In this document: positions 1 through 38,424 of the stretch, piece after piece | How the letters are laid out: every line of letters begins with the position of its first letter | Position numbering within the stretch: position 1 is the first letter of the stretch | Origin: Candidatus Uhrbacteria bacterium GW2011_GWC2_41_11 | GTDB lineage: Bacteria > Patescibacteriota > Patescibacteriia > UBA9934 > GWF2-40-263 | DNA: 38,424 nucleotides | Direction of reading: 5' to 3' | Assembly: GCA_000996355.1 (NCBI GenBank) | Contig: LCAH01000014.1 | Span: 1-38,424 of the forward strand | The notes under the pieces: generated by a model | Seen by the model: the letters and a program-made list of their open reading frames with translations, nothing else | Told to the model about the DNA's origin: nothing | Database searches by the model: none | Program-made: the position numbers and the translations under genes

Positions 1-3000
1 CAGTTGATTACCTTTCAAAATGGATCTGGAACGGTTGCATTTTTAACAGACATTGTTGGAGGAAGCAGTCTTTTTACCGATGGAGGAACAGTCACTTATT
101 TGACGTCTACCACGGATGATCTTGCCATTGGCGCAGCGACCCTTGTCGCCCCTTTCTCAATAGACGTTGATACCAACATCCTGCGAGTGGGAGATGGAAC
201 AAGTGATACCAACGATCCAACAATCACATTCTATGCCTCAGATGCTACCAATAGCGGAAGCTTATCGTATTTGGATAGTGATGATTTTCTTTTGACAGGG
301 GGTGATCTTACCTTTGCCCAAGCAACAACCATTGGAGATGGTGCAGATCGTTTAACATTTGATTCAGATGGAACCATTATTATAAGTGATGCTATTTTAA
401 ATTTTTCTGCGGACGGTTCTATAACTTCCACCACATCAAGCGCGATGACCATAGATTCTGGAACAACCGGAGCTGTTAACCTTGCCAATGGAACAAATGC
501 TAAAATAGTCACGATTGGGAACAATACCAGTACAACCTCCTTAAATTTAAAGTCAGGCACAGGGGATATTACACTCGATTCCGAAGATGATTATCTTTTT
601 ACATTAGCCACTGAATCAGAAATAGACATTACAAGTAACGCTTCTCTTGTTACAGATGGCGTTCTTGATATTAATATTGATACAAATATCGCGGGTGGAA
701 TTTTTACCGGAGTTAATAATAGACTAACGATTAATGATGGAGCTGGAACAGGGGATGAGTTTGTTGCGGAAAAAATTACTTTAGTGGCCAATGATGCGGA
801 CGCGGATCTGATTGGGCTTTCGATTTATGGCGAAGCCACACTAAATGCTGCGGTTGGTTCTTACAAGGCAGGACTGCGCATTCATAATGATGAAGATATT
901 TCTGCGTCCATGACCGATGCTCTTATTATTACAAGCGCAATTAGCGGAGGGATTATGGATGGAATTGATGTTTCGGACGCTGAACTTACCAATGCTATAA
1001 ACATAGGAACAAATATTATTTTGGGAACAGCAGGAGTGATTGATTTTGATGAATTTGATATTTCTGGATCAACTGGTTCAATCACAATTAACGATGATGG
1101 GAACCTTGGTCAACTTTCTGTTGAAGGAAGTATTTTAGATATTGATAGTTTGATATTTGTTGGGGCAGGAGCCCTTTCTTCAACCGGAGCCACATCGGAT
1201 CTTACTTTATCTGCTGGACGAGATATTACCTTTGACGATGATAATCTCACTGCTGCGATCCCTCTTTCTCTTTCAGATACTGATCTAAGTAGCTTTGATG
1301 CAGGTGATCGTGGAATTATTGATGCATTGAATTATCTTCGTGCAAGTGCAAGTAGTCTCTTTACTGATGGTGGCACAGTTTCTTATCTCACATCGACTTC
1401 AGATGATTTAGCAATTGGGAATACTAGTTTAACCGCCCCATTTTCTGTGGATGTGGATATTAATACTCTTCGAATTGGTGATGGAGCTAGTGACGCAAAC
1501 AATCCCACCATCACCTTTTATGCCTCTGACGCGACCAATAGCGGGAGCTTATCGTATTTGGATACAGACGGATGGTTTTTTAGCGGAGGGGATGTCTATG
1601 TTGGAAATGACAGCGAGTCCATAAGTTCAACGGAATTTTCTTTAAGTGGAAACGATGTTTACATGGAGGATGCCCTTGGAGTCAATGGGACTATTTATGG
1701 CGACGACGGTTTGAAAATTCTTGGAGAATTCAACCAGGATATCGATATTTTAAATGCGGGGGGAACTTTAACAACCGGAATAAATGGTATGTTAAAAAAT
1801 ACATTTACAGGCACATTACTTACAGATCGGCAGGATGTCGGTCTTTATACAAACACCGAATCAAATGTAAGTGTTACTTCGCAGGATTATACCCTTGTTG
1901 GAGATTATGTTCGTGCAAATTGGGATCCAAATGCTCCGGGAATTACCCCAACAGGAAATACAAATATTTATGGTAGATTAACAGATTTTACTACAGGAAA
2001 TATCACAAATTTAGATAATCTTATTGGTCATCGATTTTCCATTGGAGAAGGACATTCCATTAATAGTGCAACTATTTCAAATGTGGAATTTATTGATGGA
2101 AGATTTATCCCGGGATCAGGAATAGCGGTTACAAATTTTAAGGGTATTTATCTTTCCGCGGATGATAATTCCGGAGCTGGAACGATCAATGATGCCAGAG
2201 GTCTTGACGTAAGTTTTACGGATGCCGGAGCCGCGAGCTTCACCTCCGCCTATGGGGTTTATGTGAGTGAAGTTCAGGCCACAAATGCCTATGGAGTTTA
2301 TGTGGCAAGTGTCACAGGAAGCTCAAATGATTATTCGATTTATACAGCAGATAATGCCGGAAATGCAACCTTTTTAGACAATGTTCTTGTTGGTGCCACC
2401 TCTGAAGATATTACGGATGGCGTTTTTACCGTAGGTGGTGATGATCTTTTTATCAGCGGTCAACTTGGGGTGTCAGATCTCATGCGCCTTGAAGCAAATT
2501 TTGCTGGTTTTGCTGGCGGTTTTTTTAATGATGGAGGATTAGATAATCGACAAGGAGTTTATCTTCAAGGGTGTATTGATTCGAATCCAACTTCTTCTTG
2601 CAATCTTCTTGAATTGCGTGATGGAGATGGAACTGTCATTGGTGCCATTGAAGGAAATGGGGCAGGTGGAGTCACTCTTACTTCTGGGGCTGCGGACTAC
2701 GCGGAATTATTTCCCGGAGATCGTTCTCAATTTGTTTCTGGTGATGTTGTTGCCCTTGATGCAGATAATCAAGTTCACCCTGCCTCAACGGGAATGAATA
2801 TTATTGGTGCTCTTTCAAATGCCCCAAACGTTTTGGGAAATGCATTTGATGGTTGGGAACAGAATCAAACATTTGTGCCAGTTGCCCTTTTAGGACAAGT
2901 TCCTTTGCGTGTAAACAATGAAGGTGGTCCTATTTTACCTGGAGACTATCTCACGCTTTCTTCTGTCCCTGGAGTTGCAAAAAAGGCACATGGAGCTGGA

Positions 3001-4671
3001 ATGATGATTGGACGAGCCTTGGAACCAAATACAACTGATACTGGTGTTATTCAGACATTTATTCAACCAGGATGGAATGGATTACAAACCTTTTTAAGTG
3101 AAAATGGTTCAGCTATTCTTCCAGACGGTGTCCAGTTAATGCATTTGGATGAAGCAAATGAAACAAAGCCGCTTCTTACATCTCCAGTTCTTTCTTTGCG
3201 CGGTTCTGTTTGGAATGGATCTTCTGCAGATGATGTTTCTATGAATCTTGCAACTTATGTTGAGGGCACGGATGAGTATCGTCTCTCATTTCGTAACACC
3301 TCAGATTCAGAAATCGCCTCTCTTTCAAATCAAGGAACATTATCAGTCAACGGAGATGTTGTTGTTGGTGGTCATCTCTATCCATCAGAAAAGGGAATGA
3401 AACAAACTTCCGCTTATATTTATTATGATAGTCAACCTATATCTGAATCAAATCCTTCTGAAATGGGCTTTATGCGAACAAATGCCGCTGGATGGGGATC
3501 TGGTTCTTATGATTTTGCAGAAACATTCCCGTCAGATGAATCTTTGGAAGCAGGAGATGTCGTCGTCTTTGCAGAAAAAGACAGTTCAATTCGTCGCGGA
3601 ATAAGAGGAGAAGCATTGAAACTTGCCGGAATTGTTTCGACAAAACCTGGATTTCTTGCTGGTGATCTCAAAGAAAAACATTATCCTATTGCGTTAGCCG
3701 GACGTGTACCCACAAAAGTCATATCAGAAAATGGAGCTATCCAAATTGGAGATCCACTCACAATCTCTTCTACTTCTGGATATGCCATGAAAGCAACAGA
3801 ACCAGGTCAAATTATCGGATATGCCCTTGAACCGTTTGTGGAAGGAGATAAACAGGGAACAATCATGACCTTTGTAAATCTCACCTATTATAATGGAGGA
3901 TCATTGACCAACATGCCTGGAACAACGAATGACGCATCCGAGTTTACAGATAATGGCCAGGCATCATTCAGTTCATTGAACCTAAATGGTAACATTTATC
4001 TCAACGGAAATGATCTTCTGAGTATCAGAAAAATAGCAGGAATTGCAGATCGATGGTCTATAGAAGAAGATGGAACAATTCGAACTGAAGGACTTTTAAA
4101 AACAGTTATTACAAGTCATCAAAACGAAAAGGTAGAAACAGCAGCTGTTACTTCTCCAGAAGTCGTTATTACTCTCATGGGAACAGCAACCTTGGAAGCA
4201 GGAGAGAGTATTATTCATTTTGAGGAAATTCAGCCTGCGTTTAATGATGTTATTTCCCCGACAGCTCCCTTGCGAGTCATTGTCACCCCGCACGGTCCTA
4301 TTACCCTTTATGTCGTGTCCCAAGATCAAAACGGTTTTGTTGTCCGACAAGCAGGAGGAGTTGATTCCGGTATCACATTTGACTGGATGGCAGCAGGATA
4401 TCGTAAAGATTTTGAACCAACCGAACCTATTTCACCAGAAGATGAAACAGCACAAACAGAAACATCTGAAGAATTAGAATTAGGAGAAGAAATGGGTGGG
4501 GAAGTACCAGTCGAGAAAATTTTAGATGATGAAGATATCACAGACCAACCTATCCCTACTACAGACACTCGAGTTCCGGAAGAAACAACACAAACAAATA
4601 ATGAAAGTGAAATCCAACCTGAAACAACTGCAAATTCACAAGAATCTGCCACGGAATCACCACAACCATAA
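1..4671 (+). CDS. large repetitive surface/adhesin-like protein with two C-terminal Peptidase_G2/phage-tail-type YAE(L/T)FP domains; 5' end probably truncated by the window
   Basis: Open from base 1 (CAG TTG ATT ACC...). Ser/Thr/Asp/Gly-rich beta-repeat composition; an internal ~80-aa repeat; two copies of YAE.FP...GDVV...PIAL.G.VP.KV..E.G.I..GD.LT.SS..G.A.KA...G..IG.ALEP; acidic T/E/P-rich tail. Confidence 0.85.
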   Translation, partial: QLITFQNGSGTVAFLTDIVGGSSLFTDGGTVTYLTSTTDDLAIGAATLVAPFSIDVDTNILRVGDGTSDTNDPTITFYASDATNSGSLSYLDSDDFLLTGGDLTFAQATTIGDGADRLTFDSDGTIIISDAILNFSADGSITSTTSSAMTIDSGTTGAVNLANGTNAKIVTIGNNTSTTSLNLKSGTGDITLDSEDDYLFTLATESEIDITSNASLVTDGVLDINIDTNIAGGIFTGVNNRLTINDGAGTGDEFVAEKITLVANDADADLIGLSIYGEATLNAAVGSYKAGLRIHNDEDISASMTDALIITSAISGGIMDGIDVSDAELTNAINIGTNIILGTAGVIDFDEFDISGSTGSITINDDGNLGQLSVEGSILDIDSLIFVGAGALSSTGATSDLTLSAGRDITFDDDNLTAAIPLSLSDTDLSSFDAGDRGIIDALNYLRASASSLFTDGGTVSYLTSTSDDLAIGNTSLTAPFSVDVDINTLRIGDGASDANNPTITFYASDATNSGSLSYLDTDGWFFSGGDVYVGNDSESISSTEFSLSGNDVYMEDALGVNGTIYGDDGLKILGEFNQDIDILNAGGTLTTGINGMLKNTFTGTLLTDRQDVGLYTNTESNVSVTSQDYTLVGDYVRANWDPNAPGITPTGNTNIYGRLTDFTTGNITNLDNLIGHRFSIGEGHSINSATISNVEFIDGRFIPGSGIAVTNFKGIYLSADDNSGAGTINDARGLDVSFTDAGAASFTSAYGVYVSEVQATNAYGVYVASVTGSSNDYSIYTADNAGNATFLDNVLVGATSEDITDGVFTVGGDDLFISGQLGVSDLMRLEANFAGFAGGFFNDGGLDNRQGVYLQGCIDSNPTSSCNLLELRDGDGTVIGAIEGNGAGGVTLTSGAADYAELFPGDRSQFVSGDVVALDADNQVHPASTGMNIIGALSNAPNVLGNAFDGWEQNQTFVPVALLGQVPLRVNNEGGPILPGDYLTLSSVPGVAKKAHGAGMMIGRALEPNTTDTGVIQTFIQPGWNGLQTFLSENGSAILPDGVQLMHLDEANETKPLLTSPVLSLRGSVWNGSSADDVSMNLATYVEGTDEYRLSFRNTSDSEIASLSNQGTLSVNGDVVVGGHLYPSEKGMKQTSAYIYYDSQPISESNPSEMGFMRTNAAGWGSGSYDFAETFPSDESLEAGDVVVFAEKDSSIRRGIRGEALKLAGIVSTKPGFLAGDLKEKHYPIALAGRVPTKVISENGAIQIGDPLTISSTSGYAMKATEPGQIIGYALEPFVEGDKQGTIMTFVNLTYYNGGSLTNMPGTTNDASEFTDNGQASFSSLNLNGNIYLNGNDLLSIRKIAGIADRWSIEEDGTIRTEGLLKTVITSHQNEKVETAAVTSPEVVITLMGTATLEAGESIIHFEEIQPAFNDVISPTAPLRVIVTPHGPITLYVVSQDQNGFVVRQAGGVDSGITFDWMAAGYRKDFEPTEPISPEDETAQTETSEELELGEEMGGEVPVEKILDDEDITDQPIPTTDTRVPEETTQTNNESEIQPETTANSQESATESPQP

Positions 4672-4802
4672 TTCTCCCATGCAGACCGAATGGATGATGA
4701 TAAATCGTCCGTTCTCCTGCGTTGAAGAAACTTTTTTTCCAACGCAATCCCATGTCCAGAATGTTTGTTTTGTTCTTTTCATTCTGGTCTCACAATCTCA
4801 TA

Positions 4803-4838
4803 ACAAAATACGCAGGACCCCACTCCGGCGTATTTTGT
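4803..4838. terminator. inverted repeat ACAAAATACGC...GCGTATTTTGT
   Basis: 11-bp perfect stem downstream of the large surface protein gene. Confidence 0.55.
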
Positions 4839-4896
4839 ATTTCACAACGATCTTCGTGATTGTGTTAAAATAAATCAATCAGAGATCTGTATCTGT

Positions 4897-7293
4897 ATGA
4901 GATGGACTTCTTTTTTTCATCATCAACCAAATTTTTTTTCGCTTTTTTGTTTTCAAGCATCTAAAGGATGTCTTTTTCTTCTTTTCTTGTTCATTCCTCT
5001 CTTTTTTCTTCCGTATAGTCTGGATGTTCTTGAAGTAAGTAAACAAACGCTTGCAACGATTCTTATTCTTCCTGCTGTTCTTTTTTGGATAGGATCTATT
5101 CTTTTAGAACGGAAAATTATTTGGCGACACCAAACATCTCACTTATTGGCAGTATTATTTTTTCTCACGACCATTATTGCCGCGATTCTTTCTCAAGGAG
5201 GATTTCTTTCCTGGATTGGAACCTCCGCACAAGAATATACAAGCGTTTTTTCTTTTGGATTGTTTTTTCTTCTTTTTCTTCTTCTCACCCAACTTGGACA
5301 TGAAATAGCTTTCGTAAAAAATCTCCTTTTTGCCTGTATTTTTTCTAGTTTTTTAACGGCCACGATTGGGTGTTTTCAACTCTTTGGATGGTTTGTTCTT
5401 CCATTTGATTTTGCAAGAACTCCTCTTTTCAATTTCATTGGTTCACTCAATGCGTTTGGTATTTTTCTTGCTGTCACTTGCACGCTTGGAAACGGATTTC
5501 TCCTTTTTCAAGATCGGGAACCAAATCTTATTTCAAAAAACTGGATGGGGTGGGTGGAAAACCTTCTTGCTCTTTTTCTCTCAATTTTTACCATTGTCTC
5601 CTTGCTTGCTATCCATTATTGGATTCTTTGGATTATTCTTCTCTTAGGTCATACTGTTCTTCTTTTTTTTACATTTATTCATGCAAAAGAAATTTTCATC
5701 CATGGAAGGACATTTATTTTCATGCTTGTCTGTGCTATTTCTTTTTTCTTTCTCTTTTTTCCGTCACCGCTTCATATTAATCTTCCTATCGAAACAACAT
5801 TAAGTACAAAAACAAGCTGGGATATTGTACAAAAAAGTCTAAAAACTTTTTCTTCGTCCTTTGGTTCTGGACCAGGAACATTTCTGTTTGATAGTACTCG
5901 TTTTCGACCTGTAGAATTGAATACAACCTCATTTTGGAATGTAGCATTTGATCGCGGTTCGTCTCATTTTTTAACCTTATTAGCAACCCTAGGAATTATT
6001 CCTTGTATTCTTCTCTTCTTTTTTATTCTCGTTCTTGTTGGAAACACTATTTCTCTTGTTGCATATAAACACTCAAATTGGTCAATCCAAATTATTCTTC
6101 TCAGTGCCTGGACGGGTATCATTCTTTCTGGAATTCTTTATCCGTCAAACTTTACTCTTTCATTTCTTTTTGTCATTCTCGCAGGTCTTCTCTCTGCCAA
6201 TATGACAGAAAAATATATTTCTGTTTCTTTTGCCAAACGTCCACATATAGTCCTTACGATTTTTTTTGTTTTTATTCTTCTTTCCATTGGAACAACAACG
6301 ATTTTTTTTGTTTTTATTCAACGTTATCAAGCGGAAATTGCATTTACAAACAGCATCCGTCTTCAACAAAAAAAGAACGATACGGAAGAAGTTTTACACC
6401 ATCTTGATCTCGCCATAAATCTGAATCGACATAATGACACATATCATCGTGTTCTTGCACAAACTCTTTTGTTGAGACTTAAAGAATATATCGAGTCTTT
6501 CAAAAACAAATCTATAGGAGAAGGAGAACAAACCCATATTCAATCTCTAACAGCAGCGAGCATACAGGCAGCTATTCAAGCAACAGAGCTTGATCCGTTA
6601 AATGCAGCAAACTGGCATGTTCGCGGCATTGTTTATCAGGAACTCATACCATTTATTGATAAGGCTGAAATCTTTTCGATTACGGCATTTAAACAAGAAG
6701 CAATCCTTGCACCAACAGATCCAACCGTACAAACTGAGTTGGGAAAAACATATCTTGCACTCGCAGAAAATCTACACCCTCTCACAGCAGCAGAAGATGA
6801 AACTATTCGTAAAGATACAGAAACAAAAATGTATACAGCTCTTGAACAGGCCGTCATTGCATTTCAAACTGCTCTTGATCTGAAAAAAGATTTTGCGCCG
6901 GCTCATTACGAACTTGCCATTGCTTTTGAACGTGAAGGACGTTTAGATGACGCGATTGGAAAGATGGAAAGTGTTCTTCAATATCATCCAGAGGATGTCG
7001 GTGCTGCTTTTCAACTCGGACTGTTATATCTCCGACGAGGAAATCCAAAAGATTTGGAAAGAGCGCGGCAAACATTTGAACATACCATTATACTTGTTCC
7101 ATCTTTCAGTAATGCTCGTTGGTTTCTTGCTTCTATTTATGAACGTGAAGGAAATATTTCTGCTGCCATTGAACAGATACAAAAGGTGCTTGAGTTAAAT
7201 CCTGATGATCCTCTCATAAAAACCAGACTCAATCATCTCAAAATCGGTAAACAGGAAACTCAAATTCCAGCAGTCCTGAGTTCAACTCCTTGA
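4897..7293 (+). CDS. polytopic membrane protein, O-antigen ligase/polymerase-like, with C-terminal TPR repeats
   Basis: 798 aa; many hydrophobic helices in the N-terminal part, then TPR-like repeats (FAPAHYELAIAFEREGRLDDAIGKMESVLQYHPEDVGAAFQLGLLYLRRG). Confidence 0.8.
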   Translation: MRWTSFFHHQPNFFSLFCFQASKGCLFLLFLFIPLFFLPYSLDVLEVSKQTLATILILPAVLFWIGSILLERKIIWRHQTSHLLAVLFFLTTIIAAILSQGGFLSWIGTSAQEYTSVFSFGLFFLLFLLLTQLGHEIAFVKNLLFACIFSSFLTATIGCFQLFGWFVLPFDFARTPLFNFIGSLNAFGIFLAVTCTLGNGFLLFQDREPNLISKNWMGWVENLLALFLSIFTIVSLLAIHYWILWIILLLGHTVLLFFTFIHAKEIFIHGRTFIFMLVCAISFFFLFFPSPLHINLPIETTLSTKTSWDIVQKSLKTFSSSFGSGPGTFLFDSTRFRPVELNTTSFWNVAFDRGSSHFLTLLATLGIIPCILLFFFILVLVGNTISLVAYKHSNWSIQIILLSAWTGIILSGILYPSNFTLSFLFVILAGLLSANMTEKYISVSFAKRPHIVLTIFFVFILLSIGTTTIFFVFIQRYQAEIAFTNSIRLQQKKNDTEEVLHHLDLAINLNRHNDTYHRVLAQTLLLRLKEYIESFKNKSIGEGEQTHIQSLTAASIQAAIQATELDPLNAANWHVRGIVYQELIPFIDKAEIFSITAFKQEAILAPTDPTVQTELGKTYLALAENLHPLTAAEDETIRKDTETKMYTALEQAVIAFQTALDLKKDFAPAHYELAIAFEREGRLDDAIGKMESVLQYHPEDVGAAFQLGLLYLRRGNPKDLERARQTFEHTIILVPSFSNARWFLASIYEREGNISAAIEQIQKVLELNPDDPLIKTRLNHLKIGKQETQIPAVLSSTP

Positions 7294-7357
7294 CCAGAGG
7301 TGCGACAAACAGTATTCTGTTCGTCATAGAACTTTTTGGAAAAATCTACATAATTAA

Positions 7358-7433
7358 GGGCCGTTAGCTCAGCTGGTAGAGCGCTTCCATGGCATGGAAG
7401 AGGTCAACGGTTCGATCCCGTTACGGTCCACCA
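7358..7433 (+). tRNA. tRNA-Ala (anticodon GGC), CCA encoded
   Basis: Full cloverleaf: acceptor GGGCCGT/ACGGTCC containing the G3:U70 alanine identity pair, anticodon arm CTTCC-ATGGCAT-GGAAG, T arm AACGG TTCGATC CCGTT, ACCA end. Confidence 0.97.
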
Positions 7434-7439
7434 CAAAAG

Positions 7440-7467
7440 ACATCGACTTCTGGTCGGTGTTTTTTGT
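7440..7467 (+). terminator. intrinsic terminator after tRNA-Ala
   Basis: ACATCGAC ttctg GTCGGTGT followed by TTTTT. Confidence 0.7.
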
Positions 7468-7570
7468 AGTCTTATGATAAAAAAATTCCACCAAAAAGAC
7501 GGAATTTTTTATTTCAAGATTATCCTGGCATTATTTTGCAAAAACAATTACGCTGTCAAAAACGCTTTCT

Positions 7571-8263
7571 ATGACCCCACACATTCTCTTCGAAGACAAC
7601 CATCTTATGGTTGTTGAAAAACCCATCAATATTCCTGTTCAAGAAGATGAAAGTCGTGATCCGGATCTTTTATCCGAACTCAAAATATTCATCAAAGAAC
7701 GTGATAGAAAACCTGGAAATGTTTTTCTTGGACTTGTCCATCGCCTCGACCGTCCGGTCGGGGGTGTAATGGTGTTTGCAAAAACATCCAAAGCGGCTGC
7801 TCGTTTATCTGAACAAATACGAAATCGTACATTTGAAAAAATATATCTTGCAATTGTTCATGAAATTCCAACCATTAAACAAGGACGACTTGTTCATTTT
7901 TTGGAAAAAAATGAACGCACCAATACGGTATATGTAACCGAAGAAGCAAACTCTGCAGCCAAAAAAGCCATTTTGAATTATGAACTCATAGAAACAAAAG
8001 ATGAATTAAGTCTTATAAAAATCCAGTTGGAAACAGGACGTTCTCATCAAATTCGTGTTCAATTTACTGAAATAGGACATCCGCTTTGGGGTGATCAAAA
8101 ATATGGAAAAAATTTAAACAAACCAGGACAGCAATTAGCTTTGTGGGCAACAGAACTCTCTTTTGAACACCCGACAAAAAAAGAAGAACTTGCTTTTTTC
8201 AGCAACCCGCCAAAAATATTTCCTTGGAATTTATTTCCCAATCAAAAAACAGCATCTTTCTGA
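7571..8263 (+). CDS. RluA-family pseudouridine synthase
   Basis: LGLVHRLDRPVGGVMVFAKTSKAAARLSEQ catalytic motif and LETGRSHQIRVQF motif. Confidence 0.92.
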   Translation: MTPHILFEDNHLMVVEKPINIPVQEDESRDPDLLSELKIFIKERDRKPGNVFLGLVHRLDRPVGGVMVFAKTSKAAARLSEQIRNRTFEKIYLAIVHEIPTIKQGRLVHFLEKNERTNTVYVTEEANSAAKKAILNYELIETKDELSLIKIQLETGRSHQIRVQFTEIGHPLWGDQKYGKNLNKPGQQLALWATELSFEHPTKKEELAFFSNPPKIFPWNLFPNQKTASF

Positions 8264-8274
8264 TGCTGTTTTTT
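8244..8274 (+). terminator. intrinsic terminator overlapping the RluA stop codon
   Basis: AAAAAACAGCATC tttct GATGCTGTTTTTT; the TGA stop (8261-8263) lies inside the hairpin. Confidence 0.8.
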
Positions 8275-8287
8275 AAAATTAGTTTTT

Positions 8288-8851
8288 TTAAGTCATTTGT
8301 TTCACTAATTGTTTTCGTTTTTCTTCAAATTCAGCAATACCTCTTGAAAGACGATCTTGTGTTCTTGTGTCATTTGTTAACACCCGATCAGCTTTCAATG
8401 ATTGAATTTTTAAATCAATAGCCTGTAGACGAGCCTGATTTATTCCCCCACGTTCTTGAATAGCGTGTTTTGCCGCCATTACTTCTTCTTCATTTTTCGA
8501 TCCCCATTGAACAAGATCAATCTGATGTAAAAGACCTCTTGCAAGTCGATCATATAATTGACCGAAAGATTCCATAACACCTCCCCTTTCTTTTTTCTTT
8601 CCTAATTCAGCTTTAGATGCACCAACAGGGGATTGTTCAGTAACAGACGATTCTGAAAATTTAATTCCACCCCAAAGAGACTCAACTTTTTCTGCAGGTA
8701 TAGCAGGTGGAATTTCTTTTGCTCTTTGTTTTTGTTTTAAAAATTCACTTCCAAATAAGGATCCTTCCGGAAGAGGGTTTGATTTTTCATGTTTGTTTCC
8801 ACCAACTTGAAATTTTGCCAAATCTTCCTGGGAACGTATTTCTCCACGCAT
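8288..8851 (-). CDS. hypothetical protein, charged, coiled-coil-like
   Basis: 187-aa ORF with ATG start, composition consistent with coding; no recognised family. Confidence 0.65.
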   Translation of the reverse strand: MRGEIRSQEDLAKFQVGGNKHEKSNPLPEGSLFGSEFLKQKQRAKEIPPAIPAEKVESLWGGIKFSESSVTEQSPVGASKAELGKKKERGGVMESFGQLYDRLARGLLHQIDLVQWGSKNEEEVMAAKHAIQERGGINQARLQAIDLKIQSLKADRVLTNDTRTQDRLSRGIAEFEEKRKQLVKQMT

Positions 8852-8930
8852 ATGAAGAAAAATAATAGATTTATTTGTTTAATTATATCGAAAAAATTAA
8901 AAAATGTCAAATAAAAATGACAATTCAAAA

Positions 8931-8953
8931 AGCGGCATCCACATGACGCCGCT
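8931..8953 (-). terminator. intrinsic terminator for the 8971-9357 gene
   Basis: Minus strand AGCGGCGTC...GATGCCGCT followed by TTTTTG. Confidence 0.7.
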
Positions 8954-8970
8954 CAGATTGGGTTAAAAGG

Positions 8971-9357
8971 TCAAAAAATCTTGACCATAACATATGCGAT
9001 GATGTCGATGGTGACCATCATCACGAAACTGATTGCAAAAATTATAGGTTTCCAATTTTCGATATCAAAATGTGGATTTATTTGCCGCATTTTTTCTCCG
9101 AAATCGGAACAATCCTTCTCGACTTTGGCGATCCCTTTTTGATTTCTCATGACCCGCCAAATCATCAACTGGATGGTGGATATGAAAATCGTGAACGGGA
9201 TGAATGCCGCGTCCTCGAAAACAAGCAGTCCGGTCTGTACGATCGTCAGAAAGATGATAATTACCTTTCCGACAGGGTTGAATCCATTCCATGAGCCTTT
9301 CATTATATAGGCTCCAACAATGAACCATGTCAATACGATCATCAAATTCGCAAGCAT
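8971..9357 (-). CDS. small membrane protein, hypothetical
   Basis: 128 aa with about 4 hydrophobic segments; followed by a terminator on its strand. Confidence 0.6.
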   Translation of the reverse strand: MLANLMIVLTWFIVGAYIMKGSWNGFNPVGKVIIIFLTIVQTGLLVFEDAAFIPFTIFISTIQLMIWRVMRNQKGIAKVEKDCSDFGEKMRQINPHFDIENWKPIIFAISFVMMVTIDIIAYVMVKIF

Positions 9358-9714
9358 AGCATTCTCCTTTTTTTGTTCAACTCAAATGAGAGAGATATTA
9401 ACCCCGCCCCACAACCATAGCGTAAGCGATCAAATCAGCTATGATCTTCAATACAAAAAACATCAAAAAAACAGAATAGTTAGTATCCGTCCTCTCTATG
9501 AACAACTGGAATCCTCTTGTTGTCCTAGATATAGACATGAGTGCTACAACTGCCACACAGGACACCACAACACTCACGAGAAATTCCTCGGGAGCGAAAA
9601 TAGCAGTTTATGAAAGACCGACGTTCAAGGATATTATAAAAGAAACATTTTGTCAAATATTACTAACAATATAATATTCGACACAAAACAAACCAACCTC
9701 TATACTTTTTGTGT

Positions 9715-10794
9715 ATGCTACAAGTCGGTATTGTTGGTCTTCCAAATGTAGGAAAATCTACTTTATTTAAAACTCTCACCAAAAAACAGGTTCCGTGCGA
9801 AAACTTTCCTTTTTGCACAATTGAATCAAACGTCGGTGTTGTTGAAGTTCCAGATCTGCGTTTAAAACAACTTTCCGAGGTTTCCAAATCTCAAAAAACT
9901 ATTCCAACAGCTATTGAATTTGTTGATATTGCTGGTCTTGTAGCTGGTGCACACAAAGGGGAAGGACTTGGAAATAAATTTCTTGCAAATATCCGTGAAG
10001 TAGACATGATTGCCCATGTGGTTCGTGCATTCGAAGATTCAAATGTGCATCATGTCAGTGGAGATGTAAATCCACTTCGAGATGTAGAAATCATTGAACT
10101 TGAACTTGCCATGGCAGATCTGGATACGGTTCAAAAACGTTTGAATGGTATTCTAGGCAAAATGAAATCTGGAAAAACAAAAGAATTAGAAGAGGAAGAA
10201 AGTGCTTTATCCAAAATCCTCGCAGGACTACAAGCTGGAATTTCAGCTCGTTCTGTTCCTTTAGAAGAAGAGGAAAAAAAAGCCATTCACGGCATGCAAC
10301 TTCTTACTCTCAAACCAACCCTTTATGTAATAAACACGGGAGAAACGACAACTGTATCGGCAAACATAAATTGGGAAAGTCCACTTGGTCCTGACCGTCT
10401 TGCCATGCCTATCAGCATTAAAATTGAATCGGAATTAGTTGACATGCCGTCAGAGGAACAACAAATGTTTCTCGACTCCATGGGACTTTCAGAATCAGGA
10501 CTCGATCGTGTGATTCAAAAATGCTACGAACTTTTAAATCTCATGACTTATTTTACATCTGGAGAAAAAGAAACTCGCGCCTGGACTGTTTCCAAAGGAA
10601 CCAAAGCTCCACAAGCAGCTGGGGTCATTCATACAGACTTTGAAAAAGCCTTTATTTGTGCAGAAATTATCCAATGGAAAGATTTTGTGGAACTTGGAGA
10701 AGCAGGAGCCAGAGAAACAGGTAAACTGCGTGTAGAAGGAAAAATATATCTGATGCAGGACGGAGATGTCTGTCATTTTAAAGTTGGTATTTAA
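9715..10794 (+). CDS. ychF: redox-regulated GTPase/ATPase YchF (OLA1/Obg family)
   Basis: GIVGLPNVGKSTLFKTLT, NFPFCTIESNVGVVEVPD, VDIAGLVAGAHKGEGLGNKFLANIREVDMIAHVVRAF, C-terminal TGS-like domain. The ATG at 9715 is preferred over the track start. Confidence 0.96.
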   Translation: MLQVGIVGLPNVGKSTLFKTLTKKQVPCENFPFCTIESNVGVVEVPDLRLKQLSEVSKSQKTIPTAIEFVDIAGLVAGAHKGEGLGNKFLANIREVDMIAHVVRAFEDSNVHHVSGDVNPLRDVEIIELELAMADLDTVQKRLNGILGKMKSGKTKELEEEESALSKILAGLQAGISARSVPLEEEEKKAIHGMQLLTLKPTLYVINTGETTTVSANINWESPLGPDRLAMPISIKIESELVDMPSEEQQMFLDSMGLSESGLDRVIQKCYELLNLMTYFTSGEKETRAWTVSKGTKAPQAAGVIHTDFEKAFICAEIIQWKDFVELGEAGARETGKLRVEGKIYLMQDGDVCHFKVGI

Positions 10795-10799
10795 TTTTC

Positions 10800-10829
10800 T
10801 TGACGTTTTTTCAAATCTCGTGCTAAATT
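10800..10829 (+). promoter_or_regulatory. putative rpsO promoter
   Basis: TTGACG, 18-nt spacer, TGCTAAATT (extended -10-like). Confidence 0.45.
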
Positions 10830-10912
10830 TCGTTTATAATTAAGATCAAACGGTTCTCTTGGTAAGAGGCTTGAGCTCCTTTCACTCGGAAATCCGTCAT
10901 TTCTATTTTCTT

Positions 10913-11176
10913 ATGCTCACCCCGAAACAAAAACAGTCCGTCATCGATAAATACAAAACTCATGATTCTGATACAGGTTCTCCGCAGGTTCAAGTTGCCA
11001 TTCTTAGCTCAGAAATCAAAGAATTGACCAACCACTTACGGATGCACAAAAAAGATTATTCCAGCCGCCGTGGTTTAATCAAAAAAGTAAACGAACGTCG
11101 CCGCTTGCTCAAATATTTGGAGCGTGAAGACAAAAAAGCGTGGCAGACGCTCAAAGAAAACCTTGGTTTGAAATAA
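10913..11176 (+). CDS. rpsO: 30S ribosomal protein S15
   Basis: MLTPKQKQSVIDKYKTHDSDTGSPQVQVAILSSEIKELTNHLRMHKKDYSSRRGLIKKVNERRRLLKYL; internal ATG gives the canonical length. Confidence 0.97.
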   Translation: MLTPKQKQSVIDKYKTHDSDTGSPQVQVAILSSEIKELTNHLRMHKKDYSSRRGLIKKVNERRRLLKYLEREDKKAWQTLKENLGLK

Positions 11177-11180
11177 ATAA

Positions 11181-11214
11181 ACGCCCCGCACTCCTGAAAA
11201 AGGATGCGGGGCGT
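11181..11214 (+). terminator. intrinsic terminator after rpsO
   Basis: ACGCCCCGCA...TGCGGGGCGT then TCTTTCC. Confidence 0.8.
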
Positions 11215-11235
11215 CTTTCCTTATTAGATCTTTCT

Positions 11236-11793
11236 ATGTTGTCCTATTCGGACCAGCGTGTCGGTGTTTTTATAGACACGCAAAATATGTATTACAGTGC
11301 CCGCAGTATTTTCGGGCGCAAAGTGAATTTTAACAATATTGTTAAAGAGGCTGTTGGGGAGTGCAAACTCATTCAAGCCATTGCGTACGTCGTTCGCACC
11401 AAATCAGAAGAAGAAAAACCATTTATTGATGCTCTTTCAAATGCCGGCATCAAACTGCGCGAAAAAGAACTGATGGAATATCTTTCCGGACAAAAAAAAG
11501 CGGATTGGGATGTTGGTCTTACTGTAGACGTTATTCGTATGCTTGATATGCTTGATGTCATTGTTCTTGTTTCAGGTGATGGCGACTTTATTTATCTCAG
11601 CGATTATGTTCAAAGCCGCGGACGCATGATGCATGTCATGAGTTTTCGAGAAACAACATCATCCCGCCTTATCGAAGCAGCAGATGTTTATACAAACATG
11701 TCTGATCAAACAAAAAAATTTCTCATTGGACCAACCAGACGCGGACCTATGCGTCCGCCAAGGGGAGGAGAAATTTTAATCGAGAAAGAATAA
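11236..11793 (+). CDS. NYN-domain (LabA-like, PIN-fold) protein
   Basis: VGVFIDTQNMYYSAR, KKADWDVGLTVDVIRM, VLVSGDGDFIYLSDYVQSRG motifs. Start moved to the ATG downstream of the rpsO terminator. Confidence 0.9.
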   Translation: MLSYSDQRVGVFIDTQNMYYSARSIFGRKVNFNNIVKEAVGECKLIQAIAYVVRTKSEEEKPFIDALSNAGIKLREKELMEYLSGQKKADWDVGLTVDVIRMLDMLDVIVLVSGDGDFIYLSDYVQSRGRMMHVMSFRETTSSRLIEAADVYTNMSDQTKKFLIGPTRRGPMRPPRGGEILIEKE

Positions 11794-11807
11794 AAAGGGA
11801 TTACCAT

Positions 11808-13982
11808 ATGATTAAACATTTTGAAACAGAATGGGGAGGAAAAAAACTCATCATTGAAACAGGAAAATACGCAGAACAAGCTGGAGGAAGTTGTACGGTT
11901 CAATATGGAGACACCGTCGTTCTTGCTGCTGCAACCATGAGTGAAACCGCACGAGAAGGCATGGATTTTTTCCCATTGACTGTTGAATATGAAGAGCGAC
12001 TTTATGCAGCCGGTCGCATCAAAGGCAGCCGTTTTATTAAAAAAGAAGGCCGTCCAACTGATGAAGCTATTCTCACAGGTCGTGCGATTGACCGAGCAAT
12101 CCGTCCATTATTTGATGATCGCATACGTAATGAAATTCAGGTGATTATCACTTGTCTTGCGTTTGATGGAGAAAATGATCCAGATACCATCGGTCTTATT
12201 GCAGCGAGCTGTGCTTTACACATGAGTCAGATTCCATGGAATGGCCCAATTGCCGGTATTCGTATTGGTCAAAACAATGGAGAATGGGTCATAAATCCAA
12301 GTTATCAAGCACGAGAATCTTCTCTTCTTGATCTGGCATTTGCCGGAACTCCAGAACGAATCATTATGGTTGAAGCTGGAGCAAACGAAGCCCCGGAAGA
12401 TGTTGTTCTTGATGCTTTTTGGTTTGGACAAAAACATTTACAAAAACCAATCGAACTCATTGAACAGGTACGTGTAGAAGTTGGAAAACCAAAAATCCAA
12501 ATTTCAGAAAATATTGATGAAGAATCAAAGGTAAAAAAACAAAACATAGAATCTCTTGCAAAATCTTTTATCAAAGAAAAAACACGTGAACTTTTTTTCA
12601 GCAAACCAAAAGCCACGAAATCTGAACGTCGAGAAGAAAAACGTCGAGTTAAAGATCTGTTAAAAGAGTTTCTTTTGGAAAAAAATGTCGCTCCGGAAGA
12701 TTTCCGATTTGGACTTGGATTGGTTGATGAAATCATTGAAGAAATGGTCACTCAATCCATTCTTGAAGAAGGGAAGCGTGTGGATGGAAGATCTTTAAAT
12801 GAAATTCGTCCTCTTATTTGCGAAGTTCAAATGCTTCCGCGAGTTCATGGTTCTGCTCATTTTAAACGCGGAGAAACACAAGTCCTTTCTGTAGTGACTC
12901 TTGGAGCCCCTGGAGATGAACAAACCCTTGATGGCATGGAATATGTTGGCAAAAAACGATTCATGCACCATTATAATTTTCCTCCATATTCGGTTGGGGA
13001 AGTAAAACCCATGCGCGGACCAGGTCGACGTGAAATTGGTCATGGAGCACTCGCAGAAAAAGCCCTCTCTGTTGTGATGCCTGATAAAGAATCATTCCCG
13101 TACACCATTCGTGTTGTTTCTGAAGTGTTTGGCTCAAATGGATCAAGTTCTATGGCATCAACTTGTGGAACAACACTTGCTCTTATGGATGCTGGTGTTC
13201 CTATTAAAGCACCGGTGGCTGGTATTGCCATGGGTTTAGCAAGCAATTCTGAAGGAAAATGGAAAGTATTTACTGATCTTCAAGATTTGGAAGATGCTAG
13301 TGGAGGAATGGATTTCAAAATTGCAGGAACCAAAAAAGGAATTACCGCTATTCAAATGGATACCAAGACGATTGGTCTCACTCGTGAAATGGTTGAAGAA
13401 GCTGTTCATCAAGCAAAAGAGGCTCGTTTTACTGTTTTGGATCGTATGTTGTCTGTTCTTGCTGAACCACGACCAGATCTTTCTCCTTATGCACCACGTA
13501 TTATTACCCTTCGTATTAATCCAGAATACATTGGTGATGTAATTGGTCCTGGAGGAAAAATGATCAATGAAATTATTGCAACCACAGGCGTTCAATCCAT
13601 TGATATAGAAGATGATGGACTAGTCATGATCACTTCGACCAATGCAGAAGGGGCACAAAAAGCAGAATCCTGGATCAAAGATCTTACTCGAGAAGCAAAA
13701 GCAGGTGAAATTTTTAAAGGAAAAGTAACGAGACTCATGGACTTTGGTGCCTTTGTAGAATTTCTTCCAAAAAAAGAAGGTCTTGTTCACATCAGTGCTC
13801 TTGCTCCTTGGCGCGTCAATAAAGTTTCAGATATTGTCAAAGTTGGAGATCAAATCTTTGTAAAAGTCACAGAAATTGATGATTTGGGACGCATTAATCT
13901 TTCTATGAAAGACGCTCCAGGAAATGTTTATCCAGAACGTCAATCTTCACCACCTCAACCACTCAAACCTCCACAAAATTAA
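11808..13982 (+). CDS. pnp: polyribonucleotide nucleotidyltransferase
   Basis: Two RNase PH domains (AGRIKGSRFIKKEGRPTDEAILTGRAIDRAIRPLF; GSNGSSSMASTCGTTLALMDAGVP), KH domain (IGDVIGPGGKMINEI), S1 domain (GKVTRLMDFGAFVEFLPKKEGLVHIS). Confidence 0.98.
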   Translation: MIKHFETEWGGKKLIIETGKYAEQAGGSCTVQYGDTVVLAAATMSETAREGMDFFPLTVEYEERLYAAGRIKGSRFIKKEGRPTDEAILTGRAIDRAIRPLFDDRIRNEIQVIITCLAFDGENDPDTIGLIAASCALHMSQIPWNGPIAGIRIGQNNGEWVINPSYQARESSLLDLAFAGTPERIIMVEAGANEAPEDVVLDAFWFGQKHLQKPIELIEQVRVEVGKPKIQISENIDEESKVKKQNIESLAKSFIKEKTRELFFSKPKATKSERREEKRRVKDLLKEFLLEKNVAPEDFRFGLGLVDEIIEEMVTQSILEEGKRVDGRSLNEIRPLICEVQMLPRVHGSAHFKRGETQVLSVVTLGAPGDEQTLDGMEYVGKKRFMHHYNFPPYSVGEVKPMRGPGRREIGHGALAEKALSVVMPDKESFPYTIRVVSEVFGSNGSSSMASTCGTTLALMDAGVPIKAPVAGIAMGLASNSEGKWKVFTDLQDLEDASGGMDFKIAGTKKGITAIQMDTKTIGLTREMVEEAVHQAKEARFTVLDRMLSVLAEPRPDLSPYAPRIITLRINPEYIGDVIGPGGKMINEIIATTGVQSIDIEDDGLVMITSTNAEGAQKAESWIKDLTREAKAGEIFKGKVTRLMDFGAFVEFLPKKEGLVHISALAPWRVNKVSDIVKVGDQIFVKVTEIDDLGRINLSMKDAPGNVYPERQSSPPQPLKPPQN

Positions 13983-13991
13983 TCTAGGGTT

Positions 13992-15278
13992 GTGTACCTG
14001 AATATTCCACTACACGGATCCAAAACAACCCGCCATCGACGGCGGGTTGTTTGGACATACGGAATTGTTCTAGGAATATGGATTATTCTTATGTGGATCC
14101 TCGCTGTTTTATGGTTCACTCGCGATCTCCTTTCTTCTTATGCTCCAGATGAAACAGGAGTCATTATTCATCTTGTTCCTGAAAAAAATCATTGGGATAC
14201 ACTTTTACGTGATTTTGGACATATTCCTCTTATCTCGCACCGCCCATTTTTTCTACGAGATATTCTCCCATTTACAAAAGGGGATTTAGCTATTTTTCTT
14301 CTCAAAGATGGCTCAACAGCTGTTATTATTCGAACATCAGAATCAAATATTCCTGTTCACAAATTAGAAATATATGGAATTTCGATCCAACAACTTGATC
14401 GAAATATTTTTCTTTTATCTGAACACCCCCTTCCATTTTCTCCAAAAAAAACACTTCATCTTGAAACAAAAGCTCTTTTTCCAGGATCACTTGGTTCCAT
14501 TCTCTTTTTTGAAGATCAAAAAATATTTCGCAGTTCATTATATTCTGTTGCAAAAGGATATACTTTTTACCTTCCACGTGAAAAAGAAGTATCATCACCA
14601 TCTCTTCCTGTTCTTCCTCAAAAAACAATCGCCGCTATAACATTTTCTCCATTTTCCATGGATGAATTATTTTTTATTCTCACAAAACTCAACCGTTTAA
14701 TTGAACCAATTCATGCAGACATGCTTTCTTCCTTAAAAGAAACTCTGGAAAAACAAGGGGGAATCATTGCTTTTACACAAACAGATATGAAGAATCCTCA
14801 TTTTATTCTTCAATTCAAAACGGAAAAATCAAACCTTCTTGAGACAATTTTAAAAATAGCGTCTGCGTTTCAAAAACCAATCATTCGACCTCTTCTTCTT
14901 CCGGATGGAACTTCTGCACAGGAAATCATCATAGATCCGGCAAATACCGTTGTAGAACAAACAAATATTGAAGGAAATCAATCTATGCGTGTTCAAACAG
15001 CTGTAGGATCTCTCATAGGAACAAATCGCGAGTCAGATTCATATCTATCGACCAATGAGGAACTTTTACACTTTTGGCTTGGTTCTGATAAAAAAGATGG
15101 ACAAAAAACATGTGCAAAGAATCCTGTGGCTATTTTTTTTCCACCTCAAGCATCGTTCTTTCTTTTGGAAGAAAAACATTCAATAGAATCAAACATTTTA
15201 TTAAATCTCACAAAAAATTTTCAACAAATAGGAATTTTTAAAACAATCACGGGAAAAAAATTCCTCTTTTGCTATTAA
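13992..15278 (+). CDS. membrane-anchored hypothetical protein
   Basis: 428 aa, GTG start, one N-terminal transmembrane helix after an Arg-rich segment; no recognised family. Confidence 0.7.
   Translation: MYLNIPLHGSKTTRHRRRVVWTYGIVLGIWIILMWILAVLWFTRDLLSSYAPDETGVIIHLVPEKNHWDTLLRDFGHIPLISHRPFFLRDILPFTKGDLAIFLLKDGSTAVIIRTSESNIPVHKLEIYGISIQQLDRNIFLLSEHPLPFSPKKTLHLETKALFPGSLGSILFFEDQKIFRSSLYSVAKGYTFYLPREKEVSSPSLPVLPQKTIAAITFSPFSMDELFFILTKLNRLIEPIHADMLSSLKETLEKQGGIIAFTQTDMKNPHFILQFKTEKSNLLETILKIASAFQKPIIRPLLLPDGTSAQEIIIDPANTVVEQTNIEGNQSMRVQTAVGSLIGTNRESDSYLSTNEELLHFWLGSDKKDGQKTCAKNPVAIFFPPQASFFLLEEKHSIESNILLNLTKNFQQIGIFKTITGKKFLFCY
14023..14052 (+). terminator. 12-bp perfect hairpin resembling a pnp terminator, inside the 5' end of the next ORF
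   Basis: AAACAACCCGCC atcgac GGCGGGTTGTTT. Confidence 0.55.
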
Positions 15279-15287
15279 AAACAACCA

Positions 15288-15296
15288 TGTGGATAA
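15288..15296 (-). promoter_or_regulatory. DnaA box, perfect consensus
   Basis: TGTGGATAA, reverse complement of TTATCCACA. Confidence 0.6.
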
Positions 15297-15318
15297 CATA
15301 TGCACAAACACAAAAAAT

Positions 15319-15327
15319 TGTGGATAA
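15319..15327 (-). promoter_or_regulatory. DnaA box, perfect consensus
   Basis: Second TGTGGATAA, 31 bp from the first, same orientation. Confidence 0.6.
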
Positions 15328-15398
15328 CTTTATGGTTATACAACATCCAAAATCATAAATAATCAAAAAATAACGTTTTTAAAAGAAAATATTGATTG

Positions 15399-15427
15399 TT
15401 GACTTTTAGTGTTCAAACAGGTAAACT
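15399..15427 (+). promoter_or_regulatory. sigma70-type promoter of a structured RNA
   Basis: TTGACT, 17-nt spacer, TAAACT. Confidence 0.55.
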
Positions 15428-15433
15428 ATATTT

Positions 15434-15838
15434 AGGATCAAAAAAGATCCAAAACGTTCTTTTCAACTTAGACTCCACAGGAAGTTTTCCGAAGGAATTA
15501 TTTGATAAAAAGTTTTATCAAATAACATTTGCTCTTTTTTACTTTCGGAGAATATCCCACTTCTTTACTTGTCAGTTTGCGAATTGGACCAAAAAAGTCC
15601 ACAAAAACAAAAACAAAAGCAGCTCGGTCCGTCCAATTATACGGCTAGCTTGCCTGCCGTCCCGGACAAGACCAATGATTGGTAGAGAAGTAGAGTCGTC
15701 TTGGACCCTTTTGATTTGGACAGATGTCGAGCCTTGCAAAAAAAATCTTTTTTGCAAAGCCCGGCATCTGCCGGACATCGGGCCCCCTTGGGGGGCACGC
15801 TTTTAATCTTTACTTATAGAGCGTTAGCCCTCTTTTTT
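15434..15838 (+). ncRNA. candidate structured ncRNA or long attenuated 5' leader, family not recognised
   Basis: Starts at a predicted TSS; many nested perfect stems (GGATC/GATCC; TTATTTGATAAAA/TTTTATCAAATAA inside CCGAAGG/CTTTCGG; ACGGC/GCCGT; GATGTC/GACATC enclosing two hairpins); ends with a terminator hairpin and T7 tract; no convincing ORF. Confidence 0.6.
15793..15838 (+). terminator. intrinsic terminator of the 15434 RNA
   Basis: GGGCACGCT...AGCGT(ta)GCCC followed by TCTTTTTTT. Confidence 0.65.
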
Positions 15839-15952
15839 TATTTAAGAGTTTTTTCTCAGTTTGAATAAACAATATCTCATTCGCAGCAGCTTGTTTTTTT
15901 CTCTTTATCTGCTATTCTGAGAGAAACATTCCGCTTTGTAAATCTCTTTTTT

Positions 15953-16321
15953 ATGACACCACAATTCATTGAGGAAATGAAACAACTTATGATGGCGGAA
16001 AAAGAAAAATTGGAAAAAGAACTCTCCCAATTTTCTCACCGCAATCCTCAAACAACGACTTCAGAAGTCTATTTTCCCAATTTGGGAGATGAGGAAGGAG
16101 AAAATGCTTTAGAAGTCGCTCGGTATAGTGATAACCTTTCTTTAGAAGATGCTCTTGATAAATCTCTTCGAGATATTGAAGGAGCTTTCAAACGAATAAA
16201 AGAAGGAACTTATGGCATGTGTATGTACTGCAAACAAGAAATCGATGAACGTCGGTTACGTGCCCGCCCAACATCTTCTTCTTGTATCCAATGTAAAAAA
16301 ACATTGACACAAGAAATGTGA
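15953..16321 (+). CDS. TraR/DksA C4-type zinc-finger family protein
   Basis: YGMCMYCKQEIDERRLRARPTSSSCIQCK zinc finger at the C-terminus of a ~120-aa coiled-coil protein. Confidence 0.92.
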   Translation: MTPQFIEEMKQLMMAEKEKLEKELSQFSHRNPQTTTSEVYFPNLGDEEGENALEVARYSDNLSLEDALDKSLRDIEGAFKRIKEGTYGMCMYCKQEIDERRLRARPTSSSCIQCKKTLTQEM

Positions 16322-16785
16322 ACATAACCGAATCAAAAAAAGCAATCATAAAAATCCTCGGAACAGGATTGATTGTTCTTTTTGATGTTTGGATGAAACG
16401 AATGGCTGTTCAATCATTTCCTAGGGAAGAACAACTGATTCAACCTAGTTTTTTTGACTTAGCTGTTCATAAAAACTATGGAATTGCATTTGATATTCCT
16501 TTTCGAATACCAATCGTCATTGTTCTTACTATTATTGTTCTCGGTATTCTTGTTCGATTCGCAATCAGACACTGGCAAATACAACCTCAAGTAAGCGCAG
16601 CTGCTTGGATTATTATTCTTGGTTCACTGGGAAATCTCTTTGATCGAATCTATTATGGATTTACCGTTGACTATCTCATCTTTTTTAGTCGATCAGCTGT
16701 CAATCTCTCAGATGCAATTATTGTCACGGGAGTTCTACTTCTTTTGCTTACAGGAAAATCAAAAAAGAAATTTTTTCGCCAATAA
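16318..16785 (+). CDS. lspA: signal peptidase II (lipoprotein signal peptidase)
   Basis: 4-bp overlap with the preceding gene; VHKNYGIAF..., GSLGNLFDRIYYGFTVDYL, NLSDAIIVTG motifs. Confidence 0.88.
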   Translation: MNITESKKAIIKILGTGLIVLFDVWMKRMAVQSFPREEQLIQPSFFDLAVHKNYGIAFDIPFRIPIVIVLTIIVLGILVRFAIRHWQIQPQVSAAAWIIILGSLGNLFDRIYYGFTVDYLIFFSRSAVNLSDAIIVTGVLLLLLTGKSKKKFFRQ

Positions 16786-16827
16786 ATTTATTTTTAGAAA
16801 ACGTTAAAACTTTGTTTTAACTCTCAT

Positions 16828-16860
16828 AAACTCCCCTGTTGAGATATTTCCGGGGAGTTT
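16828..16860 (+). terminator. hairpin directly abutting the comM start codon
   Basis: AAACTCCCC...GGGGAGTTT, then T and ATG at 16862. Confidence 0.6.
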
Positions 16861-16861
16861 T

Positions 16862-18382
16862 ATGTCTCACTACATTCCATCCGTTGCAATCTTAGGAATT
16901 GATGCAAAACCAATCATTATCGAAGCAGATGTTGCATTTGGTTTGAGTTCATTTACGATTGTCGGATTGCCTGATGCAGCTGTAAAAGAATCAAAAGAAC
17001 GCATTCGTGCCGCTATCAAAAATACAGATCTTCCATTTCCGCGATGGAGAGTAACTGTAAACCTCTCTCCCGCCCATTTAAAAAAACAAGGTGTCTTATA
17101 TGATCTCCCTATTGCTGTCGCTATTCTCGCGGCACAAGAAAACATTATTCCAGAAAAAGAACACTCAGCTGTATTTTTAGGAGAACTCGGCCTTCAAGGA
17201 GAAATTCGACCTGTTCGTGGATCATTTGTTGCGGCAGTTGCTGCAAAAACGTACGGTTACGAACATCTCATTCTTCCAAAAGAAAATGCACAAGAAGCTG
17301 CATTAGTTCACGGATTAAAAATCATTCCGGTTTCGAGTTTACGAGAAGTTGTGGACTATCTTCGTAATATATGGTCACCAAAACAGGTAGATATACCTAT
17401 TCTTTTAGATGAAAAAGAAAAAAATCCGTTTGTTGATCTTGCGGATATTTTCGGACAAGAACATGCTAAACGCGGATTAGAAATTGCGGCAAGTGGAGGT
17501 CACAACCTTCTTCTTTATGGACCGCCTGGATCAGGAAAAACCATGCTTGCCAAAGCCCTTCCTTCCATTCTTCCCTCAATGTCACCTGAGGAAGCAATTG
17601 AGGTGACAAAAATTTATTCGATTGCAAATGAATACGGATCTCTATCTGGATTCATTTCTGAACGTCCATATCGCAGCCCACATCACTCCACTTCTGCATC
17701 TGCATTAGTAGGTGGAGGAGCATGGCCTAAACCAGGTGAAGTCACTCTTGCTCATCGTGGAGTTCTTTTTCTGGATGAACTTCCTGAATTCAACCGGTCA
17801 GCTTTGGAACATTTACGCCAACCCATTGAAGACGGTCATGTGACTATTTCACGTGTTTCCGCTTCATTTACATTTCCATCTAAATGTATGCTCGTTGCTG
17901 CCATGAATCCGTGTCCTTGTGGTCATGCAGATGATCCAGGAGTCATCTGCACCTGTTCTACATCTGCTGTACACCAATATCGTAAAAAAATTTCAGGTCC
18001 ATTACTCGATCGGCTAGACCTCTCCATTTCTGTTCCACGTGTTGAAACGGAAAAATTAACAAAACGAACTCTTGGAGAATCATCGGAAACCGTTCGTAAA
18101 CGTGTAGAAATAGCACGTACACGCCAAATCAATCGATTTAAAAATATCGGTATTTTTTCTAATGCTGAAATGAATTCTCGTCTTCTACACGAATTTGGAA
18201 CTATTGATGAAGCTGGCGAAAAAATTATGCGTATAGCGACAGAACGTCTTCATCTTTCCGCACGAGGATATACACGAATCATAAAAATGGCACGAACGAT
18301 TGCAGATTTAAAAGAAGAAGATCATATTCTTCCCTCTCATCTTTCTGAAGCTCTTACATATAGACACTCTTTGGAAAAATAA
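16862..18382 (+). CDS. comM: YifB/ComM-family Mg-chelatase-like AAA+ ATPase
   Basis: GLSSFTIVGLPDAAVKESKERIRAAIKN, GPPGSGKTMLAKALP, RPYRSPHHSTSASALVGGG, AMNPCPCG motifs. Confidence 0.96.
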   Translation: MSHYIPSVAILGIDAKPIIIEADVAFGLSSFTIVGLPDAAVKESKERIRAAIKNTDLPFPRWRVTVNLSPAHLKKQGVLYDLPIAVAILAAQENIIPEKEHSAVFLGELGLQGEIRPVRGSFVAAVAAKTYGYEHLILPKENAQEAALVHGLKIIPVSSLREVVDYLRNIWSPKQVDIPILLDEKEKNPFVDLADIFGQEHAKRGLEIAASGGHNLLLYGPPGSGKTMLAKALPSILPSMSPEEAIEVTKIYSIANEYGSLSGFISERPYRSPHHSTSASALVGGGAWPKPGEVTLAHRGVLFLDELPEFNRSALEHLRQPIEDGHVTISRVSASFTFPSKCMLVAAMNPCPCGHADDPGVICTCSTSAVHQYRKKISGPLLDRLDLSISVPRVETEKLTKRTLGESSETVRKRVEIARTRQINRFKNIGIFSNAEMNSRLLHEFGTIDEAGEKIMRIATERLHLSARGYTRIIKMARTIADLKEEDHILPSHLSEALTYRHSLEK

Positions 18383-18384
18383 AA

Positions 18385-19065
18385 CTATTTTCCAAATCGT
18401 CGATCACGAGATTCAAATTCTCGCAAAGCTGCATCTAAATCTTCTTCTTCAAAATCAGGAAAATGTTTTTCTAAAAAAAGAAGTTCACTATATCCTCCAA
18501 GCCAACTCATAAATCCGGAAAGACGCTGCTCTCCACTTGTTCGAATGATAAGATCAGGTGATGGAAGGTCTCCTGTCCAAAGAGCTTGGGTCACCATTTC
18601 TTCTGTTATATCTTCTGGGCGATATCCTTTTGCCAAAAGATTTTTTATTCCTTCAATGATTTCTGCCCGACCTCCATAATTCAAACAAATATTTAATTGA
18701 CCATTTTTTCCATCTTTTGTTTTTTCTTCTGCCTCTGTCACAGCCTTTTGAATACGAGAAGGAAGTTCTTTTATATTTCCAAATACTCGCAATCGAATAC
18801 CGCGTTCCTGATAAAAATCAATTTCTTTTGTAAGAGCTAAAAAAATAAGATCCATTAAATAAGAAACTTCTTCTTCACTACGTTTCCAATTTTCCGTTGA
18901 AAATCCCCAAATCGTCAGATGAACAATTCCACGTTGTAAACACCATTCTCCTATGTGTTTTATTTTTTTATATCCGTGACGATGACCTTCGAGAGTTGGA
19001 AGACCGCGTTGTCGTGCCCATCGTCTATTTCCATCAGGAATAATTGCTAAATGATTTAGCTTCAT
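18385..19065 (-). CDS. uppS: isoprenyl transferase (undecaprenyl diphosphate synthase family)
   Basis: AIIPDGNRRWARQRGLP, WGFSTENWKRSEEEV, LNICLNYGGRAEI, DLIIRTSGEQRLSGFMSWLGGYSELLF. Confidence 0.95.
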   Translation of the reverse strand: MKLNHLAIIPDGNRRWARQRGLPTLEGHRHGYKKIKHIGEWCLQRGIVHLTIWGFSTENWKRSEEEVSYLMDLIFLALTKEIDFYQERGIRLRVFGNIKELPSRIQKAVTEAEEKTKDGKNGQLNICLNYGGRAEIIEGIKNLLAKGYRPEDITEEMVTQALWTGDLPSPDLIIRTSGEQRLSGFMSWLGGYSELLFLEKHFPDFEEEDLDAALREFESRDRRFGK

Positions 19066-19068
19066 ATT

Positions 19069-19455
19069 TTATAATTTGAATCGAATCCACAAATAAACAA
19101 CTCCAAGACCAAGAAACCAGATTCCTCCAATCAAATCAAGAAAGCGCATACGAGATTGATATTCTTCCCAACTTCCCCAACCACCATATTTCCATGACCA
19201 TCGACGTCCAAATAAAAACAATAAAAAAAGGATAATAAAACCAAAAAGTGGAATAAGAGAAAGAAAAAACCAAAAATAAAGTCGAGCACCAAATGACCAA
19301 CCCTGCGTCCATAAAATAGCACCTAAAGATGGACATCGTAAAAATCGTTCTTGAATCTTTTTGTCTGGTTCTAAAACAAGGGTAAATCCACATTTAGCAC
19401 AATGTTTATTCCAGTCTTCGATTTTTGCTTTACACAAATCACAACTTTTTTTCAT
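19069..19455 (-). CDS. zinc-ribbon membrane protein, hypothetical
   Basis: N-terminal CDLCKAKIEDWNKHCAKCG followed by hydrophobic helices. Confidence 0.75.
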   Translation of the reverse strand: MKKSCDLCKAKIEDWNKHCAKCGFTLVLEPDKKIQERFLRCPSLGAILWTQGWSFGARLYFWFFLSLIPLFGFIILFLLFLFGRRWSWKYGGWGSWEEYQSRMRFLDLIGGIWFLGLGVVYLWIRFKL

Positions 19456-19493
19456 ATCAAAATCATTATAACAACTACTTCTTCAGATAAAAG

Positions 19494-19521
19494 AAAAACT
19501 CCGCTTTATCGCGGAGTTTTT
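19494..19521 (-). terminator. intrinsic (bidirectional-looking) terminator
   Basis: AAAAACTCCGC tttatc GCGGAGTTTTT, downstream of the M23 gene. Confidence 0.8.
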
Positions 19522-19530
19522 CTTTCTGTT

Positions 19531-20928
19531 TTAGCGAACGAATTCCAATGGATTGCGACGTTTTCCATTTTCAAATACCTCAAAGTGCAGATGTGTTCCT
19601 GTGGAATAACCGGTTGTCCCTGTCATACCAAGTGCTTCCCCGGCGGCAACCTGCTGTCCAACCTCTACAAAAATCTTTGAAAAATGACCATAGCGCGTTT
19701 TATATCCGTCACCGTGATCTATATCAACACATAATCCATATCCGCTATACCAACTAGCACGAGTGATTGTTCCCGCACGCGCAGCATAATTTTTTGTATT
19801 ATAATCTCCATCAAGATCCAGACCAACATGTTTCCATCCATAATACTGGGTAATCACATGCCAGTCTGTAGGCCACACCCATCCACCATCAGAAGCAGAA
19901 GCCTTTTTTCCAACTGAATCGTTTGAACTTGGAGAAACAAATAACTTTGTCAAAGGGGCTGTGCGTCGAACAGGAACAATTTTTGGAGGTTCTCCACCAG
20001 GAATGATTAGATTTTGTCCAATCTTCAAAGTGTTTGCATTTGTTAATTTATTAAAAGCAACAATCTGTTCTGATTCAGCTGAATATTTTTTCGCAATACT
20101 CTGAATGGTATCCCCATTCTTTACGGTATAAAGAACTCCGTCAACCGGCGGTATAGCAAGTTCTTGTTTTGGTTTAATTGTACTCTTGAATGTCAATTCA
20201 TTCGCCCAAAGTACTGAACTCAAATTCAAACCATAACGATCAGCAATTGTACTTAATGTATCACCATCCTGAACCACATATATTTCTGTTTCTGTACGAG
20301 AAGAGGATACAGGACTTTCCGCACCAATTGATGAAGTTAAAAATCCATTTCCTCCAAGAAAATTTACATAATCCTCATCAATAAGATCAAGATCAGCTGT
20401 ATCCGAAGGGGACAAAGCATACATCTCGGAATAATTTGTTTTTATAGGAACAAATCCTTCTTTTGCTTTTATTTCTTCAACTGTTGCTAAGTCTTCTTGA
20501 CTTACAATCGAAAACAAAAGACTTTTCTCTCCAAATGTCTCTGCACGCACCTCACTTCCTTGAAAATTTGAAGATGTGGTCACGGCAACAATTCCAATGA
20601 CTGCTGCGTGAAAAACATATCGATTCGAAACCAAATACAACAAGCGATTTTTTGTAGGCAAATATAACTTTGAGAAAAAACGCTTGATCCAAAAATAAAC
20701 ACGATAAATAGGCACTCCAACCCATCGAATGAGCCGGATAAAGATAAACAAAAGTGGTTTACTGACAAAACGAGCAGCTGGACAGGCATGCTGTTTCAAA
20801 AAAACAAGACTACGAAGAAACTTCAATAAAACTCCAACAATCCATTGTTTCAAAGTAAATTTGATAGAAAACCTCAATTTTTCGTACGATCGCGACCGAT
20901 TCTTCCAAAATATGCTGTACCAAGCCAA
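19531..20928 (-). CDS. M23-family peptidase with two LysM domains
   Basis: IYVVQDGDTLSTIADRYGLN and YTVKNGDTIQSIAKKYS LysM repeats; GLDLDGDY...GYGLCVDIDHGDGYKTRYGHFSK...GTHLHFEV peptidase motifs. Start codon uncertain. Confidence 0.93.
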   Translation of the reverse strand: MAWYSIFWKNRSRSYEKLRFSIKFTLKQWIVGVLLKFLRSLVFLKQHACPAARFVSKPLLFIFIRLIRWVGVPIYRVYFWIKRFFSKLYLPTKNRLLYLVSNRYVFHAAVIGIVAVTTSSNFQGSEVRAETFGEKSLLFSIVSQEDLATVEEIKAKEGFVPIKTNYSEMYALSPSDTADLDLIDEDYVNFLGGNGFLTSSIGAESPVSSSRTETEIYVVQDGDTLSTIADRYGLNLSSVLWANELTFKSTIKPKQELAIPPVDGVLYTVKNGDTIQSIAKKYSAESEQIVAFNKLTNANTLKIGQNLIIPGGEPPKIVPVRRTAPLTKLFVSPSSNDSVGKKASASDGGWVWPTDWHVITQYYGWKHVGLDLDGDYNTKNYAARAGTITRASWYSGYGLCVDIDHGDGYKTRYGHFSKIFVEVGQQVAAGEALGMTGTTGYSTGTHLHFEVFENGKRRNPLEFVR

Positions 20929-21040
20929 ATTCTGTCGCCATCGATTGAAAATTATGCTGAATTAAGCGAAATTTTCCTCCAAGACACCAAGAACTTCAAC
21001 CTCTTACAAGCAAGGACGTTACTACAAAACTCGATTTTGG

Positions 21041-21427
21041 TCAATAGCTCTCGTGAGAACAAGAAGAAGAAGACGCAACGCGTGCATAATCATCCTGAAC
21101 CCTTACAATATCATTTTCATTCAGAAGAGAACCAGTCCAAACCTCAATAAATACCAGTGGCTCGTCGGAAATACACTCCACACGATGAAGTGTTTCAACT
21201 GGAACACATACATAAGACCCTGGATTGATTTGAAATTCTTGATCAACTAACGTCATGAGTCCTTGACCAGAAACAACAATCCAATGTTCCACTCGAAAAT
21301 GATGAAATTGAAGACTTAATCGATAATGAGGCTCAACGGTAATGCGTTTTACCTGATGTGCGACTCCTGTCTCCAAAATATCGTATCGCCCCCAAGGACG
21401 AATATTGATGGGTGTTGTTTCATTCAT
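21041..21427 (-). CDS. cupin, mannose-6-phosphate isomerase type II C-terminal-like
   Basis: RPWGRYDILETGVAHQVKRITVEPHYRLSLQFHHFRVEHWIVVSGQGLM...VPVETLHRV. Confidence 0.9.
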   Translation of the reverse strand: MNETTPINIRPWGRYDILETGVAHQVKRITVEPHYRLSLQFHHFRVEHWIVVSGQGLMTLVDQEFQINPGSYVCVPVETLHRVECISDEPLVFIEVWTGSLLNENDIVRVQDDYARVASSSSCSHESY

Positions 21428-21560
21428 ATATTTATAGGACTTTCACATTTAGATGCAGAACAAGGAGAAATCGAGGATTTTTATGAACTGTATTCACAGG
21501 TATAGTGAACAAAAAACGTAGATTTCGACACAGGTATGCGCCGAATGAGAAAATCCTTAT

Positions 21561-22163
21561 TTATTCCTTATTTATTCCTTTCCAACCAAGTCTATGAATA
21601 GGGCACGGTCCGAATCTTTGAAGATTTTTGCGATGAAGAGTTGTTCCATATCCTTTGTGAATTTCAAAGCCATAAGAAGGGAATTCTTGTGCATAATCAC
21701 ACATAAGACGATCTCTTGTCACTTTTGCCAAAATAGAACCAGCTGCAATAGAAAAAACAGATCGATCTCCATGAATAATTCCTTGTTGAGGAGTCAAAAT
21801 TCCTGGAAGATGCCATGCGTCCACAAGAATAAAATCAAGAGAAGGGAGTGATTCCAATGCTCGTTGCATGGCTAAAAATGTTGCGTGTCTAATCCCAATT
21901 TTTTGTATTTCTTCAACCGTTGATTGTCCAACAGCCCATGATTTAGCTTCAAGAACAATATATTTATACATCCTTTCTCTTTGTAGAGGAGAAAGAAGTT
22001 TGCTGTCTCGAATACCATCCCATAATTTTGATTGTGACAATACAGCCGCTCCAGCCACCACAGGCCCTGCAAGCGCTCCGCATCCGGCTTCATCCACTCC
22101 AGCAATTACTTGGTACCCTTCTTGCATCAATTGGTTTTCTCTATCAAAAGTTGGGAGATCCAT
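21561..22163 (-). CDS. rnhB: ribonuclease HII
   Basis: VIAGVDEAGCGALAGPVVAGAAVL, DSKLLSPLQRERMY, HGDRSVFSIAAGSILAKVTRDRLM. Confidence 0.96.
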   Translation of the reverse strand: MDLPTFDRENQLMQEGYQVIAGVDEAGCGALAGPVVAGAAVLSQSKLWDGIRDSKLLSPLQRERMYKYIVLEAKSWAVGQSTVEEIQKIGIRHATFLAMQRALESLPSLDFILVDAWHLPGILTPQQGIIHGDRSVFSIAAGSILAKVTRDRLMCDYAQEFPSYGFEIHKGYGTTLHRKNLQRFGPCPIHRLGWKGINKE

Positions 22164-22294
22164 ATATTTATATAAGACAGTGGTGCCACAAGGAGTGCAA
22201 GAGGAGCATGGGGAGCAAGGGATTTGGTTTTGTAGATTTTCTTATTAGTCAAAATAAACTTGAACGACTATATAAAGATTATCATATCCAAAAC

Positions 22295-22328
22295 TTTTAT
22301 TGATTTAAATTTGTGTAAATCAATAAAA
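22295..22328. terminator. AT-rich inverted repeat
   Basis: TTTTATTGATTTA aatttgtg TAAATCAATAAAA, 13-bp perfect stem. Confidence 0.4.
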
Positions 22329-22385
22329 TAAAACTTTCTTAGTTTAAATGAGTTAAAAAGACGCCATTTTTAGAAGCTTTTAAAC

Positions 22386-22415
22386 AGAAAACCCGCTGGA
22401 AGAACTACCAGCGGG
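22386..22415 (-). terminator. intrinsic terminator of the GC-rich minus-strand unit
   Basis: Minus strand CCCGCTGG tagttctt CCAGCGGG TTTTC. Confidence 0.8.
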
Positions 22416-22635
22416 CCTTATCTTGAAATGGAGACCTCTCAAAAAAAACGAGAACTGAGGCCTCCTGTCGGGCGAGGTTGAACGGTTGTTGGTTTTCTAG
22501 GGCGGACGGAGCCCGGGGTGCCGAATTCGATTGTCCGGCTCCGTAGGACTTTTCCTGGTGTGCGACCCAGGAAAGACAATACCTGTCGCACCAGGTTTTT
22601 CGATGAACTACCCAAACTTCGATGGGTACCTCATC

Positions 22636-22650
22636 GATCACCTCCTTTCT
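22636..22650 (-). promoter_or_regulatory. 15-nt extended Shine-Dalgarno sequence
   Basis: Minus strand AGAAAGGAGGTGATC, complementary to the canonical 16S 3' tail GATCACCTCCTTTCT; ATG follows at 22634-22632. Confidence 0.6.
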
Positions 22651-22745
22651 TTACCGGTCACGCGTGGTACAGGCGTGTTTTGCGTAACCGGATTAATTTT
22701 TGGAACAGCGCCAGCGCCCATCATTTGCGACTGGCGCGAAAAAAC

Positions 22746-23087
22746 TCACTCCTGCGGCTGGCTCTGGCTGGCCGCCTTCATGCGGTCCCAGCCATTGTTC
22801 CGGACAGGCTTGGGAACCTTGACCGGGTTGTCCTCAGCGCCACCCTTTACCCATCCGCCCTCGAAAATTCGAGCGGCGGGCACGGCGGGCTGACTGGTTT
22901 TCATCCCGTCAAGAATCTTGCGGGCATCTTTCGATGCCGACGTCCGAACGAGACGTTCGGCCACAGTCTCGGCCGGACGACCGACGTTTGCCCGCTGCTC
23001 GGCCTGACGAGCCTTGCGAACAGCCTCGAACTCGGCCTGGCGGCGCGTGGCCTCGGCAAACTGATCCGCGTACTTGAACATACGCAT
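22746..23087 (-). CDS. small charged coiled-coil-like hypothetical protein
   Basis: MRMFKYADQFAEATRRQAEFEAVRKARQAEQRANVGRPAETVAERL...; GGAG 7 nt upstream of the ATG. Confidence 0.6.
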   Translation of the reverse strand: MRMFKYADQFAEATRRQAEFEAVRKARQAEQRANVGRPAETVAERLVRTSASKDARKILDGMKTSQPAVPAARIFEGGWVKGGAEDNPVKVPKPVRNNGWDRMKAASQSQPQE

Positions 23088-23623
23088 CTCAGCACTCCGA
23101 ACCTCGCCGACTTAACCACCCGGTCGAGCTTCTCCCGCATGGTGCCGAAGTCGGGCGTGGCGCCGTGATCGGCGTCGTCGAGGTCTTTGCAGACCACACA
23201 GGTCAAGGCGGACTTCCGCCAGGCCTGGTGCTTGGCTGCGATCTCAGCCTGTTCGGCATCAATCTTGGCCTGTCGTGCCTCGGCTTCAGCCTTGCGCTCG
23301 GCCTCGATGGCTTCGCGCGCTGCACGCTCTGCCGTTCGCTTCTCGAGCTGGGCAAGAGCGCTAGAAAGGGTAAACTTATAGCCCTTGTCCCAAAGCCCGT
23401 TCTGACCCACGCAGCGTTTGCAGACTGCCTGCGCGACGACCATCTCGGCCGTGAGATCACGCATCGAGACCCCAGCAGCCTCGGCGATTTCCTCAAATTT
23501 TGGAACCATAAAATTGGTTCCTTCCGCCTTATATCCACACACCGTACAGGTGTGCTTGGCGGAAGTGGCAGTCTCGGTCCCTGCGGTCGCGGTCGTCTGG
23601 CCGTTGGTCTGATCCTTATTCAT
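22901..23623 (-). CDS. zinc-ribbon plus Ala/Glu/Arg-rich coiled-coil hypothetical protein; C-terminal ~65 residues probably out of frame
   Basis: SD GAGGAG before ATG 23623; MNKDQTNGQ...CTVCGYK...CKRCVGQ...LTCVVCKDL. After about 23115 the product reads as low-complexity R/S/P sequence overlapping the next ORF. Confidence 0.6.
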   Translation of the reverse strand: MNKDQTNGQTTATAGTETATSAKHTCTVCGYKAEGTNFMVPKFEEIAEAAGVSMRDLTAEMVVAQAVCKRCVGQNGLWDKGYKFTLSSALAQLEKRTAERAAREAIEAERKAEAEARQAKIDAEQAEIAAKHQAWRKSALTCVVCKDLDDADHGATPDFGTMREKLDRVVKSARFGVLRCVCSSTRISLPRPRAARPSSRLFARLVRPSSGQTSVVRPRLWPNVSFGRRHRKMPARFLTG

Positions 23624-23690
23624 TTTTAACTCCTCAAAACGCTGGGTTCGCTCCCAGCAAGCAGAGAACATCTACCGAACTTCAGGAGGA

Positions 23691-23901
23691 TATTCCTCCC
23701 ACGATTCTGAAGGTGATTTTCTTTTGCAAGAAAATCCCTAAGGAATCCAGTGACCTGTTGCAAGAACCGGTATAGATTCCAAGAATATCAGGCGTATGAA
23801 GGCAGCTAGTGCAAGCACCAGGGACCTTCATTTGATATTCCTATCCGCTTTCTCAGTGAAGAGAAGGCGGGCTCTCTCCCCTCAGAATCGTGGAAGAAAT
23901 A
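23691..23901 (-). ncRNA. candidate multibranch structured leader RNA
   Basis: 20-bp closing stem (18 Watson-Crick + 2 G.U in minus-strand RNA) enclosing four hairpin arms; three share CTTGCA in the loop region. Confidence 0.65.
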
Positions 23902-23939
23902 ATGTTTTATAAAAAATTGTTCCTTATCTTGATGAATAC

Positions 23940-23968
23940 ACTTTACCAAATTTTTAACTTTTTGTCAA
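23940..23968 (-). promoter_or_regulatory. sigma70-type promoter for the minus-strand unit
   Basis: Minus strand TTGACA, 17-nt spacer, TAAAGT. Confidence 0.6.
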
Positions 23969-23981
23969 GAGTCTTTAACAA

Positions 23982-24010
23982 TTGACATGATATTTGTTAA
24001 AAGTTATGCT
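23982..24010 (+). promoter_or_regulatory. sigma70-type promoter for tig
   Basis: TTGACA, 17-nt spacer, TATGCT; divergent from the minus-strand promoter. Confidence 0.65.
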
Positions 24011-24042
24011 CAACAAAGCAAATTTTTTCCCTAACACCTCTT

Positions 24043-25344
24043 ATGCCAACAATACAATTGGAAAATCTCCCAAAAAATAGCGCAAAATTGACTATTACTG
24101 TTCCTCAAGATGAACTTGTTTCTTTTTTGGAAGATGCCGCAAGCCATATTTCAGAACATGCAAAAATTCCTGGATTTCGACCTGGAAAAGCAGGATATGA
24201 CATTGTAAAACATCATGTTGGAGAAATGAAAATCTACGAAGAAGCTTTGGAAAAAGTCGTTCGTAAAACATTTGTTGAAGCTGTTCTTGATCAAAAACTA
24301 GAAACAGTTGGATCCCCAGCCATTGATGTTGTAAAACTCGCACCTGGAAATGATCTTATTTATTCAGCGACTGTTACTCTCATGCCAAAAATTGAACAAA
24401 TGGCTGATTTTCGAACAATCTCTGTTTCTTCAAAACCTGTTGAAGTATCTGAAGAAGATGTGGAAAAGATGTTGAAAGATATTCAGCGTATGCAAACCAA
24501 AGAAATTCGCATGCCAGGAGATCATGCAGCACTCAAAGAAAATAAAATCGTGGTTGACATGGACATGAAAAAAAATGGCGTTCCTCTTGAAGGAGGTCAG
24601 GCTTTAAACCACAGTATTTATCTAAATGAAGATTATTATATTCCAGGTCTTTCAGAACAATTGATTGGCATGAAAGAAGGAGAAGAAAAATCTTTTGATC
24701 TTTCCTTTCCAAAAGAGCATTACCAGGAAAATCTTGCTGGTCAAAACATTCGCTTTGAAATGAAAGCAAAAGAAATCTATTCCTTGGAAAACCCAACACT
24801 TGATGATGCGTTTGCTCAAATAGTTGGGCAAAAAGATTTGGAAGGACTTAAAAACATTTTGCGAGAAAATATTCGTAGAGAAAAAGCACGAGAAGAAGAT
24901 ATGCGAGTAGAACGCGAAATGTTGGATGCAATTGCAACAGGATCTCGTTTTGGAGATATCCCGGATCTTTTAATTAATGAAGAAATCAACCGCATGATTG
25001 AGGAACTCAAACGAAATGCAGATGAACAAGGCATGACGTTTGAAACCTATCTTCAAGCCATTAAAAAGACCATTCCGGAATTGAAAGTAGAAATTTCTCC
25101 TCAAGCTGTTCTTCGTGTGAAAGTTGGTTTAATTATTCGAGAAATTGCAAAAAAAGAAAATGTTTCTGTCTCAGACGAAGAAATTGACAAAGAATTAGAC
25201 GAACTTGCTTCACACCACAAAGACAAAGAAACTCGTGACCATATTTACTCTCCCATGTATCGCGAATACATGGAAAACGCCTTGCGTAACCGAAAAGTAC
25301 TCGCTCTTCTCAAAGAAACAATGATAAAATCAGTAGAGAAATGA
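24043..25344 (+). CDS. tig: trigger factor
   Basis: N-terminal ribosome-binding signature IPGFRPGKAGYDIVKHHVG, FKBP-like and C-terminal helical domains. Confidence 0.94.
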   Translation: MPTIQLENLPKNSAKLTITVPQDELVSFLEDAASHISEHAKIPGFRPGKAGYDIVKHHVGEMKIYEEALEKVVRKTFVEAVLDQKLETVGSPAIDVVKLAPGNDLIYSATVTLMPKIEQMADFRTISVSSKPVEVSEEDVEKMLKDIQRMQTKEIRMPGDHAALKENKIVVDMDMKKNGVPLEGGQALNHSIYLNEDYYIPGLSEQLIGMKEGEEKSFDLSFPKEHYQENLAGQNIRFEMKAKEIYSLENPTLDDAFAQIVGQKDLEGLKNILRENIRREKAREEDMRVEREMLDAIATGSRFGDIPDLLINEEINRMIEELKRNADEQGMTFETYLQAIKKTIPELKVEISPQAVLRVKVGLIIREIAKKENVSVSDEEIDKELDELASHHKDKETRDHIYSPMYREYMENALRNRKVLALLKETMIKSVEK

Positions 25345-25353
25345 TCTTATTGT

Positions 25354-26199
25354 ATGCGCTTTGGCGCTCATGTTTCCGCTGCGGGTGGTGTATGGAATGC
25401 TCCAGAACATGCAGCTTCCATTGGGTGTGAAGTTCTCCAGATGTTTAGTCGACCTCCTCAAGGAGGTACTCCCGCCCCCATTACAGCGGAAACCATTCAA
25501 AAATTTCAAACATCCATGAAAGAACACGGTATTCATGCCGCGTATATTCACGCACCATACTTTATCAATCTAGCATCTGGAGAAGCTCGCATCAGACATG
25601 GATCTATTCAAATTATTCGTGACGAACTTGAACGAGGCTCACTTCTTCATTGTCGATCTCTCATGTTTCACCCAGGATCTGGAAAAGATTTGGGACAAGA
25701 GAAGGGTATGCAGGCTGTTGTAGAAGGATTAGATGAAATTCTTGATGGGTATAAAGGAACTTGCCAACTTCTTATAGAAATCTCTGCTGGGGCTGGAATG
25801 ATTTTAGGAGATTCTTTTGAAGAAATTGCTTATTTTTTGAATAAAACAAAATACGGCAAAAAAATCGGAGTGTGTTTTGATACACAACATGCGTTTGCTT
25901 CTGGATATGACATTCGTACAAAAGAAGCTTGGGAAAAAACCATTGAACATTTTGATATACTGATTGGACTTGAACGACTTGTTTTAAGTCATTGTAATGA
26001 TTCAAAAACTCCGTTTGAAAGTCACAAAGACAGACATGAACATTTGGGAAAAGGTTCAATTGGTCTTTCTGCTTTCAAAATTCTTGTTCAACATCCAAAA
26101 CTTCAGCACATAGATTTGATTCTTGAAACTCCATTTGAACCAGATATTTCAGGAATCAAAAAAGACTTGCAACAATTAAAAAAATTTCGGAATGTATGA
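25354..26199 (+). CDS. nfo: endonuclease IV (deoxyribonuclease IV)
   Basis: FGAHVSAAGGVWNAPEHAASIGCEVLQMFSRPPQG, HAAYIHAPYFINLAS, GVCFDTQHAFASGYDI, HCNDSKTPFESHKDRHEHLGKGSIG. Confidence 0.97.
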   Translation: MRFGAHVSAAGGVWNAPEHAASIGCEVLQMFSRPPQGGTPAPITAETIQKFQTSMKEHGIHAAYIHAPYFINLASGEARIRHGSIQIIRDELERGSLLHCRSLMFHPGSGKDLGQEKGMQAVVEGLDEILDGYKGTCQLLIEISAGAGMILGDSFEEIAYFLNKTKYGKKIGVCFDTQHAFASGYDIRTKEAWEKTIEHFDILIGLERLVLSHCNDSKTPFESHKDRHEHLGKGSIGLSAFKILVQHPKLQHIDLILETPFEPDISGIKKDLQQLKKFRNV

Positions 26200-26444
26200 T
26201 TTTAACTGTTCATGTTCAACCAAATGCCAGACAAACAGAAATTACAAACTGGTTGGATGATACAACGGTCAAAATTCGAGTTGCAGCCATCGCTGAAAAA
26301 GGAAAAGCAAATGAAGCATTATTACGATTCCTTGCAGATTATTTTGAAACAAATATTTCTTCAATCAATCTTATCCGTGGAGGAATGACAAAAATGAAAC
26401 AGATTGAGATTCCAGATTCCCTATGGTTTGTACGTAGAACTTAA
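26196..26444 (+). CDS. DUF167/YggU-family protein
   Basis: VHVQPNARQTEITNWLDDTTVKIRVAAIAEKGKANEALLRFLADYF; 4-bp overlap with nfo. Confidence 0.92.
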   Translation: MILTVHVQPNARQTEITNWLDDTTVKIRVAAIAEKGKANEALLRFLADYFETNISSINLIRGGMTKMKQIEIPDSLWFVRRT

Positions 26445-26445
26445 T

Positions 26446-26569
26446 CATTTTAGACCAGTTTAGGTGCGCGGGGTGCAAGTTCTTCCGAGCCGTACTACAG
26501 ATGGTACGGTGAGGAAAGCTTGGGTCCCCGCAAACCATGCACCAGATGGTGCATGGTAAACCTAAAATG
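26446..26569. ncRNA. candidate compact structured RNA, family not recognised
   Basis: Closing stem CATTTTAG/CTAAAATG around stem-loop 1 (GCGGGG/CCCCGC, CAAG/CTTG, TTCC/GGAA, CCGTAC/GTACGG) and stem-loop 2 (CCATGCACC agat GGTGCATGG). Confidence 0.6.
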
Positions 26570-26595
26570 GGCAAAATGAGGAAGTTCTAAACAAA

Positions 26596-26619
26596 AACGG
26601 CCTTGAAGCCGTTTTTATG
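26596..26619. terminator. intrinsic terminator between convergent units
   Basis: AAAAACGGC cttgaa GCCGTTTTT. Confidence 0.8.
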
Positions 26620-26872
26620 GTACACAATCTTCTCCTCCACGCGACCACGGATGACACTTAGAAAGACGTTTTCCTGCAAGCCATAATCCGCGGAAACATC
26701 CATATTTTTCAATGGCCTGTCGTCCATATTCCGAGCAGCTCGGATAAAAACGACAGTATCCGTACGGATAGAGCCATCGCAAAATTCCATGATCAAATGA
26801 CAATGTTTTTTGATAAATTTTGATCAAAATGATCAGAAAAAAACAAGGAATTTTAAATATTTTCTTAAACAT
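26615..26872 (-). CDS. yidD: membrane protein insertion efficiency factor YidD
   Basis: [42 protein letters not shown]; adjacent to rnpA and rpmH. Confidence 0.94.
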
Positions 26873-27215
26873 CTTTTTTCAAAAAAGGAGTTTTTTTTAA
26901 TAACGCATCCATTCGCTCTTCTAAAACATGAAAAGAAGCATTTTTTGCTTCTACACGGGCAATAAATGCTACATCATATCCAGATTCCAAAGAAAATATT
27001 CTGTGACGGATAATTTCTCTTAACCGACGGCGAATACGATTGCGAACCACAGCAGATTTGGAAACTTTTGTTCCTACCACAAATGCAAAACGAGAAACTG
27101 GAAGCATGTTTTTTCGAAAACGAACCCCATAAAGGGTATCAAAAACATTTTTTCCTTTTGCAAAAAGGATTTCAAAATCTTTTTTCTTTCGTAATCTGTT
27201 TTCTGCAGAAAGCAT
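26865..27215 (-). CDS. rnpA: ribonuclease P protein component
   Basis: [22 protein letters not shown]...[28 protein letters not shown]; synteny. Confidence 0.94.
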
Positions 27216-27220
27216 AAACA

Positions 27221-27245
27221 AGACGAGGGTACGCGACCCTCGTCT
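27221..27245 (-). terminator. hairpin between rpmH and rnpA
   Basis: AGACGAGGGT...ACCCTCGTCT; weak T tract, probably an attenuating or processing hairpin. Confidence 0.55.
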
Positions 27246-27250
27246 ATTCC

Positions 27251-27403
27251 TTATTTCTTTTTGGCTTGAACAGAAACTCGCTTGCGACCTCTGGCAATGC
27301 GGCGTTTCAATACATTTCTTCCAGCCGGTGTACTTGAACGTGCACGAAAACCATGAACACGAGCACGGCGACGTTTTTTAGGTTGATATGTTCGCTTTGG
27401 CAT
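27251..27403 (-). CDS. rpmH: 50S ribosomal protein L34
   Basis: Read directly from the sequence: [50 protein letters not shown] (below the ORF-track size cutoff). Confidence 0.97.
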
Positions 27404-27570
27404 ATATCGTTATCCAACTCATTTTCTGAAAATATTTCCCCCATCTAACCACATCCTCCACAATTTATCAACTTCTTGCTCTTTTCCTCCTCCTTTCTGC
27501 TCTTGCCCCCCTGTGGACAATTAGTTTACACTAACCTCACTAAACCGTGAGACTTCTTGATCCTATACCT

Positions 27571-28986
27571 ATGAATACTAACGAACTTTGGCAAGCCGTC
27601 TTAGGAGAACTTGAGCTTAAACTCAGTAAGGCAAATTTTACGACATGGTTCAAAAATACATTCATATTAGTATATGAAAATCAGGAACTCGTGATTGGAG
27701 TTCCAAATACCTTTACAAAAGCCTGGCTTGAAAAAAAATATCATAGGGACATTACCAACCTTCTTCAACAATTTACCAGTGACCGCGTACGCAATGTTGT
27801 TTATCGAGTAGAAATAAAAACATCTCCCATGAATATTTCTATTTCGGATTATTCCCAAGAAATTTCAGATCAAACTGTTTCAGATGTTTCATTTCAACAA
27901 CCTGTTTTTTCTCAAACATTCACACTTCCATCTCTTCCACGTTCCTATTCTGAAACACCGGAACCATCCCTTAATCAAAAATACGCTTTTTCCAATTTTA
28001 TTGTTGGAAAACAAAATGAACTCGCTCATGCTGCTGCTCAAGCTGTTTCTATGCAACCTGGAGGTGTCTATAACCCTCTTTTTATCTATGGTGGAGTAGG
28101 ACTTGGAAAAACACATCTTCTACAAGCAGTTGGAAATGAAATTCAAAAAAGAGATCCTCAGGCAAAAATCCTCTATATTACCTGCGAAAATTTCACGAAT
28201 GACTTTATTCATGCCGTACGCACAGGTCGCGGAAAAGAATTTAAAGATATTTATCGAAATGTGGATGTTCTTCTTATTGATGACATTCAATTTATTACAG
28301 GAAAAGAAGGAACACAGGAAGAATTTTTTCATACATTCAATGCCCTTCACCAAAATAACAAACAAATTATTCTTTCTTCAGACCGACCACCAAAAGCAAT
28401 TCCTGCACTTGAACAACGTCTATCTTCTCGTTTTGAATGGGGAATGATGACGGATATTGGAAGTCCGGATTTCGAGACACGTATTGCTATTTTGGAAGCA
28501 AAATGCCGAGAAAAAAAATATCTTCTTGATGGAGAAATTCTCCATCATGTTGCCACAACCATTCAAAGCAACGTACGCGAACTTGAAGGAGCTTTAAATA
28601 AAATTATTGCCTTTCATCAATTCAAAAATATGATTCCAACTGTGGAAAGTGTGAAACCTATTCTCACAAGCTTTCAACCAACAAAAATGAAAAAATCTGT
28701 CACAACTCGACAGCTTATCCACACAGTCGCCCTCTACTACGATTTATCAATTGACGATCTTCTTGGAAAAAGCCGCGAAAAACGTCTTGCGTTTCCTCGT
28801 CAAATCATTATGTTTCTCATGCGAGAAGAAATGAAATGTAGCTATCCATCCATTGGAAATGAACTTGGTGGTCGTGATCACACAACAGCCATGCATGCTT
28901 ACGATAAAATCACAAATCAACTTACAAACGATGAACGACTTCAACATGATATTGAAACGATTCTCCAACGTTTATATGTCGTTTAA
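27571..28986 (+). CDS. dnaA: chromosomal replication initiator DnaA
   Basis: NPLFIYGGVGLGKTHLLQAVGNE, LLIDDIQFITGKE, ELGGRDHTTAMHAYDKI; synteny rpmH-rnpA<->dnaA-dnaN. Confidence 0.98.
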   Translation: MNTNELWQAVLGELELKLSKANFTTWFKNTFILVYENQELVIGVPNTFTKAWLEKKYHRDITNLLQQFTSDRVRNVVYRVEIKTSPMNISISDYSQEISDQTVSDVSFQQPVFSQTFTLPSLPRSYSETPEPSLNQKYAFSNFIVGKQNELAHAAAQAVSMQPGGVYNPLFIYGGVGLGKTHLLQAVGNEIQKRDPQAKILYITCENFTNDFIHAVRTGRGKEFKDIYRNVDVLLIDDIQFITGKEGTQEEFFHTFNALHQNNKQIILSSDRPPKAIPALEQRLSSRFEWGMMTDIGSPDFETRIAILEAKCREKKYLLDGEILHHVATTIQSNVRELEGALNKIIAFHQFKNMIPTVESVKPILTSFQPTKMKKSVTTRQLIHTVALYYDLSIDDLLGKSREKRLAFPRQIIMFLMREEMKCSYPSIGNELGGRDHTTAMHAYDKITNQLTNDERLQHDIETILQRLYVV

Positions 28987-29201
28987 ACTTTGGGGATAAA
29001 AAGAGTAAAACATGAGTGAATAAAAAAGAACAAAATTTTTCATTCACTCCTCCACACCGTTTCTTCCATACTTCTTTCACTTTTCCTCTTTGCTTTTTAC
29101 CGCTTGATTAAAGAGAAAAAAACAGTTTTCCACTCCATCCACACCCCCTACTATTACTACTATCAATTTTTAAAAATAACATAATAATATCGATTGGGCT
29201 T

Positions 29202-30341
29202 ATGAAGTTTTCCTGTATTAAAGATAATCTCTCCATTGGCCTAAGTATTACAAGCCATATTCCAACAAAAAATGCGAATCTTCCTATTTTGAATAATGTT
29301 CTCATGGTGGCAAAAAATGGTTCTGTTCGTTTAACGGCAACAAATTTGGAAATGGCGATCAGTTGTCTTATTCGTGGAAAAGTGGAAGAAGAAGGAGATT
29401 TAACTGTTCCGTCAAAATTATTTTCTGATTATGTGAGTCTTCTTCCAAATGAAAAGGTAAATATTCGTATTGAAGGACAGATGATGCTTGTGTCTTGTGG
29501 ATCATATAAGACAAAAATGAATGGCTTACCTGCCGCAGATTTTCCTCTTGTTCCTTCAATTACCGCAACGCGTTCATATCAGATTCCTGCAGAAAAATTT
29601 CGTCATACCCTTTCTCAAGTTTTGTTTGCTGTGGCTGCAAATGAGTCAAGACCTGAACTTGCAGGTGTGTTTATGAAATTTCACACTTCTTCTCCAGAGA
29701 AAGGAATAGTGACTTTAGCAACGACGGATTCTTATCGTCTCACGGAATGTCAGATTGGAGTGAACTCCAGTTCTTCAGAAGAAATATCTGTCATTGTTCC
29801 AGCAAAAACCATGGCAGAAGTAGGAAGAATTCTTTCTATTTTTCGTGATGATGTGGAAACACCTAGTGATCTTACGGTAAATCTTTCGGAAAATCAGATT
29901 GTCTTTGTATTTGGAACAGTGGAATTGATTTCGAGAACCATTGATGGAACCTATCCGGATTATCGACAAATTATTCCGAAAACATTTCAAACAGAAGCAA
30001 AGATTGATCGAGAAGATTTTATAAAAATAGTGAAAGCGGCAAGTTTGTTTTCGAAGTCAGGTCTTTTTGATGTAAATGTTGAATTTCAGCCAGGAGGATC
30101 TGTAACAGTGAGTGCAGTGGATGCCGCGCGTGGAGAAAATACAGCCTCTTGTTCTGCAAAAGAAATTTCAGGACAAGTAAATGCGGTAACACTCAATTAT
30201 CGTTATTTACTTGATGGACTTCAGGCATTAAATACAGACGATATTTCTTTTCAGATGATTGATGCAGCAAATCCGTGTGTTTTGAAGCCTGTATCCTCTT
30301 CGAATGAATATTTGTATATTCTTATGCCAATTCGGCAATAG
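29202..30341 (+). CDS. dnaN: DNA polymerase III beta subunit (sliding clamp)
   Basis: Three-domain clamp sequence, IDGTYPDYRQIIP, C-terminal LMPIRQ; downstream of dnaA. Confidence 0.96.
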   Translation: MKFSCIKDNLSIGLSITSHIPTKNANLPILNNVLMVAKNGSVRLTATNLEMAISCLIRGKVEEEGDLTVPSKLFSDYVSLLPNEKVNIRIEGQMMLVSCGSYKTKMNGLPAADFPLVPSITATRSYQIPAEKFRHTLSQVLFAVAANESRPELAGVFMKFHTSSPEKGIVTLATTDSYRLTECQIGVNSSSSEEISVIVPAKTMAEVGRILSIFRDDVETPSDLTVNLSENQIVFVFGTVELISRTIDGTYPDYRQIIPKTFQTEAKIDREDFIKIVKAASLFSKSGLFDVNVEFQPGGSVTVSAVDAARGENTASCSAKEISGQVNAVTLNYRYLLDGLQALNTDDISFQMIDAANPCVLKPVSSSNEYLYILMPIRQ

Positions 30342-30345
30342 AATT

Positions 30346-30891
30346 ATGCTTATTCTTCCAAAAGAACCACATATTTTACGATTAGCTGTTGGTCGGCTTT
30401 GGAATGGAAATGTTTCCACAGATGATCATTTAGCTTGTCTTTGTGAATTTTTTCAAAATGCAGAAGGAATTGTTGTACGGGTTATTATTCCGACATTACC
30501 AAACGAAAAGAAACCAAATATTTCTCGTGGATCTCGTTTGAATTCAATTGATGAATATGATTCTGTAAATATTTTGTTTGTTGACGAAGATAATCAGTAT
30601 TTGGAAGTCATTTTTGGATTAGGAGGATCTTATTTGGTAAGAGGGTTTGATACTCCTGGACATTTGATAACAGATTTTTCAAACGAATCTTTTTCTTTTA
30701 TCTATGAAAGAGACAAGGATTATATTTCTCATATGGAAATGTTGATTCCTTATGATTTTTTTCCAACACATTTAAAAGCAATAAATGCGTTTCTTTTTAC
30801 AAATGATCAGTGTTTAGCTTATCATCCCCTTTCAGGAGATGTATTAAATATTCATCAACCTTCTGTTTTCCCTTTTGTAAAAATGGAATAA
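30346..30891 (+). CDS. hypothetical protein
   Basis: 181-aa ORF directly after dnaN, followed by terminators; no recognised family. Confidence 0.65.
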   Translation: MLILPKEPHILRLAVGRLWNGNVSTDDHLACLCEFFQNAEGIVVRVIIPTLPNEKKPNISRGSRLNSIDEYDSVNILFVDEDNQYLEVIFGLGGSYLVRGFDTPGHLITDFSNESFSFIYERDKDYISHMEMLIPYDFFPTHLKAINAFLFTNDQCLAYHPLSGDVLNIHQPSVFPFVKME

Positions 30892-30894
30892 AAA

Positions 30895-30942
30895 AGACCT
30901 CAGATAAGAGGTCTAAAATAAACATTCTATTGGATGTTTATT
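30895..30942. terminator. two tandem hairpins between convergent genes
   Basis: AGACCTC agataa GAGGTCT, then AATAAACAT...ATGTTTATT plus T tract. Confidence 0.7.
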
Positions 30943-30944
30943 TT

Positions 30945-33905
30945 TTATTGGGTTGTAAATGGATTTAATTCTGATATGACAGGAACAGACGCAGGAATTG
31001 TTTCTGTATTCGTGTTTTCTGTTTTAGAAGCAATCTGACTGGAAGGGGAAGTTATGTGAACAATAATTCCTGGTGTTTCTGTTCTTCCATTTTTTCCTTC
31101 TGCTTGGGCGGAAAGAACCCAATCACCATTGCTTGGAAGTATCCATGAAACCGTGAGAAATGGAGATTCTGGATGAGAAATATGTTCAATAAGTGTTCGA
31201 TTATTTTTTCCAGGTTGTTCTACATAAACACTGACAGATTCATAATCAGCTGGTTTATCCATAGATATAACAACCGTAAACTGACTTTGAACACGTTCGA
31301 TTGTTTGTCCATTATTTGGGTCTGTAATAAGAAATTTTCTGGAACCTCCTTCTGATCGAAGACGAATACCTACAGAAGACGAACCCATGTTATCAACGTC
31401 GTCATAGGCAACTGCTTTAATAGTATGATATCCGCGTCCAACACTAGAAGGAATTGTTGTTTCAAATGTATATGGAGCGTTTGCATCTTGTCCAAGATAA
31501 TATCCATCAATATAAAATTCGACTCGTTGAATTCCTCTTGGGGCAGACGCATTGACTTGGATTGAAATATTTCTTGATTCAAAAGAAACATCTTGTCCAG
31601 GAGATTCAATGGAAACAGAAGGAAAATGAGCTGGAATATGAACATCGTCAAATTCAGTTGGTGCGGTTCCTTGTTGAATTTTTACCCCTGTTCGTTCTTC
31701 TTCACGGCGCATCCAATCTTGAATTCCTTTTTCCCAAGATTCGTAATATGGATCATCTGCTGGATTGTTTGGGGGAGGTCCAAGTGGGTTATCTTTTTGA
31801 ATGTAATGGAGGATAGAATGATATTCTGCAAATGTTTTTTCTTCTCGATAGGAAGCTGGAGTATATTCGGTTGCTAATTTTTGAGATGCACGGTCGATCG
31901 TCACTGTTTCCTGATGGAGACGACCATCAAGAATATCTTTTCCTGTAACAGGAATTTCTGGGGCTGTGAATGATTCAGGAGGTTGAGAAGCGAGCGCTTG
32001 ACTCATAAAGGCGTTCCAGATAGGTGCTGCAACCACAGAGCCGTCTGCACCGCGAGACATGGCTGTATTGTTGTTGTTTCCAACCCAAACACCTGCAACA
32101 AGCGATGGAGTATATCCAACAGTCCAAGCATCATGAAAATTGTTTGTTGTTCCTGTTTTAACAGCAACCGGACGATCCGAAAGTCGAAGTTGTGAAGCTG
32201 CTCCAAAAATGTATGATCGTGCTTCTGTATCTGAAAGAACATTGGAAATCATCCGAGCATTATTTTCCTTCATCACACGTTTACCTTCCTCGGGTTTCCA
32301 TTCTTCCAACACATTTCCTTTTGCATCTTCGACTTTCAAAATAGCAATAGGTGCTCGAACAATCCCTTCGTTTGCAAATGTGGCGTAGGCATTTACATGT
32401 TCGAGAAGCTTTACTTCCGCTCCTCCAAGAACAACAGCAAGACCGAAGCGTGAGCGGTCTCCTAGTGTTGTATATCCAAGTTCTTCAGCAAAACGGAGTG
32501 TTTGATCTAATCCAACAAGGTAAAGAATTTTTACGGCAGGAATATTCAAAGATCCTTGAAGAGCTTTGCGTGTGGTTAAAGGGCCATTTTCTTTGAGATT
32601 GTAGTTATTTGGGGAATAAATGCCTGTTGGAGTAGGAAAATCTGTTTTTACATCCCAAAGAACCGTATTTGGGGTGTATCCCTTCATAAAAGCAGCTGTA
32701 TACACAATAGGTTTAAAACTGGATCCAGGTTGTCGAGGACGAAGAGCAACATTGACTTGGCCATCAATGGAATCATCAAAAAAATCTTTTGATCCAACCA
32801 TGGCAAGAATTTGAGAGGTTTTTGGATCAATAGCAACAAGAGATGCGTTGTTAAATTGATAAGATTCTCCTTTTGCTTCTACTCCTTTTGTGACTTCTGT
32901 TTCTGCAATGATTTGTTTTTCAAAATCAAGAGAGGTAATCACTTTCAATCCTTGTTCTTCTACCTCTCTCTGTCCATATGTATCCTCAAGAAGCTGTTTT
33001 ACATAAAAAACAAAGTGAGGCGCAGAAATATTTGTCACTTGTGTTTCCAGAGTTATTTTTTCTAATTTTGCTTGAGTTGTCTCATCAGATGTAATAAATC
33101 CAAGTTCAGCCATGCTGTCGAGAATCCAATTTCGGCGGGCAAGAAGAAGGTCTGGATTGTTCAAAAATGTTGTTGGACGCTGTGGAAGAGCCGCAAGGGT
33201 AGCTGCTTCTGCAAGGGTCAAATTTTTTACATCTTTTTTTAAATAATGTTGAGAAGCAGCTTGAATACCGTAATTGGTTGAACCGTATGGAATTTCATTA
33301 AAATAAATTTGAAGAATTTCGTCTTTGGAATATCTTCGTTCAATTTCAATAGAAAGAATAAGTTCTTTTATTTTTCTGGAAATTTTCTTTTCACTGGAAA
33401 GGATCGCTTGTTTAACTAACTGTTGAGTGAGGGTTGAACCACCATATCTATTTCCGTGCAAATTCTGCCAAACAGCTCGCAAAATTCCTTTCACACTAAA
33501 CCCATGATGTTCACAAAATGTACGATCCTCAGCAGCAATAGTTGCTTGAACAGCAAACAAAGGAATTCCTTCCGGATTTATTTCTGTTTTTTCTTTATTG
33601 CAAAATGACTGAGCAAGTTGTACAAGCGTACGATTTTCATCCCCATGAATTTCGTAAAGGAGATGTTCTCCTGTGCGATCATAAATTTTAGTGCTTTGAA
33701 TCACTGTTCGGTCTGAAAGAGTGTTTGGATCCGGCAGATCGTGACTTACATATGCTATAAGAGCGAGTACACCAACAGATCCAACTAATCCGAGCGCAAT
33801 AAAAAGAAGAACAAGATTTTTAAATAGACCTTGAGGAAGACGTTTAAACCACGAATGACTTACATGATGACGCCAAGCATGAAGTCGGTTTGGAGTATGA
33901 GACAT
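30945..33905 (-). CDS. penicillin-binding protein 1A (glycosyltransferase/transpeptidase) with C-terminal Ig-like domain(s)
   Basis: Transglycosylase motifs AAEDRTFCEHHGFSVKGILRA and YGGSTLTQQLVKQ; transpeptidase motifs RQPGSSFKPIVYTAAF and VKTGTTNNFHDAW; C-terminal VSIESPGQDVSFESRNISIQVNASAPRGIQRVEFYIDG. Confidence 0.96.
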   Translation of the reverse strand: MSHTPNRLHAWRHHVSHSWFKRLPQGLFKNLVLLFIALGLVGSVGVLALIAYVSHDLPDPNTLSDRTVIQSTKIYDRTGEHLLYEIHGDENRTLVQLAQSFCNKEKTEINPEGIPLFAVQATIAAEDRTFCEHHGFSVKGILRAVWQNLHGNRYGGSTLTQQLVKQAILSSEKKISRKIKELILSIEIERRYSKDEILQIYFNEIPYGSTNYGIQAASQHYLKKDVKNLTLAEAATLAALPQRPTTFLNNPDLLLARRNWILDSMAELGFITSDETTQAKLEKITLETQVTNISAPHFVFYVKQLLEDTYGQREVEEQGLKVITSLDFEKQIIAETEVTKGVEAKGESYQFNNASLVAIDPKTSQILAMVGSKDFFDDSIDGQVNVALRPRQPGSSFKPIVYTAAFMKGYTPNTVLWDVKTDFPTPTGIYSPNNYNLKENGPLTTRKALQGSLNIPAVKILYLVGLDQTLRFAEELGYTTLGDRSRFGLAVVLGGAEVKLLEHVNAYATFANEGIVRAPIAILKVEDAKGNVLEEWKPEEGKRVMKENNARMISNVLSDTEARSYIFGAASQLRLSDRPVAVKTGTTNNFHDAWTVGYTPSLVAGVWVGNNNNTAMSRGADGSVVAAPIWNAFMSQALASQPPESFTAPEIPVTGKDILDGRLHQETVTIDRASQKLATEYTPASYREEKTFAEYHSILHYIQKDNPLGPPPNNPADDPYYESWEKGIQDWMRREEERTGVKIQQGTAPTEFDDVHIPAHFPSVSIESPGQDVSFESRNISIQVNASAPRGIQRVEFYIDGYYLGQDANAPYTFETTIPSSVGRGYHTIKAVAYDDVDNMGSSSVGIRLRSEGGSRKFLITDPNNGQTIERVQSQFTVVISMDKPADYESVSVYVEQPGKNNRTLIEHISHPESPFLTVSWILPSNGDWVLSAQAEGKNGRTETPGIIVHITSPSSQIASKTENTNTETIPASVPVISELNPFTTQ

Positions 33906-34097
33906 AGTTGACAACAAAAAATCGGCATTTGATTAGCTTATTTTAGCAAAAAAATGACTTATTCGTCCAGAGATTGTTTTTGGGAGATATTTTTTTATTT
34001 TTGTTTTTTGTTTGATATAACCTTTGACAAAAAAGATAAAATCTGGTAATATATTCGGGCTTCCCTGTAATAGGGAATTTTTTAATTGGATTTTACT

Positions 34098-34616
34098 ATG
34101 TTCAATTTGAGTCGCTTTAGAAGGACATGGAAGAGATATCCGTTTGAAGTTGGAATGATTTTTCTTGTAACGGTCTTTATTTTTGATCTTTTTTCTGCCG
34201 GAATGGCAAATGCGGTCGTTGATTTCGGACCATATATTTCTTCAGATCATCCACTTGTATTAGAAATAGAAGCAATGGAGAACGAAACAAAACCATTCGG
34301 AAAACTTCCGCAAGCCGGAGAACGGGCAAAACGAATCATGAAGATTCCTGTGACTGCCTATAATAGTCTTCCAGAACAAACAGATGACACTCCGTTTATC
34401 ACAGCATCCGGAACTCAAACTCGTTGGGGAGTTGTTGCAGCAAATTTTCTTCCCATTGGAACAAGAGTTCGATTTCCTGAATTGTATCCGGGACAGAATT
34501 TTTATGTCGAAGATCGCATGAATGCGAGATATAACAAACACGCAGATATTTGGATGGAAGAATTAGCTGATGCACGAAATTTTGGCTCTCAATGGACAAC
34601 GATTGAGGTTTTCTAG
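34098..34616 (+). CDS. membrane-anchored 3D-domain protein
   Basis: N-terminal transmembrane helix; VTAYNS...TPFITASGT...GVVAANFLPIGTRVRFP...YVEDRMNARYNKHADIWM. Confidence 0.82.
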   Translation: MFNLSRFRRTWKRYPFEVGMIFLVTVFIFDLFSAGMANAVVDFGPYISSDHPLVLEIEAMENETKPFGKLPQAGERAKRIMKIPVTAYNSLPEQTDDTPFITASGTQTRWGVVAANFLPIGTRVRFPELYPGQNFYVEDRMNARYNKHADIWMEELADARNFGSQWTTIEVF

Positions 34617-34645
34617 TAGGATAAGGTGGCTTGAAATTGTCATCA

Positions 34646-34722
34646 GGCCACGTGGCGAAGTTGGTTAACGCGACGGTCTGCAAAACCGTTATGCGCCGGT
34701 TCAAATCCGGCCGTGGCCTCCA
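34646..34722 (+). tRNA. tRNA-Cys (anticodon GCA), CCA encoded
   Basis: Acceptor GGCCACG/CGTGGCC, anticodon arm ACGGT-CTGCAAA-ACCGT, T arm GCCGG TTCAAAT CCGGC, U73 discriminator typical of Cys. Confidence 0.97.
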
Positions 34723-34723
34723 C

Positions 34724-34753
34724 AAAAAGACACCTATAGAAAGGTGTCTTTTT
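34724..34753. terminator. intrinsic terminator
   Basis: AAAAAGACACC...GGTGTCTTTTT. Confidence 0.8.
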
Positions 34754-34772
34754 GTTTGATTTATCTCATTGA

Positions 34773-35243
34773 TTAGATTCCTTGTTCTTCTTGTACTTCA
34801 GCCACAATATCTAATAAATCGTGATTAACGAGATTTTTTGGAATAAAAAGATTCGTACATTTAAGAAGTTGAATATGTAAAGATTCTTTGAGTTCATTTT
34901 CTTGTTCTTCTGGAACTGTAAAAACAAGTACTTCAAATTCTTGATTTTGGAGTCGTTTCATTAATTCGTTATTCAAGTGAGTATAGAGGTGATCTTCTGT
35001 GACATGTTTTTTCCATGTATCGTGTGCATCATCATTAGATCGCATAACCGTTTGACCTGCTCCTCCGGAAAGTTCAATAGATATTCCATCTCCTGCAACC
35101 TGTTCAAGTTCTGAGGAAACATCAATCTCTCCTTTTTCTTCAATCATTCGGTTATTTGCAAGAAAAAATTTTGCATGGAGTGTATTTGTAACAACAAGAA
35201 GGGTTGGTTTCGAAAATGCTCGATATTCAGATGGAATTTGCAT
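34773..35243 (-). CDS. host-attachment/baeRF-like hypothetical protein
   Basis: TLLVVTNTLHAKFFLANN...HDTWKKHVTEDHLYTHLNNELMKRL...LVFTVPEEQENELKESL; tentative fold match only. Confidence 0.6.
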   Translation of the reverse strand: MQIPSEYRAFSKPTLLVVTNTLHAKFFLANNRMIEEKGEIDVSSELEQVAGDGISIELSGGAGQTVMRSNDDAHDTWKKHVTEDHLYTHLNNELMKRLQNQEFEVLVFTVPEEQENELKESLHIQLLKCTNLFIPKNLVNHDLLDIVAEVQEEQGI

Positions 35244-35371
35244 AAAGAAAAGAAGTTTTAAGATAACACAAGTATTATAGTCAAATGAGAAGAAGATAGA
35301 TAGAATACAAAAGCTTGCATCTTGTGTATTTGTCTTGTTAGATACTCATTCGATTTGAACGTTATTGAATT

Positions 35372-36571
35372 ATGTCAAAACACTTTGTTTATCTTGATCA
35401 TGCAGCTGCGACCCCTTTGGATCCGTATGTTTTTGATGTTATGAAACCTTATTTAAAAGAGGTTTGTGGAAATCCCTCAAGTTTTCATACGGTTGGAAAA
35501 CAAGCAAAAGATGCAATTGAAGTAAGTCGGGAAACGATGGCTCGTCTTTTGAGTGCACGTCCAGATGAGATTCTTTTTACTTCTGGTGGAACAGAATCAG
35601 ATAATCTTGCGATTCTTGGAAGTGCACGAGCAAACAAAGAACATGGTCGTCATTTGATTACAACAGCCATTGAACATCATGCAGTACTTGAAGCTTGTAC
35701 CTATCTCCAAAAGAAAGAAGGGTTTGAACTGACGATTCTTCCGGTCAATACTTTTGGTCTTGTTGATCCGGATCAGGTTGCGCAAGCATTGAGACCAGAT
35801 ACTATTTTCGTTTCTGTAATGATGGCAAATAATGAAATAGGAACCATTCAACCAATTGCAGAAATAGGAAACATTATTCGAAAATTTCGTGGATCAAATG
35901 CTTTTCCTCTTTTTCACACTGACGCGTGTCAGACAGTAGGTACGTTTGATTTAAACATTGAACGTCTCCATGTAGATCTTTTAACGCTCAATGGTTCAAA
36001 AATGTATGGTCCAAAAGGAATTGGTGCTTTGTATATGAGGCGAGGGATAAAATTACAACCATTGCAGTTTGGAGGTGCTCAAGAGCGGGGAATTCGACCT
36101 GGAACCGAACATGTGGCTGGAATTGTGGGACTTGCGAAAGCGTTTGAACTTGTGCAACAAGATCGTGAAAAAGAAAATGAACGGCTTGTAAGACTGCGAG
36201 ACATGTTAATTCGTGGTATTCTCGAACATATTCCAAAAACACGATTGAATGGTGATCCAAAAAAACGTCTTCCAAATAATGTCAATATTTCTTTTTTGGA
36301 TATTGAAGGAGAGGCACTCATTCTCTATCTCGATGCAAAAGGCATTTATGTTTCAACGGGTTCAGCGTGTGCAAGTGCATCTCTTGATCCAAGTCATGTG
36401 ATTTTAGCACTTGGTGTTCCATATGAAGTCGCTCATGGTTCTGTTCGGTTTACACTCGGACACTCCACAACAGAAAAAGATATTGAATATGTTTTAGACG
36501 TCTTGCCTCATCTTGTGGAAAAATTGCGTGTGATGAGTCCTGTTCATGTTGAGGAAAAATATTTCACGTAA
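35372..36571 (+). CDS. nifS: cysteine desulfurase (NifS/IscS)
   Basis: YLDHAAATPLDP, TSGGTESDNLAI, HHAVLEAC, HTDACQTVG, NGSKMYGPKGIGALY, STGSACASASLDPSHV. Confidence 0.96.
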   Translation: MSKHFVYLDHAAATPLDPYVFDVMKPYLKEVCGNPSSFHTVGKQAKDAIEVSRETMARLLSARPDEILFTSGGTESDNLAILGSARANKEHGRHLITTAIEHHAVLEACTYLQKKEGFELTILPVNTFGLVDPDQVAQALRPDTIFVSVMMANNEIGTIQPIAEIGNIIRKFRGSNAFPLFHTDACQTVGTFDLNIERLHVDLLTLNGSKMYGPKGIGALYMRRGIKLQPLQFGGAQERGIRPGTEHVAGIVGLAKAFELVQQDREKENERLVRLRDMLIRGILEHIPKTRLNGDPKKRLPNNVNISFLDIEGEALILYLDAKGIYVSTGSACASASLDPSHVILALGVPYEVAHGSVRFTLGHSTTEKDIEYVLDVLPHLVEKLRVMSPVHVEEKYFT

Positions 36572-36575
36572 ATGT

Positions 36576-37247
36576 ATGAATTATCAACAACTTCCACAAT
36601 CTGGAAAGACAGGTGATGTATCTTCAAAGGATGGAACAAAATCTTGGTTTTATAGTGATATTGTCAAAGACCACTTTTTTCATCCCCGAAATTTTATGCA
36701 TGAGGATGGAGACACTTCGATATATAATGCGATTGGAAAAGTAGGTTCTCCTGCTTGTGGAGATGAATTGCGTGTTTGGATGAAAGTAGATCCAAAAACG
36801 GAATGTATTCTTGATTTCCGTTGGCAAACATTTGGATGTGGAAGTGCGATTGCTTCAACTTCGATGTGTTCGGTGATGGTGACGGAAAATGACGGTATGA
36901 CCCTTGAAGAAGCGCGTGCTATGAAACCGCAAGATATTATGGAGCGGTTAGGAGGTCTTCCTGCAAGAAAATTTCACTGTTCTGTTTTGTGTGACAAAGC
37001 ATTGCGAGACGCTATTAATGATTTTTATCGTCGCATAGGAAAGCCAGAAAAAATCATCAAAGAAGCATCAAGAATGATTGATCCAATTTCAAAAGTCACA
37101 GATCATGATATTGAAGAAGCAGTTCTTGAAGGAGCACAAACATTGGAAACGGTTCAAGCAAAAACAAAAGTGGGTATTGGAAATCCTGGAGTATTGCCAG
37201 CAGTAGAAGAACTGATTCGTTTTTATCGAGAAAAGTATTTTGGATAA
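36576..37247 (+). CDS. Fe-S cluster scaffold, IscU/NifU-like
   Basis: DHFFHPRNFMHE..., GSPACGDELRVWMKV, TFGCGSAIASTSMCSVM, HCSVLCDKALRDAI; directly after the cysteine desulfurase. Confidence 0.92.
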   Translation: MNYQQLPQSGKTGDVSSKDGTKSWFYSDIVKDHFFHPRNFMHEDGDTSIYNAIGKVGSPACGDELRVWMKVDPKTECILDFRWQTFGCGSAIASTSMCSVMVTENDGMTLEEARAMKPQDIMERLGGLPARKFHCSVLCDKALRDAINDFYRRIGKPEKIIKEASRMIDPISKVTDHDIEEAVLEGAQTLETVQAKTKVGIGNPGVLPAVEELIRFYREKYFG

Positions 37248-37278
37248 AAATTTTGGTTGTTTTTAGTCATCTCTTTCT

Positions 37279-38127
37279 ATGTCTCCCAACTCTCTCGAAA
37301 ACCCCTTTTATCATCCTGAACCAAACAAAGGAATCCCTTCTGAATTAACAGGTCGTTTTTTAGATTCAGCTACAACACAAGCACTCACAGAAGCTTTAGG
37401 AGAAGATGAACCTTGTGAATCAGAACCACAACAAGACCTTCCTCCTGCAGATATCTCCATGACTGGAAAAGAACAAAGAGAAGTGGAAAAAGAACCTCTC
37501 TGGATAAAAGAAGACTATATCAAATGGGCAGAAAGTTTTGAAAGAGATAAAAATTGGGTAGACAAAACATTTGAGTTTCAAAAGGATGGAACGACGATTG
37601 TGGAGGGAGACTTGATTTTAGAAAAGACAGAAATCAAACAACTTCCTGTCGGTCTTATGGAGGTAAAAGGAGATTTTAGAGTTTCCAAAAATCTCTCTTT
37701 TAAACTCAATGGATATCCAAAAAAGATTGGAGGATATTTTGTGTGTAATTATAATAATCTCTCGTCTCTTGAAGGAATGTCGGAGGAGATCAGGAGAGAT
37801 ATATATTTGAACGATAACAAGATTCGTTCTCTTGATGGATTGCCGGAAAAAGTGGTGGGTGATCTTTATTTGTCTCATAATCAATTAGAAAATCTTGATG
37901 GAATTTCAAAAGAAGTTTTCTATGATTTAAGTCTTACAGACAATAACCAACTTACTTCACTCGAAGCTTTGAAAGGAGTGAAAATAGGTGGAAATTTGTG
38001 GCTTTGTGATATTCCCGCAACAACGATTCCTGCAGGAATAGAAATTGTGGGAGTTATTTATATACGTGAATATCAAACAGAACTTATCGCTGATGCAACG
38101 AGAAAAGGGTATCAAGTGGAAAGTTAA
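37279..38127 (+). CDS. LRR-like repeat hypothetical protein
   Basis: Repeats such as GDLYLSHNQLENLDGISKEVFYDLSLTDNNQLTSLEAL. Confidence 0.75.
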   Translation: MSPNSLENPFYHPEPNKGIPSELTGRFLDSATTQALTEALGEDEPCESEPQQDLPPADISMTGKEQREVEKEPLWIKEDYIKWAESFERDKNWVDKTFEFQKDGTTIVEGDLILEKTEIKQLPVGLMEVKGDFRVSKNLSFKLNGYPKKIGGYFVCNYNNLSSLEGMSEEIRRDIYLNDNKIRSLDGLPEKVVGDLYLSHNQLENLDGISKEVFYDLSLTDNNQLTSLEALKGVKIGGNLWLCDIPATTIPAGIEIVGVIYIREYQTELIADATRKGYQVES

Positions 38128-38148
38128 TAAAGATAGTTGATTTTTCAT

Positions 38149-38424
38149 ATGCAATATCAATTTTTCGAGAATCCCTTTCATCCTCCTGATCAAAGAACAG
38201 GAACTCCTTCTGAATTAACACGCCATCTTCTACCTTCAACTGATGCCCAAGCACTCACAGAAGCCTTAGGAGAAGATGAACCTTCTGAATCAGAACCACA
38301 ACAAGATCTTCCTCCTGCAGATATCTCCATGAGTGGAAAAGAACAAAGAGAGGTAGAAGATGAAACAATTTGGTCACGTCAAAGATATATTGAATGGGCA
38401 GAAAGTTTTGGAGAAGATGAAAGT
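38149..38424 (+). CDS. paralogue of the preceding protein, truncated by the window end
   Basis: MQYQFFENPFHPPDQRTGTPSELTRHLLPSTDAQALTEALGEDEPSESEPQQDLPPADISMSGKEQREVEDE, near-identical N-terminal region to 37279-38127; open to the last base. Confidence 0.85.
   Translation, partial: MQYQFFENPFHPPDQRTGTPSELTRHLLPSTDAQALTEALGEDEPSESEPQQDLPPADISMSGKEQREVEDETIWSRQRYIEWAESFGEDES

Follow-up and report, generated by a model that had tools for sequence, protein, structure and literature searches.

The 38,424-nucleotide stretch of DNA analysed here (the window, contig C14 of the host genome G000) carries on its minus strand a member of a conserved RNA family, and this family is the strongest new fact to come from our analysis. 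The window's copy is a complete structured RNA at 23691-23901 that is predicted to fold into four hairpins enclosed by a closing helix, P1, of about 23 bp (-99.5 kcal/mol, z -9.3 relative to shuffled versions of itself). Random genomic stretches of the same size give z values of -0.56±1.47 and the intergenic tile overlapping 23901-23691 is the second lowest of 238 by fold, so that the structured leader proposed at this position in an earlier note on the same DNA is indeed exceptional relative to the genome. The conserved core, at 23740-23880 of the minus strand, consists of GGGAGAGAG, a hairpin, GAAUAUCAAAUG...CAUACGC..GAUAUUC and a further hairpin with ACC...GGUCACUGG, and is matched by the covariance model with an E value of 4.9e-22, a score obtained for a sequence that belongs to the model's own seed. 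The refined model finds one copy in G000.

Homologues were found by sequence and then by structure. A blastn search with the unit as query against 97 relatives returned weak matches that fall within the leader, in three species belonging to a single genus, with the blocks GAGAGAGC, GAAUAUCAAAUG, CAUACGC..GAUAUUC and GGUCACUGGAU in common and with intervening hairpins that differ in sequence yet retain the same pairing. A covariance model, R1, built from four sequences matches 14 of 15 genomes, 13 of them clearly at E 7.7e-7 or better (best 1.8e-31), with 12 of the 13 genomes of the same family giving clear matches and the match in G011 marginal (E 0.036); because these genomes were partly picked on BLAST hints the counts are not an unbiased prevalence, but the matches themselves are strong. 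The matched set includes the genus's only other genome and one genome of a sister family, and three further species, beyond the 15 genomes, have the RNA by BLAST. Over 25 distinct sequences 32 of 38 base pairs show two-sided compensatory changes in an alignment fitted to the model, for which an alignment made without the model serves as control; the latter recovers the fold, with two-sided changes at 20 of 28 pairs. Paired cells amount to 95%, two-sided cells number 211 (59±7 in shuffled and 20-29 in slid controls) and the covariation score is 0.64, as against 0.22 for shuffled and at most 0.11 for slid alignments; compensatory changes thus exceed both controls, as befits a conserved structured RNA. 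The earlier note had named in advance a lack of homologous loci or of covariation as grounds for dropping its proposal; such loci exist, and the covariation in them is strong.

The 55:13 ratio of G-U to A-C pairs, calculated with constitutive wobble pairs excluded, indicates that it is the sense, transcribed, strand that folds. Judged from these comparisons, the element is a conserved sense-strand RNA of several hairpins with a long closing helix, in which sequence varies and pairing is kept. This strand bias is also why we disfavour selection at the level of DNA, in which a folded single-stranded recombination or insertion site, similar to attC, would move GC-rich cargo. Such a site could account for the arrays of alternating RNA and variable cargo that are seen in relatives, for the different genomic site occupied in G000 and for the empty site in G009, but the RNA is always oriented along operon transcription, most copies stay at one locus and no recombinase was found in the unit; we regard this explanation as very unlikely.

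Rfam contains no family at or above its gathering threshold in the window, nor, at E≤1, any match to the RNA of 17 homologous loci, and Pfam, PHROGs and NCBIfam gave no family above cut-off and no convincing match for the unit's proteins, consistent with the previous assertion that the segment matches no recognised system. No description of either the RNA or the unit was found in the open-access literature, phage and plasmid collections gave no match to the unit, and pattern scans of viral contigs returned either no RNA or, in eight cases, matches that fail the model. The leaders of zinc-ribbon genes in other families were also considered as homologues of the RNA and rejected; they fold strongly but do not match the RNA model.

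The RNA lies in a GC-rich island that adjoins rnhB (RNase HII) on one side and tig (trigger factor) on the other. The host genome is 1.07 Mb with a GC content of 41%, its size and genes pointing to a member of the CPR/Patescibacteria, and was covered genome-wide (1,064,299 of 1,066,372 bases); GC reaches 0.605 at 22601-23600 against 0.414±0.038 for 1-kb windows of the genome, placing the island in the top 0.09%. Codon usage, which the earlier note had suggested profiling along with GC, deviates similarly, with a GC3 of 0.71 for the first open reading frame, ORF1, against 0.34±0.11. A sigma-70-type promoter, TTGACA-17-TAAAGT, is present in a promoter scan at 23968-23940 of the minus strand, as had been claimed, in a layout seen in relatives and followed by the initial transcribed sequence CATCAAGATAAGG; there are 5 promoter-like sites in the region where 0.7 are expected. 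At the other end a terminator-like hairpin with a 12-bp stem and a U-rich tail, at about 22384-22419 of the minus strand, agrees with the predicted intrinsic terminator; a simpler terminator scan gave the 22419-22384 stem on the plus strand only. The description of a GC-rich, self-contained segment with its own promoter and terminator therefore stands.

In G009, a member of the same family, rnhB and tig are 118 bp apart and the island is absent, so that G000 has one unit more here than G009 does. It is thus plausible that the unit was acquired at, or relocated to, the rnhB/tig site, in keeping with the suggestion that it was horizontally acquired. The abrupt change in GC and the failure to find a second copy of the unit's ORFs elsewhere in G000 could also reflect contamination or a chimeric assembly of a GC-rich foreign piece, but a host-like, AT-rich promoter is joined directly to the island, the RNA has homologues in the same genome family, and other GC-rich islands of G000 have the same promoter type, one of them with a related zinc-ribbon domain. 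We consider such an artefact highly improbable.

ORF1 is preceded by a Shine-Dalgarno-like AGGAG (23630-23634, minus strand) 6 nt 5' of its ATG. Its coding part, 23090-23623 of the minus strand as judged from coding phase and an AlphaFold2 model, comprises an N-terminal zinc ribbon (CxxC...VP...CxxC), a long coiled coil and the start of a second CxxC module, while the open frame runs on, out of coding phase, to 22901. Codon-phase composition follows the ORF1 frame as far as about 23090 and the -1 frame beyond it, with no ORF1 stop at that point, and ORF2 (22746-23087, minus strand), which lies in that -1 frame, overlaps ORF1 as read by 187 nt out of phase. The homologue in G030 is a single ORF of 299 residues with two zinc-binding modules (L186:6948-7844). 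Hence, rather than the two separate proteins that had been proposed, ORF1 and ORF2 probably belong to a single gene that a frameshift has split, with ORF2 its C-terminal half; the frameshift may be a mutation, an assembly error or a programmed shift, and inspection by eye revealed no canonical slippery heptamer. The AlphaFold2 model predicts with confidence a small domain resembling a zinc ribbon and a helix some 54 residues long (pLDDT of about 95 across both), for which a PDB fold search returned no match better than E 0.39. In its CxxC...CxxC zinc-binding layout followed by a helix the modelled protein resembles small zinc-ribbon and treble-clef proteins, and it differs from them in the VP and DL motifs between the knuckles and in having no Pfam entry and no better PDB match.

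Direct searches for homologues of ORF1 and ORF2 found none in phages, plasmids, viral contigs, a set with one genome per species, or 196 relatives; the zinc-ribbon family was reached through a wider genome sample and profiles, in which it is sparse, with members in 7 of the 389 genomes sampled from the phylum. Its members share C-x2/4-C, VP and DL motifs, C-x2-C/H and then a coiled coil, and most of them sit in islands that are GC-richer than their surroundings, exceptions being G667, which is GC-rich throughout, and G451, where there is little GC contrast. No transposase, reverse transcriptase or endonuclease was found in the unit with Pfam, PHROGs or NCBIfam, nor was any Pfam or NCBIfam match to a known toxin-antitoxin family, and the two ORFs look like one gene.

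Beyond ORF2 lies a hairpin-rich 3' untranslated stretch (22420-22745, minus strand, by fold) that includes AAAGGAGGTGATCGATG and a possible 8-codon ORF. The interval 22380-22745 does fold better than its shuffles (z -5.3), so that part of the claim for a 3' RNA domain holds, but no homologue of this stretch appeared in the blastn search of the unit against 97 relatives and it amounts to hairpin-rich sequence. The 'RNA-protein-protein-RNA' plan of the earlier note is consequently not borne out: the ORFs are probably one gene, the 3' stretch lacks homologues and in relatives the 5' RNA need not be a leader.

One locus holds the RNA in most of these genomes, with glyS, frr, a repeat lipoprotein and holB to one side of it and a trmB-like regulator and a glycosyltransferase to the other (genes named by sequence resemblance, not HMM scans), and the GC-rich ORFs between holB and the trmB-like gene rarely match across genera (E 1e-4). 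The operon at the holB-trmB locus of G000 is present and lacks the RNA even when filters are removed; the G000 copy lies away from it, at an unusual site. The zinc-ribbon HMM matches downstream of the RNA in G000, G030, G003 and G002 (E 1.1e-6 or better) and weakly in G004 and G005. RNA and zinc-ribbon gene therefore occur together in three genomes besides G000, and this recurrence, with the homologous loci and the covariation, upholds the suggestion of an undescribed structured RNA accompanied by orphan GC-rich proteins.

The position of the RNA in its operons bears directly on function. In most genomes it sits 50-300 nt upstream of an ORF, and first copies are preceded by TTGACA-17-TATAGT-type promoters, several with CATCAAGAT-like starts; the layout TTGACA-17-TATAGT/TAGAGT...CATCAAGAT is found 5' of the RNA in G003, G039 and G019. 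A terminator-like hairpin with a U-run occurs within about 130 nt upstream of the core in 11 genomes (G002, G003, G004, G005, G009, G019, G020, G021, G030, G035 and G039), and its loop is often UCUCU, complementary to the conserved GAGAGAG. Because relatives have this hairpin between promoter and core, a cis-acting leader, riboswitch-like or protein-binding, in which the RNA would respond to some signal and regulate the GC-rich genes downstream, is a serious rival, one that the usual 5' position, the strong conserved promoter and the two tandem copies 47 nt apart in G019 would also suit. Nevertheless, the window's copy has no such upstream hairpin, a P1 this long is unlikely as a switching helix, and, where a riboswitch would be expected upstream of one pathway's genes, the genes downstream here are mostly unrelated among genera and some copies have none. 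Three copies reach a terminator with no ORF between, at +34 in G006, +47 for the second copy of G038 and +156 in G054; the G006 copy also has its own promoter, and in G054 a K/R/A-rich gene lies upstream of the RNA. On balance, we think a regulatory leader somewhat doubtful.

A stable RNA acting in trans is favoured over a riboswitch because these three gene-free copies end at a terminator and because second copies lack promoters of their own. The RNA may stand at the 5' end of an operon, between genes or at the 3' end, with second copies downstream within the operon in G003, G004, G021, G030, G035 and G038; a strict scan found no promoter before those of G003, G004, G021, G030 and G035, a scan that does not pick up the TTGACA-TATAAA promoters evident in G002, G009 and G020. 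In G001 the next terminator after the RNA belongs to a tRNA. P1 is 14-27 bp long in 23 of 25 copies whatever the context (23 bp in the window's copy; the two others have 6 and 0 bp), and, as in RNase III-processed RNAs, this long closing helix is variable in sequence and paired. It is this helix, together with the gene-free copies and a placement that does not depend on position, that leads us to favour a released, stable RNA. The RNA would be made within the GC-rich operon transcript and cut out at P1, probably by RNase III, of which the host genome encodes a homologue. Pre-rRNAs are cut by RNase III in the same manner. Once excised, it would persist and act in trans, perhaps in complex with a coiled-coil protein encoded on the same transcript, for instance the zinc-ribbon protein, with the protein genes of the operon evolving fast or being exchanged while the RNA stays. 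That the island is a self-contained transcription unit with one copy of the new RNA and a zinc-ribbon/coiled-coil gene, and that the RNA is excised to act in trans, we hold jointly to be about evenly balanced between right and wrong.

Binding by a co-encoded protein is a guess, made because RNA and protein genes co-occur, and the protein beside the RNA differs among genomes, which speaks against assuming a fixed partner; a ribonucleoprotein is possible. A more elaborate version, speculative and in our opinion rather unlikely, is a lineage-specific ribonucleoprotein built on a nearly universal stable RNA of one small-genome family, which would be cut out of GC-rich operons that are themselves hypervariable, would be bound by zinc-ribbon/coiled-coil or K/R/A-rich proteins encoded with it and would help the cell to deal with host cells or phages.

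The raiA motif/ModT, ROOL, GOLLD and OLE are large structured RNAs that act in trans or have no known function. ModT is described in PMC11706538. The island RNA is like them in being a conserved multi-branched RNA with no evident ligand or single regulated pathway, but it differs in having no Rfam match at E≤1 (17 loci) and in its taxa and context. With riboswitches and attenuator leaders it shares the mostly 5' position, the strong promoter and, in relatives, the upstream terminator-like hairpin, while differing in gene-free copies at operon 3' ends and in the lack of a common regulated gene. Morons, autonomous units in phage genomes, likewise have their own promoter and terminator, deviant GC and an orphan gene between conserved genes, but the island is in a bacterial chromosome, has a conserved RNA inside and matches nothing in the phage and plasmid collections. 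The RNA is kept in nearly all tested genomes of a bacterial family with genomes of about 1 Mb, while adjoining genes turn over, and is therefore probably important there. Most such bacteria have not been cultured, and few RNAs specific to them have been described; the RNA family, its fold, the covariance model and the zinc-ribbon family make the question of function directly testable.

Several further observations were made in passing. Just past the terminator (window 22382-22355) is AAGCTTCTAAAAATGGCGTCTTTT, with a near-exact repeat at C2:126408 and variants at C7:39285 and C10:24923, and at 26442-26662 of the window's minus strand, near the end of a short ORF on that strand, there is a very stable fold (z -8.8, background sample). 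Other isolated GC-rich single-gene islands of G000 are C12:7351-8320, with two tandem promoters and one region resembling the window's (blastn E 5.6e-6), C3:51902-52732 (L007), which encodes a zinc-ribbon-like protein (HMM E 3e-4), C2:99637-100902 and C17:6375-7727. Downstream of the RNA in G002, G009, G020 and G039 a recurring GTCGTGAGAC followed by a hairpin is possibly another conserved RNA motif. Directly 3' of a zinc-ribbon unit in G639 (L093:2015-2365) lies a sequence that by eye resembles a tmRNA gene. Finally, just 5' of the zinc-ribbon ORF, loci L111 and L112 (in two species, G344 and G428) share a leader of another kind, with 94% identity across 93 nt beside very different proteins, whose long closing helix, TTTAGCGCTAAATAAAGGGTTG/CAACCTTTTATTGAGCG, perhaps marks a second RNA family.

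Follow-up and report, generated by a model that had tools for sequence, protein, structure and literature searches.

We find that positions 23691-23901 of the window, by which we mean the whole 38,424-nucleotide stretch analysed here, encode a structured RNA on the minus strand, and that it belongs to a conserved family of such RNAs in Candidatus Uhrbacteria (Patescibacteria). The copy in the window matches the family covariance model, R2, and carries a GGAGGAGAGAG-type closing strand together with the two arms, P2 and P3, that recur in its homologues. A sequence-only reading of this DNA had proposed a multibranch RNA here, novel unless it matched a known Rfam family. In that respect it holds, as nothing reaches the gathering cut-off at the RNA locus, and an Rfam 15 scan of the window returned two tRNAs only, with no match at the locus even up to E 5. 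At the homologous loci the sole matches were to plant miRNA models; they fell on a hairpin beside the RNA and scored far below cut-off. No description of the family was found in the open-access full-text literature, and one may exist elsewhere. By sequence and structure, the family appears to be previously uncatalogued and a new RNA class, possibly one with a known function.

Read as minus-strand RNA, 23901-23691 adopts a multibranch fold in which the minimum-free-energy (MFE) structure and the centroid coincide, at -99.5 kcal/mol. The mean for 200 dinucleotide shuffles is -58.9 (sd 4.8), and none of them folds as well (z -8.4 and -8.2 in two folding runs). This is the structure drawn in the sequence-only reading. 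Its 20-bp closing helix is contained in a 23-bp helix (23901-23879/23713-23691), and the four inner arms that it described all appear in the MFE fold. The plus strand of the locus folds more weakly (-86.7, z -6.6), without the outer part of the closing helix. The minus-strand orientation argued for earlier is also confirmed by the homologues: over 41 consensus pairs in 33 sequences, reading as minus gives 114 G.U cells and just 20 A.C cells, a bias that settles which strand the RNA is on; the TTGACA-17-TAAAGT promoter has the same orientation. The features of the locus are as follows.

23963-23968, minus strand: -35 box TTGACA of the predicted RNA promoter (sequence, promoter scan; a similar promoter lies upstream of most homologues)
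23940-23945, minus strand: -10 box TAAAGT, after a 17-nt spacer (sequence, promoter scan)
23691-23901, minus strand: whole structured RNA, multibranch, closed by the 23-bp helix (MFE and z; R2 cmsearch match at 23723-23890, E 7.9e-20, the window copy being one of the model's 33 training sequences)
23879-23901, minus strand: 5' strand of the closing helix (fold; the helix covaries across the family)
23872-23881, minus strand: family signature strand, GGGGAGAGAG in the window copy and GGAGGAGAGAG in the consensus (near-invariant in alignments A4 and A5)
23845-23870, minus strand: arm P1, variable in the family and absent from some second copies (fold, alignment)
23781-23842, minus strand: arm P2, GAAUAUCAAAUG...CAUACGCnnGAUAUUC, conserved core (fold, homologue comparison, covariation)
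23742-23780, minus strand: arm P3, UCUAnACCG...AGGUCACUGGAU, conserved core (fold, homologue comparison, covariation)
23715-23736, minus strand: arm P4, an insertion private to the window copy (fold; not found in homologues)
23691-23713, minus strand: 3' strand of the closing helix (fold)
23641-23658, minus strand: hairpin GCUGGG/CCCAGC and then GUUUUG, lying between RNA and gene; by sequence it weakly resembles a terminator
23630-23635, minus strand: Shine-Dalgarno sequence GAGGAG of the downstream gene (sequence)
22901-23623, minus strand: GC-rich orphan ORF, about 60% GC against 39% in the region, with two CxxC pairs

Here and throughout, promoters and terminators are consensus matches. The expected transcription start is near 23933, some 30 nt ahead of the helix. 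The orphan ORF begins with an ATG at 23623, downstream of the RNA, the small hairpin and GAGGAG; its product belongs to no Pfam, NCBIfam or PADLOC family, and no homologue was found in 96 relatives. Over the orphan gene as a whole (22746-23623, minus strand), the coding signal shifts frame near 23100, between ORFs 23671-22901 and 23087-22746, which may reflect a frameshift, a sequencing error or recoding. Beyond the gene, 22395-22745 on the same strand folds better than its shuffles (z -4.5) and may hold a second structured RNA; it contains a Shine-Dalgarno sequence, an ORF of eight codons, several hairpins and an intrinsic terminator.

A BLAST search with a 231-nt DNA query found weak but real relatives in three sister-genus genomes. 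The parts common to these and the window are GAGAGAGC, GAAUAUCAAAUG...CAUACGCnnGAUAUUC and UCUAnACCG...AGGUCACUGGAUnCCUU. The covariance model built from the four sequences, R1, matches 54 of the 73 genomes of the order, Candidatus Uhrbacteria, and R2, built from 33 sequences with the window copy among them, matches 64, with E down to 1e-40. R2 matches are present in 32 of 34 genera and in 55 of 59 high-quality genomes, the other four giving none; the genomes are mostly metagenome-assembled. A genome usually has one to three copies, some of them in tandem 150-190 nt apart, and the window's genome has one. We take the order to be assigned to class ABY1. A sample of 390 genomes of the class yielded only three R2 matches outside the order, and 295 genomes sampled across the phylum yielded two, both inside it and none outside. 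Weak DNA matches at L009, L011, L012 and L013 in relatives, and at L002, L005 and L006 in the window's genome, turned out to be short fragments, with no family member at those places.

The sequence-only reading had staked its structure on compensatory changes in homologues, and these are found in most pairs. In the 33-sequence alignment 29 of the 41 pairs have changed on both sides and 93.6% of cells pair; the covariation is 0.532, against 0.199 +- 0.010 in shuffles (0 of 500 as high) and at most 0.157 when the structure is slid along the alignment. We also aligned 20 sequences that had not been used for the model, taken from f3 and f4, from G001, a genus-mate of the window, and from other orders. 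There the covariation is 0.663 against 0.218 +- 0.013 and 37 of the 41 pairs have changed on both sides; fitting this alignment to the model biases it towards the structure, but the paired changes themselves are in the sequences. Judged from these alignments, the RNA structure is under selection.

From the same comparisons, what the family conserves is the GGAGGAGAGAG closing strand along with arms P2 and P3. The consensus closing helix is about 20 bp long, and on its inner 5' strand, GGAGGAGAGAG, GGAGG is paired with CCUCC and AGAGAG is unpaired. P2 and P3 are conserved, and so are their ACGCnn bulge and CAC internal loop. One pair of the apical P2 stem, a G.U wobble adjoining a G-C, is almost invariant (32 of 33 and 20 of 20 sequences; columns 87/111 of alignment A5 and 118/127 of A6), whereas its neighbours covary freely, a pattern that suggests specific recognition of the wobble. 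Mutual information gave no convincing pair for a tertiary contact, the clearest extra pairs being additional pairs of P1.

Arm P4 lies outside the family consensus, and the repeated loops are equally peculiar to the window. Its three CTTGCA loops exist as described (plus-strand TGCAAG at 23725-23730, 23759-23764 and 23810-23815), but among 37 family members the motif is absent from 34, occurs once in two and occurs three times in the window copy only. We therefore reject a CUUGCA-based function, whether as a sponge of the CsrB/RsmY type or as a kissing-loop assembly. Loops elsewhere in the family are of the ordinary UUCG, CUUG or GCAA types.

In 22 genomes from four families the RNA occupies a fixed slot between holB and the gene of a TrmB-type regulator, in most cases preceded by a near-consensus sigma-70 promoter. 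The order is glyS-frr-BNR protein-holB (one way), the RNA, and then trmB-glycosyltransferase-mreB-DUF4012 protein, with families assigned by Pfam. Conservation in nearly every relative, usually at a fixed spot, suggests an important function for the RNA. The window copy sits outside the usual slot, between rnhB and tig and upstream of the orphan GC-rich gene, and copies in G015 and G033 are also found elsewhere. GC-rich ORFs often take up 1-5 kb of the slot; third-position GC in them is mostly 0.7-0.95, and their proteins reach the cut-off of no Pfam, PHROGs, NCBIfam or PADLOC family. Islands of raised GC (55-70%, GC3 mostly 0.7-0.95) with fast-evolving orphan ORFs lie downstream of the RNA at 22450-23680 in the window, at 8500-13500 in L015, and in L049, L050, L051, L055, L056 and L066. 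Several of the island ORFs have CxxC pairs and some encode small single-TM proteins. We considered a small hydrophobic toxin of a type I toxin-antitoxin pair as the downstream product and rejected it, as single-TM peptides occur in some loci and not as a rule.

The sequence-only reading called this RNA a leader. The description suits the window and most copies in family f1, where the first ORF with a Shine-Dalgarno sequence follows on the same strand, mostly about 45-350 nt past the RNA, but it fails in four genomes. In G055, G071, G057 and G058 about 30-215 nt separate the end of the RNA from a convergent trmB, and no real ORF has room there. In G071, TTGACA-17-TATATT stands 86 nt upstream of the RNA and an intrinsic terminator follows directly after it. 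Conversely, the holB|trmB slot of the window's own genome (G000:C1:144800-146316, L155) has no RNA of the family. That slot still has a TTGACA promoter, and one of its small orphan ORFs encodes a hydrophobic segment. With RNAs lacking genes in four genomes and a gene slot lacking the RNA in another, RNA and genes are separable both ways.

Upstream of the RNA, most f1 genomes have a near-consensus TTGACA-17-TATAGT promoter, often with an extended -10, then a short GGGGAGAGAG element, and then an intrinsic terminator that ends about 30 nt before the RNA. The purine-rich, GGA-containing motif GGAGAGAG recurs in this leader element and in each tandem copy, and such recurrence of a GGA-type motif still allows for a protein-binding RNA. 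At 22 of 22 loci the longest stretch complementary to the motif of the same leader, located in or near the terminator loop, exceeds the shuffle mean (5.6 versus 4.1 nt on average), with P below 0.05 individually in a minority of loci and the loci being related. The upstream element and terminator of f1 could form an attenuator, which we regard as a lead.

Taken together, these observations lead us to lean, by a modest degree, towards a model in which the RNA is itself the functional product, trans-acting or forming a ribonucleoprotein, and frequently a leader to fast-evolving orphan genes as well. A strong predicted sigma-70 promoter would drive this noncoding RNA, which would contact a protein or partner RNA through the unpaired, invariant AGAGAG and through the conserved internal loops in P2 and P3. 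Transcription would in many genomes run on into the fast-evolving GC-rich orphan genes, making the RNA their leader too. The GGGGAGAGAG element of family f1 and the terminator, whose loop tends to complement the motif, might attenuate the amount of both the RNA and the genes. No conserved gene for a partner protein adjoins the RNA, and at most f1 loci a same-strand ORF with a Shine-Dalgarno sequence follows without a clear terminator in between, the arrangement expected of a cis-leader, which counts against an RNA acting in its own right, as do the four high-quality genomes of the order that give no match.

The main competitor is that the RNA is a cis-regulatory leader, riboswitch-like or protein-binding, which controls an orphan GC-rich operon and is kept while the proteins change fast. 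The close same-strand ORFs with Shine-Dalgarno sequences at most f1 loci, the tandem RNA copies upstream of one operon and the attenuator-like element upstream would all fit such a leader. However, the RNA is kept in the four genomes without space for a real ORF, and between RNA and ORF there is no conserved expression platform (terminator or sequestered start site). There is also no conserved regulated gene, the downstream proteins being in no known family, and the recurrent terminator lies upstream of the RNA, which places the RNA on the regulated side. Because the RNA occurs without genes, the slot genes occur without the RNA, no linked gene is conserved and the terminator is upstream, a product in its own right is favoured over a pure cis-leader, which we consider rather unlikely.

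It is improbable that the RNA belongs to a mobile or phage-derived element as a structured end, a packaging RNA or an antitoxin RNA. The GC-rich orphan-gene cargo and the displaced copies of the window, G015 and G033 are what such an element might leave, but one slot is common to 22 genomes of four families, and vertical inheritance in that slot without element genes is largely what is seen. Phage and plasmid collections hold no similar DNA, the sole pattern match on a viral contig (L148, 10.4 bits) is a chance one, and the scanned proteins include no PHROG or PADLOC function and no integrase or transposase. The window's genome, moreover, has one copy only.

We give very little credence to a divergent universal RNA (SRP RNA, 6S RNA, tmRNA or RNase P RNA) missed by Rfam models, even though the family is near-universal in the order and RF00169 and RF00013 each match 0 of 25 order genomes, as the locus gives no Rfam match to any of the four up to E 5, the family is missing from nearly all other orders in the class and phylum, for which these housekeeping RNAs are equally necessary, there is no conserved GNAR loop as in SRP domain IV, the P2 and P3 loops being variable, and the fold is a multibranch loop and not the long 6S rod with its central bubble. 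The SRP RNA of those 25 genomes is unaccounted for by RF00169, the small SRP RNA model.

Beyond the order, the pattern GGAGGAGAGAG, 105-135 nt, CCTCC occurs in 22 of the 390 class genomes, compared with about 4 for the reversed pattern. Loci L112, L113, L117, L122, L131 and L132, from other families of the class, fold into a multibranch RNA with a GGAGGAGAGAG closing helix and different arms, and some outsider loci have a second motif copy and a terminator upstream. The pattern hints at a superfamily of GGAGGAGAGAG-helix RNAs. With R2, the pattern matches in WOR-3, Sinomicrobium, Lachnospiraceae and Reinekea reach 12.8 bits at best or get no score, and we put them down to chance.

Going further than the favoured model of an RNA product in its own right, we tentatively raise the possibility, which we would sooner doubt than accept, of a lineage-defining trans-acting RNA of Patescibacteria. 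It would have an invariant GAGAGAG docking strand, an autoregulated attenuator that sets the leader motif against the terminator loop, and a place in a wider GGAGGAGAGAG-helix superfamily with a core cellular function. If this is true, it would be a new class of RNA serving a core cellular function in bacteria that have had almost no study at the molecular level. Little is known of noncoding RNAs in the Candidate Phyla Radiation, and the present family is near-universal in an order with genomes of about 1 Mb. With the structure model, predicted promoter and genome list in hand, expression can be checked in public groundwater metatranscriptomes, and the partner can be sought by pulldown.

Several known systems share some of these properties. 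Like tandem-aptamer riboswitches, the Uhrbacteria RNA lies 5' of ORFs, is multibranched, occurs in tandem copies and has conserved internal loops, but it has neither a conserved regulated gene nor a platform and is gene-less in some genomes. The order of promoter, tandem structured RNA and gene recalls type III toxin-antitoxin loci, which pair short tandem repeats (ToxI) with a ToxN-family endoribonuclease; here the RNA is about 150-200 nt long, and the seven to ten downstream proteins gave no PADLOC or Pfam match. As in the sponge RNAs CsrB and RsmY, a short purine-rich GGA motif, GGAGAGAG, recurs in the leader and the tandem copies. In this family, however, it lies in the closing strand and not in hairpin loops, the CUUGCA loops are not conserved, and there is one complex multibranch fold in place of many simple GGA hairpins. 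The GOLLD, ROOL, OLE and raiA-type RNAs are conserved and complex, are not tied to one downstream gene and were first found by comparative genomics. The Uhrbacteria RNA differs from them in having no Rfam sequence or structure match, and in being about 200 nt long, chromosomal and confined to one Patescibacteria order and its close kin. As with those RNAs, it is conserved and complex, has no single fixed downstream gene and is recognised by comparison between genomes.
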